Assembly (NCBI GenBank): GCA_027028145.1 | Contig: JALVJV010000021.1 | Location: 62,001-126,000 of the forward strand | DNA from: Archaeoglobaceae archaeon | Lineage (GTDB): Archaea > Halobacteriota > Archaeoglobi > Archaeoglobales > Archaeoglobaceae | Direction: 5' to 3' | Length of the DNA: 64,000 bases | Part shown: positions 1 through 64,000 of the stretch, piece after piece | Layout: each line of letters begins with the position of its first letter | Numbering within the stretch: the stretch's first letter is position 1 | Translations under genes and position numbers: made by a program | Notes under the pieces: generated by a model | What the model saw: the letters and a program-made list of their open reading frames with translations, nothing else | The model's database searches: none | Told to the model about the DNA's origin: nothing

Positions 1-575
1 TTGTATGTTATCGGAACCTCAACTATCCTGAATCCCCTCGCAAGAGTTTCGATCGTCAGTTCAGTCTCGATTTCAAATCCGTGCTTTTTCAATTCCACGT
101 TTTTGTAGACATCCCTCGTAAGGGCTCTATAGCCAGAAAGAATGTCGTGCAGTTCGACTCCATACATCATCCTGAAGAAGAAGTTGAGTATCTTGTTACC
201 GATTAAGTTTAACCTCGTGAAAGCTCCCTTCTCGAAGTTTGCGAATCTGTTTCCGATCACGTGATCCGCTATGCCCTTCTTTATAGGCTCAAGGAGAGCG
301 TGGACTTCTTCCGGCAGGTAAGTTCCGTCCCCGTCGATCATGACGACTACTTCGTTGTCCAAGATCTGGAAAGCTTCTATTATCGCCTGTCCCTTCCCCT
401 TCCCGCTCTGAAGAACTACTCTTGCTCCCTTGCTCTTCGCAATTTCAACGGTTCTGTCGGTGCTGTGTCCGTCGATTACGAGGATGTTGTCGAATCCCAA
501 ACGCTTGAATCCGTCTATCACGCTACCTATACTTTTCTCCTCATTCAGCGTTGGAATTAAAATGCAAACATCCAT
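1..575 (-). CDS. GT2-family glycosyltransferase (dolichol-phosphate hexose synthase type), 3' part beyond window
   Basis: The reverse strand from an ATG at 575 reads MDVCILIPTLNEEKSIG, then IDGHSTDRTVEIAKSKGA and MIDGDGTYLPEEV. This is the nucleotide-sugar binding fold of family 2 glycosyltransferases, with the DGD metal-binding motif near residue 80. Later segments (NRF, LSGYRAL) resemble dolichol-phosphate glucose/mannose synthases, which transfer a sugar to a polyprenyl-phosphate carrier at the inner membrane face. About 191 codons are visible and the frame runs off the left edge, so any C-terminal membrane segments are unseen. The start lies one base after the stop of the upstream regulator gene, suggesting co-transcription. 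Donor and acceptor cannot be told. Confidence 0.85.
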   Translation of the reverse strand, partial: MDVCILIPTLNEEKSIGSVIDGFKRLGFDNILVIDGHSTDRTVEIAKSKGARVVLQSGKGKGQAIIEAFQILDNEVVVMIDGDGTYLPEEVHALLEPIKKGIADHVIGNRFANFEKGAFTRLNLIGNKILNFFFRMMYGVELHDILSGYRALTRDVYKNVELKKHGFEIETELTIETLARGFRIVEVPITY

Positions 576-576
576 G

Positions 577-1167
577 TTACAGCCTTACTATTCTGAATAT
601 GCTCAAAACCGGAAATCCGTCCATCTCATCTATCCCCTTCTTGTCTATTATCACAGCCGCGCAGAGAACCTTGCCCCCTCTCTTGTTTATCTGCTCGGCA
701 GTCTCCTTAATCGTGCTTCCGGTCGTTATCACGTTATCGACTATTACACACTTCTTTTCATCAACCTTAGCGAAGTTCTCGCTGAAGAGTCCTCCAACCC
801 TCTGTTCCTCTCCTTCCCACTTGAGCTTCTTCGGATAATACATGCTCAAATCCGCTCCGAGTTCCTCAGCAACGAGCGTTGCGATAGGGATTCCACTCGT
901 AGCTATTCCTACAACTACATCCGGCGTTTCGTTCAACCTTTCCATTATCATATCCGTCATAGCGCTCGCGATGCACTTCATTCTGAACGGATTCGCGATG
1001 TTTCTGAGATCTACGTAAACGTCCGACGGAGGAGCCTCAGCCCTCTTAGCCTTTGCAAGAAGCCACATCGCCGTTTCCTTAGAAACGTTCAACTCCGCGG
1101 CAATCTCGCCAGTAGTAAGCCCCTTCTCCTTCAACTTCTTAGCCTTTTCAATAAGATCCTCTATCAC
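577..1167 (-). CDS. gfcR: PyrE-like phosphoribosyltransferase with N-terminal HTH (GfcR-type transcription regulator)
   Basis: 196 residues. The N-terminus holds a helix-turn-helix (TTGEIAAELNVSKETAMWLL, about residues 18-37). The rest is a type I phosphoribosyltransferase domain with the PRPP loop CVIVDNVITTGST near residues 139-151. This HTH-PRTase architecture is the archaeal 'orotate phosphoribosyltransferase-like' family, of which haloarchaeal GfcR is a characterised transcription activator of sugar catabolism. Regulation by a phosphoribosyl or sugar-phosphate ligand is family knowledge; the target here is unknown. The start overlaps the nob1 stop by 4 bp, so the two are probably translated from one message. 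True orotate PRTase activity is the less likely alternative. Confidence 0.85.
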   Translation of the reverse strand: MIEDLIEKAKKLKEKGLTTGEIAAELNVSKETAMWLLAKAKRAEAPPSDVYVDLRNIANPFRMKCIASAMTDMIMERLNETPDVVVGIATSGIPIATLVAEELGADLSMYYPKKLKWEGEEQRVGGLFSENFAKVDEKKCVIVDNVITTGSTIKETAEQINKRGGKVLCAAVIIDKKGIDEMDGFPVLSIFRIVRL

Positions 1168-1634
1168 TTCTTAACCCTCCTCAATACGGCTTCACTACCA
1201 CACACCGGGCATACGTCACCTTCAATCCTTCTCCCACATCCCCTACAGACCTTGATCCATTTAAATGCTTTGGATATCGTGGGCTGTATGATGTTTTCAA
1301 TCTTCAATCCCAAAAACATTGCGACGTTCTGAATTGAATAGTCGTCGGTAACCAAAACGACCTCATGACCTTTCTTCATTTCATCCAAAGTTTTGGCGAG
1401 CAACTTTATATCCGTATTCGAAAGCTTGTGAATGTCCCCGGTCTTTTTGGCAGTTCTAATGACCTTTTCAACGCTCTCGTTCGACGCCTCCTCAACTCTG
1501 ATGTCGAGTAGGGAGAGATACAAGCGGGAATTCTCATCCTTTATTTCGTCAACTACCTCCGGAATCGTTACCATCCTTCCGTAATGAGCCTTCCTTAGAA
1601 ATATCACACTCGAATCTATTACGTATACCTTCAT
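1164..1634 (-). CDS. nob1: rRNA-processing endoribonuclease Nob1 (PIN domain plus zinc ribbon)
   Basis: About 156 residues from the ATG at 1634, which gives MKVYVIDSSVIF; an upstream in-frame ATG at 1661 would add nine unlikely residues. The PIN nuclease acidic residues are seen in VIDSS, NTDIKLLA and VTDDYS. The C-terminus is a zinc ribbon, CRGCG then CPVCGS. Nob1 cleaves the 3' end of precursor 16S rRNA during late small-subunit assembly. It is divergently arranged with the small gene at 1691 and overlaps the regulator downstream by 4 bp. Domain order and length fit archaeal Nob1. Confidence 0.9.
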   Translation of the reverse strand: MKVYVIDSSVIFLRKAHYGRMVTIPEVVDEIKDENSRLYLSLLDIRVEEASNESVEKVIRTAKKTGDIHKLSNTDIKLLAKTLDEMKKGHEVVLVTDDYSIQNVAMFLGLKIENIIQPTISKAFKWIKVCRGCGRRIEGDVCPVCGSEAVLRRVKK

Positions 1635-1690
1635 CGACAATATCGATGTTGAACCAAACAATAGATAAGCTTTCCTGCCGAGCTTGGCTC

Positions 1691-1918
1691 ATGGTGAAGG
1701 ACGAAATAATAACCGCTTTGAAGAAATTCTTTGAAGAGGTTATGGAGAAAGACGTTGATGTTAGGAGGATCGAATGGGAGCTCGACAACATCATATATCC
1801 GCACATAGGCTCCTACATCGCGAGCGGAGAACTCAGCAAGGAAGATGGCAAGGAGATCTTCGAGTTTTGTGAGAGAAAACTGAAGGAGCTGAAGGAACGT
1901 TTAGCCCGCAGAAGTTAA
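1691..1918 (+). CDS. Small conserved-type hypothetical protein, helical
   Basis: 75 residues from the ATG at 1691 (MVKDEIITALKKFFEEVM). An upstream ATG at 1646 would extend into the divergent promoter region and is less likely. The protein is charged, with predicted long helices and a C-terminal lysine/glutamate-rich stretch (KLKELKERLARR). I recognise no domain. Codon use matches the neighbours and the stop runs into the pdxS promoter, so it looks like a real gene. No function can be assigned. Confidence 0.6.
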   Translation: MVKDEIITALKKFFEEVMEKDVDVRRIEWELDNIIYPHIGSYIASGELSKEDGKEIFEFCERKLKELKERLARRS

Positions 1919-1923
1919 ATATC
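1914..1923 (+). promoter_or_regulatory. TATA box of pdxST
   Basis: GTTAAATATC is centred about 26 bases upstream of the pdxS ATG at 1944. With the usual archaeal distance from TATA box to transcript start, this predicts an almost leaderless pdxS message. The box overlaps the stop codon of the preceding small gene. Confidence 0.55.
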
Positions 1924-1943
1924 AGTCGATCCATCTCTAAACG

Positions 1944-2951
1944 ATGAAGCTTGAGGAACTCAGATTCGGAACCGAGCTCATAAAGAGGGGATTCGCTAAG
2001 ATGCAGAAAGGCGGAGTAATAATGGATGTCACGAATGCGGAACAAGCTCAGATTGCTGAGGATGCTGGAGCCGTAGCTGTCATGGCTCTGCACAAGGTTC
2101 CCGCTGATATAAGAGCTTCCGGCGGAGTTGCGAGGATGGCTGATCCGAAGAAGATTCAGGAGATCATGGATGCCGTAACGATACCCGTTATGGCCAAATG
2201 CAGAATCGGTCACGTTGCCGAAGCGAGGGCTTTGGAAGCTTTGGGAGTGGATATGATAGACGAAAGCGAAGTTCTTACACCCGCTGACGTGTTTTTCCAC
2301 ATAGACAAGAGGAAGTTCGTAGTTCCCTTCGTCTGCGGTGCGAGGAGCTTGGGTGAGGCTGTAAGGAGAATATGGGAAGGAGCGGCGATGATAAGGACGA
2401 AGGGCGAAGCTGGAACCGGCAACGTAGTTGAGGCTGTTAAGCACATGAGGATCATGAACTACGCGATAGCGGAACTGCAGAGGATGCCGGATGAGAAGGT
2501 TTATGCGGTTGCCGAGAAATACGCCGAAAGATACGTTCAGCTTGCTAAGCTTGTGAGGCAGGAAATGGGCTTGCTTACCGATATAAAGCGCGATGATGTA
2601 ATATACGAGGAATACACTTGGGAGGAAATCGTGGAAGGACTTTACGAGGTTCTGCTTGAGATTAAGAAGATGGGAAGGTTGCCCGTGGTCAACTTCGCGG
2701 CCGGAGGAATAGCAACCCCAGCGGATGCCGCTTTCATGATGCAACTCGGTGCTGATGGCGTTTTCGTAGGCTCCGGCATCTTCAAGTCGTCAAATCCGGA
2801 AGCTTATGCGAGGGCTATAGTTGAGGCCGTCCAGCACTGGGATGAGCCGGAAGTAGTTGCCGAAGTTAGCAAGGGAATTGGCGAAGCCATGAAGGGTCTC
2901 GACGTTTTCAAGTTGAGCGAAGAGGAGAGGTTGCAGGAAAGGGGAGTATGA
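1944..2951 (+). CDS. pdxS: Pyridoxal 5'-phosphate synthase subunit PdxS
   Basis: 335 residues, full length for the family. PdxS is a (beta/alpha)8 barrel that builds pyridoxal phosphate from ribose 5-phosphate, glyceraldehyde 3-phosphate and ammonia delivered by PdxT. Signature segments are present: [39 protein letters not shown], and [14 protein letters not shown], which carries the phosphate-binding loop. The stop overlaps the pdxT start (ATGA), so the synthase and glutaminase are translationally coupled and should be made in equal amounts. Confidence 0.97.
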
Positions 2952-3541
2952 GAGTAGCGGTAATTGGAGTTCAGGGGGCTGTTGAAGAGCACGTAATAGC
3001 GACTAAGAAGGCGATGAAGAATTTGGGGATAGACGGCGAAGTAGTTGCGACGAGAAGGCACGGAGTTGTTTCGAAGAGCGACGCAGTGATAATTCCCGGC
3101 GGAGAGAGCACGACGATAAGTAGATTGATATTTAGAGACTCGATCGCAAGCGAAATCGTCGAGCTCGCAGAAAGCGGAAAGCCTGTAATGGGGACGTGTG
3201 CGGGTTTGATTCTGCTTTCGAAACACGGAGATGAGCAGGTTGAGAAGACGAAAACGAAGTTGCTCGGTCTGTTGGATGTTTGGATAAAGAGAAACGCGTT
3301 CGGAAGGCAGAGGGAGAGCTTTCAAGTCAAGCTTAACGTCAAGCACATAGGAGAGTTCGAAGCGGTTTTCATTCGAGCACCAGTCATAACAAAAGTGGGT
3401 GAGGGTGTTGAAGTTTTGGCAACGTTTGAGGATTACATCGTAGCGGTTCAGCAGGATAACATCTTGGGCTTGGCGTTTCATCCCGAGCTAACTAATGATA
3501 CGAGAATTCACGAATACTTCCTGAAGCTTGTAAATCCTTAA
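2948..3541 (+). CDS. pdxT: Pyridoxal 5'-phosphate synthase glutaminase subunit PdxT
   Basis: 197 residues. This class I glutamine amidotransferase hydrolyses glutamine and channels ammonia to PdxS. The nucleophile cysteine is in [10 protein letters not shown] (about residues 77-86) and the His-Glu pair of the triad is in AFHPELT near the C-terminus; [10 protein letters not shown] is the conserved oxyanion-region loop. It overlaps pdxS by 4 bp. Length and motifs are standard. Confidence 0.97.
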
Positions 3542-3578
3542 AACTTAAATATTGTTTTTTAATTATCTTCCCTTATCC

Positions 3579-4379
3579 ATGAGAATCGCTCTGAAATTAG
3601 CATACATCGGAACGAACTTTCACGGCTTTCAATACCAGCCAAATGTCAGAACCGTTGAGGGAGAACTGTTCAAGGCTTTTGAGAAACTCGGAATAGATGT
3701 TGAGAAGTCGGATTACAAGTGTGCGGGAAGGACGGATGCCGGCGTTCACGCTTTTGGGCAAGTTGTAGCTTTGAACGTCGAAAAGCCCATATTCCCAAGG
3801 GCTGTGAATGCCCATCTGCCCGATGATATCACCGTTTGGGCTTGGGCTAAGGTTGGTGACGATTTCAACCCGAGACATGCTAAAAGCAGGATATACACCT
3901 ATGTTTTATTCGCAAAAGATTACGATATCTCTGCTATGAGAAAAGCCGCAAAACTGCTTTTGGGAACTCACGATTTTTCGAACTTCACAAAGAAGTTTGG
4001 AGAAGGCGAGAATTGTGTCAGAACCATCTACAACGTCGAGCTGAGAGTCGACAAGGAATTCATAATACTGGAGATCGAAGGAAACGCCTTCACATGGAAC
4101 ATGGTTCGTTGCATAGTTACGGCGCTCGAGGAGGTTGGAAGCGGGCACAGAGATCTGGAGTGGTTCGAATCGATGCTAAATCCTGAAAAGCATAGGGAGA
4201 GAATAGAGCCGGCTCCTCCCTACGGCTTGATTCTGAAGGACGTTACATACGACAATGTGGAATTTGAAGTGGACGAATACGCTTGGAAAACGTTACAGCA
4301 CAGGTTAGAAAATATCGTAAAATATCACGGAACGATGTATAAACTGTTCTCGATGTTTGTGGAAAGAAAAGGTGATTAG
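3579..4379 (+). CDS. truA: tRNA pseudouridine synthase TruA
   Basis: 266 residues from the ATG at 3579 ([20 protein letters not shown]); an upstream ATG at 3552 would add nine residues inside the AT-rich promoter. The enzyme isomerises uridines 38-40 in the anticodon stem-loop. The catalytic aspartate lies in [14 protein letters not shown] (near residue 54), and the TruA segments [11 protein letters not shown]-like and [13 protein letters not shown] are present. It converges on the aIF1 gene, and the two stop codons overlap by 4 bp. Confidence 0.94.
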
Positions 4380-4681
4380 GCTTTAATTCTGTCCGGATTG
4401 AATCCTTTCTTAATCAAAAGCTCCTTAACCCTCGCAACATGATTACCCTGCAACTCGATAACCCCGTTCTTAACCGTCCCACCGCAAGCGAGCTTGGTCT
4501 TAAGAAATTTCGCCAACTCTTCTAAGTTTATCTCGCTACCGTCGATTCCCTCAATCACGGTTACCTCCTTCCCGTATCTTCTCCTAACCACCTTGATCAC
4601 TATCTGTTGCTGTTCCTTTGCTACTTCCTCGCATACGCAAATATCCTTCGGCAATCCGCAAATCGGACAAATCTCCGACAT
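4376..4681 (-). CDS. Translation initiation factor aIF1 (SUI1 family)
   Basis: 101 residues. A four-cysteine N-terminal element ([15 protein letters not shown]) precedes the SUI1 fold, which includes [32 protein letters not shown] and the C-terminal [14 protein letters not shown]. aIF1 binds the small ribosomal subunit and monitors start-codon selection. The cysteine-bearing N-terminus is usual in archaeal members. The gene stands alone on this strand between truA and the HD-domain gene. Confidence 0.95.
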
Positions 4682-4785
4682 CTTCGCCCATTACCTCCTC
4701 GTTTTTTAGAAGTATATCGCAATGGATTTTAAATTTTCGCTGACCTTCGAAACAGTATAATAACGTGGGATATAGCAGATGTTCG

Positions 4786-5337
4786 ATGGATGTTCCGGAG
4801 GATGTTCTTAGGGTTTGGAACAAGTATAACCTGCCGGAGAACGTTAGGAAACACTGCATGAAGGTAGCTGAGATAGCGTTGAGGATAGCGGAAAGGATAA
4901 AGCGGAACGGATACGATGTAGATCTGGATGCCGTTAAAAAAGGCGCTCTCTTGCACGATTTGGGAAGGGCGATTACCCACGAACCGTTCAAACACTTCAT
5001 ATTGAGCGGAGAACTGCTCAGAAAAGAGGGATTTGACGAGAAAATCGTTAGAATCGCGGAAAGACACTTCTCAGCCGGCGTTACGGAGGAGGATGCCAAG
5101 AAGTTGGGGCTTGAAGTCGTCAAAAACTTCATGCCGGAAACGATCGAAGAGAAGATCGTTTGCTACGCCGACAAGGTTACGAGGGGTGACAGAGAGATTC
5201 CGTTCGAGGAATTCTTAAAGAGACTAGACGAGCTTGAAAGGGATCATCCGGAAACCGCTTGGTTTACGAAAAAGACGAGGGAGAGGATCATCAGAATAAA
5301 GGAGGAATTGGAAAAGCTCGCCGGAATTAAACTATGA
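4786..5337 (+). CDS. HD-domain metal-dependent phosphohydrolase
   Basis: 183 residues from ATG 4786 (MDVPEDVLRVWNKY); an ATG at 4765 would add seven residues of poor character. The HD signature appears as GALLHDLGRAITH, with an upstream histidine in KHCMKV and the later CYADKVTRG segment, matching a small family of archaeal HD proteins of uncharacterised substrate. Such proteins hydrolyse nucleotides or phosphate esters using two metal ions. The stop overlaps the next gene's start by 4 bp, so the two probably share a message. Confidence 0.8.
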   Translation: MDVPEDVLRVWNKYNLPENVRKHCMKVAEIALRIAERIKRNGYDVDLDAVKKGALLHDLGRAITHEPFKHFILSGELLRKEGFDEKIVRIAERHFSAGVTEEDAKKLGLEVVKNFMPETIEEKIVCYADKVTRGDREIPFEEFLKRLDELERDHPETAWFTKKTRERIIRIKEELEKLAGIKL

Positions 5338-5870
5338 TTGCCGGTATAGATGTCGGCAAGGTCTGCCACGTTGCGGTGATAGACGGGAGAAAAATCGTTT
5401 ACGTCGGAACGCTCGAAGATTGCGACATCGATTTCGAGTTCGCCGGAATCGACGCTCCCTTAAGTTTTCCAAAGGAAGGATACTTCAGGGAGTGCGAAAG
5501 AAAACTGCACAAAATGGGTATCCGACTACTTCCGCCGAAGTTCATCGAGGGAATTGCAAAGAAGGGCATGGAAATAGCCGATAGGCTTAGAAGAAAGGGC
5601 ATCATAGTTTACGAGGTTTATCCGTTTGCTACGAGGGTTCTACTAAACATAGCACCGAGAGCGAATAAAAAGAAATTAGAGGGAAGAACGAAAATTCTTA
5701 GGGACTTGGAAAGATTCGTCGACGTTCGTGATTTCGAAGATCATAACGTGATAGATGCGGTCATCTCGGCTTTAACCGTTAGGCTTTACCTCGAAGGATG
5801 GGGCGAAATCGTCGATGGGAAAGACGGATCGATTTTAATTCCTAAACCTCAATTTCGTTTAGTTCGATAA
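5334..5870 (+). CDS. DUF429-family protein (RNase H-like fold predicted)
   Basis: 178 residues beginning MIAGIDVGKVCHVAVIDG. The GIDVG start and the later acidic positions FAGIDAPLSFP and DHNVIDAVISAL match the DUF429 group, predicted to adopt an RNase H-like fold. No biochemical role is established that I can name. It overlaps the HD gene by 4 bp and runs 29 bp into the convergent small gene at 5842. Confidence 0.7.
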   Translation: MIAGIDVGKVCHVAVIDGRKIVYVGTLEDCDIDFEFAGIDAPLSFPKEGYFRECERKLHKMGIRLLPPKFIEGIAKKGMEIADRLRRKGIIVYEVYPFATRVLLNIAPRANKKKLEGRTKILRDLERFVDVRDFEDHNVIDAVISALTVRLYLEGWGEIVDGKDGSILIPKPQFRLVR

Positions 5871-6120
5871 CCTCGGCCTTCGGCTTTCTCCTTCCGTATG
5901 CGAAATCCTTCGCCGCGACCAGAATCTCGCAATAGCCCGGACAACATTCGCTTAGAATTCCGGCATCCCTGCAGAAATCCACGTTCGAGCATTCGATTGT
6001 TAGGACTTCCCTACGCTCTAAATCGATTCCAATTATGGCTATGATCCTCTTGAGCCTAACTTGAAGGTAGATCATTGTCATGGAAATACCCCACATCATC
6101 ATAACAATAACTATCAACAT
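5842..6120 (-). CDS. Small membrane-anchored cysteine-containing protein, unknown
   Basis: Up to 92 residues. A hydrophobic N-terminus (methionine-rich, about residues 1-22) is followed by a basic stretch and then a cysteine cluster CSNVDFCRDAG...CCPGYCE, and a charged C-terminus. The methionines at residues 7-9, 14 and 16 are alternative starts. A TATA-like box overlaps the first ATG on this strand, which favours a shorter form. The 3' end overlaps DUF429 by 29 bp on the opposite strand. Cysteine spacing and amino-acid composition suggest a real metal- or disulfide-binding protein, but I do not recognise it. Confidence 0.5.
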   Translation of the reverse strand: MLIVIVMMMWGISMTMIYLQVRLKRIIAIIGIDLERREVLTIECSNVDFCRDAGILSECCPGYCEILVAAKDFAYGRRKPKAEVIELNEIEV

Positions 6121-6127
6121 ATTTAAC
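6119..6127 (+). promoter_or_regulatory. TATA-like box for nreA
   Basis: ATATTTAAC would place a transcript start near 6148, downstream of the first in-frame ATG (6139) of nreA. This is an argument that the GTG at 6184 may be the real start. Confidence 0.4.
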
Positions 6128-6138
6128 GCTTATGGTTC

Positions 6139-7296
6139 ATGCTTACGCATAACACTTTTTACCTGAACACTCAAAATTTAGGTGTGCTCTGTGCCAAGTG
6201 CAAAGGCAGGTTGCTCTGTGGTAGGCTGAAGTGCCCTTTGCTCGAAAAGTTCAAGTTTAAAGGCGTTAAGTTGGAAAAGGGCGAAATCGAAAAGCCCACG
6301 CCTCCATCCGTCTTCGTTGGGAGATTCGGCTACCCGAAAGTTTTCGTCGGACCTTTAATTGCCTTAAACGATGACAATCCGGAGTTCTTCGATTCACCTT
6401 GGCTTTGGGAGGGTAGCGTTGAAGACGTTATCGAAATTAGAATGTCTCTGATTAGGGGGATGAAGCTAACTGACATTCATTCGAGCGACAGGTTTATCGA
6501 GACCCTTCAAGAGGCTACGGCTTCTGTTAGGCATGTAGATTTGGAAGGCAGAATCGAAAAGATCGTTGAGAAGCCGATATTCGACGATATCTTACAGCCG
6601 ATGGGCGTTGCGGCTAAGATCGAAGACGTTAGGCTTGCGGAAAATCCAAAGATACCGAAGAAGGTTGAAAAAGTTTGGAAGGATGAGATCAAAGCTGTTG
6701 AAGCCGTAAGATTGCTTTTCGATGCCGGATTCAGCACATACTATATCCAGAAGCTGTTCTCAATCGGCATGCTCGGTGCTGAAAAGAAACTCGTGCCGAC
6801 GAGATGGAGCATAACAGCGGTTCACGACATGTTGGGTGAAAGCCTGAAGAGGGAGATTTCCGAGTTCGACTCGGTAAACGAAGCTATGTTCTTCAGCTAC
6901 GAGCACTTCGGAAATCGCTTCGAAATTTTAATCCTTCCGGGAAGATACTCTTTTAATCTCGTCGAGATATGGGAAAAGAAGAGTTTTTGGAGTCCCGATT
7001 CGACTTGGATAGGCTACGATTGTGAAACGATTTTGAAGAAGAGGAGGTATTCGGTGCTCGGAGGAGGCTACTACGCGGCGAGACTGCCGATTTTGGAATT
7101 TTTAAGGAAGATCAGAAGGCAGGGTAGGGTTTTCGTAGTTAGAGTTATAAAACCGGAGTATTACGCTCCTCTGGGAGTTTGGGTCGTTGAGGAAGGGGTT
7201 AGGAGAGCCTTGAGGCTTAGAAAGGAAGTAGACAGAAACAAAGTCAAAGAAATTCTCAAAATGTTTAGAATCCAAACTACGCTATCCGATTTTTGA
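6139..7296 (+). CDS. nreA: NreA-type archaeal DNA repair protein with C-terminal PCNA-binding motif
   Basis: 385 residues from ATG 6139, or about 370 from GTG 6184. A zinc finger near the N-terminus (CAKCKGRLLCGRLKCP) and the PSVFVGRFGYPKVFVGPL segment are hallmarks of the archaeal Nre family, implicated in DNA repair with PCNA. The last residues, QTTLSDF, form a PCNA-interacting peptide (Q-x-x-L-x-x-F) at the extreme C-terminus, as known for NreA. A TATA-like box at 6119-6127 favours the shorter start. The 3' end overlaps the convergent methyltransferase by 20 bp. Confidence 0.87.
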   Translation: MLTHNTFYLNTQNLGVLCAKCKGRLLCGRLKCPLLEKFKFKGVKLEKGEIEKPTPPSVFVGRFGYPKVFVGPLIALNDDNPEFFDSPWLWEGSVEDVIEIRMSLIRGMKLTDIHSSDRFIETLQEATASVRHVDLEGRIEKIVEKPIFDDILQPMGVAAKIEDVRLAENPKIPKKVEKVWKDEIKAVEAVRLLFDAGFSTYYIQKLFSIGMLGAEKKLVPTRWSITAVHDMLGESLKREISEFDSVNEAMFFSYEHFGNRFEILILPGRYSFNLVEIWEKKSFWSPDSTWIGYDCETILKKRRYSVLGGGYYAARLPILEFLRKIRRQGRVFVVRVIKPEYYAPLGVWVVEEGVRRALRLRKEVDRNKVKEILKMFRIQTTLSDF

Positions 7297-8017
7297 AGCC
7301 CTCGATCATGAAGTAGTCCCTCTTAGTCCATGCGATCCTGTAAACGAACGGCATATCCTTCATCTGCAGATCCCTAACCCACATCAGATCCCTCACCTTT
7401 GGATGCAGTCCAACCGATCTGAACATATCGAGCATAGCGCCCATCTCCGCTCCGCCGTAAAACGGAAGATGCTTGTTTATTTCCCTTCCGTAATGGATCT
7501 GCCTGAAAGGATTCCTCCTCTCGTAGATACCGACCAGAATTCTACCGATGAACTTTCTAACCCTCGTGCTTAAGGATTTGTCCATCCACTTGCCGTCTAT
7601 GACGACCACCTTTTGCCTTGCAACCCTCGCCCACTCAGACAGGGCAATTTTCGGATTCGGGAGCGTCCAGATGAGATGCCTGCATATAACGGCATCGAAG
7701 CTTTCGTCTTCGAACGGTAGGTTTTCCGCATCTCCGAGAACGAATTTTATCTTCAACTTCCTTCGCTCAGCCTTTCTTTTCGCCTCCCTTATCATGCCCT
7801 CGGATATGTCCAAACCCACGACTTCGTGTCCCATTTCGGCTAAAATCAAAGCCAAGAAACCGGTTCCGGTTCCGACGTCCAAGATGCTCGTAGTGGTATC
7901 GAAAACTTCACTCAAGATCGAGCGCCAAACTTCCGGCAAGCAAACGTGCCCCGGAGATCTGTCGTAGCTGTTGCTCCTCGAATCCCAGTATTCCCTTATC
8001 ATCCTCTTAACGTTCAT
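7277..8017 (-). CDS. Class I SAM-dependent methyltransferase
   Basis: 246 residues. Motif I is SILDVGTGTGFLALIL (about residues 44-59) and motif II is VVGLDIS; motif post-I acidic and IV are FVLGDAENLPFEDESFDAVI. This is the Methyltransf_11/UbiE-like group that uses S-adenosylmethionine. The substrate is unknown; sequence alone cannot separate small-molecule from lipid or quinone methylation. It converges on nreA and diverges from the nickel-type ABC operon. Confidence 0.8.
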   Translation of the reverse strand: MNVKRMIREYWDSRSNSYDRSPGHVCLPEVWRSILSEVFDTTTSILDVGTGTGFLALILAEMGHEVVGLDISEGMIREAKRKAERRKLKIKFVLGDAENLPFEDESFDAVICRHLIWTLPNPKIALSEWARVARQKVVVIDGKWMDKSLSTRVRKFIGRILVGIYERRNPFRQIHYGREINKHLPFYGGAEMGAMLDMFRSVGLHPKVRDLMWVRDLQMKDMPFVYRIAWTKRDYFMIEGFKNRIA

Positions 8018-8097
8018 CGCCGGTAAAGTGATATTACTCTTTAAATTTTTTATGAGAATTAATGTGAAGAGAATAAGATTGTCATCGTATTATTCGA

Positions 8098-8136
8098 CGA
8101 TCGCTTTGGAAAATTTGATATACAAAGTCACGATCG
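8098..8136 (+). promoter_or_regulatory. Promoter with flanking inverted repeat upstream of the ABC operon
   Basis: CGATCGCTTTG (8098-8108) and CAAAG-TCA-CGATCG (8123-8136) form an inverted repeat with a three-base interruption on the right arm. Between the arms lies TTTGATATA (8114-8122), a plausible TATA box about 50 bases upstream of the start at 8167. Repeats flanking a TATA box are typical of a repressor operator; a nickel-responsive regulator would be a natural binder, but that is inference. Confidence 0.4.
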
Positions 8137-8166
8137 ATCAGGTCAATAATAACAAAAGGTGATAAA

Positions 8167-8796
8167 ATGGATGACATTATTAAAATCGTTAATCACGAGG
8201 CTTGGATCGAGATCGGAAACGGCAGAGCTTACCTCAAGTGGGGGCATTATCCGGAAGTGGACGGCAAGCTCGATCCTCTAAGCATAACGAGGGCGTTCGC
8301 AGTTGCTGAAGGAACTGCAAAGCCCGTAATCGTGGGCATGGATAAGGACTCTTCGGCTAAAGGTGGGCTGTTCTTGGAGTTCGACGAAGCTGATGCCGTA
8401 GCGGTTGAATACGACAGGGGTGTTTACACGCTCACCGAAGACGGGAAGTGGATATTTGGAAGATCCGTTCCTCCGAAATACTCAGTCAAGGAGGTTAGGC
8501 GTATATTGGGCTTTGCTAAGGTCTATTTAGATGATAACATCGTGCCTTTAGGCTTGGAACTCGAATTGATGCCGGATAGGATCGGTGACGAAATGACGGT
8601 TCAAATTCTATTTAGGGGCAAACCCGTAGCCGGCAAGGTTAGGCTGAGGAATTCCGACGGGTCGTTCGAGTTCGATGCTGATGAGGGTGCAAAATTGAAG
8701 CTTGCCGAAGGCGTTAACGTCATATCCGCGAGATACGTGGACGAATTGGGTTTCGTTAAGAGGAGTATGGTAACCACTCTAACGATTTTGAGGTGA
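8167..8796 (+). CDS. DUF4198-like protein at the head of a nickel/peptide-type ABC operon
   Basis: 209 residues, with a good ribosome site (GGTGAT) seven bases before the ATG. NHEAWIEIGNGRAYLKWGHYP resembles the start of the mature DUF4198 domain, a beta-rich extracytoplasmic domain often encoded with nickel or cobalt uptake systems. Here no signal peptide or membrane segment precedes it, so as encoded it should be cytoplasmic. The C-terminal half (GKPVAGKVRLRNSDGSFEF) looks like an Ig-type repeat. It is translationally coupled to the downstream binding protein. Confidence 0.6.
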   Translation: MDDIIKIVNHEAWIEIGNGRAYLKWGHYPEVDGKLDPLSITRAFAVAEGTAKPVIVGMDKDSSAKGGLFLEFDEADAVAVEYDRGVYTLTEDGKWIFGRSVPPKYSVKEVRRILGFAKVYLDDNIVPLGLELELMPDRIGDEMTVQILFRGKPVAGKVRLRNSDGSFEFDADEGAKLKLAEGVNVISARYVDELGFVKRSMVTTLTILR

Positions 8797-8801
8797 TGCG
8801 G

Positions 8802-10382
8802 ATGATTACAAGGAGGGATTTCCTGAAATACGTCGCCTTAAGCTCGGCAACCCTTTTGCTCGGCTGTGCTAAAAAGGAGGTAACTCCGGTAACCACTCCG
8901 ACGGCTAAGCCGACTTACAAGGCGGAGTTCGTGCTCGGATACGGAAAGGATCACAAACTGAAGGGCGGCAAGTGGGGTATCGGTTTCTTCCCGAAGATCC
9001 ACGTTTTGGAGAGGCTGGTGGAATACGATCTCAAGCACGACGAATACGTTCCAAGCCTCGCAAAGAAGTGGGAAGTTGAGAAGGACGGAAAGATAATAAC
9101 GTTCGAGCTTAACAAAGGTATAAAGTTCTCGGACGGTAGCGAATTCAACGCTGAGGCGGTTAAGTTCACGGTTGAATGGCTTAAGCTAAACCATCCCCTC
9201 GGAGCGGAAACGTTCGAATCAGCCGATGTTGTGGACGATTACACGGTATCCATAAACTACAAGGATGCGATGTTCTTCAACCTCGCCAAGATGGCGGAAT
9301 TTCACATGAGCATAATGTCCCCGAAGAGCGTTAAGCCAGAAGGCGATCCGAAGGGCGAGTTCGTTCTGCCGATAGGAAGCGGTGCGTTCAAGGTAGTTGA
9401 TTATAAGGAGGAGCAGTATGCCATTTACGCTCCGAACGAGTTCTGGTATGAGCGATTCGGCATAAAGCCGAAGTTCAAGCGTTTCGTTGTTAAGTTCATA
9501 AAGGATGACGACACGAGAGTAATGGCTTTGAAGAGCGGAGAAGTTGATGCGATATCGGATTACGTTCACGGTGGGAGCGCCTACACGCCAAGAAATCTAC
9601 TCGGACCCTTGAAGAGGGAAGGATACAACGTGTTCAAAAGGATAATTCCGCTAACTTGGATAATAGCGTTCAACTACAAGAAAGAGCCGTTTAACGACGT
9701 TAAAATGAGGGAAGCCGTGGATTTAGCCGTTAACAGGGATGACGTGGTTAAGATATTCGACAACCAAGTCCTTCCGGCAAGGACTTTATTCATAGAGGAT
9801 GCGCCGGGGATAAAGGAGGCTGGAGTAACTTACGAATACGATCCAAAGAAGGCTAAGGAGCTCGTCGAAGAGGCAGGATACAGCGGTGCCGAAGTTGATA
9901 TGATCGTCGATAAGTCCCAAAGCGACCAGATCTTGGTCTGCCAGCTAATACAGCAACAACTGAAAAACATAGGACTAAACGTCAAACTTGAGGTTCTCGA
10001 ATCAGGTGCCTACAAGCAGAGGAGGGATTCGGGCGAATACGACATGAGGATGTATTACATCGGTGGAACCGACAGGAGGTTCTACCTTAGGATGTATTGG
10101 AGGTTCTATCCGGGAAACAAGTGGAGCGCATACGTAAGCGAGAGAACGGGAGAACTCTGCAAGAAGATACTCAAGGAGTTCGATAAGGAGAAGAGAAAGC
10201 AGTATCTAATAGAGTTCTACAAGGCTATACACGACGAACACGGCGTTGTGCCCTTATACTTCGACATAATGACGGTGGTTACGAGCAAGAACGTCGATGC
10301 GGATTACTACAGCCTCTTCCACTACCCCAACGGGATACCGTTCGGAGAGCCGTTGTTCTACAACGTGGGAGTGAGGGCATGA
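8802..10382 (+). CDS. Tat-exported lipoprotein, ABC substrate-binding protein (NikA/DppA family)
   Basis: About 526 residues. ATG 8802 is chosen because GAGGTG lies six bases upstream and it gives MITRRDFLKYVALSS, a twin-arginine signal with a lipobox LLLGC. GTG 8793 and ATG 8796 are alternatives. The mature part is a family 5 extracellular solute-binding protein (HVLERLVEY, FSDGSEFNAEAVKFTVEWL, FNDVKMREAVDLAVNRDDV). The family binds peptides, nickel complexes or oligosaccharides; nickel is favoured by the DUF4198-like gene upstream. The permeases follow directly. Confidence 0.85.
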   Translation: MITRRDFLKYVALSSATLLLGCAKKEVTPVTTPTAKPTYKAEFVLGYGKDHKLKGGKWGIGFFPKIHVLERLVEYDLKHDEYVPSLAKKWEVEKDGKIITFELNKGIKFSDGSEFNAEAVKFTVEWLKLNHPLGAETFESADVVDDYTVSINYKDAMFFNLAKMAEFHMSIMSPKSVKPEGDPKGEFVLPIGSGAFKVVDYKEEQYAIYAPNEFWYERFGIKPKFKRFVVKFIKDDDTRVMALKSGEVDAISDYVHGGSAYTPRNLLGPLKREGYNVFKRIIPLTWIIAFNYKKEPFNDVKMREAVDLAVNRDDVVKIFDNQVLPARTLFIEDAPGIKEAGVTYEYDPKKAKELVEEAGYSGAEVDMIVDKSQSDQILVCQLIQQQLKNIGLNVKLEVLESGAYKQRRDSGEYDMRMYYIGGTDRRFYLRMYWRFYPGNKWSAYVSERTGELCKKILKEFDKEKRKQYLIEFYKAIHDEHGVVPLYFDIMTVVTSKNVDADYYSLFHYPNGIPFGEPLFYNVGVRA

Positions 10383-11318
10383 ATGCTTAGATACATAGCG
10401 AGGAGACTTCTTCAGGTAATTCCGACGCTTTTCGGTGTTTCCCTTCTTTCGTTTTCCCTACTCTACCTCTTCCCCGGAGATCCGGCGGAGTTTTTGGCTG
10501 AGGTGAGATACAAGATAGAACCAACTCCGGAAATCGTTGAAAGAATAAGGAAGCAGATGGGATTCGATAAACCGTTTCTCGTCCAATATCTCCACTGGCT
10601 TTCGAACGTTTTGAGGGGTAACTTCGGAACGTCTTGGACGGAAGGAAAGCCGGTTATGGATCTGATAATGCAGAGACTCCCGGCTTCAGCCGAGCTATTC
10701 TTCGCAACGTTTGCGGTATCGATATCTTTTGCCTTATTTCTCGGAATAATTTCGGCCATATACAAAGATAGGGCTGTGGATCACATCTGCAGAATATTTT
10801 CCCTCTTGGGCATAAGCATTCCGAGCTTCTGGCTCGGCTTAATTCTAATCTGGATATTTTCGGTAAAACTTCACCTTCTGCCTGCTTTCGGTTACGGCGG
10901 AATTGAGCACATGATTCTGCCCGTTTTAACTTGGAGCTTTTCATTCATGGCTATAAAGACGAGGTTCGTTAGAAGCTGTCTGCTCGAAGTTCTGTCTCAG
11001 GATTACATAGTTACGGCGAGAGCTAAGGGGTTATCGGAAAGGCTCGTTGTTCTGAGACATGCACTTAGAAACGCTCTGATTCCGATAATAACATACTTCT
11101 CCCTTTCAATTCACCATCTGATCATAGGCTCGATCATGGTTGAGGTGGTTTTCTCATGGCCCGGTTTGGGATCTCTGCTTGTGGAATCCGTTTTTGAAAG
11201 GGATTTTCCCGTCGTTCAGGCGTTGGTTTTCTTGTCCGGAGTTCTCTTCGTATTCGTCAATCTGATCGTCGACATACTCTACGCCTTCATAGATCCGAGG
11301 ATTAGATACGGTGACTGA
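10383..11318 (+). CDS. nikB: ABC transporter permease, NikB/DppB family
   Basis: 311 residues with six hydrophobic segments. The N-terminus MLRYIARRLLQVIPTLFGVS and the cytoplasmic coupling loop DYIVTARAKGLSERLVVLRH (EAA motif, about residues 202-221) are diagnostic of the first permease of family 5 transporters. It starts directly after the binding-protein stop and ends inside the start region of the second permease, so the operon is tightly coupled. The nickel label comes from context; peptide transport is possible. Confidence 0.85.
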   Translation: MLRYIARRLLQVIPTLFGVSLLSFSLLYLFPGDPAEFLAEVRYKIEPTPEIVERIRKQMGFDKPFLVQYLHWLSNVLRGNFGTSWTEGKPVMDLIMQRLPASAELFFATFAVSISFALFLGIISAIYKDRAVDHICRIFSLLGISIPSFWLGLILIWIFSVKLHLLPAFGYGGIEHMILPVLTWSFSFMAIKTRFVRSCLLEVLSQDYIVTARAKGLSERLVVLRHALRNALIPIITYFSLSIHHLIIGSIMVEVVFSWPGLGSLLVESVFERDFPVVQALVFLSGVLFVFVNLIVDILYAFIDPRIRYGD

Positions 11319-11319
11319 G

Positions 11320-12135
11320 ATGAACAGGCTTTGCGTTACGGGATTGGGAATAATACTGCTGATGGTCATCTTAGGTCTGTTGGCACCTTTGATAGCTGGG
11401 AATCCATACAAAACGGATTTGAAGGATAGACTCGAGCCTCCGAGCCTTAAGCATCCCTTTGGCACGGATCAGCTTGGAAGAGATCTGTTTTCGAGGGTTT
11501 TATGGGGCGCGAGGACTTCTTTGTTCGTAGCCCTCACGATATCCCTCATCTCAATGTCTCTGGGATGCATCATCGGAGCGGTAAGCGGATACTTCGGAGG
11601 GATAATCGATGATGTAATTGGAAGGATTATCGACGTGTTTTTAGCCATTCCTGAGCTTGTATTCAACATAGCGTTGGTCGGGATATTCTGCGTAGCTTAC
11701 GGCGTTTCAACTTGGAACGTAATTTTGGCTGTGGTTATAACGAACTGGGTTAGCTACGCGAGGATTACGAGGGGGATCGTGCTATCTCTGAAGGAAAGGG
11801 AATTCGTTCTCTGTGCCAAAGCTATCGGAGCGGGCGAATGGTATATACTACTTAGGCACGTAATTCCCAACTCGATAGGGCCCATAGTCGTTTTGGCAAC
11901 CCTGAACATGGGTAACGTCATCATGACGATCGCAAGCTTGGGATTCTTGGGACTGGGAATTCAGCCTCCGACACCGGAATGGGGGCAGATGATAAACGCG
12001 GGCAAGGATTACATAACCACGGCACCTTGGCTAACCTTTTTTCCGGGTTTGTTCATAGCCCTATCGGTTCTCGGCTTCAACCTGCTTGGAGAGGGCTTGA
12101 GGGACGTTTTGGAAAGGAAGAGTTTCATCGAATGA
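11320..12135 (+). CDS. nikC: ABC transporter permease, NikC/DppC family
   Basis: 271 residues from ATG 11320, or 274 from the GTG at 11311 that overlaps the nikB stop. HPFGTDQLGRDLFSRVLWGA is the DppC/NikC signature, followed by five to six membrane segments and the EAA loop EFVLCAKAIGAGEWYILLRH. It is the last gene of the operon; no NikD/NikE ATPases follow, and the next gene is on the other strand. ATPases from elsewhere in the genome must energise it. Confidence 0.85.
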   Translation: MNRLCVTGLGIILLMVILGLLAPLIAGNPYKTDLKDRLEPPSLKHPFGTDQLGRDLFSRVLWGARTSLFVALTISLISMSLGCIIGAVSGYFGGIIDDVIGRIIDVFLAIPELVFNIALVGIFCVAYGVSTWNVILAVVITNWVSYARITRGIVLSLKEREFVLCAKAIGAGEWYILLRHVIPNSIGPIVVLATLNMGNVIMTIASLGFLGLGIQPPTPEWGQMINAGKDYITTAPWLTFFPGLFIALSVLGFNLLGEGLRDVLERKSFIE

Positions 12136-12194
12136 ATTCAGGCGCGGGCTACTTCATCATCGCATGCGCTCAGAATTGGATTCAATCATCATTA
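12136..12194 (-). ncRNA. C/D box sRNA with two 16S rRNA-directed guides
   Basis: On the minus strand: C box ATGATGA (12186-12192), guide TTGAATCCAATT (12174-12185), D' box CTGA (12170-12173), C' box ATGATGA (12154-12160), guide AGTAGCCCGCGC (12142-12153), D box CTGA (12138-12141). All four boxes are perfect and both guides are exactly 12 nt. The D' guide is complementary over 12 bases to AAUUGGAUUCAA of archaeal 16S rRNA (helix 31, E. coli 958-969). The D guide matches CGCGGGCUAC near E. coli 1228-1237 over 10 bases. Both target sequences are from memory. The gene lies downstream of lysS and abuts the nikC stop. Confidence 0.92.
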
Positions 12195-12273
12195 CATGAA
12201 ACTGAAGCCGAAGTGTAAAAGACCTTTCGCTTGTGCGAGCTTAATAAAGAAAGAGTAAATTCAACACCGCCGA

Positions 12274-13770
12274 CTACTCGCAACTAATCTGCATGAATCT
12301 GTTTTTAACCCATTCGATTCCGAGCATCTTGATGAAATAGCCGGCTCTCGGTCCGTAGTTTTTGCCCAGTATTGCCTTGTAGATAGCCTGAAATCCCTTT
12401 GCTGGCTTCAAACCGAGCTCGTTGGCAACCTGATAGACGAGGTTGTGGATGTCCTCGGGCTTCATGTCATCGCTGAGCCTCTCAGCGAACGTTCTGAGAA
12501 ATCTCTTCTCATCCTCGCTGAACGTTGAAGGATCGACGCTTTCGGCTATCTCGAACTTAAGCCTTTTCGGAGCGAACTTCTCGAGCCAGTTCTTTGCATA
12601 CTTTATTCTCCTCTCCACATCCCTCCTCGCCTTCTCGTCGATCTTGTAGCCCGTCCTCTCGAGTATCTCGAATACCTTGCTTAGATCCCATTTAGCTATT
12701 TGCCCAACCACTACGAGGTGTCTGAACGGGATGTCTGAATACTCAACATCTCCGACCAAAGACAGCTCAACAGCTCTATCCTTCTTCTTAATTCCCTCTT
12801 CGAACTCATCGACGAGCTCAAGCAGGTTTGCCGGATCGAAGTCGATGTGCTTCTTCGGCTTAACTCTAATTATGATGTATCGGACGATTTCCGGCGGAAG
12901 AACGTCCAAAAATTCCCTCACCGGAATAACTATGCCCTTGGATGAGCTCATCGCTCCTACTCCCTTAAGGTTAATCCATTCGTATGGAATCGGATACGGC
13001 GGCTCTATTCCGAATATCTCCCTTGCCAATCTCTTGCCGGTATCGTAGCTTCCGCCCGCTGCCGCATGATCCTTGCCGAAGGGTTCGCACGTTATTCCCA
13101 GTATCTTCCACCTCGCCGCCCAATCGACACGCCAAGTCAGCTTTCCTCCACCTCTGTAGCTCGCTTTTCCTTCATGCCCGCACGAACACCTGTAGTAGAT
13201 CCACTTATCGTCGAATCCTGTCACTTTGGCTGAATTTATCCTTCCGCATTCCTCGCAGAGGGGCATGAAGGGATACCAATCCTCTTCAAGCTTTCTGCCC
13301 GTCACTTCTTCGATTATTCTGGCAATGTCATCTCTGCGCTTCAATGCCGTTCTTATGGCTTCTTCGTATCTTCCCTCCTTATACATCTCGTCGGCCTTCT
13401 CAACTTTAACCGGAATCCCAAGAATTTCGAGCGATTCCAAAAAGGGTTCGAGGAAGTGATCCGCATAGTTTTTATGACAACCTTCGGGATCTGGAATCTC
13501 GCTTAAGGGCATTCCGACGTATTTCTCGTATTCTTCGGGCAAAAACGGATACCTTTTTCGCAACGGATCGAATGTGTCCGCAATGTAGATGAGCTCGGCC
13601 TCTCCCCCCTTATCGATCACTGCCCTTCTTACCGCATCTGCCGTAAGCATCTCCCTTAAATTTCCTAAATGGATATGCCCGGAAGGAGTTATGCCGGTAG
13701 CTATTCTGTGCTTCTTACTTTTCTTCAGCAGATCCTCCGCAATTACGTCAGCCCAATGGATTTCTTCCAT
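12274..13770 (-). CDS. lysS: Class I lysyl-tRNA synthetase
   Basis: 498 residues. This is the archaeal Rossmann-fold LysRS-I, unrelated to the bacterial class II enzyme. The HIGH-equivalent is GITPSGHIHLGNLREM (about residues 22-37) and the KMSKS-equivalent is VGAMSSSKGIVIP (about 269-281). A zinc-binding insert CEECGR...CSCGHEG lies between them. It charges tRNA-Lys for protein synthesis. The C-terminal helical anticodon-binding domain is complete, and a C/D box RNA follows on the same strand. Confidence 0.95.
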   Translation of the reverse strand: MEEIHWADVIAEDLLKKSKKHRIATGITPSGHIHLGNLREMLTADAVRRAVIDKGGEAELIYIADTFDPLRKRYPFLPEEYEKYVGMPLSEIPDPEGCHKNYADHFLEPFLESLEILGIPVKVEKADEMYKEGRYEEAIRTALKRRDDIARIIEEVTGRKLEEDWYPFMPLCEECGRINSAKVTGFDDKWIYYRCSCGHEGKASYRGGGKLTWRVDWAARWKILGITCEPFGKDHAAAGGSYDTGKRLAREIFGIEPPYPIPYEWINLKGVGAMSSSKGIVIPVREFLDVLPPEIVRYIIIRVKPKKHIDFDPANLLELVDEFEEGIKKKDRAVELSLVGDVEYSDIPFRHLVVVGQIAKWDLSKVFEILERTGYKIDEKARRDVERRIKYAKNWLEKFAPKRLKFEIAESVDPSTFSEDEKRFLRTFAERLSDDMKPEDIHNLVYQVANELGLKPAKGFQAIYKAILGKNYGPRAGYFIKMLGIEWVKNRFMQISCE

Positions 13771-13815
13771 CGCCTTAATACGAGCGGTTGGCTTTAAAAA
13801 TGTTAATGAAAAAAT

Positions 13816-15093
13816 TTAGGACATCCAAGCGGGCGGTCGGTATTCTCCGGTTGCTACGTTCTTAGGCCATATTATAACGATCTTTCCGTTCTGCCACTGG
13901 CACACCCAGTTTCTGATGTATTTATCCCCCCAAAGCGGATCGTGTCGCTTTGTGAAGGCGAAGTTTCCTCTAACCGTTTCGAAGGGATGGCTTGCGTTTA
14001 TCTTTTCAAGATACTTAACGACGATATCGGAATTGAACGGATCCTTCTCTCCAGCCTTCTCCGCCTGCTCCACAGCCCACTTATACATGAACAGGGCGTC
14101 GAACATGTCGTATGCTGTGTTCGCGTCCGGATAGCCACCGTATTCCTCCTTCCAAAGCTTCAGGAACCACTTGGCTCTATCGTTCAGCGGAACCGGAATT
14201 GCTCCGCCCGTTGCTATGAAAACCTCTCCATCTATCTTCCCATCGCTCGAATTCCATGCGGTCGGCGATATAGCGGATAGATCGTGCCCGATTATCGGTA
14301 TCTTGATCCTCATATCCGCCCACTGCTTCACCAACGGAATTCCGCTTACATGGGCGAGCAGTGTTATTATGACGTCCGCATGCTTCTCCTTCGCTTCAAG
14401 CAGAACCGATGTGAAATCCTCCGATTCCTTGGACATAGCCTTATCCATAACGATTTTGTAGCCGTGCTTTTCAAGCATCGGCTTCAAGACCTTCATAACT
14501 CCGCTATCCCACTTCGCTCCGTCTCTAATTATAGCAACCCTCGTCCAGTTCTTCTTCAGTTCGCCGTTGAAGTAGTTGTTTAGAACATCGAATATGTCGT
14601 AAGCGAAGGTCGTTCCGTTTAGAGTTCCGGCTCTGAAGAAGTATTTGTAATGCTTATAATCCTTAACGACGCAATCGGTCAGCGAAGGTGCGGCTCCGTC
14701 GGCAAGCCAAACAGTCTTTGTTTCCGCGATTATCGGCTGAACGGCAATAGTAACACCGCTCGCAAAGCCGCCTATTATAACCTTGCATCCCTCATCCTGA
14801 ATGAGGTGCCTTAAAGCCGTTGCCGCTTTATTCTGATCCATTCCGGTATCGGCAGATATAACGACGACCTTCCTTCCCAGAATCCCGCCTTCTTCGTTTA
14901 TAACCTTCGCGGCCAACTCAACAGCCTTTTTTTCAGCTATGCCGAAGACGGTGTTCATGGGGCCAATAACTCCGACCTTGATAACTTTCTCCTCAGCCGT
15001 CGGCTTAACTTTTGTTTTTTCCGTAACCGTTTTCTGAGCGCATCCGGTGAGTAGCAAAACGAAAATGAGCAAAATCGCGAGCTTCTTCATCAT
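13816..15093 (-). CDS. Branched-chain amino acid-type ABC substrate-binding lipoprotein (LivK family)
   Basis: 425 residues. The N-terminus MMKKLAILLIFVLLLTGCAQ is a lipoprotein signal with the lipobox LLTGC. A threonine/lysine linker precedes a type I periplasmic-binding fold (VIKVGVIGPMNTVFG, RDGAKWDSGVMKVLKPMLEK). LivK relatives carry branched-chain amino acids, amides or aromatic acids. Its start overlaps the stop of a phenylacetate-CoA-ligase-like gene by 4 bp, suggesting that the ligand is an aromatic or other carboxylic acid activated after uptake. No LivHMGF genes are adjacent. Confidence 0.85.
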   Translation of the reverse strand: MMKKLAILLIFVLLLTGCAQKTVTEKTKVKPTAEEKVIKVGVIGPMNTVFGIAEKKAVELAAKVINEEGGILGRKVVVISADTGMDQNKAATALRHLIQDEGCKVIIGGFASGVTIAVQPIIAETKTVWLADGAAPSLTDCVVKDYKHYKYFFRAGTLNGTTFAYDIFDVLNNYFNGELKKNWTRVAIIRDGAKWDSGVMKVLKPMLEKHGYKIVMDKAMSKESEDFTSVLLEAKEKHADVIITLLAHVSGIPLVKQWADMRIKIPIIGHDLSAISPTAWNSSDGKIDGEVFIATGGAIPVPLNDRAKWFLKLWKEEYGGYPDANTAYDMFDALFMYKWAVEQAEKAGEKDPFNSDIVVKYLEKINASHPFETVRGNFAFTKRHDPLWGDKYIRNWVCQWQNGKIVIIWPKNVATGEYRPPAWMS

Positions 15094-16316
15094 ATCACCT
15101 CGTCGAGCCTAACGAGTCTCTTCGCCTTACCCTCAAACCTCTCCAAACTCCCGAACGGAACGGCTACGAGCTTAGGCTTGAATCCCAAAAACTCCTTAAT
15201 ATCCCTTTCAATGGCTGGAATTAGGCTTTCATCACCTTCGAAAACGATCCTAATTCCGTTTCCAACCTCTATCTTGTAATGGACGATGCCATAGCTTGCG
15301 AGGATCTCTTCGACATCGGACGGATAGAACTTGACACCCTTGTAGATCACCATATCGTCTGTCCTACCCTTTATCCTCTTCATAGTCATGTGCTCTATTC
15401 CGCACTCACACCTGTCTCTGTATGCTATTGCACTAACCTCACCGCTTCTATATCGAATTAAAGGCATAGCTTCCCTGTTCAAAGATGTATAAACGACCTC
15501 CCCCTCCTTCCCATCGTCGACAACTTCCCCCGTTTCCGGATCTATTATCTCGACGATGTAGTTGTCTTCCCACATGTGCAGACCGTTTCTCTCCGGACAC
15601 TCGAAGCCTACAGTCCCAACGCCACCCATCTCCGTAAGTCCGGGAATATCGTAAGTTCTGACCTCAAATATCTCTTCTATCCTCTTCCTCATCTCGTCGC
15701 TCCAAGGCTCCGCTCCGAGCAACATCTTCTGCAAACTCAAGGATTTGACGTCGATACCCATCTCCCGAGCCACTTCAGCCAATCTCAACGGATAGCTTGC
15801 GGTTGCGCATAACACGGTTGTTCCGAAATCCTTCATGAATCTGAGCTGATTTCTCGTGTTTCCCGGGCCGATGGGAATTATGAAGGCGTTTATCGCATCG
15901 GCTGCGAAGTGAAATCCGAAGCCGCCGTTCCAAAGCCCGAAAGCGGGAGTAATCTGGATGACATCCTTCGATGTAATTTCGGCTAAATAGAAGGCTCTGA
16001 GCATCATCTCCTTCCACTGCTCGACATCCTTGCGCGTGTATGGAATGATGACAGGCTGACCGGTCGTTCCTCCGCTCATCTGGATTCTAACCACTTCTTC
16101 CTTTGGAACGCAACACATCTTAAGGGGATAAGCGTTCCTCAAATCCTGTTTCGTAGTAAAAGGCAATTTCTCGATGTCCTCGACTTTCCTTATTTTATCG
16201 ACGTCTATCCCAACCTCCTTGAACTTCTTCCTGTAGAACGGACACCTCCAGAACGCGTAGCGCACGATACTTCGGAACCTGCGCTCTTTTATCGCTTCGA
16301 TCTCCTTTCGTGACAT
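15090..16316 (-). CDS. Phenylacetate-CoA ligase-like AMP-forming enzyme (PaaK family)
   Basis: About 408 residues from ATG 16316 (MSRKEIEAIKER), chosen because GGAAGG precedes it by eight bases and a TATA-like box (TTTATATACG) overlaps the further ATG at 16385. The adenylation P-loop is MSGGTTGQPVIIPYT; PGLTEMGGVG and the C-terminal RIKGRTDDMVIYKGVKFYP segments match PaaK. Such enzymes make an acyl-adenylate and then a CoA thioester of phenylacetate or a related aromatic acid. The binding-protein gene that follows suggests a coupled uptake and activation unit. The substrate is inferred only. Confidence 0.83.
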   Translation of the reverse strand: MSRKEIEAIKERRFRSIVRYAFWRCPFYRKKFKEVGIDVDKIRKVEDIEKLPFTTKQDLRNAYPLKMCCVPKEEVVRIQMSGGTTGQPVIIPYTRKDVEQWKEMMLRAFYLAEITSKDVIQITPAFGLWNGGFGFHFAADAINAFIIPIGPGNTRNQLRFMKDFGTTVLCATASYPLRLAEVAREMGIDVKSLSLQKMLLGAEPWSDEMRKRIEEIFEVRTYDIPGLTEMGGVGTVGFECPERNGLHMWEDNYIVEIIDPETGEVVDDGKEGEVVYTSLNREAMPLIRYRSGEVSAIAYRDRCECGIEHMTMKRIKGRTDDMVIYKGVKFYPSDVEEILASYGIVHYKIEVGNGIRIVFEGDESLIPAIERDIKEFLGFKPKLVAVPFGSLERFEGKAKRLVRLDEVI

Positions 16317-16635
16317 GTATATACCTTCCCTAATGCCGGACGTCATCGATGCAAGGTTAATCGTGCGTATATAAACCTTTCTCATTTTACGGGTTTGATT
16401 CCAAAAAATAAGATTTGTCTAATTTTATGGGATTACGGTTATAAATAATAACGATTTTCATTTTTGAAATTTTATTTGGAAATATTATAATTTATTGGGT
16501 TGTGAGGTTGAAACCTAACCTTTTCAATCGATTTTTAAACTTCGCTTGACACAATAAACACGCTATGAAGAATTTGGCGGACTTGTTAATCATCACATAT
16601 ATCTCAGACCCGGCGAAACCGGAAAGACGGAGTTC
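16317..16635 (+). other. AT-rich gap between divergent genes; open protein-like frame without start at its right end
   Basis: The left part holds the promoter of the CoA ligase gene on the minus strand. 16430-16540 is very AT-rich and I see no gene or RNA motif in it. From 16558 to 16635 the reading frame of the next gene is open and encodes plausible protein (VNHHIYLRPGETGKTEF), but no ATG, GTG or TTG occurs there and a TAA lies at 16555. This suggests that the next gene has lost its normal 5' end. Confidence 0.6.
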
Positions 16636-17259
16636 GTGATATACACTGCAAAAACGGGAAAAGTTAGGTTTGAAGCCTACGAAGTATCTGGGGTTGGGGA
16701 TACCCGTAAGATCGAAAGCGAAGTGGTTGTAAGAGTAATTCCGTCTGAAGCCGAACTAAAACCGAACGAGAACGTTTTCAGCGTAATCGTTAAGACCCAT
16801 GCAAATTCGAGCGGATCGCACACATTCTTAATCCGTGCAAGCATTGACGGAAAAACGATAGAAGACTGGCTTAGGGTTTTGGTAGCTAAAAGTCCCAATC
16901 CGTGCTTCGCTTCGCTTTATCCGCCGGAAATCGAGCATCCAAATGTGGTGAAGGTGAAAGCCGGAGAAAGCGCGGAAGTTAACATCGTTCTACACACCAG
17001 AGAATCCCAACCGGGAATCGTGAGATTTACTGTTTACAGGGTTAAGGAAGTTTACGAAAAGAAGGAGATACCGATGCCGAACGGGTTGAGCGTTGAGGTT
17101 ATTCCGTCGGAGCGACTCGTAAGCCCTCACGGCACTTACATCTTTAAATTGAGGATAAGCTCAGATAGTTCGCTCCGTCCCGGAAGATACGTTTTCTGCA
17201 TAAATTTCTCCGGAGCAATAGGAAGGGGCTGGAGTTGGATAACGGTGAATGTTATATGA
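16636..17259 (+). CDS. Ig-like beta-sandwich protein, possibly 5'-truncated
   Basis: 207 residues from GTG 16636, the first available start in frame. Two repeated beta-rich units are visible, each ending in a Ser-Gly or Pro-Gly element before a tyrosine/threonine strand (SSGSHTFLIRASIDGK and SLRPGRYVFCINFSGA). This resembles Ig/CARDB-like domains of archaeal surface proteins. There is no signal peptide or membrane segment. Protein-like coding potential continues 78 bases upstream of the start, so the annotated protein probably lacks its N-terminus. It ends in an ATGA overlap with the HTH gene downstream. Confidence 0.55.
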   Translation: MIYTAKTGKVRFEAYEVSGVGDTRKIESEVVVRVIPSEAELKPNENVFSVIVKTHANSSGSHTFLIRASIDGKTIEDWLRVLVAKSPNPCFASLYPPEIEHPNVVKVKAGESAEVNIVLHTRESQPGIVRFTVYRVKEVYEKKEIPMPNGLSVEVIPSERLVSPHGTYIFKLRISSDSSLRPGRYVFCINFSGAIGRGWSWITVNVI

Positions 17260-17714
17260 AGATCGTAATCGATAGAAAGACGATCTTTGCTTTAGCCTCC
17301 AATACTAGAATAGAGATACTTAAGAAGCTGAATGAAAGAAGGATGACTCTAACGGAGCTATCTGAAAGCCTTAACATGGCAAAGACGACGGTTAAGGAAC
17401 ATTTAGATAAGTTGGTAGAAGCGGAACTCGTCAGAAGGGTTGACGAAGGCAGAAAGTGGATATACTACGAGCTTACGGAAAAGGGAAGAAAAATACTATA
17501 CCCAGACGATCTAACAAGGATAATTTTGCTTTTATCTGCTTTAGTCTGCATGCTACTCGGTTCCTTCGAAGTGTTCAGATTCTTTACGATCAAACCATCA
17601 ACGATTTCAGCTACTCCAGTTCCCGCCCCCATTCAACCTCATGCAGTTCAAACATCTCCGGAAATTCATCTGCTGATAGGTTTAACTTCAATCGCGATAG
17701 GCTTAATTTTGTGA
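17256..17714 (+). CDS. Membrane-anchored ArsR-like winged-helix regulator
   Basis: 152 residues from ATG 17256, which overlaps the preceding stop. The N-terminal winged helix (ALASNTRIEILKKL, LTELSESLNMAKTTVKEHLD, WIYYELTEKGRKIL) is followed by two hydrophobic segments (about residues 86-105 and 135-151), separated by a proline/serine/threonine linker predicted to be outside the cell. DNA-binding domains tethered to membranes in this way are found in archaea. Coupling to an Ig-like surface-type protein suggests that it senses or controls an envelope component. Confidence 0.72.
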   Translation: MKIVIDRKTIFALASNTRIEILKKLNERRMTLTELSESLNMAKTTVKEHLDKLVEAELVRRVDEGRKWIYYELTEKGRKILYPDDLTRIILLLSALVCMLLGSFEVFRFFTIKPSTISATPVPAPIQPHAVQTSPEIHLLIGLTSIAIGLIL

Positions 17715-17768
17715 TGTCAGACAGCCCCTAATTCATCACGATTCAGAGCTCAGGGGGCTTCATCATCC
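17715..17768 (-). ncRNA. C/D box sRNA, two guides
   Basis: Minus strand: C box ATGATGA (17760-17766), guide AGCCCCCTGAGCT of 13 nt (17747-17759), D' box CTGA (17743-17746), 3-nt spacer, C' box GTGATGA (17733-17739), guide ATTAGGGGCTGT (17721-17732), D box CTGA (17717-17720). All boxes match consensus. Predicted targets are AGCUCAGGGGGCU and ACAGCCCCUAAU, each with a C as the methylated residue by the D-plus-5 rule; I could not place them in an rRNA or tRNA from memory. Both flanking genes run the other way, so it must have its own promoter. Confidence 0.85.
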
Positions 17769-17818
17769 GCAAGAATTTCAACGGAAAGTATAATAGACTT
17801 AACGCACCGCTAAACCCG

Positions 17819-18997
17819 ATGGAAATAATCCTCGTAGGAACGGCACACGTATCCAAGAAGAGCATAGAGGAAACCAAAAGAATCATAGAGGAGGTCAAGC
17901 CTCAAGCCGTTGCTGTGGAGTTGTGCTACAAGAGGTTTTTGGCGTTAACTCAGAAGCCTCAAGAGATATCGGTTGTAGATGTAATAAAAAAGGGCGATGC
18001 GGCTCTTGTTCTATTCCAAATGCTTCTCTCATACTTCCAAAGGAAGATCGGCGAGGAATACGGCGTTAAGCCCGGAGCGGAAATGCTTGCCGCAATAGAG
18101 AAGGCGAAAGAAATCGGAGCCGATGTTCTGCTCATCGACAGGGACATCGCGATCACGTTCAAGAGGTTCTGGAATTCCCTATCAGTCTTCGAGAAGATTA
18201 GGCTGGTTTTCCACATGTTAAAAGGTCTGTTCGGCGACGAGGAAATAGATGTTGACGAAATGCTGGAGGAAGACATACTCGAAAGACTCGTTAAAGAGTT
18301 CAGAGACATAGCTCCATCGGCTGCGAAGGTTCTGATAGATGAAAGGGACGCATACATGGCGGCAAAGCTGATCGAAGCATCTAAGAGATACGAGAAGATA
18401 GTTGCCGTAGTCGGAGCTGGGCATAAGAAGGGGATCGAAAGGTATCTGAAAAATCCCGAGCTTCTGCCGGATTTAAGGGAGCTTGAAAGCGTTAAGGAGA
18501 GAAAATTTAGCATCCTCAAAGTTGTGAGCTTCGCGATAATAGCTTTTGTCATTCTGACGTTCGTAGCCGTTCTCACAACTATGAACTCCGAACTCATATT
18601 AAAAGCCTTCCTTTATTGGTTTTTAATAAACGGAGTTCTATCCGCAATCGGTGCTCTGATCGCCGGCGGTCATCCCCTTTCAGCTTTGGCGGCATTCCTT
18701 TCGGCTTGGCTTACGTCTCTAAATCCCATGATCGCCGCCGGTTGGGTTTCTGGGATAGTCGAGGCTAAGATGAGAAAGCCGACTTCACAAGATTTGGAGG
18801 ATCTTACGAAAGCCGAAAGCCTTCGGGAGCTTATGAGAAACAGAGTTTTTAGAGTTTTACTCGTAGCCGCTTTGACTAACGTCGGAAGCATGATCGGAAC
18901 GATATACGGAGCTTACGTAGTCGCGCAAATTACCGGGATAAATATTCCGGAGATCATAAAGAGGAATCTATACGGATTGCTGAGAAGAATAATTTGA
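17819..18997 (+). CDS. TraB/PrgY-family membrane protein
   Basis: 392 residues. The TraB domain begins EIILVGTAHVSKKSIEE and includes VAVELCYKRF, LLIDRDIAIT and VGAGHKKGIERYL, carrying the conserved GTAH and VGAGH elements seen in Tiki/TraB putative metalloproteases. The C-terminal third holds about four hydrophobic segments. Bacterial PrgY limits the activity of a peptide pheromone; archaeal members have no settled role. It stands alone, 105 bp after the HTH gene and its antisense-oriented sRNA. Confidence 0.85.
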   Translation: MEIILVGTAHVSKKSIEETKRIIEEVKPQAVAVELCYKRFLALTQKPQEISVVDVIKKGDAALVLFQMLLSYFQRKIGEEYGVKPGAEMLAAIEKAKEIGADVLLIDRDIAITFKRFWNSLSVFEKIRLVFHMLKGLFGDEEIDVDEMLEEDILERLVKEFRDIAPSAAKVLIDERDAYMAAKLIEASKRYEKIVAVVGAGHKKGIERYLKNPELLPDLRELESVKERKFSILKVVSFAIIAFVILTFVAVLTTMNSELILKAFLYWFLINGVLSAIGALIAGGHPLSALAAFLSAWLTSLNPMIAAGWVSGIVEAKMRKPTSQDLEDLTKAESLRELMRNRVFRVLLVAALTNVGSMIGTIYGAYVVAQITGINIPEIIKRNLYGLLRRII

Positions 18998-19072
18998 AGT
19001 ATTTCACGTCAGATCAATCCGGCAACTCAACATGATTTTATCAAAAACTATTTTATCGTCGAACCTTAGATT

Positions 19073-19576
19073 ATGACGATGTGGAAGAAGATCGCGGAAA
19101 AGTTCGAAAGGTATCCGTCCCAAATCGTAGTAGCCAAGGAGTTTTTGAGGTTGGGTATTTCGATCAAAAACGGGAAAGCCTACTGCGGGGAAATTGAGCT
19201 CGTGCCGACTAAGATAGCCGAAGCTTTGGGCGTCGATAGGAAGGTCGTCGTTTCTGCAATTCAGAATATAGAAGGAGACGAAGAGTTGAGAAAGGTTTTT
19301 TCATCTCTAAAGCCCGTCGCAAACATCACCGAAGTTGCAAGGATATTGGGCTTCGGTGTGCTCGAAGTTTACGCGGAAAGCCATAAGGTCGGAATAGTCG
19401 CCGGAATAACATCGATACTTGCAAGGGAGGGCATATCTATAAGGTATATACTCGCGGAAGATCCAGAGCTCAGCGTCGAGTCCAAGCTGACGATAGTTAC
19501 GGATACGAAGATTCCGGGAAGACTCGTGGACGAATTTTTGAAGGTAGATGGAGTTCAGAAGATCGTAATCAGCTAA
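19073..19576 (+). CDS. ACT-domain regulatory protein with N-terminal HTH
   Basis: 167 residues. The N-terminal half contains a helix-turn-helix-like segment (TKIAEALGVDRKVVVSAIQ), and the C-terminal half an ACT fold (VYAESHKVGIVAGITSILAREGISI, then KLTIVTDTKIPGRLVDEFLKVDGV). Archaeal proteins of this layout are predicted allosteric regulators that bind amino acids. The ligand and target are unknown. A TATA-like box (TTTTATCG) lies upstream and the gene is monocistronic. Confidence 0.75.
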   Translation: MTMWKKIAEKFERYPSQIVVAKEFLRLGISIKNGKAYCGEIELVPTKIAEALGVDRKVVVSAIQNIEGDEELRKVFSSLKPVANITEVARILGFGVLEVYAESHKVGIVAGITSILAREGISIRYILAEDPELSVESKLTIVTDTKIPGRLVDEFLKVDGVQKIVIS

Positions 19577-19663
19577 CGGACTTAGCGTTCGTATTCTCGC
19601 TCATAAAAAACTTAATATTTCAAAATGGAAAATTTTAAATACGATTTTATGCTCATTAGGATT

Positions 19664-20191
19664 ATGATTATCAAAGACGCGGATCTATCGAGAATATTGG
19701 TCGTTTCGAAAATCGGTCTCGAAGCATACCGCACCCTTCTAAGACTGGCTGGGAACAAAGAGATTCTGTGGGTGTCTTCGAACCCGTTTTTAGCCTACAA
19801 GGCTCTTAAAGATAGGAAGGCAAAGGTGTTCTCGTTCAATACGCGTAGATTCAACTCCGTAAGATTAAATCCGGGAAACTTGCAGGAGATACTACTTCAG
19901 GTTTCGAGGAGCGCAACACCAAACTGCGCCGTTATAATGTCGTGCCTATCGGAACTCCTGGCAATTCACGGATTGAACACTCTCTACAATTTCCTGCTAC
20001 ACCTCCTAGCCACTATCGAGGAGAAGGGCGGAATGATAATCGGTATGCTCATCGAAGGAGCACAATCGAAAAGCGAGGAAATACTGATATCTACGCTGTT
20101 CGATACAACCCTAAAGTTAGACAAAGACGTCAGACTACGGTTTCCTGAACCCCTTGCCGACGAAATAAATCTCGGCACTACTCTTCCTTGA
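19664..20191 (+). CDS. Hypothetical protein of the archaeal DUF835/RecA-like signalling type
   Basis: 175 residues from ATG 19664, about 26 bases after a TATA-like box (TTTTAAATAC), which predicts a leaderless message. The sequence alternates strands and helices (ILVVSKIGLEAYRTLLRLAG, NCAVIMSCLSELLAIHGLN, EEKGGMIIGMLIEGAQ) like the degenerate RecA-type domains common in Archaeoglobus signal-transduction proteins. No Walker motif is intact. The 3' end overlaps rlmE on the opposite strand by 57 bp. The family assignment is tentative. Confidence 0.55.
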   Translation: MIIKDADLSRILVVSKIGLEAYRTLLRLAGNKEILWVSSNPFLAYKALKDRKAKVFSFNTRRFNSVRLNPGNLQEILLQVSRSATPNCAVIMSCLSELLAIHGLNTLYNFLLHLLATIEEKGGMIIGMLIEGAQSKSEEILISTLFDTTLKLDKDVRLRFPEPLADEINLGTTLP

Positions 20192-20719
20192 AGCCTTCGG
20201 GCTGTGGAATTTCCTAAACCTGAAGAAGGGCTTGAACTCGTTAAATATGTTCTGAATTTCCTCACCTTGGAATATCTTTACGACGAAGCATCCACCCCGC
20301 ACGAGCGTCTGCTTGGCTATGTTGAAAGCCGCTCTCGCCAAATCGACGGAAAGAAGGTGGTCTATCGTCCACTTGCCGGTTATTTTAGGCGATGCGTCGC
20401 ACAGAACCACATCGAACTCCTCTCTGATCTTCCGTATTTCGTCGAGGGTTTCGGGTTTCGTTATATCTCCTTTTATGAACGTAACTCCCTCTATCGGCTT
20501 CATCGGGTTAATATCTACTGCAACTACCTTCGATCCGAGCTCCACAGCCACCTGACTCCATCCGCCGGGCGAAGCTCCTAAATCCAAGACCCAATCACCT
20601 TCCTTAATTAGCTTGAACGTTTTGTTCATCTGAAGGAGTTTGAACGCCGCTCTGCTTCGGTATCCCAACTTCTTGGCTTGCCAGTAGTAGTAATCCTGAC
20701 GATCCTTCTTCCTCCTCAT
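20135..20719 (-). CDS. rlmE: 23S rRNA 2'-O-methyltransferase RlmE (FtsJ/RrmJ)
   Basis: 194 residues. YRSRAAFKLLQMNKTFKLI starts the FtsJ domain, motif I is VLDLGASPGGWSQVA, and the K-D-K-E catalytic set is visible in RSRAAFKL, VVLCDASP, FVVKIFQG and SAEIYFVG. The enzyme methylates the ribose of the A-site loop uridine in 23S rRNA. It is convergent with the upstream hypothetical gene and 38 bp downstream of pyrH on the same strand. Confidence 0.92.
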   Translation of the reverse strand: MRRKKDRQDYYYWQAKKLGYRSRAAFKLLQMNKTFKLIKEGDWVLDLGASPGGWSQVAVELGSKVVAVDINPMKPIEGVTFIKGDITKPETLDEIRKIREEFDVVLCDASPKITGKWTIDHLLSVDLARAAFNIAKQTLVRGGCFVVKIFQGEEIQNIFNEFKPFFRFRKFHSPKASRKSSAEIYFVGKGFRKP

Positions 20720-20757
20720 AAATCTAAGATCCCGTGCGAAGGGATATAAGCTTAACC

Positions 20758-21432
20758 TCAGGGTTCGACCAAGGTTCCGATTTCGGCGTAATCCCCCTCA
20801 ACGACCCTCTTTATGTTTTCTGGCTCACCCAAGAACACGATCGTTTTAATCCCGCTTCGCTGAATGATCTTTACCGAAAGAACATCGAGCGGAAAGTTTC
20901 CCCCCGCTTCAGCCGATAGCTTCAGAACGATCTTCAGCAGTTCATCCGCTTTGATTTTATCGAACCTCCTCGCATTCGGATTCCTCCTCGGATCGTCAGA
21001 GTAGATTCCATCTACTGATGTAGCGTTCAGAAACAGATCGGCTTTGACGAACTCGGCCAGCAGAGCGGAGGTTGCATCGGTTGTATGCCCGGGAAACGTT
21101 CCGCCCATCACAACCACGTTATGATTCAGAGATAGCTCGTAGGCTTCTCTGAAATCCTTAGGAATTACCTTCGGTGCATTGCTTAAAGCTGAGCAAAGCA
21201 ACATCGCGTTGATCCTCGTAACTTCGATTCCGATGTAATCGCAAAGGGTGTTGTCGGCACCAAGCTTTTTGGCAGTTTTTATGTATTCCCTCGCAATTTT
21301 CCCGCCACCAACGACCACGAATACCTTGTTATCCTCTGCAATTTCTTCAATGACTTCAGCAAAGCTCCTTATCCTTTCGGCATCGAAATCCCTCATTAAA
21401 ACCGAACCGCCCAACGACAGAACTATCTTCAT
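20758..21432 (-). CDS. pyrH: Uridylate kinase (UMP kinase)
   Basis: 224 residues from ATG 21432 (MKIVLSLGGSVLM); the longer form from 21480 adds 16 residues inside the intergenic promoter region. This is an amino-acid-kinase fold protein of the archaeal PyrH type, which phosphorylates UMP to UDP in pyrimidine synthesis. The glycine-rich SLGGSV and VVVGGGKIAREYI loops and the NAPKVIPKDF and GTFPGHTTDATSALLAE nucleotide segments are present. It is divergent from fwdD; 241 bp separate the genes and hold inverted repeats. Confidence 0.93.
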   Translation of the reverse strand: MKIVLSLGGSVLMRDFDAERIRSFAEVIEEIAEDNKVFVVVGGGKIAREYIKTAKKLGADNTLCDYIGIEVTRINAMLLCSALSNAPKVIPKDFREAYELSLNHNVVVMGGTFPGHTTDATSALLAEFVKADLFLNATSVDGIYSDDPRRNPNARRFDKIKADELLKIVLKLSAEAGGNFPLDVLSVKIIQRSGIKTIVFLGEPENIKRVVEGDYAEIGTLVEP

Positions 21433-21482
21433 CCGGCTGAAGTTACCAGCTGGAATTAAATCGATTTCGACGATCGTCATCG

Positions 21483-21550
21483 TTTGTCATTTGATAACTC
21501 TTCAATCATATGCAACTTGCGAGCGCTTAGCTTAGATACGAAATGACAAA
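21483..21550. promoter_or_regulatory. Perfect 10-bp inverted repeat between pyrH and fwdD
   Basis: TTTGTCATTT (21483-21492) and AAATGACAAA (21541-21550) are exact reverse complements with a 48-bp spacer. The spacing is too long for a simple hairpin but suits two half-sites bound by one looping or oligomeric regulator. The site lies at the pyrH end of the divergent gap. No binder is known. Confidence 0.4.
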
Positions 21551-21591
21551 TCCATACCGAGTGATTAAACGACGATTAACATAGATCGTTG

Positions 21592-21618
21592 CGAAAATTC
21601 GATAGAGCTCGATTTTCG
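21592..21618. promoter_or_regulatory. Inverted repeat upstream of fwdD
   Basis: CGAAAATTCGA (21592-21602) and TCGATTTTCG (21609-21618) pair over ten positions with one bulged T. It lies 56 bp upstream of the fwdD ATG, just before a TATA-like GTTAAATAATC. It could be an operator; a stem in an untranslated RNA is the alternative. Confidence 0.3.
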
Positions 21619-21673
21619 AATCCTCAATGACTTCGCCAATAACGTTAAATAATCAATATTAATTCTGACAAAC

Positions 21674-22054
21674 ATGGAGTTCATTCTCATCTCCGGAAGG
21701 ACGATGCATCAGGGTGAAACCCTCCATCAGAAGTGTAGCGAAGAGTATATGAAGGCATGTGCGATTTGTGAGATGAATCCCGAAGATATGAAGGAATTGG
21801 GCGTTAAGGATGGAGACGTCGTTAGGGTAAAGTCTGAAGCCGGTGAGGTTAACGTTTACGTTAAGCCTTGTGAGGGCTTGGACAGAGGGATAGTTTTCAT
21901 CCCCATGGGTCCTTGGGCTAATGCAGTAGTTCCGGCCGGAACGGATTCGACTGGGATGCCGAGCTTCAAGGGAATCAAGGTCAGGATTGAGAAAGCCGAC
22001 GGAAGGGTTTTGAGGGGAGACGAACTGGTGAGGAGGTATGAGTTTGAGGGTTAA
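21674..22054 (+). CDS. fwdD: Formylmethanofuran dehydrogenase subunit D
   Basis: 126 residues forming the molybdopterin-dinucleotide-binding domain that is the C-terminal part of larger oxidoreductases, here a separate subunit. Visible motifs are RTMHQGETLHQKCSEEY, ICEMNPEDMKELGVKDGDVV and VFIPMGPWANAVV. With FwdB it holds the tungsten or molybdenum pterin that interconverts CO2 and formylmethanofuran. In Archaeoglobales the enzyme serves the reverse C1 pathway. It overlaps fwdB by 17 bp. Confidence 0.93.
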   Translation: MEFILISGRTMHQGETLHQKCSEEYMKACAICEMNPEDMKELGVKDGDVVRVKSEAGEVNVYVKPCEGLDRGIVFIPMGPWANAVVPAGTDSTGMPSFKGIKVRIEKADGRVLRGDELVRRYEFEG

Positions 22055-23363
22055 AGACGTCGTTTGCCCGTTTTGCGGATGCCTTTGCGATGACATAGTA
22101 GTGTATGTCGAAAACGACGAGATCAAGGAAGTCGAAAATGCTTGCAAGTTCGGTGCGCACAGATTTTTAGCCGTTAAGAAGCACAGGATAAAGGCTCCGA
22201 TGGTTAGAGAGGGACAGGAATTCAAGGAGGTAAGCTACGACGAGGCGATAAAAAGAGCCGTTGAGATTTTGACAAAGGCTAAGAAGCCGCTCCTCTACGG
22301 CTTCTCCTCGACGAGTTGCGAGGTTCATGAAGTTGCAATAGAGCTCGCCGAATTGCTCGGGGCTGTAATCGACAACACAGCATCAGTCTGCCACGGTCCG
22401 AGCGTTTTAGCCGTGCAGGAAGTCGGCTATCCTTCGGTTACGCTTGGAGAGGTAAAGAACAGGGCAGATCTCGTCATTTACTGGGCTTGCAATCCGATGC
22501 ACGCACATCCGAGGCACATGTCCCGATACTCCCTCTTTCCGAGGGGTATGTTCACCGACAAAGGCAAGTTGGAGAGGTTTTTGGTCGTAGTTGACGTCAG
22601 AAGAACGGAAACGGCTGAAATAGCGGATCTATTCGTTAAAGTAAAACCGGGTTACGATTTCGAGGTTCTGAACGCTCTCAGAACTATTCTGAACAAGGGA
22701 GACATCCCGCATGAAGAGATCGGCGGAGTTAAAAAGGAAACGTTGATGGAACTTGCCGAGAGGATGAAAAACTGCCAGTTCGGGATCCTATTCTTTGGCG
22801 TTGGCTTGACGATGAGTAGGGGAAAGCACAGGAACATAGCCGAAGCAATCAAGCTCGTGAGGGATCTGAACCGCTACACGAAGTTCAGCATAATGGCTAT
22901 GAGAGGACACTACAACGTTACCGGGTTCAACGAAGTTTCAAGCTGGGAAACAGGATATCCATTTGCAGTTGACTTCACGAGGGGGTATCCTTGGTATAAC
23001 CCCGGAGAAACCGACGCGAATTCGTTGTTGCAGAGCAAAGATGTTGATGCGGTCTTGGTTATAGCTTCAGACCCGGCGGCGCACTTCCCAAGGGAATCGG
23101 TAAGATACCTCGCCAAGATTCCGCTAATAGTGATAGATCCTTTCGAAAGTCTGACGAGCAGAATAGCCGACATTGTGATACCTTCGAAGGTCGTGGGAAT
23201 CGAAGCTGAAGGATCGGCTTACAGAATGGACGCCGTTCCTTTAAGGTTGAAGAAAGTCATAGAAGCTAAAGGGTTGCTTTCCGATTTGGAGATCATGGAA
23301 AGGATTCTGGAGGGCGTCAAGCGTAAGCTGAGCAGTAAAAGTGAGATCGCCGTTAAAATGTAG
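22038..23363 (+). CDS. fwdB: Formylmethanofuran dehydrogenase subunit B
   Basis: 441 residues. The N-terminal cysteines of CPFCGCLCDD plus C36 bind a [4Fe-4S] cluster. C118 in ASVCHGPS sits where FwdB/FmdB has its metal-ligating cysteine or selenocysteine, so this is the cysteine form. ACNPMHAHPRHMSRY is a further family signature. ATG 22038 has GAGGAGG just upstream. FwdA, FwdC and the ferredoxin subunits are not in the window. Confidence 0.95.
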   Translation: MSLRVKDVVCPFCGCLCDDIVVYVENDEIKEVENACKFGAHRFLAVKKHRIKAPMVREGQEFKEVSYDEAIKRAVEILTKAKKPLLYGFSSTSCEVHEVAIELAELLGAVIDNTASVCHGPSVLAVQEVGYPSVTLGEVKNRADLVIYWACNPMHAHPRHMSRYSLFPRGMFTDKGKLERFLVVVDVRRTETAEIADLFVKVKPGYDFEVLNALRTILNKGDIPHEEIGGVKKETLMELAERMKNCQFGILFFGVGLTMSRGKHRNIAEAIKLVRDLNRYTKFSIMAMRGHYNVTGFNEVSSWETGYPFAVDFTRGYPWYNPGETDANSLLQSKDVDAVLVIASDPAAHFPRESVRYLAKIPLIVIDPFESLTSRIADIVIPSKVVGIEAEGSAYRMDAVPLRLKKVIEAKGLLSDLEIMERILEGVKRKLSSKSEIAVKM

Positions 23364-23406
23364 CTCAAGAAAAATCTTTAAAAAGCGGAGGTTTAGGTAT
23401 TTAGGA

Positions 23407-23480
<74 letters not shown>

Positions 23481-23504
23481 CAAAGTGCCTTTTAAATTAC
23501 AGTT

Positions 23505-24107
23505 ATGATCGTCGTAAAGCTTGGTGGAAGCGTGGCATCGAATGTAAAGGAGATATTGTCTGTCCTGAGTTCAACCGGCAGGGATATATTAATAGTTCCC
23601 GGGGGTTGGATATTCGCGGATCAAATTAGAAAGCTTGGTGTTAAAGATGAGCAAGCCCATTGGATGGCGATTTTGGCGATGGAGCAGTTCGGTTACTACA
23701 TCTCCAGCTTCGGAATTGAAACGATAAAGCCCAAGGACTTCGAAGATATAGAGTTTGAAGGGATTAGGGTTCTGCTACCCTACGAACTCATCTTACGGAA
23801 CGACGAGCTTCCGCATTCTTGGGACGTAACTTCCGACAGCATTGCAATATGGATAGCATCAAAGTTAGGGATTAATAATATCGTAAAGCTTACGGATGTC
23901 GATGGTATAATATTGAATAACAGGGTTGTTGAGCGGGTTCGGGCTTCTCAGCTGATCGGAATTCAAACTTGCTTGGACAAATACGCCCCAAAACTCATGA
24001 TCGAGTATGGAATGGATACCTTTATCTGCAACGGGCTTTTTGCTAACAGGGTAAAAGATTATATAACTAAAGGAAGAGCGAAAGGCACGTTGGTTGAGGG
24101 GAGGTGA
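23505..24107 (+). CDS. mfnE: Amino-acid-kinase family protein, methanofuran biosynthesis kinase MfnE
   Basis: 200 residues. VVKLGGSVASN, ILIVPGGWIFADQIR, HSWDVTSDSIAIWIASKLG and LTDVDGI are the amino-acid-kinase nucleotide and substrate loops in the order seen in the archaeal kinase group that includes MfnE. MfnE phosphorylates 5-(aminomethyl)-3-furanmethanol phosphate during methanofuran synthesis. Placement just after fwdDB, whose substrate is formylmethanofuran, supports this. It overlaps the zinc-ribbon gene by one base (TGATG). Confidence 0.8.
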   Translation: MIVVKLGGSVASNVKEILSVLSSTGRDILIVPGGWIFADQIRKLGVKDEQAHWMAILAMEQFGYYISSFGIETIKPKDFEDIEFEGIRVLLPYELILRNDELPHSWDVTSDSIAIWIASKLGINNIVKLTDVDGIILNNRVVERVRASQLIGIQTCLDKYAPKLMIEYGMDTFICNGLFANRVKDYITKGRAKGTLVEGR

Positions 24108-24271
24108 TGCTGATGGAGGCGAGATGCATAACTTGCGGTGCCAACTTAATAGGAACGAATTACGTCGCGTTTCCTTGTCCGGAATGCGGTCAGACGATAT
24201 ACAGATGCAAAAAATGTAGGAAGCTTGCGAATCCGTATAAATGTCCTAACTGCGGATTTGTAGGGCCGTGA
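24107..24271 (+). CDS. Small archaeal zinc-ribbon protein
   Basis: 54 residues (MLMEARCITCGANLIG...). Four CxxC pairs are present: CITC, CPEC, CKKC and CPNC, enough for two zinc sites. This matches a small archaeal zinc-ribbon family predicted to bind RNA and often encoded beside translation elongation factor aEF1B, as here. The start at 24107 overlaps the MfnE stop; ATG 24113 is an alternative. It is too short for most ORF cut-offs but clearly real. Confidence 0.85.
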   Translation: MLMEARCITCGANLIGTNYVAFPCPECGQTIYRCKKCRKLANPYKCPNCGFVGP

Positions 24272-24281
24272 GGTGGTTCGG

Positions 24282-24548
24282 ATGGGGAACGTATACATGA
24301 AGCTTAAGGTGATGCCCGAAGATGTCGACGTCGATCTCGAAAAGATATACGAGAAGATAAAGGAAGTTGCTCCGGAGAAGGTTGAGATCAAGGACTACAA
24401 GATCGAACCCATAGCCTTCGGATTGAAGGCTCTCCTCGTTATGGCCGTTATGCCGGATGAAGGCGGAATTGGAGACGAACTTATAGAGAAGATCCAGAGC
24501 ATCGAAGGTGTTGAGAGCGTAGAGGTTGTAGCCACCGAGTTAGTTTAA
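24282..24548 (+). CDS. Elongation factor 1-beta (aEF1B, GDP/GTP exchange)
   Basis: 88 residues from ATG 24282, with GAGGTG seven to twelve bases upstream; a GTG at 24273 is out-competed by this arrangement. The sequence MGNVYMKLKVMPEDVDVDL through IEPIAFGLKALLVMAVMPDEGG is the compact archaeal aEF1B, which recharges aEF1A with GTP during elongation. It is the third gene of the mfnE-zinc ribbon-aEF1B run. Confidence 0.93.
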   Translation: MGNVYMKLKVMPEDVDVDLEKIYEKIKEVAPEKVEIKDYKIEPIAFGLKALLVMAVMPDEGGIGDELIEKIQSIEGVESVEVVATELV

Positions 24549-24577
24549 TATATCGCTATTCTGCTCATTTTTTATAC

Positions 24578-24630
24578 CGATGATGAGTTTCGGTCGCTCT
24601 GATTCGTGATGAAATTTCCTGCGGCTGAGG
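24578..24630 (+). ncRNA. C/D box sRNA, two 12-nt guides
   Basis: Plus strand: C box ATGATGA (24580-24586), guide GTTTCGGTCGCT (24587-24598), D' box CTGA (24599-24602), 3-nt spacer TTC, C' box GTGATGA (24606-24612), guide AATTTCCTGCGG (24613-24624), D box CTGA (24625-24628). Predicted targets are AGCGACCGAAAC and CCGCAGGAAAUU, each with an A as the methylated residue. I cannot place them from memory. A TATA box TTTAATATAT (24544-24553) lies about 27 bases before the expected 5' end, so it is an independent gene between aEF1B and the helicase. Confidence 0.93.
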
Positions 24631-24651
24631 ATACGTAATCCGAAAATCAGC

Positions 24652-26622
24652 ATGAAGACTTGCCTTAAGGAACTACAAAGATACATTCGAAAGCTCAAGC
24701 GGCTTTTGGAGATCGAAAGAAAAGCGGAAATAGATGCGATGCGGGAGGAGATGCGAAAACTCAGCGGAGAGCAAAGGGAGAGGTTGGGCAGGGCTATTTT
24801 GAATCTGAACGGCAAAATAATCGGTCAGGAATTCGGCTACAAGCTCGTTAAATACGGAAGATCGAAGCCGTTTAAGACTGAAATAGGCGTAGGCGACCTC
24901 GTTCTCATAAGCAAGGGCGAACCTTTGGCAAGCGATCTCGTTGGAGTAGTAACGGAAAAGGGATCGAGGTTCGTAGTGGTTGCGCTCGAATCAGTTCCCA
25001 AATGGGCTTTAAAGAACGTTAGGATAGATCTCTACGCGAACGACGTAACGTTCAGAAGGATGATGGAAAATTTAGATAGCCTTAGCGAGAGCGGGATTAG
25101 AGCTTTGGAGTTCGCATTGGGATTAAGAAAACCGGAGATGCCAGAGCCAATAGATTTCGAACCGTTCGATGAAGGATTGAACGAAAGTCAGAGAGAAGCT
25201 GTAAGCTTGGCGTTGGGAAGTAAGGATTTCTTTCTTATCCACGGACCGTTCGGAACGGGAAAAACGAGAACTCTGGCGGAATTTGTTCTACAAGAGGTTA
25301 AGAGGGGTAGCAAAGTTCTTGCCACCGCAGAAAGCAACGTGGCTGTTGATAACCTCGTGGAAAGACTTTTTGGAAAGGTTAGACTCGTCAGATTGGGTCA
25401 TCCTTCGAGGGTTTCAAAGCATCTGAAGCAGTCCACCCTTTCTTATCATGTGGAAGTCCATCCCAAGTTTGGGGATGTAAAAAAGCTCAGGGAAGAAGCC
25501 GAAAGATTGATGAAGATAAGGGACGGCTACGTTAAGCCGATTCCGCAACTTAGAAGGGGTTTGAGCGACGAGGAAATTCTGAGGCTTGCAAAAAGCGGAA
25601 GGAGGGCGAGGGGTTTGAGCGTTGAAAGGATAAAGTCCATGGCTAAGTGGATCGAGCTGAATAGAAGAATTCAGGAGCTTTTAGATAAGGCGAAGGAGAT
25701 CGAGGATGAAATAGTTAGGGATGTTATCGATCGCGCTCAGGTAATTTTGAGCACGAATTCTTCCGCCGCTCTCGATTTCATTAAGGACGTAGAGTTCGAC
25801 GTTACAGTTGTAGATGAAGCTACCCAAGCAACGATTCCGAGCGTTCTTATTCCGATCTCAAAAGCCAAGAGGTTCGTTTTGGCCGGAGACCACAAGCAAC
25901 TGCCTCCGACTATTCTGAGCGAAGAGGCTAAGGAGCTGAGCGAAACCCTGTTTGAAAAGCTCATAGAAAGATTTCCTCGGAATTCTAAGATGCTCGACGT
26001 TCAGTATAGAATGAACGAGAAGCTCATGAGGTTTCCGAGCAAGGAGTTTTACGGTGGCAAGCTTAAGTCCGATGAGAGCGTTAAGGGAATTACGCTTTCG
26101 GATCTCGGCGTTGAAAAACCTAAATTCGGAAGTCCATGGGACGAAATTCTCGATCCTAAAGAGGTGCTGGTTTTCGTCGATACATCCAATTGTCCGAATA
26201 GATGGGAAAGGCAAAGAAAAGGATCTCTTTCGAGGGAAAATCCGCTCGAAGCTGAGATAGTCGGGGAGATCGTTGAAAGGTTGCTTGAGATGAAAGTAAA
26301 GGCTAAGTTGATAGGCGTAATAACTCCCTACGACGATCAGGTAGATCTGCTTCGATCCGTTATAGGGGAAACAGTGGAGATAAGCACAGTCGACGGCTAT
26401 CAGGGTAGGGAAAAGGAGATCATAATAATTTCGTTCGTCAGGAGCAATAAAGATGGAGACTTGGGATTTCTGAAGGATTTGAGAAGGCTTAATACCGCTT
26501 TAACGAGGGCCAAGCGAAAACTTATTTGCATAGGAGATGCCGAAACTTTGAGCCTGCACGAAACTTACAGGAAATTCTTGGAATTCGTCAAAGCCGAAGG
26601 TAGGCTTGTCAAGCTTTGCTGA
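24652..26622 (+). CDS. SF1 helicase, Upf1/IGHMBP2-like
   Basis: 656 residues. After an N-terminal coiled-coil-like stretch and a beta-barrel (VGDLVLISKGEPLASDLVG), the helicase core has Walker A GPFGTGKTRT (about 199-208), motif II VVDEATQAT, motif III LAGDHKQLPPT, then QYRMNEKLMRFPS, STVDGYQGREKEIIIIS and a terminal LTRAKRKL. This set defines the Upf1-like superfamily 1B, which unwinds DNA or RNA 5' to 3'. The archaeal role is unsettled; replication or RNA quality control are proposals. It is convergent with trmJ with no gap. Confidence 0.9.
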   Translation: MKTCLKELQRYIRKLKRLLEIERKAEIDAMREEMRKLSGEQRERLGRAILNLNGKIIGQEFGYKLVKYGRSKPFKTEIGVGDLVLISKGEPLASDLVGVVTEKGSRFVVVALESVPKWALKNVRIDLYANDVTFRRMMENLDSLSESGIRALEFALGLRKPEMPEPIDFEPFDEGLNESQREAVSLALGSKDFFLIHGPFGTGKTRTLAEFVLQEVKRGSKVLATAESNVAVDNLVERLFGKVRLVRLGHPSRVSKHLKQSTLSYHVEVHPKFGDVKKLREEAERLMKIRDGYVKPIPQLRRGLSDEEILRLAKSGRRARGLSVERIKSMAKWIELNRRIQELLDKAKEIEDEIVRDVIDRAQVILSTNSSAALDFIKDVEFDVTVVDEATQATIPSVLIPISKAKRFVLAGDHKQLPPTILSEEAKELSETLFEKLIERFPRNSKMLDVQYRMNEKLMRFPSKEFYGGKLKSDESVKGITLSDLGVEKPKFGSPWDEILDPKEVLVFVDTSNCPNRWERQRKGSLSRENPLEAEIVGEIVERLLEMKVKAKLIGVITPYDDQVDLLRSVIGETVEISTVDGYQGREKEIIIISFVRSNKDGDLGFLKDLRRLNTALTRAKRKLICIGDAETLSLHETYRKFLEFVKAEGRLVKLC

Positions 26623-27345
26623 TCACTTACAATTCTCAAGATCTTTCTTGAGTTTCTCAACGTAAGTTATAGTCTTAGTGACTATTCCGTGAAGAACGGT
26701 AAGCTCCCTCTTCGTAATTAAAGATCTGCCGAGTATCCTTCTTAAAGCTATTATCGTTCTGTCTATTCTGTGCTTAGGATACCAGACGGCTTTCATTAGC
26801 TTTTCGAAGTTCGCAACCAAGTTCTCGATGTCCTTAGCGGTCGCATAAGTCTTCTCCTCAACCCCGTATCTCCCTTTGCTTAGCTCGTATAAGATAACCG
26901 CTACAGCATGACTGACGTTCATAACCGGATATTCCGGATTCGTCGGAATCGTCACGATCATGTGGCAGAGTTCGAGTTCTTCATCGAAGAGTCCGTAATC
27001 CTCCCTTCCGAAAGCTACGATAGCTTTTCCGTCTTTGCCCTCCAAAAATACTCTAAGCTCCTCGGGGCTGAAAATAGGCTTTCTGATGTATCTCTCCTGA
27101 GCCTTAGCGGTAACTCCAGTCGTTCCGATTAGGATGTTCCCGTGTTCAAGTATCTCTTCGAAGCTATTCAGTTTCACGGCGTTCTCGAGAATATCCTTGG
27201 CATGCGCCGCTGTTACGTATGATTGCTCCGTAACCTTGCAGTTATAAAGGTAGAGCTCGCTAAATCCGAAGTTCTTCATAACCCTCGCTATAAAGCCTAC
27301 GTTCTCGGGTATCTTAAGCTCAACAAGAAGGACGCCGACCCTCAT
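26623..27345 (-). CDS. trmJ: tRNA 2'-O-methyltransferase TrmJ (SpoU family)
   Basis: 240 residues. The SPOUT knot appears as VLLVELKIPENVGFIARVMKNFG at the start (quoted here in part), FGREDYGLFDEELELC in the middle and TIPTNPEYPVMNVSHAVAV at the end of the knot, followed by a helical C-terminus. TrmJ methylates the ribose at tRNA position 32. Other SpoU-type rRNA methylases are possible, but length and C-terminal domain fit TrmJ. It is the last gene of a minus-strand run that includes scpA/scpB/smc. Confidence 0.82.
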   Translation of the reverse strand: MRVGVLLVELKIPENVGFIARVMKNFGFSELYLYNCKVTEQSYVTAAHAKDILENAVKLNSFEEILEHGNILIGTTGVTAKAQERYIRKPIFSPEELRVFLEGKDGKAIVAFGREDYGLFDEELELCHMIVTIPTNPEYPVMNVSHAVAVILYELSKGRYGVEEKTYATAKDIENLVANFEKLMKAVWYPKHRIDRTIIALRRILGRSLITKRELTVLHGIVTKTITYVEKLKKDLENCK

Positions 27346-27355
27346 TTCGCATCTC

Positions 27356-27979
27356 TCAGAGTATCATCTTAGCTATTTCGAGGGCTTTAAGGATGTGATC
27401 CCTCGCGTTCTCTTCAACTACATCCTCGTGCCCCGGATACAACACCGATACATCCAACTTCGCAAGCTTCTCCAACGAACTTATCAGCTCGAAGCTGTTA
27501 CCTCCGGGCAGATCGACCCTTCCGAAGGCACCATGAGCGAATACCGTATCCCCGCTGAAGAGCCATTTCCTGTTCGGCTCGTAGTAGCATACGCTTCCCG
27601 GAGTGTGTCCGGGGGTGTGGATAACCTCAAGCTCAATCTCGCCCAGCCTGAATCTTTCTCCTCCCTTCACAAGCACATCCGGCTCGACGTAGAATCTGTA
27701 TCCGAAAAGCGTGTATCCGCTCTTGAGCAGTTCGAACTCCCTCTCGTGCATCACTATCTTACAGCCGAACCAGCGTTTCAGATCGACGCAAGCCATCGCG
27801 TGATCGAAGTGCGAGTGCGTTAGGAATACGAACTCTATCTCCTTTGGATTAACGTGTTTGCTTACAGCTTTGACTATAAACGACGAATCTCCTCCGGCGT
27901 CGATCAAACTCGGAACATCATCGAGCAATAGGTAAGCGTTCGCCATGAGTGGAGGCGTAACGATTCTTATCGGTCGCAT
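27356..27979 (-). CDS. Metallo-beta-lactamase fold hydrolase, glyoxalase II-like
   Basis: 207 residues. The dinuclear metal site is seen in LTHSHFDHAMAC (HxHxDH), HTPGHTPGSVCYY, GDTVF and LYPGHED. The small single-domain form resembles glyoxalase II and persulfide dioxygenase relatives; the substrate cannot be named. It lies 13 bp downstream of scpB on the same strand, probably in one transcription unit. Confidence 0.85.
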   Translation of the reverse strand: MRPIRIVTPPLMANAYLLLDDVPSLIDAGGDSSFIVKAVSKHVNPKEIEFVFLTHSHFDHAMACVDLKRWFGCKIVMHEREFELLKSGYTLFGYRFYVEPDVLVKGGERFRLGEIELEVIHTPGHTPGSVCYYEPNRKWLFSGDTVFAHGAFGRVDLPGGNSFELISSLEKLAKLDVSVLYPGHEDVVEENARDHILKALEIAKMIL

Positions 27980-27992
27980 GATCGAAATTCGT

Positions 27993-28502
27993 CTAAGTTC
28001 TTATAAACCTTTCAAGATCCGACTTAAGCAACCTCTTGATTTCCTCCGGATCATCCGTATTCAAGCCGAAGTAAACGGCGAAGTCTTTCGTAGTCGTCAG
28101 AACCTTCGTTCTGCCTTTCTTTTCAGCCTTGATTAATCCCATCTCCTCAAGCTTTTTAACGTGCTCGTAGCAACGATTACCTCTTATCTTAGCCAACTTG
28201 CTGAGTTCTATGGGTTGTTTTATCGCTATGATTGCCAGTGTTCTCAAACATCCCTTATCGAGCTCGCTTTCGACGAATTTGCCCACGAACTTCTGATAGA
28301 CAGGCTTGACCCTCATTAGGAACTTATCCTTAATCTTGACTATCTCTATCGCGGAATCTCTCGAAGAATACTCCTCGATTAACTTCTGAAGTGCGGATTC
28401 AACTTCCCTAACGCTCCTCTTAGCGATCCTCGCGATGCTTATCGATGAAAGCGGTTCCGTTGCTGAAAAAAGAATTGCTTCGACGATCCTGACGATATCC
28501 AT
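27993..28502 (-). CDS. scpB: Segregation and condensation protein ScpB
   Basis: 169 residues with the ScpB tandem winged-helix layout: ILFSATEPLSSISIARIAKRS at the start, DKFLMRVKPVYQKF, then LRTLAIIAIKQPIELSKLAKIRG, the hallmark second winged helix. ScpB dimers bind the kleisin ScpA in the SMC complex. It follows scpA by four bases, completing an smc-scpA-scpB operon. The residues after the second winged helix are short, as in many archaea. Confidence 0.9.
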   Translation of the reverse strand: MDIVRIVEAILFSATEPLSSISIARIAKRSVREVESALQKLIEEYSSRDSAIEIVKIKDKFLMRVKPVYQKFVGKFVESELDKGCLRTLAIIAIKQPIELSKLAKIRGNRCYEHVKKLEEMGLIKAEKKGRTKVLTTTKDFAVYFGLNTDDPEEIKRLLKSDLERFIRT

Positions 28503-28506
28503 ATCT

Positions 28507-29139
28507 TCAGCTGAGCGGCTTGATTTTTATATCTTCGTAAAACCTCTCCTGATATATCTCAATTTTCCTTCGGTATGCCAAATGCAGAATTGAAACGTAG
28601 TAGGAGATCAGCCTACTCGAATCGAAGCCTCTTGTGAGTTTGAAGAACGAAATCACGGGTCTGAGCCTAAATTCTCCAACGAGTTTCTCGTAAACCTCAT
28701 TTACGGTTTCCTCGATGTCCTCCTCATGCGGAACGTCCAAAATTTTCTCTTCGGCTTTTACTCTTGCAACCCTCCTCTTCCTCCTTCTAACTTCGAGCAT
28801 CTCAGCCTTCCTGAGTTCCCTTATCAACTCCTGCAGTGTCGTGTATCTCCTCGGTCTCTTCGGCTTCATCTCCGAAACTACCGTCTCCTCCGTAGGCAAT
28901 TCAAAAGTGAGATCGATTTCCGGCAATTCTTCGTCGAATTCTTCTACTTCTTCATCTTCATCGAATACGGCTTCGCTAACGAGTATCTCGGCTTTCATTC
29001 TAACCAGAATCGCCGCGTAAAGCAGAACCCTCGCAGAAAATCTCAGATCCAACTCTTCCACCTTCTTAAGGAACTTATCCGCTAATTCAACTACGTCGAT
29101 GTTCCAAGGATCGATCTCTCCCTTCTTAGCCATGTCCAC
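28507..29139 (-). CDS. scpA: Segregation and condensation protein ScpA (kleisin)
   Basis: 210 residues. The N-terminal helical part (DMAKKGEIDPWNIDVVELAD, DLRFSARVLLYAAILVRMKA) binds the SMC neck and the C-terminal winged helix (VISFFKLTRGFDSSRLISYY, LHLAYRRKIEIYQE) binds the SMC head cap. An acidic linker (DEDEEVEEFDEELPEIDL) and a basic patch lie between. It follows smc after a two-base gap. The length is typical of archaeal kleisins. Confidence 0.92.
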   Translation of the reverse strand: MDMAKKGEIDPWNIDVVELADKFLKKVEELDLRFSARVLLYAAILVRMKAEILVSEAVFDEDEEVEEFDEELPEIDLTFELPTEETVVSEMKPKRPRRYTTLQELIRELRKAEMLEVRRRKRRVARVKAEEKILDVPHEEDIEETVNEVYEKLVGEFRLRPVISFFKLTRGFDSSRLISYYVSILHLAYRRKIEIYQERFYEDIKIKPLS

Positions 29140-29141
29140 GA

Positions 29142-32100
29142 TTATCTCAATCGGATCGCCGTGACTATCGATGAGTCCTCACCCCTCGTAACACCTATCA
29201 CGGCATCGGCCATTTCAAGCATCGGCTTTCTGAGCGAAATTACGATGAACTGAGCATCCTTCGAAAGTCTCTTTATCATCTTAGCCACTCTACCAACGTT
29301 CACGCCGTCCAAAAACATGTCGACTTCATCGAAAACGTAGAATGGAGCCGGCTTATACCTTTGAATCGCAAATATCAATGCCAAAGCGGCTAAGCTCTTC
29401 TCCCCACCGCTCATAGCCTCAAGCTTCTGAACCCTCTTTCCGAACGGCTTAAACTTTATGTGCAAACCGCTGTTGAAAGGATCGTTTCCGTCCAAATACA
29501 ACTCCCCCTCTCCGTTCGCAAGCTCCTTAACGATTTCCTTGAAGTTCTCATTTATCGCGTTGAAGACCTTAAAGAAAGCTTCTCTCTTCATCTGTTCGTA
29601 TCTCTTTATCCTATCGAGGATCTCCCTTCTTTCCTTATCAAGCACCGCTTTCTTATTCAGCAGATCGTCCCTCCTCGCCTTAACTTCCTCGTATTCCTGA
29701 ATAGCCTTCATGTTCACCTCGCCGAATTCGACAATCTGAGCTTCGATCTCCTTAAGTCTTTTCTCAACGATTGCAAGAGGTGGAAGATCTTCAACCTCAA
29801 CGACTTCTAAACCTTCGAGCTCCTTAACTACTTCATTAAGCTCCTCAGCCTTAGCCTTTAACCTCTCTTCAATCGCCCTTATTCCAAACTCGGCTTTCGA
29901 TTTCTCGCCTTCAAGCCTTCTGATTTCGTCCAAAATCTTGTCCCTCTCCATTCTGAGCTTCTTGGCTTCTCTACTGACCTCTTCCTCCTCCTTACTTAAC
30001 TCTTCGAGTCTGAGCTTCAACTCCTCAATTCTCTTTCTCCCGTTCTCGATTTCTCTATGAATTTCTTCAGTTCTAAACTCGATCTGCCTCAATCTATCCT
30101 CCTTCTCTTCAATGCTTCTTTCGATTTGCTCCCTTCTAAGTTCGGCATTCTTAAGCCTGCTTTCGATGTTCATCAGAATCTCCTTATTTCTCGAATACTC
30201 CTCCTTAAGCTTCTCAAGCTCCTCGGTCAGCTTTGCAACTTCGCTACCCTTCATCTTCCCCTCAAGCCTCTCAATTTCATCCCTGAGCTTTGCAATGGCT
30301 TTTTCGACATCCCTGAGCTCCTCCTCGACCTTCTCAGCTTCGGAATAGAGTTCAGCCATCTCTATCCTTTTTTCGTTAAGCTTGAGCTTTATCGAATCCA
30401 AAAGCTTCTGAGAGTCTTCGATTCTAAGATTCAAAGCCGATATTTCACTCTTAAGCTGTGCAATCGTCACATTCAACTCGTCGATCTCAGCTTGGATAGA
30501 CCTTCTCAGATTTTCCTCCCTCTTCAGTTCGTCGAATATCTCCTCCTTCCTCTGCATCATCCCGTTTATTTCTTCCCTAAGCCTGCTCTCCTTGTTAAGC
30601 AACTCCTTGGAAAGTAGGACTCCTTTCCTCTTCTGAACACTTCCGCCGGTGATTATTCCGCTCTTCTCGATTAGATCTCCGTCGAGCGTTACTATCCTTC
30701 TTCCGTCCATTAACCTCTTAGCCGTATCGATGTTATTGACTACCAGCGTATCCCTGTAGACGAATTCGAAGACGGGCTTAAACTTTTTATCACATTTTAT
30801 TAAATTGACTGCATAATCGATTACACCTTTTTCTCTCAAAATCGAGTAGTCCAAATATACGCTGAAGTTCCTTATCTTGTTCAGAGGTATGAAGCTCGCC
30901 CTTCCGCCGTCGATCCTCTTCAGATACTTTATAGCCTCGACAGCATCATCTTCAGTTTCGACAACTATGAACTGCAGTGCGTTTCCGGCGGCTACTTCCA
31001 AAGCTAACGCGAAATCTTCCTTAACCTCTCCAAGCTGAGCTACAGTTCCGTGAACGTTTCTGAGAATTCCCTTCTCCTTCGCTTCCAAAACCAACTCCAC
31101 GGCTTTAGAAAACCTCTCCATTGCCGAAAGCTCGGTTCTGACTTTCGTAAGCTCTATCTCCTTGCCCTTAATTTCCTCCTCAATTCTCGCAAGTTCATCC
31201 CTTAGGGCAAATATCTTCTTATCTACGCTGTTCCTTCTATCCATCAGAGCCCTCAGCTTCTTTTCGGCTTTCTCGAGCTCGACCTTCTTACGCTTCAGAT
31301 CATCGAATAGGTTTTCGATCTTTATCCTTTCCTTCTCAAGCTCGAGATCGTCGATTTCCATTCCTATTCTTCTTAAGGCTTCAAGCAATCGATCCCTCTT
31401 TCTTATAAGCTCGCTTCTTCTTTCTTTAAACCTATCAAGCTCCTCCTTCTTGCTGATAAGTTCATCCTTCAGCTGTTTGAATTGTTCTCCGACTTCCTCA
31501 AGCTTTGCCCTGACGAATTCTATCTTCTGATGATTTTCCTCAACCAAACTGCTTATACTTGCCCTTTGAATCGATAGCTCCCCGATCTCCTTCTCAACTT
31601 CTTCAAGCTCATCCCTCAACTTTGAAATGCTAATCAGGATCTGCGTTCTCTCCTCTTCGAGCTTTTTCAGTTCGTTGCGGTATATATCTTCGGATCGCTT
31701 AATAGCTTCGATTTCGGAGTTGATCTTCAGAATCTCGTTCTGAATCTGCTTGAACCTAACGTCTCCGATCTTAGCAATCCTTTCCGAAAGCTCTTCCGCT
31801 TTTCCATTCAGCTCCTGAAGTCTAAGGTTGATCTTCACAATTTTCCTCGTAAGTTCATCCTTTTCGAGTTCGAGCTGTTCGATCTCGTTTTCAAGCGATT
31901 CTTTTCTCTTCCTAAGACTCAAATATCTATGGGCTTTGAGGTAATTCCGAAATCTCTCCCTTTCCTCCAAAAGAGCCTTATATCTCAAAGCCTCCTCCCT
32001 ATCCTTCTTCAAACTTTCGAGCCTCAGATTCACTTCGGCAATTACCACCTCAAGCTTCTCTATGTTCTCCCTAACTACATCGAGCTCCTGCAGAGCTTTC

Positions 32101-32582
32101 TCCTTCTTTTCATCGAACTCTGAAATTCCGGCGATGTCGTCTATGATCTTCCTTCTCTGAATCGGAGACATCTCCGCTATTCTTGTAACGTCTCCCTGCA
32201 TCACTATATTGTAGTCGTTGTGCAATCCCAAATCTTCCAAAACCCTCTCTATCTCAGAGTAACTTACGCTCTTACCGTTCAGATAGTAATAACTGTAGTA
32301 GCCTTTATCCGTCTTCTTCACCCTTCTTTTTATCTTCAATCCGTTGCTGAACGTTATTTCAACCTCGGCTTCGTTTGAGCCGATTCTGATCAGATCGGTG
32401 AGCTTATCGGCCCTCAGAGCTTTTGAGGAGGAAGTTAAACCCAAGCAGAAGAGAATGGAATCCACTATATTCGACTTACCGCTCCCGTTAGGACCGCTTA
32501 CAGCTACGAAGGGATAGTCAAAAGTAATCTCAGCTTTTTTAAAAGATTTGAAGTTTTTCAAGGAGATTCTTTTGATGAACAT
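29142..32582 (-). CDS. smc: Chromosome condensation protein SMC
   Basis: 1146 residues. The ATPase head begins FIKRISLKNFKSF with Walker A GPNGSGKSNIVDS (about 31-43). Two long coiled coils flank a hinge near residues 500-650 (GTVAQLGEVKEDFALALEVA, SGIITGGSVQKRKG). The C-terminal head has the signature MSGGEKSLAALALIF, Walker B PFYVFDEVDMFLD and the D-loop. SMC with ScpA and ScpB extrudes DNA loops and compacts the chromosome. No insertion or frameshift is apparent. Confidence 0.97.
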   Translation of the reverse strand: MFIKRISLKNFKSFKKAEITFDYPFVAVSGPNGSGKSNIVDSILFCLGLTSSSKALRADKLTDLIRIGSNEAEVEITFSNGLKIKRRVKKTDKGYYSYYYLNGKSVSYSEIERVLEDLGLHNDYNIVMQGDVTRIAEMSPIQRRKIIDDIAGISEFDEKKEKALQELDVVRENIEKLEVVIAEVNLRLESLKKDREEALRYKALLEERERFRNYLKAHRYLSLRKRKESLENEIEQLELEKDELTRKIVKINLRLQELNGKAEELSERIAKIGDVRFKQIQNEILKINSEIEAIKRSEDIYRNELKKLEEERTQILISISKLRDELEEVEKEIGELSIQRASISSLVEENHQKIEFVRAKLEEVGEQFKQLKDELISKKEELDRFKERRSELIRKRDRLLEALRRIGMEIDDLELEKERIKIENLFDDLKRKKVELEKAEKKLRALMDRRNSVDKKIFALRDELARIEEEIKGKEIELTKVRTELSAMERFSKAVELVLEAKEKGILRNVHGTVAQLGEVKEDFALALEVAAGNALQFIVVETEDDAVEAIKYLKRIDGGRASFIPLNKIRNFSVYLDYSILREKGVIDYAVNLIKCDKKFKPVFEFVYRDTLVVNNIDTAKRLMDGRRIVTLDGDLIEKSGIITGGSVQKRKGVLLSKELLNKESRLREEINGMMQRKEEIFDELKREENLRRSIQAEIDELNVTIAQLKSEISALNLRIEDSQKLLDSIKLKLNEKRIEMAELYSEAEKVEEELRDVEKAIAKLRDEIERLEGKMKGSEVAKLTEELEKLKEEYSRNKEILMNIESRLKNAELRREQIERSIEEKEDRLRQIEFRTEEIHREIENGRKRIEELKLRLEELSKEEEEVSREAKKLRMERDKILDEIRRLEGEKSKAEFGIRAIEERLKAKAEELNEVVKELEGLEVVEVEDLPPLAIVEKRLKEIEAQIVEFGEVNMKAIQEYEEVKARRDDLLNKKAVLDKERREILDRIKRYEQMKREAFFKVFNAINENFKEIVKELANGEGELYLDGNDPFNSGLHIKFKPFGKRVQKLEAMSGGEKSLAALALIFAIQRYKPAPFYVFDEVDMFLDGVNVGRVAKMIKRLSKDAQFIVISLRKPMLEMADAVIGVTRGEDSSIVTAIRLR

Positions 32583-32584
32583 TA

Positions 32585-32926
32585 TCAGTCGACTATTATC
32601 AGTTCGCTTTCGTCCTCTTCCTCAGTTACCTCTTCGGATTTCTCCGGCTCCTTAATCTCCACGAGATCCCTCTTCTTGCTCTGAGAACCTTTAAGCACGG
32701 ATTTAATGTATAGGATATCGGACATGATATTTTCTATGGCTTTCGAAAGTTCGATCAGCTTGGCTTCCAAGCTCTTCAAGTTATACTTCTCCTCAAGCTC
32801 CCTAATAATTTCCTTCTTAAGCTCCTCGATCGTCTTCGAGGACAGCATCTTCCTCAACTCCTCAAGCTCCTTCTCCTTCTCTGCAAGCTTCTTTTCGAGC
32901 CTTTCCAAAAGTATATCCCTCTCCAC
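32585..32926 (-). CDS. Coiled-coil protein preceding smc
   Basis: 113 residues. A strongly heptad-like N-terminal helix (LLERLEKKLAEKEKELEELR, then EELKKEIIRELEEKY) leads to a second helical segment and an acidic tail (EVTEEEDESELIIVD). No known domain is recognised. It ends two bases before the smc start and lies on the same strand, so it is almost certainly co-transcribed; a role as an SMC-associated or DNA polymerase-associated factor is inference from position. Confidence 0.65.
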   Translation of the reverse strand: MERDILLERLEKKLAEKEKELEELRKMLSSKTIEELKKEIIRELEEKYNLKSLEAKLIELSKAIENIMSDILYIKSVLKGSQSKKRDLVEIKEPEKSEEVTEEEDESELIIVD

Positions 32927-32957
32927 AACATCGAAATATCATAGGAAGTTAATATAG

Positions 32958-35333
32958 TTAACTGAAGAATGCGTCGAGTGTCTTCTGCTTGCTCACACCT
33001 TTGATGTTGGCTTCCGTGTATCCGAACCTCTCGAGTATTCTCAAGATTGCAGGGATGACCTGATGTTCTATGTAGTAGTCCTTGTCGATCTTTCTCTTGT
33101 CTATTCCGGCAAAAGTTCTGATCGAAAGTGTTTCACCGTCGAAGTCCTCGATAAGCTCAACGGGATAAGCCCTATCGCTTATGCTCCCGGCACCCTTAAC
33201 TATCACGAAACCCACCTTAGAGCCGACCGGATAAACTATCCCCATCTCCATAGCCCGCAAAGCGGCTTTCACGTGAGCCTGCTTGCTTTCGTATTTGGAA
33301 GGTTGCTTCGTGAGACTCTTGTAAATTACGTAATCTTCAAGCGGAATCTTACCCTTTCTTATCTCCTCCACAACCTTCCGAACGTAATCCACAGCCTTTT
33401 GCGGATTTTTCTCCTTCAGAATTATCTCTATAACAGCTTTCTGAACCTTCTTGGCAAGCTCGCACCAGTCTCCTCTCCTAACCTCCAACCCCTTGACCAC
33501 GAGCCTTCCATCCTTCGTAAGTCCCGCATATCTCTTCTTTTCAACGAAGAATATCGTTCTGTAGTATTCGTCGATCTCGATTTGAACGGGCAACTCCTTA
33601 GATAACCGATCGATGAGCTTCAAAGCTTCCTTCTCAAGCTCCTCTAAGCTTAAAGAATTCTTCTTTATAAAAATTGAATCTGTGTCTCCGTATAAAACTT
33701 CGAATCCCATATCCTCGGCTATCTTTACGGATCTCTTTATGCAGTGCCTCCCCCAAGCGGTAGTTGCTTCCGCACATTCCCTGCAATACCATCTCGCCAA
33801 AGTCCAGCCGGTATAGCCGTAGAACGAGTTTGTTAACACCTTCAAAGCGGACTGCTTTATATCGAGCAGTCTGTATTCCACCGAATCCGGATCAAGCTCC
33901 TTCATCTTCTTCTTTATCTCCCTCCTCCTTTCGATAAGCATCGTCAGAATTCTCTTGAAGAAACCGTCCGGCTTTTTCCTGAACTTATGCCCGACTTCTG
34001 GAGCGATGTAGCAGTCGTCGCATTGCCCCCTTACAAGCGTATCTGGACTTATGTTGTATGCGACCATAATTGATGGATACATGCTCGCGAAATCCAAGCA
34101 TATCACATTCTCATGCAATCCCTTAGCTGGCTCAAGAACGAATGCACCTTCGTAACTCTCTTCAATCTCCAACGGATTCGGAGCTACTTCCCCTATCTTG
34201 TGAGCTTCGCTTAGCAGAAGGTAGTCGACCTGCTTACCCCTACCGATTCTCGTCACATCATCCAACGGCAACCTGATCAGCTTTGCAAGTTCGTAGTGCA
34301 TTGGCAAGAGCTCTTCGGCTATGAAGTAAGTGTTCAGAACGTCCTGCTTCGCATACCTCAGAACCTTCTCCCTTTCACCCTTAGTCCAATACTTGTAGAT
34401 GTCCTTGGCTTCGATGTCGGCTATCTCAACTTTCGTTCCCAAATACTCGGCTACGTTCTCAAGCTTCTTTATCTTTACGTCGCTCATCTTCAGAGCTATG
34501 TCGTATAGATCGACGTTCAGCCTTCCCGCGATCTTCGGTCTTCCTCCTCTTATCGTCAGTTCGCTTCTATCCCTTCCGACGTCGAGCCTGATCCCGTGCT
34601 TCTCCGCTCTTTTCTTTAGATAGGGCCAGTCGAAAGCATTTTGATTGTAGCCGACGATAACATCGGGATCGAGCTTTTTTACGGTGTTCACGAACTTCAG
34701 GATTACCTCCCTCTCATTATCGCCGTGAAACAGCTCTTCATATTCGCCTGACTTGACTCCTATGACTATGATCGGATTCTCCTCAGGATCGGGCATTCCG
34801 AATTCCGAAAGCATCTCGCAGTCGAAAGCCAAAACTTTCAAATCGGGAAAGTCGGGTCTCTCATCCCTTTGAACGCTTTTAACCTCGTAGGACTTTACGA
34901 ACCCAGACCTCTCAGCAGTTGGTTCAATGATGATCCCGTCCAAGCAGGCTAAATCCTTATCGATCAGATAACGATAGGCGAATGGTATATCGGCTTCCCT
35001 CACCTCCGCGAACTTCTTTATCTCCTCCCTCAGCTTCGGAACGTGCTGAGGATGTCTCGCGTAAACCTTGAAGGCTTCAACTTCCTTTCCTAAGCTTTTA
35101 ACGGTCACTTCCTCAACTCTAAGCGGAGTAACAATTTCGGTCTTAGTTTTTACCTTAACGTTCAAGATGTCTTCAGCTGTAGGCTTCCCGTCTTCTCTCA
35201 AAACGTAAAAGTAAGGTAAGAAGTTGCGATCGTAAGCAACAAACACACCCTTCTCGTTCTTACACCACATTCTGATGATCGCCCTTCCGTGTTCGGTAAC
35301 GTAATCTATATCGAGCAACCAAGCTTTGATCAT
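32958..35333 (-). CDS. polB: Family B DNA polymerase with PCNA-binding tail
   Basis: 791 residues from ATG 35333 (MIKAWLLDIDYVTEH), preferred over the far upstream ATG at 35408 that would overlap the TIP49 gene. Exonuclease motif I is LAFDCEMLSEFG; polymerase motif A is DFASMYPSIMVAYN, motif B includes KVLTNSFYGYTGW, and motif C is YGDTDSIF. The C-terminal QKTLDAFF is a PCNA-interacting peptide. No intein interrupts these motifs. The enzyme is the replicative or repair polymerase, working beside PolD, whose large subunit is also in this window. Confidence 0.96.
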   Translation of the reverse strand: MIKAWLLDIDYVTEHGRAIIRMWCKNEKGVFVAYDRNFLPYFYVLREDGKPTAEDILNVKVKTKTEIVTPLRVEEVTVKSLGKEVEAFKVYARHPQHVPKLREEIKKFAEVREADIPFAYRYLIDKDLACLDGIIIEPTAERSGFVKSYEVKSVQRDERPDFPDLKVLAFDCEMLSEFGMPDPEENPIIVIGVKSGEYEELFHGDNEREVILKFVNTVKKLDPDVIVGYNQNAFDWPYLKKRAEKHGIRLDVGRDRSELTIRGGRPKIAGRLNVDLYDIALKMSDVKIKKLENVAEYLGTKVEIADIEAKDIYKYWTKGEREKVLRYAKQDVLNTYFIAEELLPMHYELAKLIRLPLDDVTRIGRGKQVDYLLLSEAHKIGEVAPNPLEIEESYEGAFVLEPAKGLHENVICLDFASMYPSIMVAYNISPDTLVRGQCDDCYIAPEVGHKFRKKPDGFFKRILTMLIERRREIKKKMKELDPDSVEYRLLDIKQSALKVLTNSFYGYTGWTLARWYCRECAEATTAWGRHCIKRSVKIAEDMGFEVLYGDTDSIFIKKNSLSLEELEKEALKLIDRLSKELPVQIEIDEYYRTIFFVEKKRYAGLTKDGRLVVKGLEVRRGDWCELAKKVQKAVIEIILKEKNPQKAVDYVRKVVEEIRKGKIPLEDYVIYKSLTKQPSKYESKQAHVKAALRAMEMGIVYPVGSKVGFVIVKGAGSISDRAYPVELIEDFDGETLSIRTFAGIDKRKIDKDYYIEHQVIPAILRILERFGYTEANIKGVSKQKTLDAFFS

Positions 35334-35380
35334 CCTTAAAAGCTTTGAATTTAAATTAATTAAATGTAGCGGAGAAAAAA

Positions 35381-36730
35381 TTACATTCCGAGCATCTTCT
35401 CCTCCCACTTCTTCAGATATTCCGAGCTCTGCCCCACATCCACGAACAGCTTCGACGCTCTTTCAACATCCTCAAGCTCCACCTTGCCCGAATTTCTCAG
35501 CTTCGCAAGCTCATGGGCTGGAGCTAAGAGTTGGATCGCATACCTCAGACTGTTCTTAACTCCCAGCTCCGTCAGCTTATCCAAAGCCTCCTTGCTTAGC
35601 ATTATTCCGGATTCGGCGGCTCTTATCTCTATGATCGTTCTTATCTCATCCTCGCTGTATGGTTCGGTCGTAATTATCAGCAATCTGTCGAGCAGATCGA
35701 GAGGAATTCCGTGCGGTGCGACTATGTCGGTTCCCCTTATCCTCGCAAATCCTCTGTTCGATGCCAAGATTATTATCGGAGCCATCTCCGACTCCATAGC
35801 TCGATTCATGAAAGCGAACAGCTCGATGTCCATTAGATGGGTTTCGTCGATGAAAAGAACTCCGGGCACGAGCTCCGCTCTTCCCTCCTCGACCCACTTC
35901 TTCACTTGCTCATCCACAGCCTCTCTTACCTCGTTGTCTATCTCCCTGCTCGCCGGCTCGAAGAGGCTGAATATTCCGCCCCTTCTCGCATTCGCTTCAT
36001 CCAAGTCGTGCAGGGTGATTACGTATGTAAACTCCTTTTCTTTCTCTATTCTTCCCTTGGGAACTTCCACGAGTTCGTAATCTCCTATGTCGAACTTCTT
36101 CTTAGCCCTCTTGCTCCTTCCAACCTTTGCCACCCTCCCCGTTTCCTTGTCGATTACTATTACATCTCCAACCTCTATACCCTGATAGAGGAACTGCAGA
36201 GCGAGTCTTCCGCTTACGCTGAACGTCTTTTGCTCATCAGTGGTGGCAAGCGTAAGCGTTGCGGATTCCGGAATCTTCTGAGTTGGATTGTATGGATTCG
36301 GAACCATGTTGTAATCCAAGCCGACTACCTCGCCCTCCAAAACTATTCTCGTTTCTTTTATTCGAACGCCTATCGCCTTCCTCATCGCCTGAATTAGCGC
36401 TTCGGTTTTCTTCATCTCACTGCTGTAAAACTCAGAAGCCGAAACGTGGACAAACGGTATATCCTTACCGAGCTCTTTGCTTATAGCTACGGCTATAGCT
36501 GTTTTTCCAGTCCCCGGAGGCCCAGCGATTAAAATCCCCCTACCAGCCATCTTACCCTCTTTGATTAGTCTGACGATGATTCCGGCGGCCTCCCTCGCCT
36601 TCTTCTGTCCCACCAGCCCATCTGCGACATCCTTAGCCCTTAAATTCTCATCTAAGCCCAAACCCCTTATGTGGGAGTGAGCGCTGATTCTCTCAAACTT
36701 TTGAGTGATCTCTTTGATCTCAACGGCCAT
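35381..36730 (-). CDS. TIP49/RuvBL-family AAA+ ATPase
   Basis: 449 residues. Walker A is AGPPGTGKTAIAVAI (about 69-83) after the N-terminal SAHSHIRGLGLD and DGLVGQKKAREAAG. An inserted beta-barrel domain II occupies roughly residues 120-230. Walker B is GVLFIDETHLMDIELFAF and sensor residues are in LASNRGFARIRG. This is the archaeal relative of eukaryotic RuvBL1/2, hexameric ATPases of chromatin and snoRNP assembly machines. Nearby C/D and H/ACA RNAs make an RNP-assembly role attractive, but that is speculation. Confidence 0.93.
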   Translation of the reverse strand: MAVEIKEITQKFERISAHSHIRGLGLDENLRAKDVADGLVGQKKAREAAGIIVRLIKEGKMAGRGILIAGPPGTGKTAIAVAISKELGKDIPFVHVSASEFYSSEMKKTEALIQAMRKAIGVRIKETRIVLEGEVVGLDYNMVPNPYNPTQKIPESATLTLATTDEQKTFSVSGRLALQFLYQGIEVGDVIVIDKETGRVAKVGRSKRAKKKFDIGDYELVEVPKGRIEKEKEFTYVITLHDLDEANARRGGIFSLFEPASREIDNEVREAVDEQVKKWVEEGRAELVPGVLFIDETHLMDIELFAFMNRAMESEMAPIIILASNRGFARIRGTDIVAPHGIPLDLLDRLLIITTEPYSEDEIRTIIEIRAAESGIMLSKEALDKLTELGVKNSLRYAIQLLAPAHELAKLRNSGKVELEDVERASKLFVDVGQSSEYLKKWEEKMLGM

Positions 36731-36830
36731 CCTAACACCCCCTTTATAATAGTTACAATATCAGTGGGTTAGCGAAACTATATAAAGATTTTGCAATTTG
36801 TTTTAACGTCGGCAAAGCTTAGAATCGAAC

Positions 36831-37241
36831 ATGAAGTGCATAACCCTGACGGTGGATGCGATAATTCCATACGAAGGCAAAATAGTGCTCATAAAGAGAA
36901 GAAACGAGCCATTTAAGGATCATTACGCTCTGCCCGGAGGGATTGTGGAATACGGAGAAAGCGTTGAGTCCGCTTTGATAAGAGAGGTGAAGGAGGAAAC
37001 CGGTTTGGATGTGGAAATATACAGGCTCGTAGGAGTCTATTCCGATCCGAACAGGGATCCGAGAGGACACTTCGTTTCGGTATGCTTCATAGCTGTTCCA
37101 AAGGGCGGAACTCTTAAAGCCGATAGCGACGCGAAGGAAGTGGCTCTTTTTGAGTTGGACAAGATTCCGAAGTTAGCCTTCGATCACAATAAAATGATAG
37201 ATGACGCAAAACCGTATTTGGTCGAACTACTTCAGCGATAA
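36831..37241 (+). CDS. Nudix hydrolase
   Basis: 136 residues. The Nudix box GGIVEYGESVESALIREVKE followed by ETGLD fits G-x5-E-x7-REU-x-EE-x-GU exactly. LIKRRNEPFKDHYALPGG before it and FDHNKMIDDAKPYL after it resemble the ADP-ribose pyrophosphatase group, which clears ADP-ribose and similar nucleotide diphosphates. The substrate is not provable here. The gene is followed 47 bp later by tfs on the same strand. Confidence 0.88.
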   Translation: MKCITLTVDAIIPYEGKIVLIKRRNEPFKDHYALPGGIVEYGESVESALIREVKEETGLDVEIYRLVGVYSDPNRDPRGHFVSVCFIAVPKGGTLKADSDAKEVALFELDKIPKLAFDHNKMIDDAKPYLVELLQR

Positions 37242-37288
37242 AAATTTAAAAAGAGCGGTCAAACCTTAGATCTGCTGGAGGTGGTCAT

Positions 37289-37600
37289 GTGGAATTCTGT
37301 CCTAAGTGTAAAAGTATAATGATATACAAAGGAGACAAGGTCGTCTGCAGGAAGTGCGGCTACGAGAAGCAAGCCGATTCGGATGAAGAGGTGGTCATAG
37401 TTTCGAAGAAGAACAAGGAGGAAGTTCCAGTTATCGAAGGAGAGAACATAAAGACGCTACCGACCGTCAGAGTCGTTTGTCCGGCATGCGGAAACAAGGA
37501 AGCATACTGGTGGATGAGGCAACTGAGAGCGGCGGATGAGAGCGAAGTTAGATTTTTCAGATGCACGAAGTGCGGGAAGACTTGGAGAGAATACGATTAA
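37289..37600 (+). CDS. tfs: Transcription factor S (TFS)
   Basis: 103 residues from GTG 37289, with GGAGGTGG eight bases upstream; the ATG two bases earlier is out of frame. An N-terminal zinc ribbon CPKCKSIMIYKGDKVVCRKC resembles RNA polymerase subunit RPB9, and a C-terminal ribbon CPACGNKEAYWWM...RCTKCGKTW carries the acidic hairpin AADESEV. TFS enters the polymerase pore and stimulates transcript cleavage in stalled complexes. The acidic pair in ADE is kept, so it should be active. Confidence 0.93.
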   Translation: MEFCPKCKSIMIYKGDKVVCRKCGYEKQADSDEEVVIVSKKNKEEVPVIEGENIKTLPTVRVVCPACGNKEAYWWMRQLRAADESEVRFFRCTKCGKTWREYD

Positions 37601-37963
37601 ACAGCACTTTTTTCTAAAATTTTTATTAAATTAATTTTATTGTATATACTGATTTAACATCGTTTTTAGCGCTTATTTTTACAAAAAGTCCTCATTATCA
37701 TTGTTATAATCATTAAATTTTTTAAGTAACGACGGATTTAATCGAAAATCGAAAATTTTATATAGGCATCATGATAATGACTTGTATGATGATTATAGAT
37801 ATCATCATTACGATATTAGTTGAAAATTTATCCGATTTTCAAAAAAGATTTCATAAAATATTTAAAGTGTTATATACTATCCATCATAATAATTATAATT
37901 ATTTTATAAATTTAGTTAAATATAAATATCTCGGAGTATAACGACGTATCGGAGGTGGTGAAG
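37601..37963 (+). promoter_or_regulatory. Long AT-rich control region with palindromes and stacked TATA-like boxes
   Basis: This 363-bp stretch has no gene on either strand. It holds ATGATGAT/ATCATCAT (37786-37793 and 37801-37808, exact 8-bp arms, 7-bp gap), TTGAAAAT/ATTTTCAA (about 37819-37841, exact 8-bp arms), a tandem AATCGAAAATCGAAAAT before a TATA-like TTTTATATAG (37756-37765), and further TATA-like elements near 37869 and 37915. ATGATAATGA-type motifs recur. The final ribosome site is GGAGGTGGTG, just before the ATG at 37964. It looks like a heavily regulated promoter. Confidence 0.55.
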
Positions 37964-38047
37964 ATGGAGAAGAAGCCGGAGGTTAGGAAGGAAAAGGAGG
38001 AAGCTGAGAAGGTGTTTAAGGGAATAAAGTTGTTTGTATTTGGTTAA
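37964..38047 (+). CDS. 27-residue charged peptide, unknown
   Basis: ATG 37964 to TAA 38047 encodes a 27-residue peptide beginning MEKKPEVRKEKEEAEKVF and ending GIKLFVFG. The best ribosome site in this area (GGAGGTGGTG) ends three to four bases before the ATG, which argues that it is translated. The charged N-terminal helix and short hydrophobic end resemble a leader-core arrangement or a small membrane-associating helix. The UbiA-type prenyltransferase gene follows after 44 bp. No family is recognised. Confidence 0.55.
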   Translation: MEKKPEVRKEKEEAEKVFKGIKLFVFG

Positions 38048-38091
38048 AATTTTGATAGAAGTAAAATATAATTGAATGTTTAAAGATAAAC

Positions 38092-38967
38092 ATGTTAATT
38101 TTTAAAAATATTATTGAAATACTTAAGCTTTCTGCATACCCTCCGAACTTTATTTATCCCATACCCTTTTTGACTCTTCTCGTCTTTTCGATGGCAAACG
38201 GAAGCTTCCAATCCCTTTTAATAGCCATGGCTTTCACCTACACGTTTTATCCGGCTGTGAATCTGTGGAATCACGTTAACGATGTTGAAGAAGACAAACA
38301 TTCTGGGAGAACTAACATCCTCACGGAAAATTCAGCCGTCAGGAAGGCTACGATTGTTCTTATCGTAGTGCTTTACGCAATCTCTTCGGTAATAGCCTAT
38401 CTAAAGTCGAGATGTTTTTTATTCTTTCTAATCTGCTTCCTTCTAACTTGGGCTTATTCGGACAGAATGTTCCTCGGAAGAATCGCTTTAAGACTGAAAG
38501 ATTACTACATAACGGAGATTATGACTTTCGCTCTCGCTTATCCCTCATTCACGCTTCTCCTCTGGTCCTTCTTCGATAACTTAAATTTCAAAGCTATTGC
38601 ACTCGCAACGACCGTTACCCTTCTAACACTTTCCGGTGCGGTTTTGAAGGATCTTAAGGATATAACCGGAGACGAGCTTGCGGGATTAAAGACACTTGCG
38701 GTGGTTTTTAGTCCTAAAACTTTGCTAAAAACATCTATCACACTTCATTGGCTCTATTACATCTCGATAGCTTTATTCGTATTTTTTAAAATATACAGCA
38801 TGTTTAACGTCGTAGCTTTGATTCCGTCCATCATGCTTCTTTATGCAACGATAAAGCTCAGTAAAAACTCGTGGAGATTAACATTCGAAGTCTCAAATGC
38901 GATTAAGGCTATTGTCCTGTCCGCTATAACATCTCTAATCCTGCTTACAGTTTCATCTCTAACATAA
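38092..38967 (+). CDS. UbiA-family prenyltransferase-like membrane protein
   Basis: 291 residues with about eight to nine hydrophobic segments. The two aspartate-rich motifs of UbiA enzymes are seen: NHVNDVEEDKHSGR (about 62-75) and LKDLKDITGDELAGLKTL (about 184-201). These bind magnesium and a prenyl diphosphate. Relatives make quinones, heme O, archaeol lipids or chlorophyll esters; the acceptor here is unknown. It has no strong ribosome site. The small peptide gene lies upstream and the end overlaps the FIST gene by 23 bp. Confidence 0.78.
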   Translation: MLIFKNIIEILKLSAYPPNFIYPIPFLTLLVFSMANGSFQSLLIAMAFTYTFYPAVNLWNHVNDVEEDKHSGRTNILTENSAVRKATIVLIVVLYAISSVIAYLKSRCFLFFLICFLLTWAYSDRMFLGRIALRLKDYYITEIMTFALAYPSFTLLLWSFFDNLNFKAIALATTVTLLTLSGAVLKDLKDITGDELAGLKTLAVVFSPKTLLKTSITLHWLYYISIALFVFFKIYSMFNVVALIPSIMLLYATIKLSKNSWRLTFEVSNAIKAIVLSAITSLILLTVSSLT

Positions 38968-40270
38968 CCGAAGTTCCGGTGCCGTTGAAGCATATTCCCT
39001 CTTCTATTTCGCTCATGAACTTATTTTCTATACTTCTCAAACGTATCGATGGACATGATGTAAACAACCCGAGATAACGCTGGCAAGAGACTTCTGCATA
39101 CACAGCTACTTCGGTGACTCCACCTCCGAACATCGGAAAGACATTTGAATCTATTAAGAACAGATCGAACGAATCTTCGAACCTCTTGCATTTAAACAGT
39201 TCCTCAAACATTCTCAGACTGTAAGACTCCCCCAAAAACAGTGCTTCATCATGGAAAAAGTCCGTATCGAATATAGAGGGATATATCCCGAGAGGACATG
39301 GAAGCAAGCCGAGTAACGAACATCCATACGTCTTCTCACTTACGAAAGCTAAAGCATACGGCGTTACCATCTGAAACTGACCATCGTTAAGCTTACTTAG
39401 CACTTCATCCTTGCTCATCTCTTTAAGGGCTTTCACTTTAGCTTCCAAGAACTTCGTAGCTCTCATTCCGTCGACCTCTCCAATAGCAACGCCTTTTTTA
39501 ACCACTCTGACAATTTCGGCATCCGGAAACGTATTTCTGAGAATTTCCACGGTTTCCTCGAAGCTGTCGCCTCTTTCCGGAAATACGTCATGAAAGCTTG
39601 CATTCATCTTACCTTTAAAACATACTGCAACAATACCCCTGCCTATGCTCTCGTAGTTTGCGAATATCTTCGGAAAACCGATTTTTGCCTCAAGCGGCAC
39701 CAAGTTCATTCCGATGATATCTGTATCTTCCGGCATGCTCCTCAAAACCTTGTTGGCTGGGTAGACGTATCTGGATTCGAGTGCATCGGAATACTCTCTC
39801 AGAACCCTTATCTTATCATTCAACGATCTTGCCGAAATGTATTTCGTATAGTGATATACGTTGCTGAAGTAAAACCTTAACATTTCGAATCTGCCCGGGG
39901 AGTAGAAAAGCGGATAGATCAGTATGGAAGCATCCCATCCAGAAACGTCTCTACCAATCTTTTTAAAGGCATCCTTTCCTTTGGCATAAAACACATCAAC
40001 GTTATCCGAATCTACAAGCAGTAAGACCAAGCCGGAAGCCCAAGTTTCATTCGGAGTCGTGTAACCTTCAACGAAGCATCCAGCCATCTTGGTATCCGGA
40101 AATCTATCTCTCAAATACGCAAGCACCTTTCCGTGATCGCTCAAAACGGTATCCGTAAAGAACACGAGCAGAACATTTGGATCTATATCCAAAGCGGAAA
40201 ATTTATCTTCGAGATCCTTTACTATATCCTCGTAGTTGCTTAAGGGTGTGCAGATCACTTCAACGTTCAT
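38945..40270 (-). CDS. FIST-domain sensory protein
   Basis: 441 residues. The N-terminal FIST module shows VLLVFFTDTVLSDHGKVL then LRDRFPDTKMAGCFVEGYTT, and the C-terminal FIST_C part includes MVTPYALAFVSEKTYGCSLL. FIST proteins are predicted to sense small molecules such as amino acids and usually act upstream of kinases or methyl-accepting proteins. There is no output domain in this chain, so output must come from partners. It is the last gene of a three-gene operon with a KaiC-like ATPase and a roadblock-like protein, each overlapping by 4-10 bp. Confidence 0.75.
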   Translation of the reverse strand: MNVEVICTPLSNYEDIVKDLEDKFSALDIDPNVLLVFFTDTVLSDHGKVLAYLRDRFPDTKMAGCFVEGYTTPNETWASGLVLLLVDSDNVDVFYAKGKDAFKKIGRDVSGWDASILIYPLFYSPGRFEMLRFYFSNVYHYTKYISARSLNDKIRVLREYSDALESRYVYPANKVLRSMPEDTDIIGMNLVPLEAKIGFPKIFANYESIGRGIVAVCFKGKMNASFHDVFPERGDSFEETVEILRNTFPDAEIVRVVKKGVAIGEVDGMRATKFLEAKVKALKEMSKDEVLSKLNDGQFQMVTPYALAFVSEKTYGCSLLGLLPCPLGIYPSIFDTDFFHDEALFLGESYSLRMFEELFKCKRFEDSFDLFLIDSNVFPMFGGGVTEVAVYAEVSCQRYLGLFTSCPSIRLRSIENKFMSEIEEGICFNGTGTSVMLEMKL

Positions 40271-40617
40271 ATCAGTTCCCTTATCTTTCTACAAATCGAT
40301 TTAACATCGACGTCGATTCTATATAAAGATAACTCATCGCTCGTTATTACCGTTAGAACTATGGTCTTCGAGACGGGATACATCTTAACGAAGACATCCT
40401 TGAATTTAAAGCTGACCTCCTCCATCTTTCCGTTAAATATCTCGTAAAGTATGTTCTTTATGTTGTTCTCCAAGTTGTAGAGTATGTTCAAAAACCTCGT
40501 AGATCTTTTCCTAACTTCCGCAATTATCGGTGTGCCGTCCACTCTGTAGAGTGCGACCATCTGAACCTTCGGATTCGTCGTAATCGGTCTCATAATGTTG
40601 TATATCTTCAAGAGCAT
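40267..40617 (-). CDS. Roadblock/LC7-like small protein
   Basis: 116 residues starting at ATG 40617, with GGTGAT nearby upstream. VQMVALYRVDGTPIIAEV, then a long helix LNILYNLENNIKNILYEIF, then strands VFVKMYPVSKTIVLTVITSDELSLYRI give the strand-helix-strand order of roadblock/LC7 (MglB-like) domains, which bind small GTPases or serve as signalling scaffolds. The assignment rests on pattern, not on a diagnostic motif. It overlaps both operon neighbours. Confidence 0.6.
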   Translation of the reverse strand: MLLKIYNIMRPITTNPKVQMVALYRVDGTPIIAEVRKRSTRFLNILYNLENNIKNILYEIFNGKMEEVSFKFKDVFVKMYPVSKTIVLTVITSDELSLYRIDVDVKSICRKIRELI

Positions 40618-41474
40618 TCTATCACCCTCTTTATGATCTCAATGAGCTCCTCCTTGGGTATCGGCACATCCTCTTCAGCAAGTTTTTCGAGTTTCTTCAG
40701 GATACTCCGATCGATCTTGCTCCGATCGATCCCCCCCAAGACCTCATCCAAATCGACCTTCGTTTTTATTTCGGCAATGTAACTCGAACCCTCAACGACG
40801 ATACCGAGTCCTTTGAGGATTCTATACGGAAATATCCCCTCCGCATGCCATGAGCCTCGATGCTTGATTATTTTAAGAGTTCTGTTAAAGGCTTCGCCGT
40901 AGCCTATGTTCTCGAGATGTATCACGCTATCCCCCAAGAACACCGGAACGGTTATAGAAGGGTTGTTCAAATTACCGTCCAACGGCTCTTCGAGGGTAAC
41001 CACAGAAGTTCCGGCTTCTCTTAGCTTCGAGAAAAACCAATTGACGTCTTTCCTCATCTCAAAGCTTAGCGAGGCTATTAGGGGCGTAAAAGAATCTACG
41101 ACTATCCTAACATCGCCATTAGATGCGTTGCTCAGTATGAAATCGAGCAGATCGCTGTTCAAATACACTATATCCTCAACGTGAAAGTTACTACCGACGA
41201 GTAGTTTACCCTTATCGAGATAATCCCCAACCTCATCCCAACCCATAGACAAAGCCAAATCGATTATCCTCTTTTCGTCCATATCGAACGATACGAATAT
41301 ACCTTTCTCACCGTTTTCCAAACCCTTAAGCAAAAACTGCAATGCGAAAATCGTTTTTCCAACTCCAGCCGAACCCAAAACTATATTTACGGTATTCGGA
41401 CAGTAACCACCGCCCAAGAGTTCATCCAAACCGAAAATACCGGTCTTAACTCTACCAACTCTGTTGATCATCAT
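40608..41474 (-). CDS. KaiC/RAD55-family RecA-like ATPase
   Basis: 288 residues. RVGRVKTGIFGLDELLGGGY leads to Walker A GSAGVGKTIFALQFL (about 33-47); FVSFDMDEKRI and Walker B VRIVVDSFTPLIASL follow. This is a single-domain KaiC-like ATPase of the type found in archaeal signalling and motility clusters. A C-terminal extension of about 60 residues (KVDLDEVLGGIDRSKIDRSI onward) may bind partners. It is first in the operon and a TATA-like TTTATAAATATCC lies about 27 bases upstream, implying a leaderless message. Confidence 0.82.
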   Translation of the reverse strand: MMINRVGRVKTGIFGLDELLGGGYCPNTVNIVLGSAGVGKTIFALQFLLKGLENGEKGIFVSFDMDEKRIIDLALSMGWDEVGDYLDKGKLLVGSNFHVEDIVYLNSDLLDFILSNASNGDVRIVVDSFTPLIASLSFEMRKDVNWFFSKLREAGTSVVTLEEPLDGNLNNPSITVPVFLGDSVIHLENIGYGEAFNRTLKIIKHRGSWHAEGIFPYRILKGLGIVVEGSSYIAEIKTKVDLDEVLGGIDRSKIDRSILKKLEKLAEEDVPIPKEELIEIIKRVIECS

Positions 41475-41554
41475 TAGGATTAAGATTCCGCGACGGATAT
41501 TTATAAATTTTTAACGTCAAATAATTTAGATGAAAAAAATAAATTTGAGATAAG

Positions 41555-42547
41555 TTATTTGTCTTCGATGCCCCTTTCGGTAATCTTAAATACCGCCTCG
41601 CCTTCCGGCAAATGCGGTGAGTCGATGAGCCTTGCAACTCTCAGCTCGCCCTTGCTCTTCTTTAGATAGATCCTGAAGGTCGCCGTGTGGGCAACCACAT
41701 GCCCGCCGATCGGTCTCGTCGGATCGCCGTAGAAGGCATCTGGCTTTGCCTGAACCTGATTCGTAACGACTATCGCGGCGTTGAAGATTTCGCCGAATCT
41801 CATGAGATCGTGGAGGTGTCTGTTTAGTTTCTGCTGTCTGTCAGCCAAAGTTCCCCTTCCGACGTATTCGGCTCTGAAGTGCGAAGTCAACGAGTCTACG
41901 ATGAGCAGTCTTACCGGCTTACCATCCTTCATCAACTTCTGAGCCAACTCCTTCGCGTTGTCTACGAGCAACATCTGATGGTTGGAGTTGTAAGCCTGAG
42001 CGACGTATATGTTCTTTAAGACCTCCTTAGGATCGAGTCCCTTCGCTTCAGCCATCTGAACTATCCTTTCGGGTCTGAACGTATTTTCGGTATCGATAAC
42101 GATTACAGAACCCTCAAGTCCTCCCTGCTCCTTCGGAAGTTGAACGTTTACCGCAAGCTGATGACAGATCTGGGTTTTTCCGCTTCCGAACTCTCCGAAG
42201 AGTTCGGTGATGGCTTGAGTTTCAATTCCTCCGCCCAACAATGAATCCAAAGCCTTACTACCGGTAGTAATCCTGCCTATGCTCTGCCTTCTCTCCAATA
42301 ACTTTTCTCCGCTCTCGAATCCACCCATATTGGCTAATTTCCTCGCAGCAGCGATGATCTTAGCGGCAGTAGCTTCACCTATTTCAGCCACCGCACTCAA
42401 CTCCTGAGGAGACGCAACAGCTACGGCTTCGATCGTCGTGAATCCGGCTTCCCTCAGCTTCTCGGCAATAGCCGAACCTACTCCCGGCAAATCCTCAAGA
42501 TCCAGCATCTTTCCATCAACAACCTCTTCAACATCCTTCTTCGCCAT
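41555..42547 (-). CDS. radA: DNA repair and recombination protein RadA
   Basis: 330 residues. The N-terminal helix-hairpin-helix domain ([20 protein letters not shown]) precedes the polymerisation motif and the RecA core with Walker [17 protein letters not shown] (about 117-132) and Walker [18 protein letters not shown]2 contains [20 protein letters not shown]. RadA forms filaments on single-stranded DNA and drives strand exchange. No intein interrupts the Walker A site, as it does in some archaea. It is divergent from the H/ACA RNA gene. Confidence 0.97.
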
Positions 42548-42596
42548 ACGTTCACCTCTCCGTTACGCTTAAATACATTCCAACCGATCATATATT

Positions 42597-42654
42597 GCTC
42601 CGCTGTCCACGCCCGAGTGACAAACATGATCTCGGGTCGGTTGGCGGAGCTACA
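42597..42654 (+). ncRNA. H/ACA box guide RNA (single hairpin with pseudouridylation pocket)
   Basis: The lower stem GCTCCGC (42597-42603) pairs with GCGGAGC (42644-42650). The pocket is TGTCCACG (42604-42611) and TCGGTTG (42637-42643). The upper stem CCCGAG (42612-42617) pairs with CTCGGG (42631-42636). The apical loop TGACAAACATGAT contains the TGA...TGA pair of a K-loop, which L7Ae binds. ACA at 42652-42654 lies one base after the stem and 15 nt from the upper stem, within the 14-16 nt rule. Predicted target: CAACCGA-UN-CGUGGACA, or slightly shorter. TATA CTTAAATA (42568-42575) predicts a transcript starting at 42597. Confidence 0.88.
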
Positions 42655-42656
42655 AT

Positions 42657-42930
42657 CTATATATCAAACTAATTTTTCATCTATTCCACCTATGATCGAT
42701 TCGGCTTTTGAGCTATTTTAAGCTTACGAATATATGTTTCAGCAAATATAATATATATTTTTTATAAAAATTAATTGTAATTCATAATCTTTATGATTCA
42801 ATCTTAAACGGCTAAAGAAACCTTGGGCAAGTATTATATTTTTAAAGGATCTTCAGAACTTCGGCAATTCATCGAAAGAATTATATAGCGATAATATGAG
42901 CGTTATGAAAAATTTGAAGAGGGTGATGGG
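42657..42930 (+). promoter_or_regulatory. AT-rich glnA upstream region
   Basis: 274 bp between the H/ACA RNA and glnA. It contains long AT runs, an imperfect inverted repeat TCATAA-TCT-TTATGA near 42785-42800, and the glnA promoter area with TATA-like elements (ATTATATAGC and GATAATATG, about 42880-42900). GGGTGATGGG just before the glnA ATG is the ribosome site. No gene is seen. Nitrogen-responsive control would be expected for glnA, but I cannot recognise a defined operator. Confidence 0.4.
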
Positions 42931-44379
42931 ATGGACGTTGAGCAGGCGAAGAAGATTTTGGAGGAAAACAACGTTAAGCAAGTCCTCTGCGCTTTTCCGG
43001 ATGTCAGAGGATATCTTATGACGTTTTCAATTCCGGCGAGGGAGTTCATCGAGGGCGACGCCTTCGAAGGAATCGGTTTTGACGGGTCTTCCATAAGAGG
43101 TTTCAAGACCATCGAGCAGAGCGACATGGTTTGGAAAGCAGATCCGAGCACTCTGAGAGTGATTCCGTGGATCGACGACCCGATTCAGAAGTCCGCCATA
43201 ATGTTCGGTAACGTTTACGAGGCTGGCGGAGAACAGCTTGCGGAGTGCGATCCGAGAGGATACGTTGCGGAGAGACTTGAGAAGCAACTCAAGGAAGAAG
43301 GAAAGTCAGCGATTTTTGGCCCAGAGATCGAGTTCTTCGTTTTCGAAAGCATCGATCCTACGATGCTCGCATGGGATCTCTGGGTTTCTCCAAACGGTGG
43401 TGCTGGTGATTCGTGGGGTCCGCCGAGGGTCATGCCGGAGAGCCCGGAGATCATGGCCGGTAACAACTTCATAATCAGACCGAAGGAAGGTTACTTCAGA
43501 CCTCCGCCGGAAGATACGACAGTCGAATACAGAAACCTCCTCGTTCACTACTTGGATCTGCTGGGCGTCACGATCGAATACCACCACCACGAAGTTGCTA
43601 CGGCTGGGCAGGTAGAGTTGGACTTCAAGCCGAAGCAGGTCGTTGAAGTCGGAGATGCTTTCTACCTCTACAAGTTCGCCGCCAAGAACGTTGCAAAGAT
43701 GATGGGACTCATAGCGACTTTCATGCCCAAGCCGCTTTACTTGGACAACGCGAGCGGAATGCACACGCATCAGAGCCTCTGGGAGGGCGAGCCTTTCAAG
43801 GGCAAGAACCTCTTTGCCGATCCGGATGATGAATTCGGCTTGAGCCAGACGGCAAGATACTACATCGGCGGTCTGCTTGAGCACGCCAAAGCGTTAACAG
43901 CCCTTTGCTGTCCGACAGTTAACTCGTTCAAGAGACTCGTTCCGGGATTCGAGGCTCCGATTTACATCTGCTGGAGCCCGAGAAACAGATCCGCATTGGT
44001 TAGAGTCCCGGTTTACTTCAAGAAGCCTTCAGCCATCAGAGTCGAATACAGAGGAGCGGATCCGAGCTGCAACCCATACTTAGCAATTCCAGCGATGCTC
44101 GCCGCAGGTTTGGATGGTATCAAGAAGAAGATCGATCCCGGCGACCCGCTGATGAAGGACGTTTACGAGCTATCACCGAAAGAGAAGAAGGAGTTCGGAG
44201 TTGGAGAGTTGCCAACAACGCTTAGAGATGCACTCGAATGCTTGGCGAGCGACGAAGTTCTGCAGAAGGTTCTTGGAAGCCACATCTTCGATGCATTCAT
44301 GAGCATAAAGACCGACGAGTGGAACCAGTATTGCCTATACATCACACCTTGGGAGTTCATGAAGTATTTGGACATCTAA
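42931..44379 (+). CDS. glnA: Glutamine synthetase type I
   Basis: 482 residues. Catalytic landmarks: EGIGFDGSSIRGF near the N-terminus, IFGPEIEFFVFES, EYHHHEVATAGQVELDFK, DNASGMHTHQSLW, KRLVPGFEAPIYICWSPRNR and VEYRGADPSCNPYLA. It joins ammonia to glutamate using ATP and forms dodecamers. The bacterial adenylylation loop tyrosine is not apparent, so feedback or PII-type control is likelier than covalent modification. Monocistronic. Confidence 0.97.
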   Translation: MDVEQAKKILEENNVKQVLCAFPDVRGYLMTFSIPAREFIEGDAFEGIGFDGSSIRGFKTIEQSDMVWKADPSTLRVIPWIDDPIQKSAIMFGNVYEAGGEQLAECDPRGYVAERLEKQLKEEGKSAIFGPEIEFFVFESIDPTMLAWDLWVSPNGGAGDSWGPPRVMPESPEIMAGNNFIIRPKEGYFRPPPEDTTVEYRNLLVHYLDLLGVTIEYHHHEVATAGQVELDFKPKQVVEVGDAFYLYKFAAKNVAKMMGLIATFMPKPLYLDNASGMHTHQSLWEGEPFKGKNLFADPDDEFGLSQTARYYIGGLLEHAKALTALCCPTVNSFKRLVPGFEAPIYICWSPRNRSALVRVPVYFKKPSAIRVEYRGADPSCNPYLAIPAMLAAGLDGIKKKIDPGDPLMKDVYELSPKEKKEFGVGELPTTLRDALECLASDEVLQKVLGSHIFDAFMSIKTDEWNQYCLYITPWEFMKYLDI

Positions 44380-44529
44380 TTTCTATATTTTCCAAAATTT
44401 TTATTAATCGTAGGTTCGAATTTCAAAATCGCTCAATTCTTAAAGCCGATCTCTATAGATGTGTCCGAAAATTTTACTAAACACTCCGACGCTTAAAAAT
44501 ACTTCTCAGACTCCACCATCTTTTCGAGT

Positions 44530-46203
44530 TCAAGCTACTTTCTTTTTAAACTGGCTCTCATACAGTTTCGCAACCCTATCTATCGTATCCGCCTCTTCCG
44601 GGCTCTTATCGTCTCTGATTCTTATAAACCTCGGAAATCTCAAAGCGTAACCGCTTTCGTATTTCGGACTCTTCTGAATCTCCTGATAGGCTACTTCAAA
44701 GACTATCTTTGGCTGGAATTTTATCGTCTTTCCGTCTTCGTAGATTATCAGCGGTTTGAAAAGCTTCGTAAGTTCCTCCAAATCTTCATCCGTAAAGCCG
44801 GTTCCGACCTTTCCGATCGGCAACAGCTTGCCGGTTACCGGATCGATGCAAGCGAGTTCAAAGGAACTTATCAGATGACTCCTCCTTCCCTCCCCCCATT
44901 CACCGCCTATAACCACGAGATCGAGCGTCTCCATTACCTCCTTGAGCTTAAGCCAGTGCTTACCCCTTTTGCCCGGAATGTAAGGCGATTTCGGATTCTT
45001 CAGCATAGCCCCTTCGTGCCCGGCATCCAAAGCCTCCTTAAATACCGCTTCGATCTCCTCCTTCTTGTTCGTAACAACCTGCTTCGCAATTTTGACGACA
45101 TCAGATTCCTTTACTACTGATTCGAGGATCTTCCTCCTCTCCTCAAGCGGAAGATCTATTATTTCCCCATCTTTGTATAGGATATCAAAGAAGTAAACTA
45201 TCAAAGATATCTCGCCCATAACCTTCGTAATCTCGTGCTTTCTCCTGAATCTCCTCAGGACATGCTGGAAAGGCATGGGCTTACCATCTTTAACGGCTAT
45301 AACTTCGCCGTCCAAAATCACACCCTCTTTAACGCAATTCTTAACCGCATCGACTATCTCTGGCAAAGCTCTCGTGACGTTTTCCAGTCTCCTCGAGTAT
45401 ATCGTAACCTTCCCGTTGCCCCAGTGAACCTGAACTCTACTGCCATCGAACTTCCATTCAACTGCAACCCTCTTCATCTCCCTGATAGCCTCTTCTATAC
45501 TCTCAGCAACCTGAGCGAGCATCATCCTAACCGGCACGTGCAGTTCGATCTTAAGCTCTTTAAGACCTTCCTTACCCTTGTTCTTAGCTACTACAGCCAC
45601 TCTCCCCAGATCGTTCGTGATCATGTATGCCCTTTCCACAAGCTCCGCATCCACAAGCCATGCCCTCGCTATCGCATCCCTGATGATTCCCTCTCCAACC
45701 CCAAGCCTCATCTCACCGAGTATCAGCCTCGTGAGGTATCTCGCCTCTATCGGCGTTGCGGAAACGTAGAGATCTGCTAAAAGCATAACCTTCCTCTTCT
45801 GACTTCCTTCTCCTTCGAGCGAGGCGATCTTGTCGAATATCTCTCTAACCTTGGCGATTGTAAGCTCTTCGGCGAAGAGCGTCATCTGCGATTTGCCCTT
45901 TATGAGCTTTTCAGCCGCCAAGCCGAGGTCACCGTATTCCTTCACGAGTTGCTCGATCTTCCTCCTGTCAACTCCGCTTACAACCTTCAGAGCTTCGTAT
46001 ATAAGCCCAACTCCGACTCCGAGCTCCCTCTCATCCCAAGTAGGGTAAACCTGACCCATGAGGAACAAGATTACGTTGTAAAGATCGTTATCGTCCTCGA
46101 TCTTCTTGATAAACGTAGCTATCCTCGCGGTCATTTCGAGAGTCGAGGAAATTCTCTCCAAGATCGAGCAGAATTCCGCGAATTCGCGAAACGTTAGGCT
46201 CAT
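44530..46203 (-). CDS. lig: ATP-dependent DNA ligase
   Basis: 557 residues. The nucleotidyltransferase motif I is VEWKFDGSRVQVHWGNG, with the lysine that takes AMP near residue 247; motifs III, IV and V are seen in YFFDILYKDGE, GHEGAMLKNPKS and KRGKHWLKLKEV. The N-terminal DNA-binding domain (FAEFCSILERISSTLEMTAR) and C-terminal OB fold (QKSPKYESGYALRFPRFIRI) are present. It seals nicks in replication and repair. The start is about 100 bp from the divergent Dph6-like gene. Confidence 0.96.
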   Translation of the reverse strand: MSLTFREFAEFCSILERISSTLEMTARIATFIKKIEDDNDLYNVILFLMGQVYPTWDERELGVGVGLIYEALKVVSGVDRRKIEQLVKEYGDLGLAAEKLIKGKSQMTLFAEELTIAKVREIFDKIASLEGEGSQKRKVMLLADLYVSATPIEARYLTRLILGEMRLGVGEGIIRDAIARAWLVDAELVERAYMITNDLGRVAVVAKNKGKEGLKELKIELHVPVRMMLAQVAESIEEAIREMKRVAVEWKFDGSRVQVHWGNGKVTIYSRRLENVTRALPEIVDAVKNCVKEGVILDGEVIAVKDGKPMPFQHVLRRFRRKHEITKVMGEISLIVYFFDILYKDGEIIDLPLEERRKILESVVKESDVVKIAKQVVTNKKEEIEAVFKEALDAGHEGAMLKNPKSPYIPGKRGKHWLKLKEVMETLDLVVIGGEWGEGRRSHLISSFELACIDPVTGKLLPIGKVGTGFTDEDLEELTKLFKPLIIYEDGKTIKFQPKIVFEVAYQEIQKSPKYESGYALRFPRFIRIRDDKSPEEADTIDRVAKLYESQFKKKVA

Positions 46204-46306
46204 CGATACCTATTCGTCGTTGTTGTATAAGCAACTTTCGACATCGGTTGAGGGTGCAAGATCGAGCAAGCTAAAATCTTTATCGTCGAAGGTTAAAAAT
46301 GGTGGG

Positions 46307-46975
46307 ATGAAGGTATGCGTTCTATACTCGGGAGGCAAGGACTCAAACTTGGCACTTCTGAAGGCTCGCGAGGAGTTTGAAGTTTCTTGCTTAGTAACGC
46401 TTAGTCCCAGATCCGAAGAAAGCACGATTTTCCACTATCCAAATACGGAACTCGTAAAGCTTCAAGCGGAATCGCTGGATATACCTCTGATCATGAAAAC
46501 GTGCTCGGATGATGAGAAAAGTAGTTTAAAGGTGCTTTACGATGCGCTTAGAAAAGCCAAGGAGTTTTATCGTGTGGAAGGTGTCGTTACCGGAGCTATT
46601 AGGTCTACATACCAAGCCACGAGGTTTCAGAGGATCTGCGACGATTTGGAGCTTTGGTGCTTCAATCCGCTGTGGCTTAGGGATGAGATCTCAATCCTAA
46701 ACGAAGCTCTGGAGTTCGGATTCGAGATAATCTTCGTTAGGGTTGCCGGCTTGGATAAGTCGATGCTCGGTAAAAAGCTAACTAAGGATATCGTTCGGAA
46801 ATTCGCAGAGAGATACGGCTACATCAATCCAGCCGGTGAAGGCGGAGAATACGAGACTCTCGTTTTGGACATGCCTCTGTTCAAAAAGAAGCTTAAAATA
46901 TCGGAATTTGAAATCGTCGGAAAGGATTACGACGCCACTCTTATCATAAAGAAGGCGGAGCTCGTGGAAAAATGA
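46307..46975 (+). CDS. dph6: Diphthamide synthase-type ATP-PPase (Dph6-like)
   Basis: 222 residues from ATG 46307 (MKVCVLYSGGKDSNLALLKA); longer forms reach back into the ligase promoter. The PP-loop SGGKDS identifies an N-type ATP pyrophosphatase, and YQATRFQRICDDLELWCFNP and AGEGGEYETLVLDMPLFKK are the family's signature blocks. Dph6 amidates diphthine on elongation factor 2 using ammonia. A class I glutamine amidotransferase overlaps by 4 bp directly downstream and may supply the ammonia. Confidence 0.87.
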   Translation: MKVCVLYSGGKDSNLALLKAREEFEVSCLVTLSPRSEESTIFHYPNTELVKLQAESLDIPLIMKTCSDDEKSSLKVLYDALRKAKEFYRVEGVVTGAIRSTYQATRFQRICDDLELWCFNPLWLRDEISILNEALEFGFEIIFVRVAGLDKSMLGKKLTKDIVRKFAERYGYINPAGEGGEYETLVLDMPLFKKKLKISEFEIVGKDYDATLIIKKAELVEK

Positions 46976-47511
46976 TACTGGTAATTTCAACTTGCAAGTA
47001 TCCGCTGAGCGAGGAGGAATTCGTAAGACCGATCGTAGAAATCGTAAGGGATTGCGGATTCGACTATCACGTTAGGAGATACTACGAAAGAATAGAGATC
47101 GAGGATTATTCCAAGGTATTGATATGCGGAACCGCACTGCGCGACTTCGATTACCTAAACCACATCAATAATTTTGCGGACTTAGCGGAATACGATGGAA
47201 ATGTTCTCGGAATATGCGCCGGATATCAGATACTCGCAATGCTTTTCTCGAACGCATTGGAAGAGATTAAGAAGATAGGAGTTTACAAAGTCAGAATTGT
47301 GAGGGAAAATCCGTTAATTAAGGGAGACGAGATAAGGGCATACTTCCTACACAGATACGCTTTGAGAAGTGTGAATGAAAAGCTTATCCCTTTGGCAATG
47401 CAGGATGAGGAGATCTGCATGTTTAAAGTTAAAGGCAGGGATTTCTACGGCGTTTCCTTCCATCCGGAAGTCCTCAATAGGGAAATCATAGTGAACTTCC
47501 TCTACTTATGA
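46972..47511 (+). CDS. Class I glutamine amidotransferase-like protein
   Basis: 179 residues. The nucleophile elbow is LGICAGYQIL (cysteine near residue 82) and the His-Glu pair is VSFHPEVL near the C-terminus; FLHRYALR resembles the GMP synthetase glutaminase subunit. It overlaps the Dph6-like gene by 4 bp. GMP synthetase subunit A, or an ammonia donor for the neighbouring ATP-PPase, are both possible. The active-site triad is intact. Confidence 0.75.
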   Translation: MILVISTCKYPLSEEEFVRPIVEIVRDCGFDYHVRRYYERIEIEDYSKVLICGTALRDFDYLNHINNFADLAEYDGNVLGICAGYQILAMLFSNALEEIKKIGVYKVRIVRENPLIKGDEIRAYFLHRYALRSVNEKLIPLAMQDEEICMFKVKGRDFYGVSFHPEVLNREIIVNFLYL

Positions 47512-48244
47512 GCTCCCTAACCTTCACGAGCCTCCTAACCCTCTCGACATCGATTCTGCCGCGCTTCTTAAAATACGTCCCCACTATAAATCCGTCGCAG
47601 TATTTCGCAAATTTTGGAAGGTTTTCGGGCGTTACACCGCTTCCCACGAGCACGGGCATCCTTGCCATCCTTTTGACCGCTTTAAGCTCCCTCAAGTTTA
47701 CCTCCTCACCCGTCGCTTTGCCGGTGACTATTAAGGCGTCGACCAAGCATCTTTCCGCATTTTCAACGTATTCCTCCAAATTTGCGAAGTGGTGGGCATG
47801 CTTGACTAAGATGTCCGCAAATATCATGGCATTGCAGTCTATGGCCCTCTTATACCTAAGCACCTCCCCAGCCGTTCCTTCGAGCCATCCTTCTGGAGAG
47901 AGGGAGGCATAGAAAAGTTGATTGACTCTAACGAAGTCCGCTTTAACCGCTTTTGCAATCGCGAGGGCTGAAAAGGGATCGTTTCTGAGCACGTTTATTC
48001 CCAAAGGCAAGCCCGTCTCCTTCCTAATCTCCCAAGCCACAACGCTCATGCATGCAACCACTTCACAGCCCACATTTTTCAAAAAAGGCTTATCTCCGAA
48101 GTTTTCGACGATTATCGCATCTACTCCACCTTCAGCCAAAGCCTTCGCATCCTCCAAAGCCGATTCCAAAACGTCATCGAACGACGAATAGTTCGGAGAG
48201 CCGGGAAGAGGTTTTAAATGAACGACGCCTATAATCGGGAGCAT
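47486..48244 (-). CDS. BtpA-family TIM-barrel protein
   Basis: 252 residues: GVVHLKPLPGSPNYSSFDDV, GVDAIIVENFGDKPF, LGINVLRNDPFSALAIAKAV and MPVLVGSGVTPENLPKFAKY fit the BtpA/SgcQ family, a phosphate-binding TIM barrel named for a cyanobacterial photosystem I factor. The archaeal function is unknown; the GSGVTPENL loop is a typical phosphate site. It overlaps the convergent amidotransferase by 26 bp and the upstream HTH gene by 16 bp. Confidence 0.85.
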   Translation of the reverse strand: MLPIIGVVHLKPLPGSPNYSSFDDVLESALEDAKALAEGGVDAIIVENFGDKPFLKNVGCEVVACMSVVAWEIRKETGLPLGINVLRNDPFSALAIAKAVKADFVRVNQLFYASLSPEGWLEGTAGEVLRYKRAIDCNAMIFADILVKHAHHFANLEEYVENAERCLVDALIVTGKATGEEVNLRELKAVKRMARMPVLVGSGVTPENLPKFAKYCDGFIVGTYFKKRGRIDVERVRRLVKVRELISRGSSL

Positions 48245-48540
48245 AGTTCGTCTATCTTTTTCTCGATTCTTTCGACGATATCTTTGATGTCCCTAATTTC
48301 CTCCTTCAACTTCACAAAGACCTCATCGACGTCCTCTCTGACCATAGCACCGTGTTGGGTCGGTTCTATTATCCCGGATTGCTCCAAAACTCTTAAGGAG
48401 TATCTTACTTTGTGCTTCGGTAGTTTGATCATCTCCGCAAGCTTGAATATTCCGATCGGCTGATTTCTTTCGACGAGGTCGAGAATCTCCAAGTGCCTGA
48501 GCGCTACTTCCGCCTCTTGTTTCAACTTCCTCAAAACCAT
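48229..48540 (-). CDS. HTH-domain putative transcription regulator
   Basis: 103 residues from ATG 48540 (MVLRKLKQEAEVALRHLEIL); the ATG at 48585 precedes a TATA-like element and is unlikely. The winged-helix core is QPIGIFKLAEMIKLPKHKVR then YSLRVLEQSGIIEPTQHGA, with a C-terminal coiled coil (EEIRDIKDIVERIEKKIDEL) for dimerisation. Its overlap with btpA suggests that it may regulate or act with that gene. Confidence 0.72.
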   Translation of the reverse strand: MVLRKLKQEAEVALRHLEILDLVERNQPIGIFKLAEMIKLPKHKVRYSLRVLEQSGIIEPTQHGAMVREDVDEVFVKLKEEIRDIKDIVERIEKKIDELCSRL

Positions 48541-48591
48541 GTCAAATGTTAGCAAGAAAAATTTAAAACTTTTTTGTATCCTCAATTATAA

Positions 48592-49053
48592 TTAAGATTT
48601 GAAGAGCTCGATCTCAAGCTTCTTCGGATCGTATTTCCAGTCAGCAGGCAAAACGCCCTTCTCCTTGTAGTAGTTCGAGAGTCTCCAGATCTTGGCTTCG
48701 ATCAACTGCAGACCCCTCATGTTGTGCTTGTCCTTCTTATGGACTTCCAAGTGCTTCCTTAACCTTATAGCTTTCTTAATGAGTGCTTTCAGGTCTTCGG
48801 GCAAACCTATGTCTATTCCGTGCTCCTTAAGAATTCTAACAAGCTTCTTTCCCGTAACCTGCCTAACCGAAGGGATACCGTAGCGATCCCTCAGAATCAT
48901 TCCGATCATGCTCGGCTCGTAACCTTCCTTATATAGCTCAACCACGAGCTTCTCAACCTCTTCGGGCTTCATCTCAACCCATTCTGGAGGATGATCCCTA
49001 TACACCTTCTTTGATCCTGATCTACCCCTCCTCCTCGCATGCATTCTCGCCAT
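48592..49053 (-). CDS. rps15: 30S ribosomal protein S15
   Basis: 153 residues from ATG 49053 ([16 protein letters not shown]), with GGAGGTGAT four to twelve bases upstream. The N-terminal extension with [17 protein letters not shown] is the archaeal/eukaryotic S13e-like part; the C-terminal [20 protein letters not shown] block is the core S15 that binds 16S rRNA helices 20-22. The longer form from 49083 is rejected because of this ribosome site. Confidence 0.95.
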
Positions 49054-49140
49054 GAGCATCACCTCCCCACAAGGTCTTTGCACCCACTTAAATAAGTTGC
49101 GATCGATAAACCTTTATTCAAAGGGCTGTCAATTCGTCCA

Positions 49141-50091
49141 ATGATCTTCGACGACATAGGTAGCTTCCCACTGCCGAAAGGGATAACGAGGGATTGGGTC
49201 ATGAAGAACCTTTACACCAAGGAATACGAGGAGATGGTTCAGCGTGCTTTTTTGATGAAGCTCAACGCCGGCGTTGAGTGCCCGAATTACCCCCAATTTC
49301 AGGATATGGTTGAACAGTTCATGCGCATCATTAGGAATTATCAGGAGGACGGATACCTCGTAATGAAGAGCGAAGCCAAGATAATAGAGCTCGAATACGT
49401 CGAAAAGATCGGTGCCGATGCTGTCAGAGTCTGTGTAACCGGACCTTTCGAGCTTTACGTTAAGGAGCTCGGAACGGTAATTTTCGACGACGTTCTTGAG
49501 AATCTCGCCAAATCAGTTGCGAGGTTCGTTGAGAACGCTTTGAAGTATCCGAACGTCGAATGCGTCAGCATAGATGAACCGAGCTTGGGATTGAATCCGG
49601 ATCTGCAACCCACGGACGATCAGCTAAGGATAGCTTTCGAGCCTTTGGATTTCGATGTCGACGTTCAGATCCATCTGCATGCCCCCGTTTTTTACGAAAG
49701 GATACTCGACATCGATACGATAGATGTAATCGGCATAGAATCCGCTAAGGATCCGTCGGCTCTGGATTTCGTAGATCCCCAAGATTTGGAATCGCACGAC
49801 AAAAAGCTCAGAGTGGGGATTGCGAGGAGCGATATAGACGGAATAATTGCGGAGTTCAATCAGAAACACAACGTAAACGCTTGGGAAAACGAGGAACTTA
49901 TCGTAAAGGCTATAAACGAAATAGAGAGTCCGGAAGTCATAAAGAGCAGAATAGAAAGGGCATACGAAAAATTCGGAGATCTGATCGCATACGTTGGGCC
50001 GGATTGCGGTCTGTTCAGCTTTCCATCGCAAGAATCCGCCGTTGCTCTGTTGAAAAACGTTAGGAGGGCGTTGGATTTATGGACTACCTGA
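49141..50091 (+). CDS. Core methionine synthase (MetE C-terminal type)
   Basis: 316 residues, only the catalytic barrel of cobalamin-independent methionine synthase. FDDIGSFPLP, CVSIDEPSLGLNP, VQIHLHAPVFYERIL (zinc histidine) and YVGPDCGLFSFPSQ (zinc cysteine) are the key blocks. Such short archaeal forms lack the folate-binding N-terminal half and are thought to take the methyl group from a corrinoid protein or another folate-independent donor. The start is probably leaderless. It overlaps the MarC gene by 13 bp. Confidence 0.88.
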   Translation: MIFDDIGSFPLPKGITRDWVMKNLYTKEYEEMVQRAFLMKLNAGVECPNYPQFQDMVEQFMRIIRNYQEDGYLVMKSEAKIIELEYVEKIGADAVRVCVTGPFELYVKELGTVIFDDVLENLAKSVARFVENALKYPNVECVSIDEPSLGLNPDLQPTDDQLRIAFEPLDFDVDVQIHLHAPVFYERILDIDTIDVIGIESAKDPSALDFVDPQDLESHDKKLRVGIARSDIDGIIAEFNQKHNVNAWENEELIVKAINEIESPEVIKSRIERAYEKFGDLIAYVGPDCGLFSFPSQESAVALLKNVRRALDLWTT

Positions 50092-50711
50092 GCTACTTCA
50101 TAACGGCTTTCACCACCATATTCGTTATAGTCGATCCTCCCGGCAACATACCCATGTTTATCGCTTTAACGGAGAAGTTAACACACGAAGAGAGGGAAAG
50201 GGTTTCGAAGAAGTCCACGATTATAGCGGCTGGTTTGCTGATCGTGATAGCCTTAACGGGCGACCTTCTGCTCAGCATATTTCACGTCTCCATAGACAGT
50301 TTGAGGATAGCTGGTGGAATACTCCTGTTCGCAGTCGCATTGGACATCCTAACGGGTAGCAGGGGAAAGGAAGCTTACGCAAAGAGGGGACTTGAGCACG
50401 TGGATGTGGATTCATTGGCGGTCTTTCCGATAGCCCTTCCGCTATACACCGGCCCTGGAGCAATAACGGCAGCGATAGTCCTGAATTCCGAAGCAACGGA
50501 TGTTGTTTCGAGGATGCTCCTCGTTTTGGCGATAGTTGCCGTTTACGTTATCGTCAGACTAACGCACATATACAGCGAATTCATAATAAAGGTGCTCGGA
50601 AAAAGCGGTTCGGACATAATAGCGAGGCTTATGGCTATATTCTTAGCCGCAATAGGAGTGGAATTTGTGTTTGCAGGTTTGGCGGGAAAGCTTAAAGCGA
50701 TCCTTCATTAA
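50079..50711 (+). CDS. MarC-family integral membrane protein
   Basis: 210 residues with six hydrophobic segments. [31 protein letters not shown] and [19 protein letters not shown] are MarC signatures (UPF0056). The family was once linked to multidrug resistance in bacteria, but that is not supported and its transport substrate is unknown. It is translationally coupled to the core MetE gene and overlaps hemB by 20 bp at the 3' end. Confidence 0.87.
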
Positions 50712-51672
50712 ACCATTTCGCAAAATCCTTCGCATGATACGTTATTATCAGATCGGCTCCAGCCCTCTTTATCGAAATCAAAATCTCGTAAACTATCGAT
50801 TTTTCGTCCAACCAGCCGTTCATGGTTGCGGCTTTTACCATGCTGTATTCCCCGCTAACGTTATATGCCGCAGTAGGCACTCCGAATTTCTCCTTAACCC
50901 TCCTAATTATGTCGAGATACGCTAATGCCGGCTTGACCATCACTATATCCGCACCTTCCTTCAGGTCGAGCTCGACTTCCCTCAGAGCTTCATCGCCGTT
51001 GTGAATGTCCATCTGATAGCTTCGCCTATCTCCGAACTTGTATCCACTCTCTGCAGCCTCTCTAAATGGCCCGTAAAAGCTCGAAGCGTATTTGGCTGAG
51101 TAGCTCATGATGGCTACATCGTCGTAACCTTCGGCATCGAGAGCGCTCCTTATTGCCTTCACCATTCCGTCCATCATGCCGGAAGGAGCTACGATATCCG
51201 CTCCGGCTTCAGCATGGCTTACTGCGATCTTACCCAGTATCGGTAGCGTTTCATCGTTCAGTATCCTCCCATCCCTAACGACACCGCAGTGTCCGTGCGT
51301 TGTGTATTCGCAGAGGCAGACATCGGTAACGATTACCGCATCCGGATACTCATGCTTGATAGCCCTCACAGCCCTCTGAACAACTCCGTTGTTTACGAAA
51401 GCGGAGGAACCGGTTTCATCCTTATAAGAGGGAATTCCGAAGAGTATGAACGCCTTCAAACCCAATTCCATAGCCTTTCCCACTTCTTCGGCAACGCTTT
51501 CAACGGGAATTCGATAGTAACCGGGCATCGAGCCTATCTCCTTCGGCTTAGAGATGTTCTCATCTACGAATATCGGCATTATAAGATCGTTTAGATCAAG
51601 CTTCGTTTCTCTGAACAGCGGTCTCAGATGGTCTTTTCTCAATCTCCTCAGCCTTAACTTCGGGAACTCCAT
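50692..51672 (-). CDS. hemB: Porphobilinogen synthase (delta-aminolevulinate dehydratase)
   Basis: 326 residues from ATG 51672, six bases after a GGAGGGG ribosome site. The two catalytic lysines are in [15 protein letters not shown] and [28 protein letters not shown] carries the cysteines of the zinc-binding form. The enzyme condenses two aminolevulinates to porphobilinogen for heme, siroheme and F430/cobamide synthesis. The start lies 77 bp inside hemA, so the two are coupled. Confidence 0.96.
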
Positions 51673-52900
51673 AATCATCCCCTCCAAAAAGGAATTCGAC
51701 TGCTTCGATAATCTCAATCCTGCTGTTTCTCGCGGCTTCCCTAAGCCTTACTGTCGGCTTTCTCAAGAACTTCTTGACAAAAGATCTGACGAAATCTTCG
51801 ATTATCGGAATGACGCTCTCATCAACATCGAACTTTGCGGAAAGCTTGTTGTATAACTCCCTTATCTCCTCATCCTTAATATCCTCAGCCGCTAAATACA
51901 TCAAACTTATAGCCTTCTTAGCCCTCAGATCCTTGAGCAACGATTTGAGATGCTCAAGCTCCTCCTTTATGATCTTCTCCGCTTTTTCAGCTTCTTTAAG
52001 TCTTCTCTTCAGATTTTCCTCGGCAACCATTCTAAGATCGTCGATCGTGTATAGCGTTACGCCTTCGACATCCGCAACACTTTCCTCAACATCCCTCGGA
52101 AGAGCGATGTCTATGATTAAAAGCGGTCTATCTCTGTCCTTCATGATCCTTTCGATCGTATCCCTTGTGATTACGTAGTTCGGAGCGGAGGTTGCCGAAA
52201 ACACGATATCGCATTCGGCTATCCATCTTTCAAGCTCATCGAATCTGACCGCTTTTCCCCCTATCTCTTCGGCTAACCTCTTACCCCTCTCGAAAGTCCT
52301 GTTCGCTATGTAAACTTCAGCTTTGCTCGACAAAGCTCTCGCCACGGAAGTCCCCATCTCTCCGGCCCCGACGATGAGGACTTTTTTATCCTTCAAGCCG
52401 AAGGTCTTCTCCGCAAGCTCCACAGCAGCGGAGCCTATCGAAACCGAGCCCTTATTTATCCTCGTTAGCCTCCTAACCTTAGTTCCGACGTGAATGGCCT
52501 TTCTGAAGACCACATCCAAAACTTCGCCTACTCCGCCGAACTTCTTGCTTATGTGGTAGAAATCCCTGACTTGCCCAAGAATCTGATCTTCGCCGACTAT
52601 CATCGATTCCAAGCCGGAAGCAACTCTCAAAAGATGCTCAAGGCATTTTTCTCCCTTGTATATATCGAGTATCCTCTGAGATACTCCCATTTCGCTTGCG
52701 AATTCCCTGAGCATATCCTCCGTATTCTTGCCAACTACGTAAACCTCGACTCTGTTGCAGGTAAAAAGGAGGGCGCACTCTTTAATATTGGGATAAGACA
52801 AAATTCGTTTGATGAGTAATCCACAATTACCGTGCCAAGCTCTTTCAATTTCTTTAATAGAAGCTTTTTTATGAGAAACCACAAGACTCGCTATTTCCAT
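51596..52900 (-). CDS. hemA: Glutamyl-tRNA reductase
   Basis: 434 residues. The catalytic cysteine is in [14 protein letters not shown] (near residue 49). The NADPH site is [19 protein letters not shown] (about 170-188), and [14 protein letters not shown] and [13 protein letters not shown] follow. The C-terminal dimerisation helices are complete, ending in a lysine/glutamate-rich tail. It converts glutamyl-tRNA to glutamate semialdehyde, the first step of C5 tetrapyrrole synthesis. hemL, hemC and hemD are not in the window. Confidence 0.96.
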
Positions 52901-53045
52901 CGTTCCACCTCTTCTAAGCTTAGCTGTGGACTTTATAAGATTTAGGATTTTCCCCCGCCGACCGTTTTGTTGTATAATATTATATTATGTTATGGATTTA
53001 TTCGACGCAAAAGCTTTTAAAAACGTTTTGATCTATAACCTTCGA

Positions 53046-53127
53046 GCCGGGGTTGCAGAGTGGTACTGCGCCGGCCTTGAGAGCCGGTGCCCGCAAGGGC
53101 TCCTGGGTTCGAATCCCAGCCCCGGCG
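53046..53127 (+). tRNA. tRNA-Ser (anticodon TGA)
   Basis: The acceptor stem GCCGGGG/CCCCGGC, anticodon stem CCGGC/GCCGG with loop CTTGAGA, a long variable arm (TGCCCGCAAGGGCT) and T arm CTGGG-TTCGAAT-CCCAG define a type II tRNA. The anticodon TGA and discriminator G identify serine rather than leucine. CCA is not encoded and there is no intron. TATA box CTTTTAAAAAC (53014-53024) is about 27 bases upstream. Confidence 0.95.
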
Positions 53128-53158
53128 TTTTGCGATGTTTTTAATTGAAGTGATCGAT

Positions 53159-53896
53159 ATGAACGACGATGATCTGCGACCGACATCGATGATCTCAAGG
53201 GTAAAAGCCCTAAGTGACATCTTAGAGCCGGATGAACTGGACTTCATGCTCAAGATAGCTGAAGAAGTAGGTAAAGCCAATCTCGACCTTCCCGTTTTAT
53301 ATGCCGGTTCTGGAGGAGACGTTCAGCATGCCGTGATACTGGGAAATAAGCTCGTTTTCATCGATTCTCACTTGCCCGAAACAACGCTTGCCGAAATAAG
53401 ATCGAACATCGAAGGAATCGGTGGAGAAATAGTTGAGGAGCGAAGGGTCGGAAAACTCGGTTTCGGAGGAAAGCACGTCATCAGATTCGAATTCTGCGAC
53501 GACATAATCGAGCTAACATACTATGCGGAAGATGCGACCAGATTCGTTCCGAAAGAAGTAGAAAGGGGATGCTCTGTTTACTTCGTAAAGGTTCCGTTGC
53601 CGAAAGAACCTAAAGTCGGTTCCCTTACCTCTCCAGAATCATTGAGCAGAGCTTTGAAGCTTATAGCTTTGGGCGGATTCTACTTGGAGAGGGAATGTCC
53701 GCTGTGCAGAGTTCTTAAGCCTGAAGACTTGGGATTCGTTAGGGTTGCTTCGGGCTACATATCCGCATTATCCGTTAATTACAACGCCAAAGGTAACCTA
53801 TACAGAAAGGTCAGAGAAGTAGAAAACGTATACGAACTCCTCAAACTGGATCTGGAACTTCGCAGAAATACTATATGCACAGTTGATCATATTTAG
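53159..53896 (+). CDS. Hypothetical protein, Rossmann/methyltransferase-like pattern
   Basis: 245 residues from ATG 53159, with a GAAGTGAT ribosome site; longer starts run into the tRNA. LPVLYAGSGGDVQHAVILGN and KLVFIDSHLPETTLAEIRSN resemble the glycine-rich loop and acidic strand end of a SAM-binding fold, but later motifs do not match a known methyltransferase. ECPLCRVLKPEDLG contains a CxxC. It precedes the predicted kinase by three bases, so the two are likely co-expressed. Confidence 0.6.
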   Translation: MNDDDLRPTSMISRVKALSDILEPDELDFMLKIAEEVGKANLDLPVLYAGSGGDVQHAVILGNKLVFIDSHLPETTLAEIRSNIEGIGGEIVEERRVGKLGFGGKHVIRFEFCDDIIELTYYAEDATRFVPKEVERGCSVYFVKVPLPKEPKVGSLTSPESLSRALKLIALGGFYLERECPLCRVLKPEDLGFVRVASGYISALSVNYNAKGNLYRKVREVENVYELLKLDLELRRNTICTVDHI

Positions 53897-53899
53897 AAT

Positions 53900-54451
53900 A
53901 TGCTTACGTTGAAGGGAAAGCATTCCAAGGTTTACGTTGAGAACGGAAAGGCCATAAAGGTTTTCAAGCCTCAGTTCAGATACAACTTCTGGAAGGAGGT
54001 CAGGTATCTTACCGTTCTTCAATCTCAGAAATTCGTTCCGAGACTATACGATTTCGAACCTTCCGAGCTAACGATAGAGATGGAGTTTATCGACGGAGTT
54101 TTCATTAGAGACTTCGTTAAAGAATGTGATGGCGAAGAGCTCAGAAAAATCCTGCAGAGATGCTTAGACATCTGCTACCGATTGGACAGGATGAGAATCC
54201 AGAAGGAGGAGATGAACCATCCGGGCAAGCACATCTTAATTAGGGACGGAAAGGTCTATTTCATAGACTTCGAAAGAGCTTTCGATTCCCCAAATCCGAG
54301 CAACGTTACGCAATTCGTAACATACCTATGTTCGAGGCAGATAATGGAGAAAGCGGAGATAGGCAAACCGCCTATCGAATTGCTGAAGGAATACAAACGT
54401 TACTACAGCTTCAAAAGCTACCTAAGACTGAAAAAGGCGATATTCGGATGA
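53900..54451 (+). CDS. Small predicted Ser/Thr protein kinase (archaeal, RIO/ABC1-like)
   Basis: 183 residues. The kinase fold is minimal: KVYVENGKAIKVFK (nucleotide lysine), LTIEMEFIDGVFIRDFV (hinge), MNHPGKHILIRDGKVYFIDF (catalytic loop and metal-binding aspartate) followed by ERAFDSPNPSNV. This matches a group of small archaeal predicted kinases. A substrate is not known. Three bases separate it from the upstream hypothetical gene. A C/D box RNA begins at its stop on the other strand. Confidence 0.78.
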   Translation: MLTLKGKHSKVYVENGKAIKVFKPQFRYNFWKEVRYLTVLQSQKFVPRLYDFEPSELTIEMEFIDGVFIRDFVKECDGEELRKILQRCLDICYRLDRMRIQKEEMNHPGKHILIRDGKVYFIDFERAFDSPNPSNVTQFVTYLCSRQIMEKAEIGKPPIELLKEYKRYYSFKSYLRLKKAIFG

Positions 54452-54507
54452 TCAGAGGTGGTGCATTTCCTCATCGGAAACCTCGGCGCAGGTCGTATTC
54501 ATCATCC
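54450..54507 (-). ncRNA. C/D box sRNA, D guide matching 16S rRNA helix 34
   Basis: Minus strand: C box ATGATGA (54499-54505), guide ATACGACCTGCG (54487-54498), D' box CCGA, degenerate (54483-54486), C' box ATGAGGA, degenerate (54468-54474), guide AATGCACCACCT (54456-54467), D box CTGA (54452-54455). Degenerate internal boxes are common in this class, and both guides are exactly 12 nt. The D guide is complementary over 11 bases to AGGUGGUGCAU of archaeal 16S rRNA (E. coli 1046-1056, from memory), with G1050 as the predicted methylated residue. The D' target CGCAGGUCGUAU is unplaced. Confidence 0.85.
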
Positions 54508-54579
54508 ACACTACATCTGTCTTTCGGATAGATATAGATAACCGTGTCGCATCGCTACCAACCATTCCACGACCAATAA

Positions 54580-57500
54580 TTAGCCGAAGAAATCGCTTAT
54601 CTTTATCTGCTTTCTCGTATCGCTCTCGAAAAGCGATCTGATCTCCAAATCTATAAGCATCAATCTCTGCTTTGTGTAATTCGATACGTTGTATCTTTCG
54701 CATAGATACTTCGAAAGATCCAAGTATTTCGTTATGGAGCTGTTGTGAACGGTCAGCGTTAACTTTCCTCCACACTTCAAGCACTTTCCGATTAAAGGCA
54801 ACCTCCTATACTTCGCATTGCAGTTTACGCATCTGAACTCCTGCCTCGAGAATGCCCTCAGATTTCCGATTATATCCGGAAGGAAGTGGCATTTCAGAAC
54901 CCTCTCAGCTACATCGTGCTCGTCCACAGCTGTAATTCTCTCAGCAAGGCTCATCTGTGCCGTTACCTTATCCTTCATGGTTTTTAGCGACTTATAGGCG
55001 CTTTCCTTAACGCCTAAGGCTATGCTTTCGGTATCGTGAGTGAAGCCGAGGCAGCAGTATCTGAGATCGCTTTCGAGCCTATCCTCAACCCTCTCTATAA
55101 CTCCTACAAGCTCCTTCGGATCTGCATAGCGCAATGTGGCTTTGTAGAATTCGAGCGGATAGCTTTCGACGATGTCCATGTTGTGAACCTCGCTATCTAC
55201 TTCTCTCGGATCTATTATCGCTGTGAGAACAAGGGGAGCGTCCATCTGCCCTCCTCTTTTGTCGGGCAGATAATAACGGGAGAAGTTCAGCAATCCGTCC
55301 AAAAGAAGCATAACGCAGTCCTCATCGCCGTCGCAGTTTCTCCTCTTTGCGGCATGGAAATAAGGATGGGCGTAGCCGGCTAAGACGTCAGTGAAGCCTA
55401 TTATCCTTCCCAAAACACCAGCCGATGTGTGGGGGGCTAAGCCGATTACCAAGTGACCGATCAAATCTTCGGGCTTCTCTACGTTGTAGAAAGGCTCCAA
55501 ACCGTAGAACTTTACCAGCAGATCGTCTATGAACTTCGCAACCTTCACCAAATACTCCGCACAGTCCTTCGAAAGTATAACGTCCTGAGGTTTAAGCTCC
55601 ACTATCTGATCTTCACTCTTCAGCTCGTTCCCCTGCCAATCAACAGTATAACCCAATTCCCTGAGCTTCTCGACGCTAACGTTGATCTCCTTCGGCTTGA
55701 AATGCGTAATCGGAAGATCTGTCATGTCGTATCGGATCGTTCCATCTTTGAACACGAATACTCCGTGCTTAGCCCTTAAAATTCCCTTCTCAAGCCTTTC
55801 GGGCATCTTTATCTTCGAAGTCAATCCTATTACTCCCTTTATCGTTTCAAAACTGTCCCACTCGCCCAGATTCTTAAGAGCCTTTTCGTAGAGCTCCCTT
55901 ACGTTTATCTTCCTCTTTACGTATCCCTTCGCCTCCCCCTTGCACTTCGGACATATCTCGCTACCGATTTTGATCTTGCATCTCGGGCAGTAGTATAGTT
56001 GCTCAGTAATTCCGCCGCAGTCGCATTTGAGCCAGAAGGTCTCCTTTCCGCATTCCTTGCATCTTCTCAATGCAATCTCAACAGTAACCTCTCCCTTCGT
56101 AGAATTATACGATTCCGTGTAGTTTATCGCCGCCTTTATGTTTCTCTGGTTTCCGCCGGCCAAGCCTATTGGGAAGAGGATATGGGGCGGCGGGCTCATC
56201 CTCCTCTCTTTGGATTTCTCCGGTCTTCCCATTCTCGCACCTATTCGAGTAGGAGCCCTCGCTCTTACATCCAATCCTGAAAGTTTCCTCACTATGTTCA
56301 GAACATCCCTTTCATCGCCTACTTCCACCCTTACCGGTTTCAGTTCATACGTTAAGCCGAGGCATCTAACGAGAACCTTCCATTTATCAAGAACGATCTT
56401 TCCTTCTCTAACCTTGTGCTCCACGAGCAGATCTTCCAGAATCTTCTTCGCCCTCTCATCGTAATCGATAACCAAGCAACGCTTTCCCCTTCCTTCAATC
56501 TTACCGTGCTCTGCTACGTAACTTCGGAGGTAGAAGTAGTCTTCAACGGTTATATCGTGCCAAAGGTAGGTGTGATCGGGATGCAACGGAACACCGTATT
56601 CGTCACACAGCTTCAAAGCGGTATCTTCATCTATCCTTCTGTAATCCCCCCTCGGAATTTTATCTTCGACTTCCTGAATCCACCATTCGTAAACGTAAGA
56701 TGAAGGCATAAGCGGGTGGTTGTTCTCCAAGAAATCTCCGAAGTTTATCAAAATCTCACCCATATCCAAGATCTTCTCAACTTGATCCTTCAAAGCCAGA
56801 GCTTCCTGCACTGTGTTTACCTTCACGACATCCCCGTTCTTCAGTCTAACAGTTGGTCCTTCTATGCTCGTAACCGGCACTACTCCTCCGGCCTTTCCCG
56901 GCCTCTCTACTTTAAGCTGGGTTCCTATTGCGATGAATCCATCGGCTATTATCATCGTAGCCGGGTTTATGCCGACGGTGGCAAACCCCGAATTCCTCGC
57001 CCTTCCGTAACGCAACCTGAAACCTCCTTTGCGGGAAGGATGGCTGAAAACCGGTCTTCCGGCGACTATGTCCGATAGATATTTGTCCTTCGGCTTTATC
57101 TGGGCTTCAAGCTCCTCATCCTTGTCCTTATCCAGCTTTTCGGCTATCTCCAACTCTTCCTCTTCGTTGTCTTCAGATTTCTCACTTTTATTCTCACCGT
57201 AAAGACCGCTCGTATACTTCTCAACATCCTCAGTCTGCTCGTTTGACTCCTCTTCGAACTCCTTGTTTATCAGCTTGTCAAGCCACTCCCAGCCGTCGAT
57301 TCCAAGCTTTTCTACCATCTTCTTGAGCTTCGGAGCCTTGAGGGCTATACCTTCGGCAATAACGAGGCACATACCTCCTCTGACTCTGTTGGTCTCAACC
57401 CTCGGCAGATTTCTGTAACCCGAAACTTCGACGTCTTCCGTCGGCTCTCCATCGATGCAAACCGGGCAGTTCGAAACTATCAGCTTGATTTCAGCATCGC

Positions 57501-58182
57501 TCGGCAGATACTGAAGATTCGCAACCTTCTTGTAGAGCGGAATTTCCTCGCAATACCTCAGAATTTCCTCTTCAGTTGGTATGTAACGGTTTAAACCGAC
57601 GAGACGTCTTATGTAATCTCCTACGAGCACGGAAATAACCTGAGCTGTTCCGCCTGCACTTCTTATCGGTCCGGCGTAGTATATCTTTAGAAATTCCGTT
57701 CCGTCGTGGTTTTTATCGATCTTTACCTTGGCTATACCTTCGATTGGAGCGGCAACCACTCCTTCGGTAAGGATCGCAACCGCAGTCCTGATAGCCTTAT
57801 CTATCGCGGTCAGCCTATCGAATTCCCCGAACTTTCCCTTAACTATCTCTTCGGCGATCTTAAAGCATATCTCTTCTCTGCTCAATCCCTCCTCCTCGAG
57901 CTCGATTATCCTTTTAGCCAATCCCTCGATCTTCATCAGCTGTTCCACTCTTTCGGCCATGTTTCTGGCAATTGGAATCTCCACCTCAGTTGATGGATCC
58001 AACCCCTTAGCCCTCGCTTTCTTGGCTATCTCGTATATTCTGTTCAGTTCTTTCAAAAGATGATCGTGATAAGCTTTCATTTCCTCAAGCAAAATCTGAC
58101 ATCTCTTATCTACCTCTTTACTCTCTTCAAAAAGCCGAGCGAAGTCGGTCAACTTTAACTGCATCGGTGACGGTATCTGCAT
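54580..58182 (-). CDS. polC: DNA polymerase II (PolD) large subunit DP2
   Basis: 1200 residues. PolD is the two-subunit euryarchaeal replicative polymerase; DP2 is catalytic. Visible blocks include [38 protein letters not shown], zinc fingers [17 protein letters not shown] and [36 protein letters not shown]-like (the DGDED metal site) and [12 protein letters not shown]. The C-terminal QIKISDFF is a PCNA-binding motif. An acidic, low-complexity insert lies near residues 310-365. No intein is present. The start may be at residue 7. Confidence 0.96.
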   Translation of the reverse strand: [1200 protein letters not shown]

Positions 58183-58259
58183 GCATGAAGTTAAACGTTA
58201 TCGTTGCCGAACGCGATATAATTGGCTAAAATATATATTGTGCGAGCTAACCTTTCAGC

Positions 58260-59300
58260 ATGAGAACAGTATTCTGGGAGGACAACGCGGTAAAACTTAT
58301 AGATCAGACGCGTTTGCCGGATGAGTTCACAATAATAGAGTGCAGAAGCGTCGAGCAGTTGGCAGATGCGATAAAGAGATTGGCGGTAAGGGGAGCTCCA
58401 GCCTTGGAAGCCGCCGGCGGCTACGGAATCGCTTTGGCATGTTTCGAGCGAGATTTTGACGATGTGAACGAAATGAAGGAGCATGTAAGGAAGAGAGCGG
58501 AGCTTTTAGCCTCAACCCGTCCGACTGCCGTGAATCTATTTTACGGAATTGACAGAGTGCTGAAGAGGGCTTTGAGCGGTAACGATGTTGATGAAATTAG
58601 AAAGCTTGCGCTTGAGGAGGCTGAGAAGATCGCCGAAGAGGATGTTCGAAGAAATAAGCTCATGGGTAAGCACGGAGCGAAGTTGCTCGAAGATGGAGAT
58701 ACCGTGCTCACATACTGCAACACCGGAAGACTTGCGACAGTCGACTGGGGAACGGCTTTGGGGGTTATAAGGAGCGCTGTTGAGGAGGGGAAGCGGATTA
58801 AAGTGATAGCTTGCGAGACACGTCCGCTCAATCAGGGTTCGAGGCTAACGTGCTGGGAACTTATGAAAGATGGAATCGACGTAATATTGATCACTGACAA
58901 CATGGTCGGGATAGTGATGCAGAGGGGGATGGTTGACAAGGTCATCGTCGGAGCGGATAGAATCGTTAGGGATGCCGTTTTCAACAAGATAGGAACATAC
59001 ACCGTTGCGGTAGTTGCGAAGGAGCACGGCGTTCCTTTTTACGTTGCCGCTCCGATAACGACCTTCGACTGGCAGAGAACGATGGATGAAGTTATCATAG
59101 AAGAAAGAAGCAGGGATGAGCTTATATACTGCAACATAAAGTGCAGAAAAACCCTGATCGCTCCGAAGGACGTTAAGGTTTTCAATCCAGCATTCGATCC
59201 TACACCTCTCAAATACGTTACCGCTCTGATAACAGAGAGAGGCGTGATATATCCGCCTTACGAGGAGAACGTTCCGAAGTTCTTAACTCGTTCAACTTGA
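58260..59300 (+). CDS. mtnA: S-methyl-5-thioribose-1-phosphate isomerase / aIF2B-like
   Basis: 346 residues. VRGAPALEAAGGYGIALA, TYCNTGRLATVDWGTALG (catalytic cysteine), ETRPLNQGSRLT and KVIVGADRIVRDAVFNKIGT (catalytic aspartate) define MtnA. The enzyme isomerises methylthioribose 1-phosphate in methionine salvage; archaeal relatives act on ribose 1,5-bisphosphate in AMP recycling, but the cysteine-aspartate pair and N-terminus fit MtnA. It overlaps the convergent cysteine-cluster gene by 83 bp. Confidence 0.93.
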   Translation: MRTVFWEDNAVKLIDQTRLPDEFTIIECRSVEQLADAIKRLAVRGAPALEAAGGYGIALACFERDFDDVNEMKEHVRKRAELLASTRPTAVNLFYGIDRVLKRALSGNDVDEIRKLALEEAEKIAEEDVRRNKLMGKHGAKLLEDGDTVLTYCNTGRLATVDWGTALGVIRSAVEEGKRIKVIACETRPLNQGSRLTCWELMKDGIDVILITDNMVGIVMQRGMVDKVIVGADRIVRDAVFNKIGTYTVAVVAKEHGVPFYVAAPITTFDWQRTMDEVIIEERSRDELIYCNIKCRKTLIAPKDVKVFNPAFDPTPLKYVTALITERGVIYPPYEENVPKFLTRST

Positions 59301-59787
59301 AAAAAAGCTCTATTTCCTCATCACTCGGACTTAGCGATAGGAATTTCTCAAAGACTTCTTTACTTACCTTCGTCTTCTCGATATCCCCTTCGACGAATTT
59401 GAACTCCAAGCTTTCAGCGTTGAAAGCCGAAGTAAGCTCCATAAGCCTTTTCAATCCGGGACAGCCGATGCCCTGATCGAGTTCCTTGCCTAAGGGGAAG
59501 ACCCTACAGCTTTTGGGTCTTATCGGATGTATGGAACACCTGTCGTCCTTGAGAAACGGACACGGAAGCTTAACTGGATGCTTGGCATCGATCTTCCTAC
59601 TCAACTCTTCGATGAGTTCATCCATACTCACGTGCTTTGAAATCTCTTCAATATTTTCCATGTATATTTTCTTTTCGACCGGATCAAAGACAATCTTGCT
59701 CAAAATCCTGCAACACTTTCCGCACTGCCGGCAAACGAAGGGTATCCTAACTACACAGTCCTTCAGCTTCAATTCTGCAAATATCAT
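59218..59787 (-). CDS. YkgJ-family cysteine-cluster protein
   Basis: 189 residues. The cluster VCRQCGKCCRIL near the N-terminus, then CPFLKDDRCSIHPIRPKSCR and a later GIGCPGLKRL, form the eight-cysteine pattern proposed to bind zinc or an iron-sulfur centre. The family's function is unknown. Its last 28 codons are antisense to mtnA, an unusually long convergent overlap. It overlaps the upstream thioredoxin-HEAT gene by 4 bp. Confidence 0.8.
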   Translation of the reverse strand: MIFAELKLKDCVVRIPFVCRQCGKCCRILSKIVFDPVEKKIYMENIEEISKHVSMDELIEELSRKIDAKHPVKLPCPFLKDDRCSIHPIRPKSCRVFPLGKELDQGIGCPGLKRLMELTSAFNAESLEFKFVEGDIEKTKVSKEVFEKFLSLSPSDEEIELFFKLNELRTSERSPRKADISRLSLLSER

Positions 59788-60743
59788 TTCTTCTGCTTGG
59801 TTCTGATTTCCTCAATAGCTTCCATCGCCGAATCCTTCACTTCATCCTTCTCCTCGTTCAAAAGCTCTTCCAAGAACTTGACGTCGCTCTCATCACCTAT
59901 GCTACCGAGAAGCATGGCTACGTCCTCCCTTATTCTGAAATCCTCATGCTTGAGATGACCTCTGATAACATCCTTGGCGAGCTTAATTACCTCCGGACTT
60001 TCCTTCGCTATCTGCTCGATTACAACCATGGCTCCGAATCTAACGAGAAACTCCTCATGTGCCAATAACTCCGCAAGAATTCTGATGTCTTCGGGATTCT
60101 TTTCGATCATGGATTTTATCTCATCCAACCTCCTCTCGTTGAGGAGGGTAACGAAATAATCGCGTTTGTAATCTCCGGAAGCTCTCCTAAGCCATTCTAT
60201 CAGTTCGCTCCTCGATAGGTAACCCGTAAGCTTGATCTCACCGTTTATTATTGTAGTTGGTGCCGAGGTTATGTCGAACTTCTGCATTAAATCCGTGAAT
60301 CTGCTCGCATCTATTATGATCGACCTTATCCTTGGATTCGCCACCGCAAAGCTGTTTACCGTCTCCACAACCTTAGCGCAATGCGGACAGATGGGCATAA
60401 CGAAAACCATTATCTCAGCCGATAGATCTTTGACTTCCTCAAGTTTAAATCCTTTCGACAGCATGATCAAGGTATTCAGAAAAGGCTCAAGCTCTTCTCT
60501 GAGTGGGATGGCATGGTAGATTATGTTTTCCCGACCGTTCTTCCTCAATATCATTGCCGGCTTTGCGATCAGACCATCTCTATCCTCAACAACGTAGGAA
60601 ATTTTATCGTTAGCTTCGGATAAAATCTTGGCGAAATCCTCGAAGTCCTTCCAGTTGTCGTCCGGAACGATTACGATTTCAACCCCTTCTTCGACTTCTC
60701 TAAGCTTGCTCTTTATCTTCTCGATCTCAGCAGGCGTTAACAT
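59784..60743 (-). CDS. Glutaredoxin/thioredoxin-fold protein fused to HEAT repeats
   Basis: 319 residues from ATG 60743 (MLTPAEIEKIKSKL). Two thioredoxin-like folds resemble archaeal protein disulfide oxidoreductases: the first lacks a CxxC, the second has VMPICPHCAKVVETV (about 120-134) and the cis-proline TSAPTTIING. The C-terminal third (about 215-319) is helical with HEAT-like units (LVRFGAMVVIEQIAKESPEV, DFRIREDVAMLLGSIGDESD). The fusion suggests redox action on a protein docked to the repeats. It is coupled to the cysteine-cluster gene. Confidence 0.8.
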   Translation of the reverse strand: MLTPAEIEKIKSKLREVEEGVEIVIVPDDNWKDFEDFAKILSEANDKISYVVEDRDGLIAKPAMILRKNGRENIIYHAIPLREELEPFLNTLIMLSKGFKLEEVKDLSAEIMVFVMPICPHCAKVVETVNSFAVANPRIRSIIIDASRFTDLMQKFDITSAPTTIINGEIKLTGYLSRSELIEWLRRASGDYKRDYFVTLLNERRLDEIKSMIEKNPEDIRILAELLAHEEFLVRFGAMVVIEQIAKESPEVIKLAKDVIRGHLKHEDFRIREDVAMLLGSIGDESDVKFLEELLNEEKDEVKDSAMEAIEEIRTKQKK

Positions 60744-60777
60744 CGAATTAACTAACCACCGCAACAATATATACTTT

Positions 60778-61638
60778 TCAGTGACCGTAAAGCTCCTTCC
60801 TCTTAGCTTCGAGCAATTCCTCCTTCAAGCCTCCGAATTCAGCCGCGGATTTAACCTTAACTCCATGTTCCTCGGCTTTTTTGAAGATCGGATCGATTTT
60901 AGTCCTCCACTTCAGATCTCTCGTCAGGTGATGATCCAGAACGATCTCTTTAACCCTCGTTCTTTCGATTAACCTTGAAATGCCTTCAACCGACTTCTCA
61001 AGGAGCTTGCTTCCGAATATGCGGGGTTGATAAGTCATAGGGCCATCCATGAAAACTACATCTGGATCAGATTCGATTATGAAGGCTATCTGATCGTCAT
61101 GAGTCGCTCCTTCCACGTCCGAAGTGTAAACGAACCGATTTTTCCCGTCATCTACGCAGACCTCGAGCACGTAGCCCAGTCTGCTATCTTTTCCGTGGAA
61201 AACCGGTTTCGAGAACGTGATTTGAATTTCTCCGAACTCGAATGTCTTTGAATCGGCGAACTCTATTTTCGGCGGATTATTTAGCTCGTTCAATCTCTTA
61301 AGGAAATACGCCGATCTACCCATTTGGCTTTTGTTTATCGCGTTTTTCGGATGTTTTAGTAGCACGGTTTTGCCGGCCAATATCTCCGGCTCGTTCGGGT
61401 TGTGATGGTCGTAGTGGTAGTGGGTGATTATAACCACATCTGCATTAAGCGTTTCCTGCTTTATTTTCCGCCAAAGTTCCTCTTTCCGCTTGATCTCTAT
61501 TTCATGCGGAGGTAGTCCGTATCTCTTCGGTCCTAACGCAACGCTTGGATCGATAACTATCTTAAGATCTTTCGTTTCGATAACAGTGCACATGCTTCTC
61601 GCTCCGAATGAATCGAAGGCTATGGGCTTGATCTTCAT
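60778..61638 (-). CDS. UPF0282 metallo-beta-lactamase fold protein
   Basis: 286 residues. SFGARSMCTVIETKDLKIVI starts the fold; ITHYHYDHHNPNEP gives the metal-binding HxHxDH, with KPVFHGKDS, YTSDVEGATHDDQ and EIVLDHHLTRDLKW later. These match UPF0282, an archaeal MBL family without an assigned reaction. It is 35 bp upstream of the thioredoxin-HEAT gene on the same strand, so the three genes likely form a unit. Confidence 0.85.
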   Translation of the reverse strand: MKIKPIAFDSFGARSMCTVIETKDLKIVIDPSVALGPKRYGLPPHEIEIKRKEELWRKIKQETLNADVVIITHYHYDHHNPNEPEILAGKTVLLKHPKNAINKSQMGRSAYFLKRLNELNNPPKIEFADSKTFEFGEIQITFSKPVFHGKDSRLGYVLEVCVDDGKNRFVYTSDVEGATHDDQIAFIIESDPDVVFMDGPMTYQPRIFGSKLLEKSVEGISRLIERTRVKEIVLDHHLTRDLKWRTKIDPIFKKAEEHGVKVKSAAEFGGLKEELLEAKRKELYGH

Positions 61639-61676
61639 GGAATAGAGTTACAGCTAAAGAATCTTAAATTTAGCTT

Positions 61677-62132
61677 TTAAGTAATTGATTCTTTACCACA
61701 TTTGCGATATTTAATTATAAATCCCCTATCTTTTTTCTTGATATTCTTTAGCTCAAGTTCCACTCTTTTTTTTGAGATATTCTTGTCAAACGATTCGTAA
61801 TAAAGGATCGCCACAATCAGACCTTTATAACCTAACGACCTAACGAGATTGTAGCACGCTTTTATTTGTTCTGGTTTTCTTTTTGCGTCTCTACTGCCAA
61901 ACTTGCCCGTCGTGCATTCGACTATGCAAACCTTATCCGAAAATATGAAAATGCAATCGCATCCCCCGTCCTTGCTAAAGTATCTATCTGCACATCCATC
62001 AAATCTGATTTTAAGCTTATATCCCGATGCTTTTATTCTGCAACAATCGATATGTAGACTGAAATCGAAGCAATCATTGTCGTTGATTTTATCTTTCAAT
62101 TTCTCAATTAGCCTATCGATTTCACTCTCCAT
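61677..62132 (-). CDS. Nuclease-like protein coupled to an ATPase
   Basis: 151 residues from ATG 62132 (MESEIDRLIEKLKDK), overlapping the ATPase stop by 11 bp. Strand GGCDCIFIFSDKVCIVECTT followed by GKFGSRDAKRKPEQIKACYN has the shape of a PD-(D/E)xK nuclease core: an aspartate, a beta strand ending in Glu, then Lys and a helix with a glutamine. IVAILYYESFDKNISKKRVE follows. The motif is suggestive, not proven; the usual E-x-K triplet is not exact. It is cysteine-rich and more AT-rich than the neighbours. Confidence 0.6.
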   Translation of the reverse strand: MESEIDRLIEKLKDKINDNDCFDFSLHIDCCRIKASGYKLKIRFDGCADRYFSKDGGCDCIFIFSDKVCIVECTTGKFGSRDAKRKPEQIKACYNLVRSLGYKGLIVAILYYESFDKNISKKRVELELKNIKKKDRGFIIKYRKCGKESIT

Positions 62133-63552
62133 GAATCTTCCTCCAAACAGCTTCTTCAACGTCGGCGTATCTATTGGAGAGTTCCATTATAACAGATGAA
62201 AATTCTTCTTCCTCGATTCCATCATCAGTAACCTTTACTTCCTCGACAGTTCCGTCGAGCTTGAATCTGTATATCTTCAGAGAGTTCGAATCTAAGCCCT
62301 CCTCCTCTCTATAACCTCTTTCCTTCTTTTCCTCTGGACTGAGCTTGTTGAGTTTTATTTGATTATCAATCTCATCCAAGATTATCGGGCTGTGAGTTGT
62401 TATCAAAACGTTGGCATATTTACTGAGCATGGCTAAAGCCCTCGTTACGATACTTTGCATGTATGGATGAAGATGAGTCTCTGGCTCTTCTATCACTATA
62501 AATGCTCTTTCATCCTCTATCACGTATCTTAAATAAACGATTAGGGGTGCCAACTCCCTCACGCCGGAATGAGATCTGAGTATAGGAACAACCAAGTCGC
62601 TCTTTTTAAAGAACATCTCCGGGAATACCAACCCTTCAGTTTCAATATGAATCACACCACCAATAGATTCCTCCAAAAAATCGGCGATTTTGGCTATTTT
62701 TTCATTTTTAATTTCTTTTCTATCTATTATAAGCTTTGAAAGCATGTGGATGTCTGGAAATCCTATTGGAAATTCATCCTTTCTTCTTGCTTCAAGTAAG
62801 GCGTATCTGATCAAGCTTGGAGCGAATCTGAGAAATCCAGACTTGCTGTCCGTAAGGATAAAGCTCGCTCTTGATGTAAGAAAACCATCCAAATATGTGG
62901 ACATTATATATGGAATTGCCATCGTAACGAAATCGAAAACTATCCCAGAAACTTCTCCAATATCAATATTTGGGGAAATATTTTCTTCGTAAACTATTTT
63001 ATTCTTATATTTTAGCATTAGCTTATTTTTCGACTTATCAAACTCTATAAGATAATCGTTTTCTTCTATGAGCTTGTCGAGACCTCTTATCCTCACTTCA
63101 TCATCGATCCTAATCTCTACGCATTTCGATGATTCATCGTTGCATATCTTGATTTCGCAGGAATCTGCACCGCTACGTATCAACTCTCTAACATCGCTTA
63201 CTCTGAACGTATCCTTGAAGTATTGAGGCATTACCTTTTCATGGGCTTCTTGAGTTATTTCCATAACCTTCGTAAGCAGTCGGTATGTAAATTCCTCATC
63301 AAATTTTATAGTTTCACCGAATCCAAATTTTTCATATTCACCACTTACTGTAAGGCATATATCGAGAAACTCATGAAGAGGATAGATCTTATCCGCTAAA
63401 ATTCCCCAATCGGGCTCCATCCTTTGAAGCATCCAGATCAGATAAGCCAGATAGGACTTTCCCGTTCCTCCTGGGCCAATAAATACCGTAAAATCGCCTA
63501 AGGTAACATCGGCATGTTTAATCGGACCGAAGTTTTTTACGATAAATCTCAT
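62122..63552 (-). CDS. OLD-like AAA/ABC-type ATPase
   Basis: 476 residues from ATG 63552, 26 bases after a TATA box on this strand (63571-63582), so probably leaderless. FIVKNFGPIKHADVTL and Walker A VFIGPGGTGKSYLAYLIW open the chain; near the end come an ABC-like signature SHSGVRELAPLIVYL, Walker B FIVIEEPETHLHPYMQS and the H-loop ITTHSPIIL. The layout matches predicted ATPases of the OLD/AAA_21 type, common in antiphage systems. No TOPRIM domain is fused; the nuclease-like partner is a separate gene. Confidence 0.82.
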   Translation of the reverse strand: MRFIVKNFGPIKHADVTLGDFTVFIGPGGTGKSYLAYLIWMLQRMEPDWGILADKIYPLHEFLDICLTVSGEYEKFGFGETIKFDEEFTYRLLTKVMEITQEAHEKVMPQYFKDTFRVSDVRELIRSGADSCEIKICNDESSKCVEIRIDDEVRIRGLDKLIEENDYLIEFDKSKNKLMLKYKNKIVYEENISPNIDIGEVSGIVFDFVTMAIPYIMSTYLDGFLTSRASFILTDSKSGFLRFAPSLIRYALLEARRKDEFPIGFPDIHMLSKLIIDRKEIKNEKIAKIADFLEESIGGVIHIETEGLVFPEMFFKKSDLVVPILRSHSGVRELAPLIVYLRYVIEDERAFIVIEEPETHLHPYMQSIVTRALAMLSKYANVLITTHSPIILDEIDNQIKLNKLSPEEKKERGYREEEGLDSNSLKIYRFKLDGTVEEVKVTDDGIEEEEFSSVIMELSNRYADVEEAVWRKIHGE

Positions 63553-63596
63553 AATTTCATCTGATGCTTCAAAAATTATAAGACTTTGCACGCCAA

Positions 63597-64000
63597 CTAA
63601 ATCTCAAAACTCATTCCATCTTCGGCAATCACGAATTCGATGTCCTCTCTAACGCATCTAAGACGTTCAAGTATTCTGTCTCTTACCTCGTAGGCTTGGG
63701 GATACATATGCGTCAGATAAACGACCTTAGCTCTGCAGAACGGCAGCACTTCCGCAAAGTTTTCAGGAGTGGTATGATCTCTCGATATTCCAGACGGTAG
63801 AGACATCTCGTGGATGAGCGCATCGCATTCGATCTCCACCAATTCCTTGAGCGGACTCGTATCCCCGCTCACTACAATCCTTCTGCCATTAAACTCGATA
63901 ACGTAAGCCTGACTGACGATCGAGTGTCTTGTTGGGATGGTTTTAACTCTAAACTCCCCGATCTCGAATTCCGGATCTTCGAAAACCTTAAACTTCGGCT
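63597..64000 (-). CDS. MBL-fold hydrolase, RNase Z-like, 5' part beyond window
   Basis: The visible C-terminal 133 codons or so include FRVKTIPTRHSIVSQAYVIE, RRIVVSGDTSPLKELVE, CDALIHEMSLPSG and VVYLTHMYPQAYEVRD. The HS, SGDTS, HE and TH-MYP positions parallel the late metal ligands of RNase Z/ElaC-type MBL proteins, which mature tRNA 3' ends, or their phosphodiesterase relatives. The frame is open to the right edge. The HxHxDH motif would lie outside the window, so the exact family is undecided. Confidence 0.75.
   Translation of the reverse strand, partial: PKFKVFEDPEFEIGEFRVKTIPTRHSIVSQAYVIEFNGRRIVVSGDTSPLKELVEIECDALIHEMSLPSGISRDHTTPENFAEVLPFCRAKVVYLTHMYPQAYEVRDRILERLRCVREDIEFVIAEDGMSFEI

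Follow-up and report, generated by a model that had tools for sequence, protein, structure and literature searches.

Among the described C/D sRNAs, Pyrococcus sR46 (RF01130) carries a D′ guide for which the N+5 rule gives G962. Nanoarchaeum equitans sR15 has been proposed to act as a folding chaperone that bridges helix 30 (Dennis et al. 2015, PMC4644070), and a changed guide order in Methanopyrus kandleri sR39, sR119 and sR88 has been read as a circular rearrangement of the sRNA gene (PMC4644070). Circular sRNAs are known (PMC9014305), and archaeal C/D genes commonly overlap the ends of ORFs or are packed close to them (PMC7994747). The locus described here lies on the minus strand of the window, i.e. 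the whole stretch of 64,000 nucleotides from an Archaeoglobaceae archaeon that was analysed. Its D′ half is nearly identical to that of sR46 (Rfam consensus UGAUGA-AUGAAUCCAAUG-CUGA) and is predicted to select the same site, but the D guides of the two sRNAs are unrelated. With N. equitans sR15 it shares what is apparently the same target nucleotide of the D guide (alignment position G1217/1218 of sR15, by an estimated mapping approximately E. coli 1231; PMC4644070). The D′ guide of sR15, in contrast, is directed to G930 in the opposite strand of this helix (approximately E. coli 946-947, mapping likewise estimated), whereas the D′ target here is 962 in helix 31. The M. kandleri sRNAs are paralogues within one genome and one of their guides is decayed, whereas the swap of guide order observed here is between species and both guides still match their targets. 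Neither the 962/1231 guide pair nor its order swaps were found in the literature searched, though this exact pair may have been predicted elsewhere. The locus is a further example of a well-known kind of archaeal C/D sRNA, and it is of wider interest solely because its guides have been retained jointly across relocation and swap.

On the minus strand, positions 12192-12138 read ATGATGA-TTGAATCCAATT-CTGA-GCGCATGCG-ATGATGA-AGTAGCCCGCGC-CTGA, which gives a core of 55 nt from box C to box D. Box C (ATGATGA, 12186-12192), box D′ (CTGA, 12170-12173), box C′ (ATGATGA, 12154-12160) and box D (CTGA, 12138-12141) all agree with the consensus. The D′ guide (12174-12185) and the D guide (12142-12153) are both 12 nt long and lie directly upstream of box D′ and box D, and a spacer (12161-12169) separates box D′ from box C′. 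The preliminary description had reported four perfect boxes and two exact 12-nt guides; the boxes and the guide lengths stand, but pairing along the entire 12 bases is seen for the D′ guide alone. Box D is situated 2 nt past the stop codon of a convergent gene for an OppC/NikC-type ABC transporter permease (11311-12135, plus strand), while a class I lysyl-tRNA synthetase gene (TIGR00467; 12274-13770, minus strand) lies upstream of the sRNA on the same strand. A possible BRE/TATA promoter element, GCGAAAGGTCTTTTACA (12214-12230, minus strand), was recognised by eye approximately 25 nt upstream of box C, and this stretch is near-identical in genome G001. The core is also flanked by an inverted repeat, AGTTTCAT/ATGAAACT; as a conserved terminal stem this repeat was rejected, since it is broken in G001 and absent from G003. 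With high confidence, the locus can be regarded as encoding a canonical C/D box sRNA of the archaeal double-guide type, approximately 55-62 nt long, that would direct methylation at E. coli positions 962 and 1231. The gene is presumably transcribed, and the two box pairs of the RNA would recruit L7Ae, Nop5 and fibrillarin into an RNP. The genes for fibrillarin and Nop5 adjoin one another in the same genome (G000:C19:102162-103572).

The organism's own 16S gene (G000:C3:446-1955) was used as target in direct tests of the guides. Alignment of both guides with this gene, the check that the preliminary description had proposed, revealed complementarity at both of the predicted places. The sequence matched by the D′ guide, AATTGGATTCAA, occurs once in the 16S (own positions 935-946) and forms 12 of 12 pairs, and the sequence matched by the D guide, ACGCGGGCTACA (own positions 1208-1217), forms 10 contiguous pairs, with both end bases of the guide unpaired. 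For both guides the complementarity (12 bp and 10 bp, respectively) spans the N+5 position, and the N+5 rule gives G939 (E. coli 962) for the D′ guide and G1211 (E. coli 1231) for the D guide. The E. coli numbers were obtained by alignment to the E. coli 16S reference and were corrected for one base absent from that reference. Both the 12-base pairing in helix 31 at position 962 and the 10-base pairing near 1231, which the preliminary description had proposed, were borne out. The equivalent of site 962 is found four bases ahead of 966; we take this site to be in helix 31 and site 1231 to be on the 3′ strand of helix 30. Pairing of the D′ guide with helix 31 would lead to 2′-O-methylation of G939, and pairing of the D guide with helix 30 (3′ strand) to that of G1211, which would add two predicted 2′-O-methyl sites beside the ribosomal P site for Archaeoglobaceae. 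The sites are approximately 270 nt apart in the 16S sequence; since they lie in adjoining helices, the RNP probably also holds the strands of helices 30 and 31 while the 16S rRNA folds, i.e. it may have a chaperone role. Both target sequences are near-universal among archaea. In the 23S of two relatives (L266 and L267), used because the assembly lacks the organism's own 23S, no match better than those in the 16S was found.

The D guide also pairs, more weakly, over 9 bp with own 16S positions 65-73 in the helix 6 region, and if this stretch rather than 1208-1217 were its true target, the second methylation would fall on G69. Although these 9 bp (GCGCGGGCT) extend right up to box D and the pairing at 1231 leaves guide position 1 unpaired, we consider this target improbable. 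Guide position 1 varies among the homologues (C, A or T), and where it is T, in G002, G030 and G010, it forms a pair with the 1231 target; in addition, the own 65-73 sequence is not conserved, e.g. in G030 (L217) and G014 (L216), whereas the 1231 target is.

Both guides were present together in one sRNA in 10 of 55 Archaeoglobaceae genomes. These belong to four genera, five being of the organism's own genus (the genome of the window included) and five of three other genera, and none of the family's genomes was observed to hold either guide in this form in the absence of its partner. In every tabulated form of the homologues, position N+5 is a C opposite the target G. The paired retention of both guides is the strongest evidence for a function. 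A looser search of the family yielded no convincing further homologues. A genome-wide pattern scan was flooded by chance matches in AT-rich bacteria, and few of its archaeal matches were C/D sRNA-like; the phylum matches L285 and L286, which are without C/D architecture, were rejected as homologues. A 962 guide was also observed in a C/D sRNA of the archaeal MAGs L086, L098 and L101, which are labelled Thermococci and Methanomicrobia, but there its partner (A/GACTTATGAGCG) is another one; a target of this partner was not found.

The homologues mostly lie at unrelated loci. The permease side is common to G000, G001 and G003, and these three agree throughout the sRNA core, though the upstream flank in G003 is unrelated; protein comparison with G000, G002, G014 and G025 as queries revealed no other shared neighbour genes. 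Since the neighbour genes are otherwise unmatched among the loci checked, the sRNA gene appears to relocate or to be re-created. The patchy distribution of the homologues and the weak terminal stem would agree with a decayed or unexpressed C/D sRNA, in which case methylation at the two sites would be absent or would rely on other genes. This is very unlikely, however, as all boxes are intact, the core has remained identical next to an unrelated flank, and the guides stay together through relocation and order swap. The locus represents a genuine C/D sRNA gene, and a function is very likely. Its initial assignment as a double-guide C/D sRNA aimed at two 16S sites is supported by the pairing with the organism's own 16S, by the fibrillarin and Nop5 genes and by the homologues in nine other genomes.

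The order of the guides is reversed in G002, a member of the same genus, and in G015 and G025, where the 1231 guide precedes the 962 guide. In these swapped forms 3-4 nt separate D′ and C′, while the unswapped forms possess a D′-C′ spacer of 8-9 nt with a GC...GC(G) pattern, represented in the window by GCGCATGCG. In G002, corresponding bases (GGCT upstream of box C, GCCTTA downstream of box D) lie at the ends of the RNA. On the Nop5 tree, G002 was placed between G004 and G000/G001, all of one genus, with modest support (0.84-0.87), and G015 and G025 formed a sister clade; these placements imply at least two changes of order. Because the GC...GC(G) bases of the unswapped spacer are found at the RNA ends of G002, we infer that the swaps may have arisen by circular permutation of a common ancestor, as these bases suggest, and not by chance convergence. 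Tentatively, retention of the 962/1231 pair as a functional unit might reflect the need for a single RNP to hold helices 30 and 31 together during 16S folding, the gene being repeatedly re-created in circularly permuted form, perhaps via circular sRNA. In that case, the old terminal stem could persist as the long GC...GC D′-C′ spacer, or the reverse. One guide pair that occurs at several unrelated genomic places and in both orders offers a natural test of the joint selection of paired guides, which is a prediction of the folding-chaperone idea.

For a random 12-mer, the probability of reaching 12 bp of continuous pairing across the guide position was approximately 1e-4, and that for a 10-bp run approximately 0.004; the product of these two single-guide estimates gives a joint guide-match probability of approximately 4e-7. 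Although the C/D boxes are only short motifs and TGA is also provided by stop codons, an intergenic sequence that resembles a C/D sRNA by chance is hardly conceivable, given this joint probability and the failure of the box descriptor to find any C-D′-C′-D structure in 200 Markov-shuffled windows, and it is already contradicted by the nine other genomes that hold homologues. When the whole window was searched against Rfam at gathering thresholds, a tRNA was the only match, and C/D families became visible only at permissive thresholds. The full-length sRNA then matched sR46 (E 5e-6) and sR9 (E 9e-4), both under the gathering score; the sR46 match (RF01130) reached 31.8 bits against a gathering threshold of 50, and only its D′ half corresponds.

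Further C/D sRNA-like genes were noticed. A second strict C/D sRNA with the guides GTTTCGGTCGCT and AATTTCCTGCGG is located at positions 24580-24628 of the window (plus strand), just upstream of a helicase-like ORF; each of its guides matches the 23S of a relative (L266) in 10 of 12 bases, at sites approximately 38 nt apart. A third one, with the guides AGCCCCCTGAGCT and ATTAGGGGCTGT, lies between two opposite-strand ORFs at positions 17717-17766 (minus strand), and its guides match a relative's 23S at sites separated by approximately 33 nt. More such genes were observed near the homologues of G002 (L187, 1999-2142) and G004 (L005, 1562-1618), which suggests that C/D sRNA genes form small clusters there.

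Follow-up and report, generated by a model that had tools for sequence, protein, structure and literature searches.

The 64,000-nucleotide stretch of DNA analysed here (hereafter the window), from a member of the Archaeoglobaceae, contains a hairpin that is very probably a single-hairpin box H/ACA guide sRNA with its own TATA promoter, pseudouridylating the equivalent of U2639 in the 23S rRNA of Archaeoglobus fulgidus. The guide gene is genuine and conserved, and its target site is already known. A preliminary description, made from the letters alone, had proposed an H/ACA pseudouridylation guide at positions 42597-42654, and this proposal is borne out by the architecture of the hairpin, by covariation and by conservation. 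The features of the gene and of its neighbours are collected in Table 1.

Table 1. Features of the guide gene and neighbouring genes, in positions of the window
Feature	Position	Strand	Remarks
H/ACA guide RNA hairpin with ACA box	42597..42654	+	fold z -4.4; covariation in 37 distinct copies; covariance-model match of 86 bits
Lower stem, 5' half	42597..42604	+	8 bp including a U-G; GCUCCGC(U); from sequence, alignment and covariation
5' guide GUCCAC	42605..42610	+	expected partner is the target 3' of the modified U, GUG-a-GAC, with one target A bulged
Upper (GA) stem, 5' half	42611..42617	+	GCCCGAG; from alignment and covariation
K-loop UGACAAACAUGAU	42618..42630	+	predicted L7Ae site; two sheared G-A pairs; UGA...UGA invariant in 37/37 rows
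Upper (GA) stem, 3' half	42631..42637	+	CUCGGGU; from alignment and covariation
3' guide CGGUU	42638..42642	+	partner is GACCG directly 5' of the modified U; invariant in 37/37 rows
Lower stem, 3' half	42643..42650	+	(G)GCGGAGC; from alignment and covariation
ACA box	42652..42654	+	ACA in 37/37 rows
TATA-like promoter element CTTAAATA	42568..42575	+	-29 from first stem base; position-enriched in 37 copies
radA (RadA recombinase)	41555..42547	-	divergent neighbour; from the ORF list, name recognised from sequence
glnA-like glutamine synthetase	42931..44379	+	downstream neighbour; from the ORF list, name recognised from sequence

Architecture of the hairpin

The RNA has the two stems and the internal pseudouridylation pocket between them that characterize archaeal box H/ACA guides, and the pocket, read directly from the sequence, comprises 6 nt on its 5' side and 5 nt on its 3' side. 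The ACA box lies 14 nt from the upper stem when the G-U closing pair is counted and 15 nt when it is not, within the 14-15 nt expected of such guides. The K-loop, in the place of the usual K-turn or K-loop, is 10 base layers from the pocket, made up of 7 pairs, a U.U and two G.A. The stems, pocket, K-loop and ACA box of the preliminary description were thus correctly located, and its 15-nt spacing holds for the count without the G-U pair, becoming 14 nt once that pair is included. The 5' flank of the target that it had derived by the H/ACA pairing rule, CAACCG, was one pair too long, as G42643 pairs in the lower stem.

Across the 37 rows of the alignment, the pair that closes the upper stem is G-U in 25, A-U in 9, G-C in 2 and unpaired in 1. 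These counts fix the register of the pocket, giving a 6-nt 5' guide and the 3' guide CGGUU. By the nomenclature in the available part of PMC4652768, the hairpin has a 10/5/9 fold with a 6/5 pocket and is of subfamily 65, a class that the same part of that paper calls productive.

The hairpin has a minimum free energy of -30.3 kcal/mol, and none of 200 shuffled sequences folds as well. A descriptor of the architecture found one match on the plus strand of the 64-kb window and none on the minus strand, and a single match in total across 200 block-shuffled windows; since this descriptor was drafted after the hairpin had been seen, these counts measure rarity and are not a blind test.

Distribution and covariation among relatives

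A DNA search recovered the guide in 29 of 60 genomes (the window's own included), all of the same family, or 29 of the 36 genomes within that family. An exact degenerate pattern run over the genome collection yielded 26 stretches, all with titles naming Archaeoglobi, Archaeoglobales, Archaeoglobaceae, Archaeoglobus, Geoglobus or Ferroglobus. A covariance model trained on 37 distinct copies (55 copies collapsed) detected the RNA in 43 genomes of a phylum-wide sample of 294. These include 42 of the 51 genomes of the window's own family, and the only match beyond it is in a genome (G038) from another family of the same class.

Nine genomes of the family gave no match to the covariance model, and six of these (G007, G018, G027, G034, G258 and G285; 99% completeness is listed for five) are all the sampled members of one genus, g4. 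A more sensitive model rerun on four g4 genomes again detected no guide, and the matches of a pattern search in this genus were seen by eye to have neither stems nor K-loop. The 23S target sequence described below is unchanged in G027, the sole g4 member whose 23S rRNA was read.

Covariation supports both stems. Standard pairing occurs in 98.7% of the alignment cells vs 94.2% in shuffles, and cells changed on both sides number 25 vs 5.4 in shuffles; for either measure, 0 of 500 shuffles is as high. The 25 compensatory cells fall in 5 of 15 pairs and in both stems, and when the partners are slid by 1-3 columns the pairing falls to at most 52.4%. The preliminary description had named two outcomes that would count against it, namely no matching U in stable RNAs and no compensatory changes in relatives; such changes are present, and a target uridine could be placed.

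The guide family is absent from the searched copy of Rfam. No family matches the window's RNA at the gathering threshold and a permissive threshold adds nothing useful, and at the gathering threshold no family matches the RNA in five loci that carry it (an rRNA locus, L001, was searched too). Judged against Rfam, the gene is, as described, unannotated-looking. This missing match is also what a functionless hairpin, whether degraded or arisen by chance, might be expected to give, but compensatory changes, recurrence in 43 of 294 genomes and one descriptor match in 200 shuffled windows leave that explanation with almost no probability, and its chance component is refuted by the conservation. One weak Rfam match, to TeloSII_ncR30, lies beside the hairpin inside radA; it is below threshold and was rejected. 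Elsewhere in the window, a tRNA-Pro(GGG) at 23407-23479 is called by ARAGORN but is absent from the Rfam gathering-threshold list.

Promoter and genomic context

The TATA box that the preliminary description had placed at the right distance is recognizable in relatives: a TATA-like 8-mer (at least 6 of 8 positions) stands at -29 in 21 of the 37 distinct copies, whereas outside -31 to -28 no position exceeds 9 TATA-like 8-mers. Also as described, the gene is divergent from radA, which starts at 42547 on the minus strand. Read on that strand, the guide's TATA-like element is TATTTAAG, 21-28 nt from the radA start codon, and so the element could serve both the guide RNA and radA. The ATG of radA is preceded by the purine-rich GGAGAGGTGA.

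A radA match was found in the flank at 10 of the 29 guide loci of the DNA-search set (some flanks end at contig ends), so that the radA neighbourhood is local and offers no explanation for the hairpin. It is conceivable that the hairpin is instead part of the minus-strand radA transcript, as a leader, attenuator or terminator, and gives rise to no guide RNA: in the window's genus it sits just upstream of radA, and an inverted repeat folds on either strand, the covariance model scoring the minus strand at 16.7 bits. The plus strand, however, scores 86 bits, the invariant K-loop, 3' guide and ACA are strand-specific, and at loci where radA is not the neighbour the hairpin, K-loop, ACA and upstream TATA are nevertheless kept. 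We consider a role in the radA transcript very improbable, and favor a guide RNA transcribed in the opposite direction.

Upstream of the guide gene, the 10-nt CCAACCGATC at 42580-42589 is complementary to the 3' guide region; this complementarity was judged to be due to chance, being kept in G001 and not in G002, G003 or G004. The radA gene of G025, presumed to be Archaeoglobus profundus, is interrupted after the Walker A motif GEFGSGK (L012:1-1478, minus strand) by an intein-like insert with LAGLIDADG-type motifs. At a further locus (L014), the radA match likewise ends at residue 125.

Identification of the probable target uridine

We scored each guide against its own 23S rRNA and, in 13 of 14 genomes, against its own 16S rRNA. 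These 14 genomes are the ones with both a guide from the DNA search and a full 23S locus; left out of the count were 15 of the 29 loci, the window's own included, and G028 too, whose 23S is in pieces. In all 14 genomes, the uridine of GACCG[U]C-GUGAGAC (GACCG[U]CGUGAGAC) ranked first and stood alone at the top score, with 9.5-10.5 of 11 vs 7.5-8.5 for the runner-up among 504-714 rRNA uridines per genome, although the genomes are related and share their guides to a large extent and are hence not 14 independent tests. On their own rRNA, the relatives' guides form the bipartite pairing that leaves U-N unpaired.

As a control, shuffled 11-mers were scored in the rRNA of G035, which we take to be A. 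fulgidus VC-16. Here 38 of 300 reached the 9.5 of CCUCAC+CGGUU and 1 of 300 reached the 10.5 of UCUCAC, so that one guide alone is weak evidence. The target is instead inferred from several 5'-guide variants (CCUCAC, UCUCAC, UCCCAC and, less well, GUCCAC) that can all be accommodated at a single site, against a 3' guide that stays constant.

In the available part of PMC4652768, Af190, Af4.1, Af4.2b and Af46 are given as guides for S1004, S1167, L2601 and L2639, respectively, and are credited to Tang et al. In G035, a single offset of +5 places each of the five L positions of that part (1364, 1970, 2601, 2639 and 2878) on a U, and for S1004 and S1167 an offset of 0 does so. The uridine picked by the relatives' guides is A. 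fulgidus 23S U2639 (L2639), a published pseudouridine (PMC4652768). The accessible portions of PMC2584109 and PMC7991803 hold nothing on the U2639 site. The suggestion of the preliminary description that the site may be new thus lacks support, and the window's own genome (L079) carries the identical 23S target sequence. In G035, the guide motif CTCAC..CGGTY..ACA has a single occurrence, which coincides with the ortholog of the window RNA (A. fulgidus 413565-413622); the reversed pattern, as a control, has 6. On this basis, the window RNA most likely represents the ortholog of the guide for U2639 in A. fulgidus. U2639 lies in the peptidyl-transferase region and would correspond to E. coli U2593. 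The A. fulgidus guides were reportedly first described by Tang et al. in 2002.

If the order of the list in PMC4652768 holds, the ortholog appears to be the RNA named Af46. Compared through the G035 ortholog rather than the published Af46 sequence, the two guides share the target uridine, fold class, K-loop, ACA and 3' guide, but differ in the 5' guide, GUCCAC in the window and CCUCAC in A. fulgidus, and in their surroundings, since radA adjoins the window gene whereas the A. fulgidus locus (L022, L122) has no radA match. Other archaeal H/ACA guides, from Pyrococcus and Haloferax (RF00058, RF00060, RF00064 and RF00065, according to the available part of PMC4652768) have in common with the window RNA the stem-pocket-stem arrangement, the K-turn or K-loop, the ACA and the 14-15 nt spacing; their targets differ, and the window RNA matches no Rfam model.

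The 5' guide of the window's RNA

The preliminary description could not place its target. This remains true of the window's exact letters, which pair cleanly with no single rRNA uridine, even though the relatives' guides single out the same uridine in each of the 14 genomes. Set ungapped on the known 23S site, the window's guide reaches 8.0 of 11, which is second in the 23S of G004, used as a proxy (best 8.5); a score of 8.5 of 11 is also reached by a uridine in 16S. GUCCAC fits GUGAGA poorly without a gap but pairs fully with GUG-GAC if the A after GUG bulges. With the bulged A, the known site is third by duplex energy in the G004 23S (-10.6 vs -11.3 and -11.3). For UCUCAC the same site comes first; for CCUCAC it is third within 23S, with a 16S site better still; and for UCCCAC and UUCCAC it falls outside the top four. 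In this energy scan every guide was run against the window's own 16S and the G004 23S instead of the rRNA of its own genome, and the results are noisy because the duplex is free to start away from the pocket. Taken alone, the window's guide is therefore ambiguous as to its target, which is why the guides of the relatives were used.

The available part of PMC4652768 treats the energy of the 5' duplex (3' arm) as discriminating, with a boundary at about -6.0 kcal/mol by RNAsnoop, and that of the 3' duplex (5' arm) as no discriminating criterion. In the window's RNA, the 5' duplex of 5 pairs has -4.6 kcal/mol by RNAduplex, weaker than this boundary, although the two programs differ in scale.

The GUCCAC arm is also present in a genome of another genus (G016), which lies outside the strongly supported clade of the window's genus in a 16S tree where G016 is partial, with 34% of the columns, and the badly cut G002 row was left out. 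This recurrence, the departure of GUCCAC from CCUCAC and UCUCAC with its poor ungapped pairing to the old target, and the other rRNA uridines that score equally well or better would all fit a real H/ACA guide whose 5' arm was rewritten in a subclade and which now modifies a different or additional uridine. We regard such a shift in targeting as unlikely, given that every one of the 37 rows has CGGUU as its 3' guide, that the target rRNA is unchanged in the window's own genome, that the new arm matches GUG-GAC fully with one bulged target A, and that the duplex formed by this arm is the one whose energy is described as not discriminating. The U2639-equivalent site is most likely the target of the window's guide as well; a changed or second target is possible.

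Further H/ACA-like hairpins in the same genome

In the genome that holds the window, the covariance model also recognized a second H/ACA hairpin (contig C23, 141023-141088, plus strand; locus L121). For the guides of this hairpin, 16S U1022, which is equivalent to A. fulgidus S1004, comes first (10.0 vs 7.0 of 11), and the method thus recovers another published site. The hairpin is a copy of the S1004-type guide, Af190 by list order in the available part of PMC4652768, which has the same single-hairpin K-loop architecture as the window RNA but different guide arms and a target in 16S rRNA.

A third, H/ACA-like hairpin lies on contig C5 (61539-61607, minus strand; locus L120), with relatives in loci L116, L119, L124 and L125; model matches similar to it were found in G002, G003, G015, G025, G009 and G038. 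Its relative in G009 points to the 16S uridine GAGCC[U]GCGGUUU with 10.0 of 11 vs 8.5, whereas the guide of the window's own genome has no clear target in the same register. In presumed A. fulgidus, the model used gave no second match at E <= 1.

Proposed mechanism and implications

The genes for Cbf5 (529.6 bits) and Nop10 (88.3 bits) are present in the window's own genome. We infer that the guide sRNA would be transcribed away from radA under a TATA promoter of its own and, by analogy with its family, would be bound by L7Ae at the K-loop and by Cbf5 and Nop10 at the ACA box and pocket. The pocket may then capture 23S rRNA at GACCG-U-C-GUGAGAC, with CGGUU pairing to GACCG and the 5' guide to the sequence after the U, and Cbf5 would isomerise the captured U to pseudouridine. 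In the window's species, whose 5' guide has become GUCCAC, the full fit would be reached only with one bulged target A (GUG-a-GAC).

We tentatively consider a broader history, which is possible but which we do not regard as probable: the subclade of the window and a second genus would each have rewritten the 5' arm, apparently as independent events, with the 3' arm and the 23S target fixed. The guide would then either accept a bulged nucleotide of the target in the pocket duplex or have acquired an additional target, and in one sister genus the guide would have been lost with the target sequence kept.

Together, these data leave the general picture of RNA-guided modification unaltered, and the find is real and mostly ordinary. 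They add a well-supported guide family, present in about 40 sampled genomes and missing from the Rfam copy searched, and tie this family to a pseudouridine of the peptidyl-transferase region that had already been published. With its 5' arm varying against a constant 23S target, the family also offers a natural series in which to test the amount of pairing required by the H/ACA pocket.
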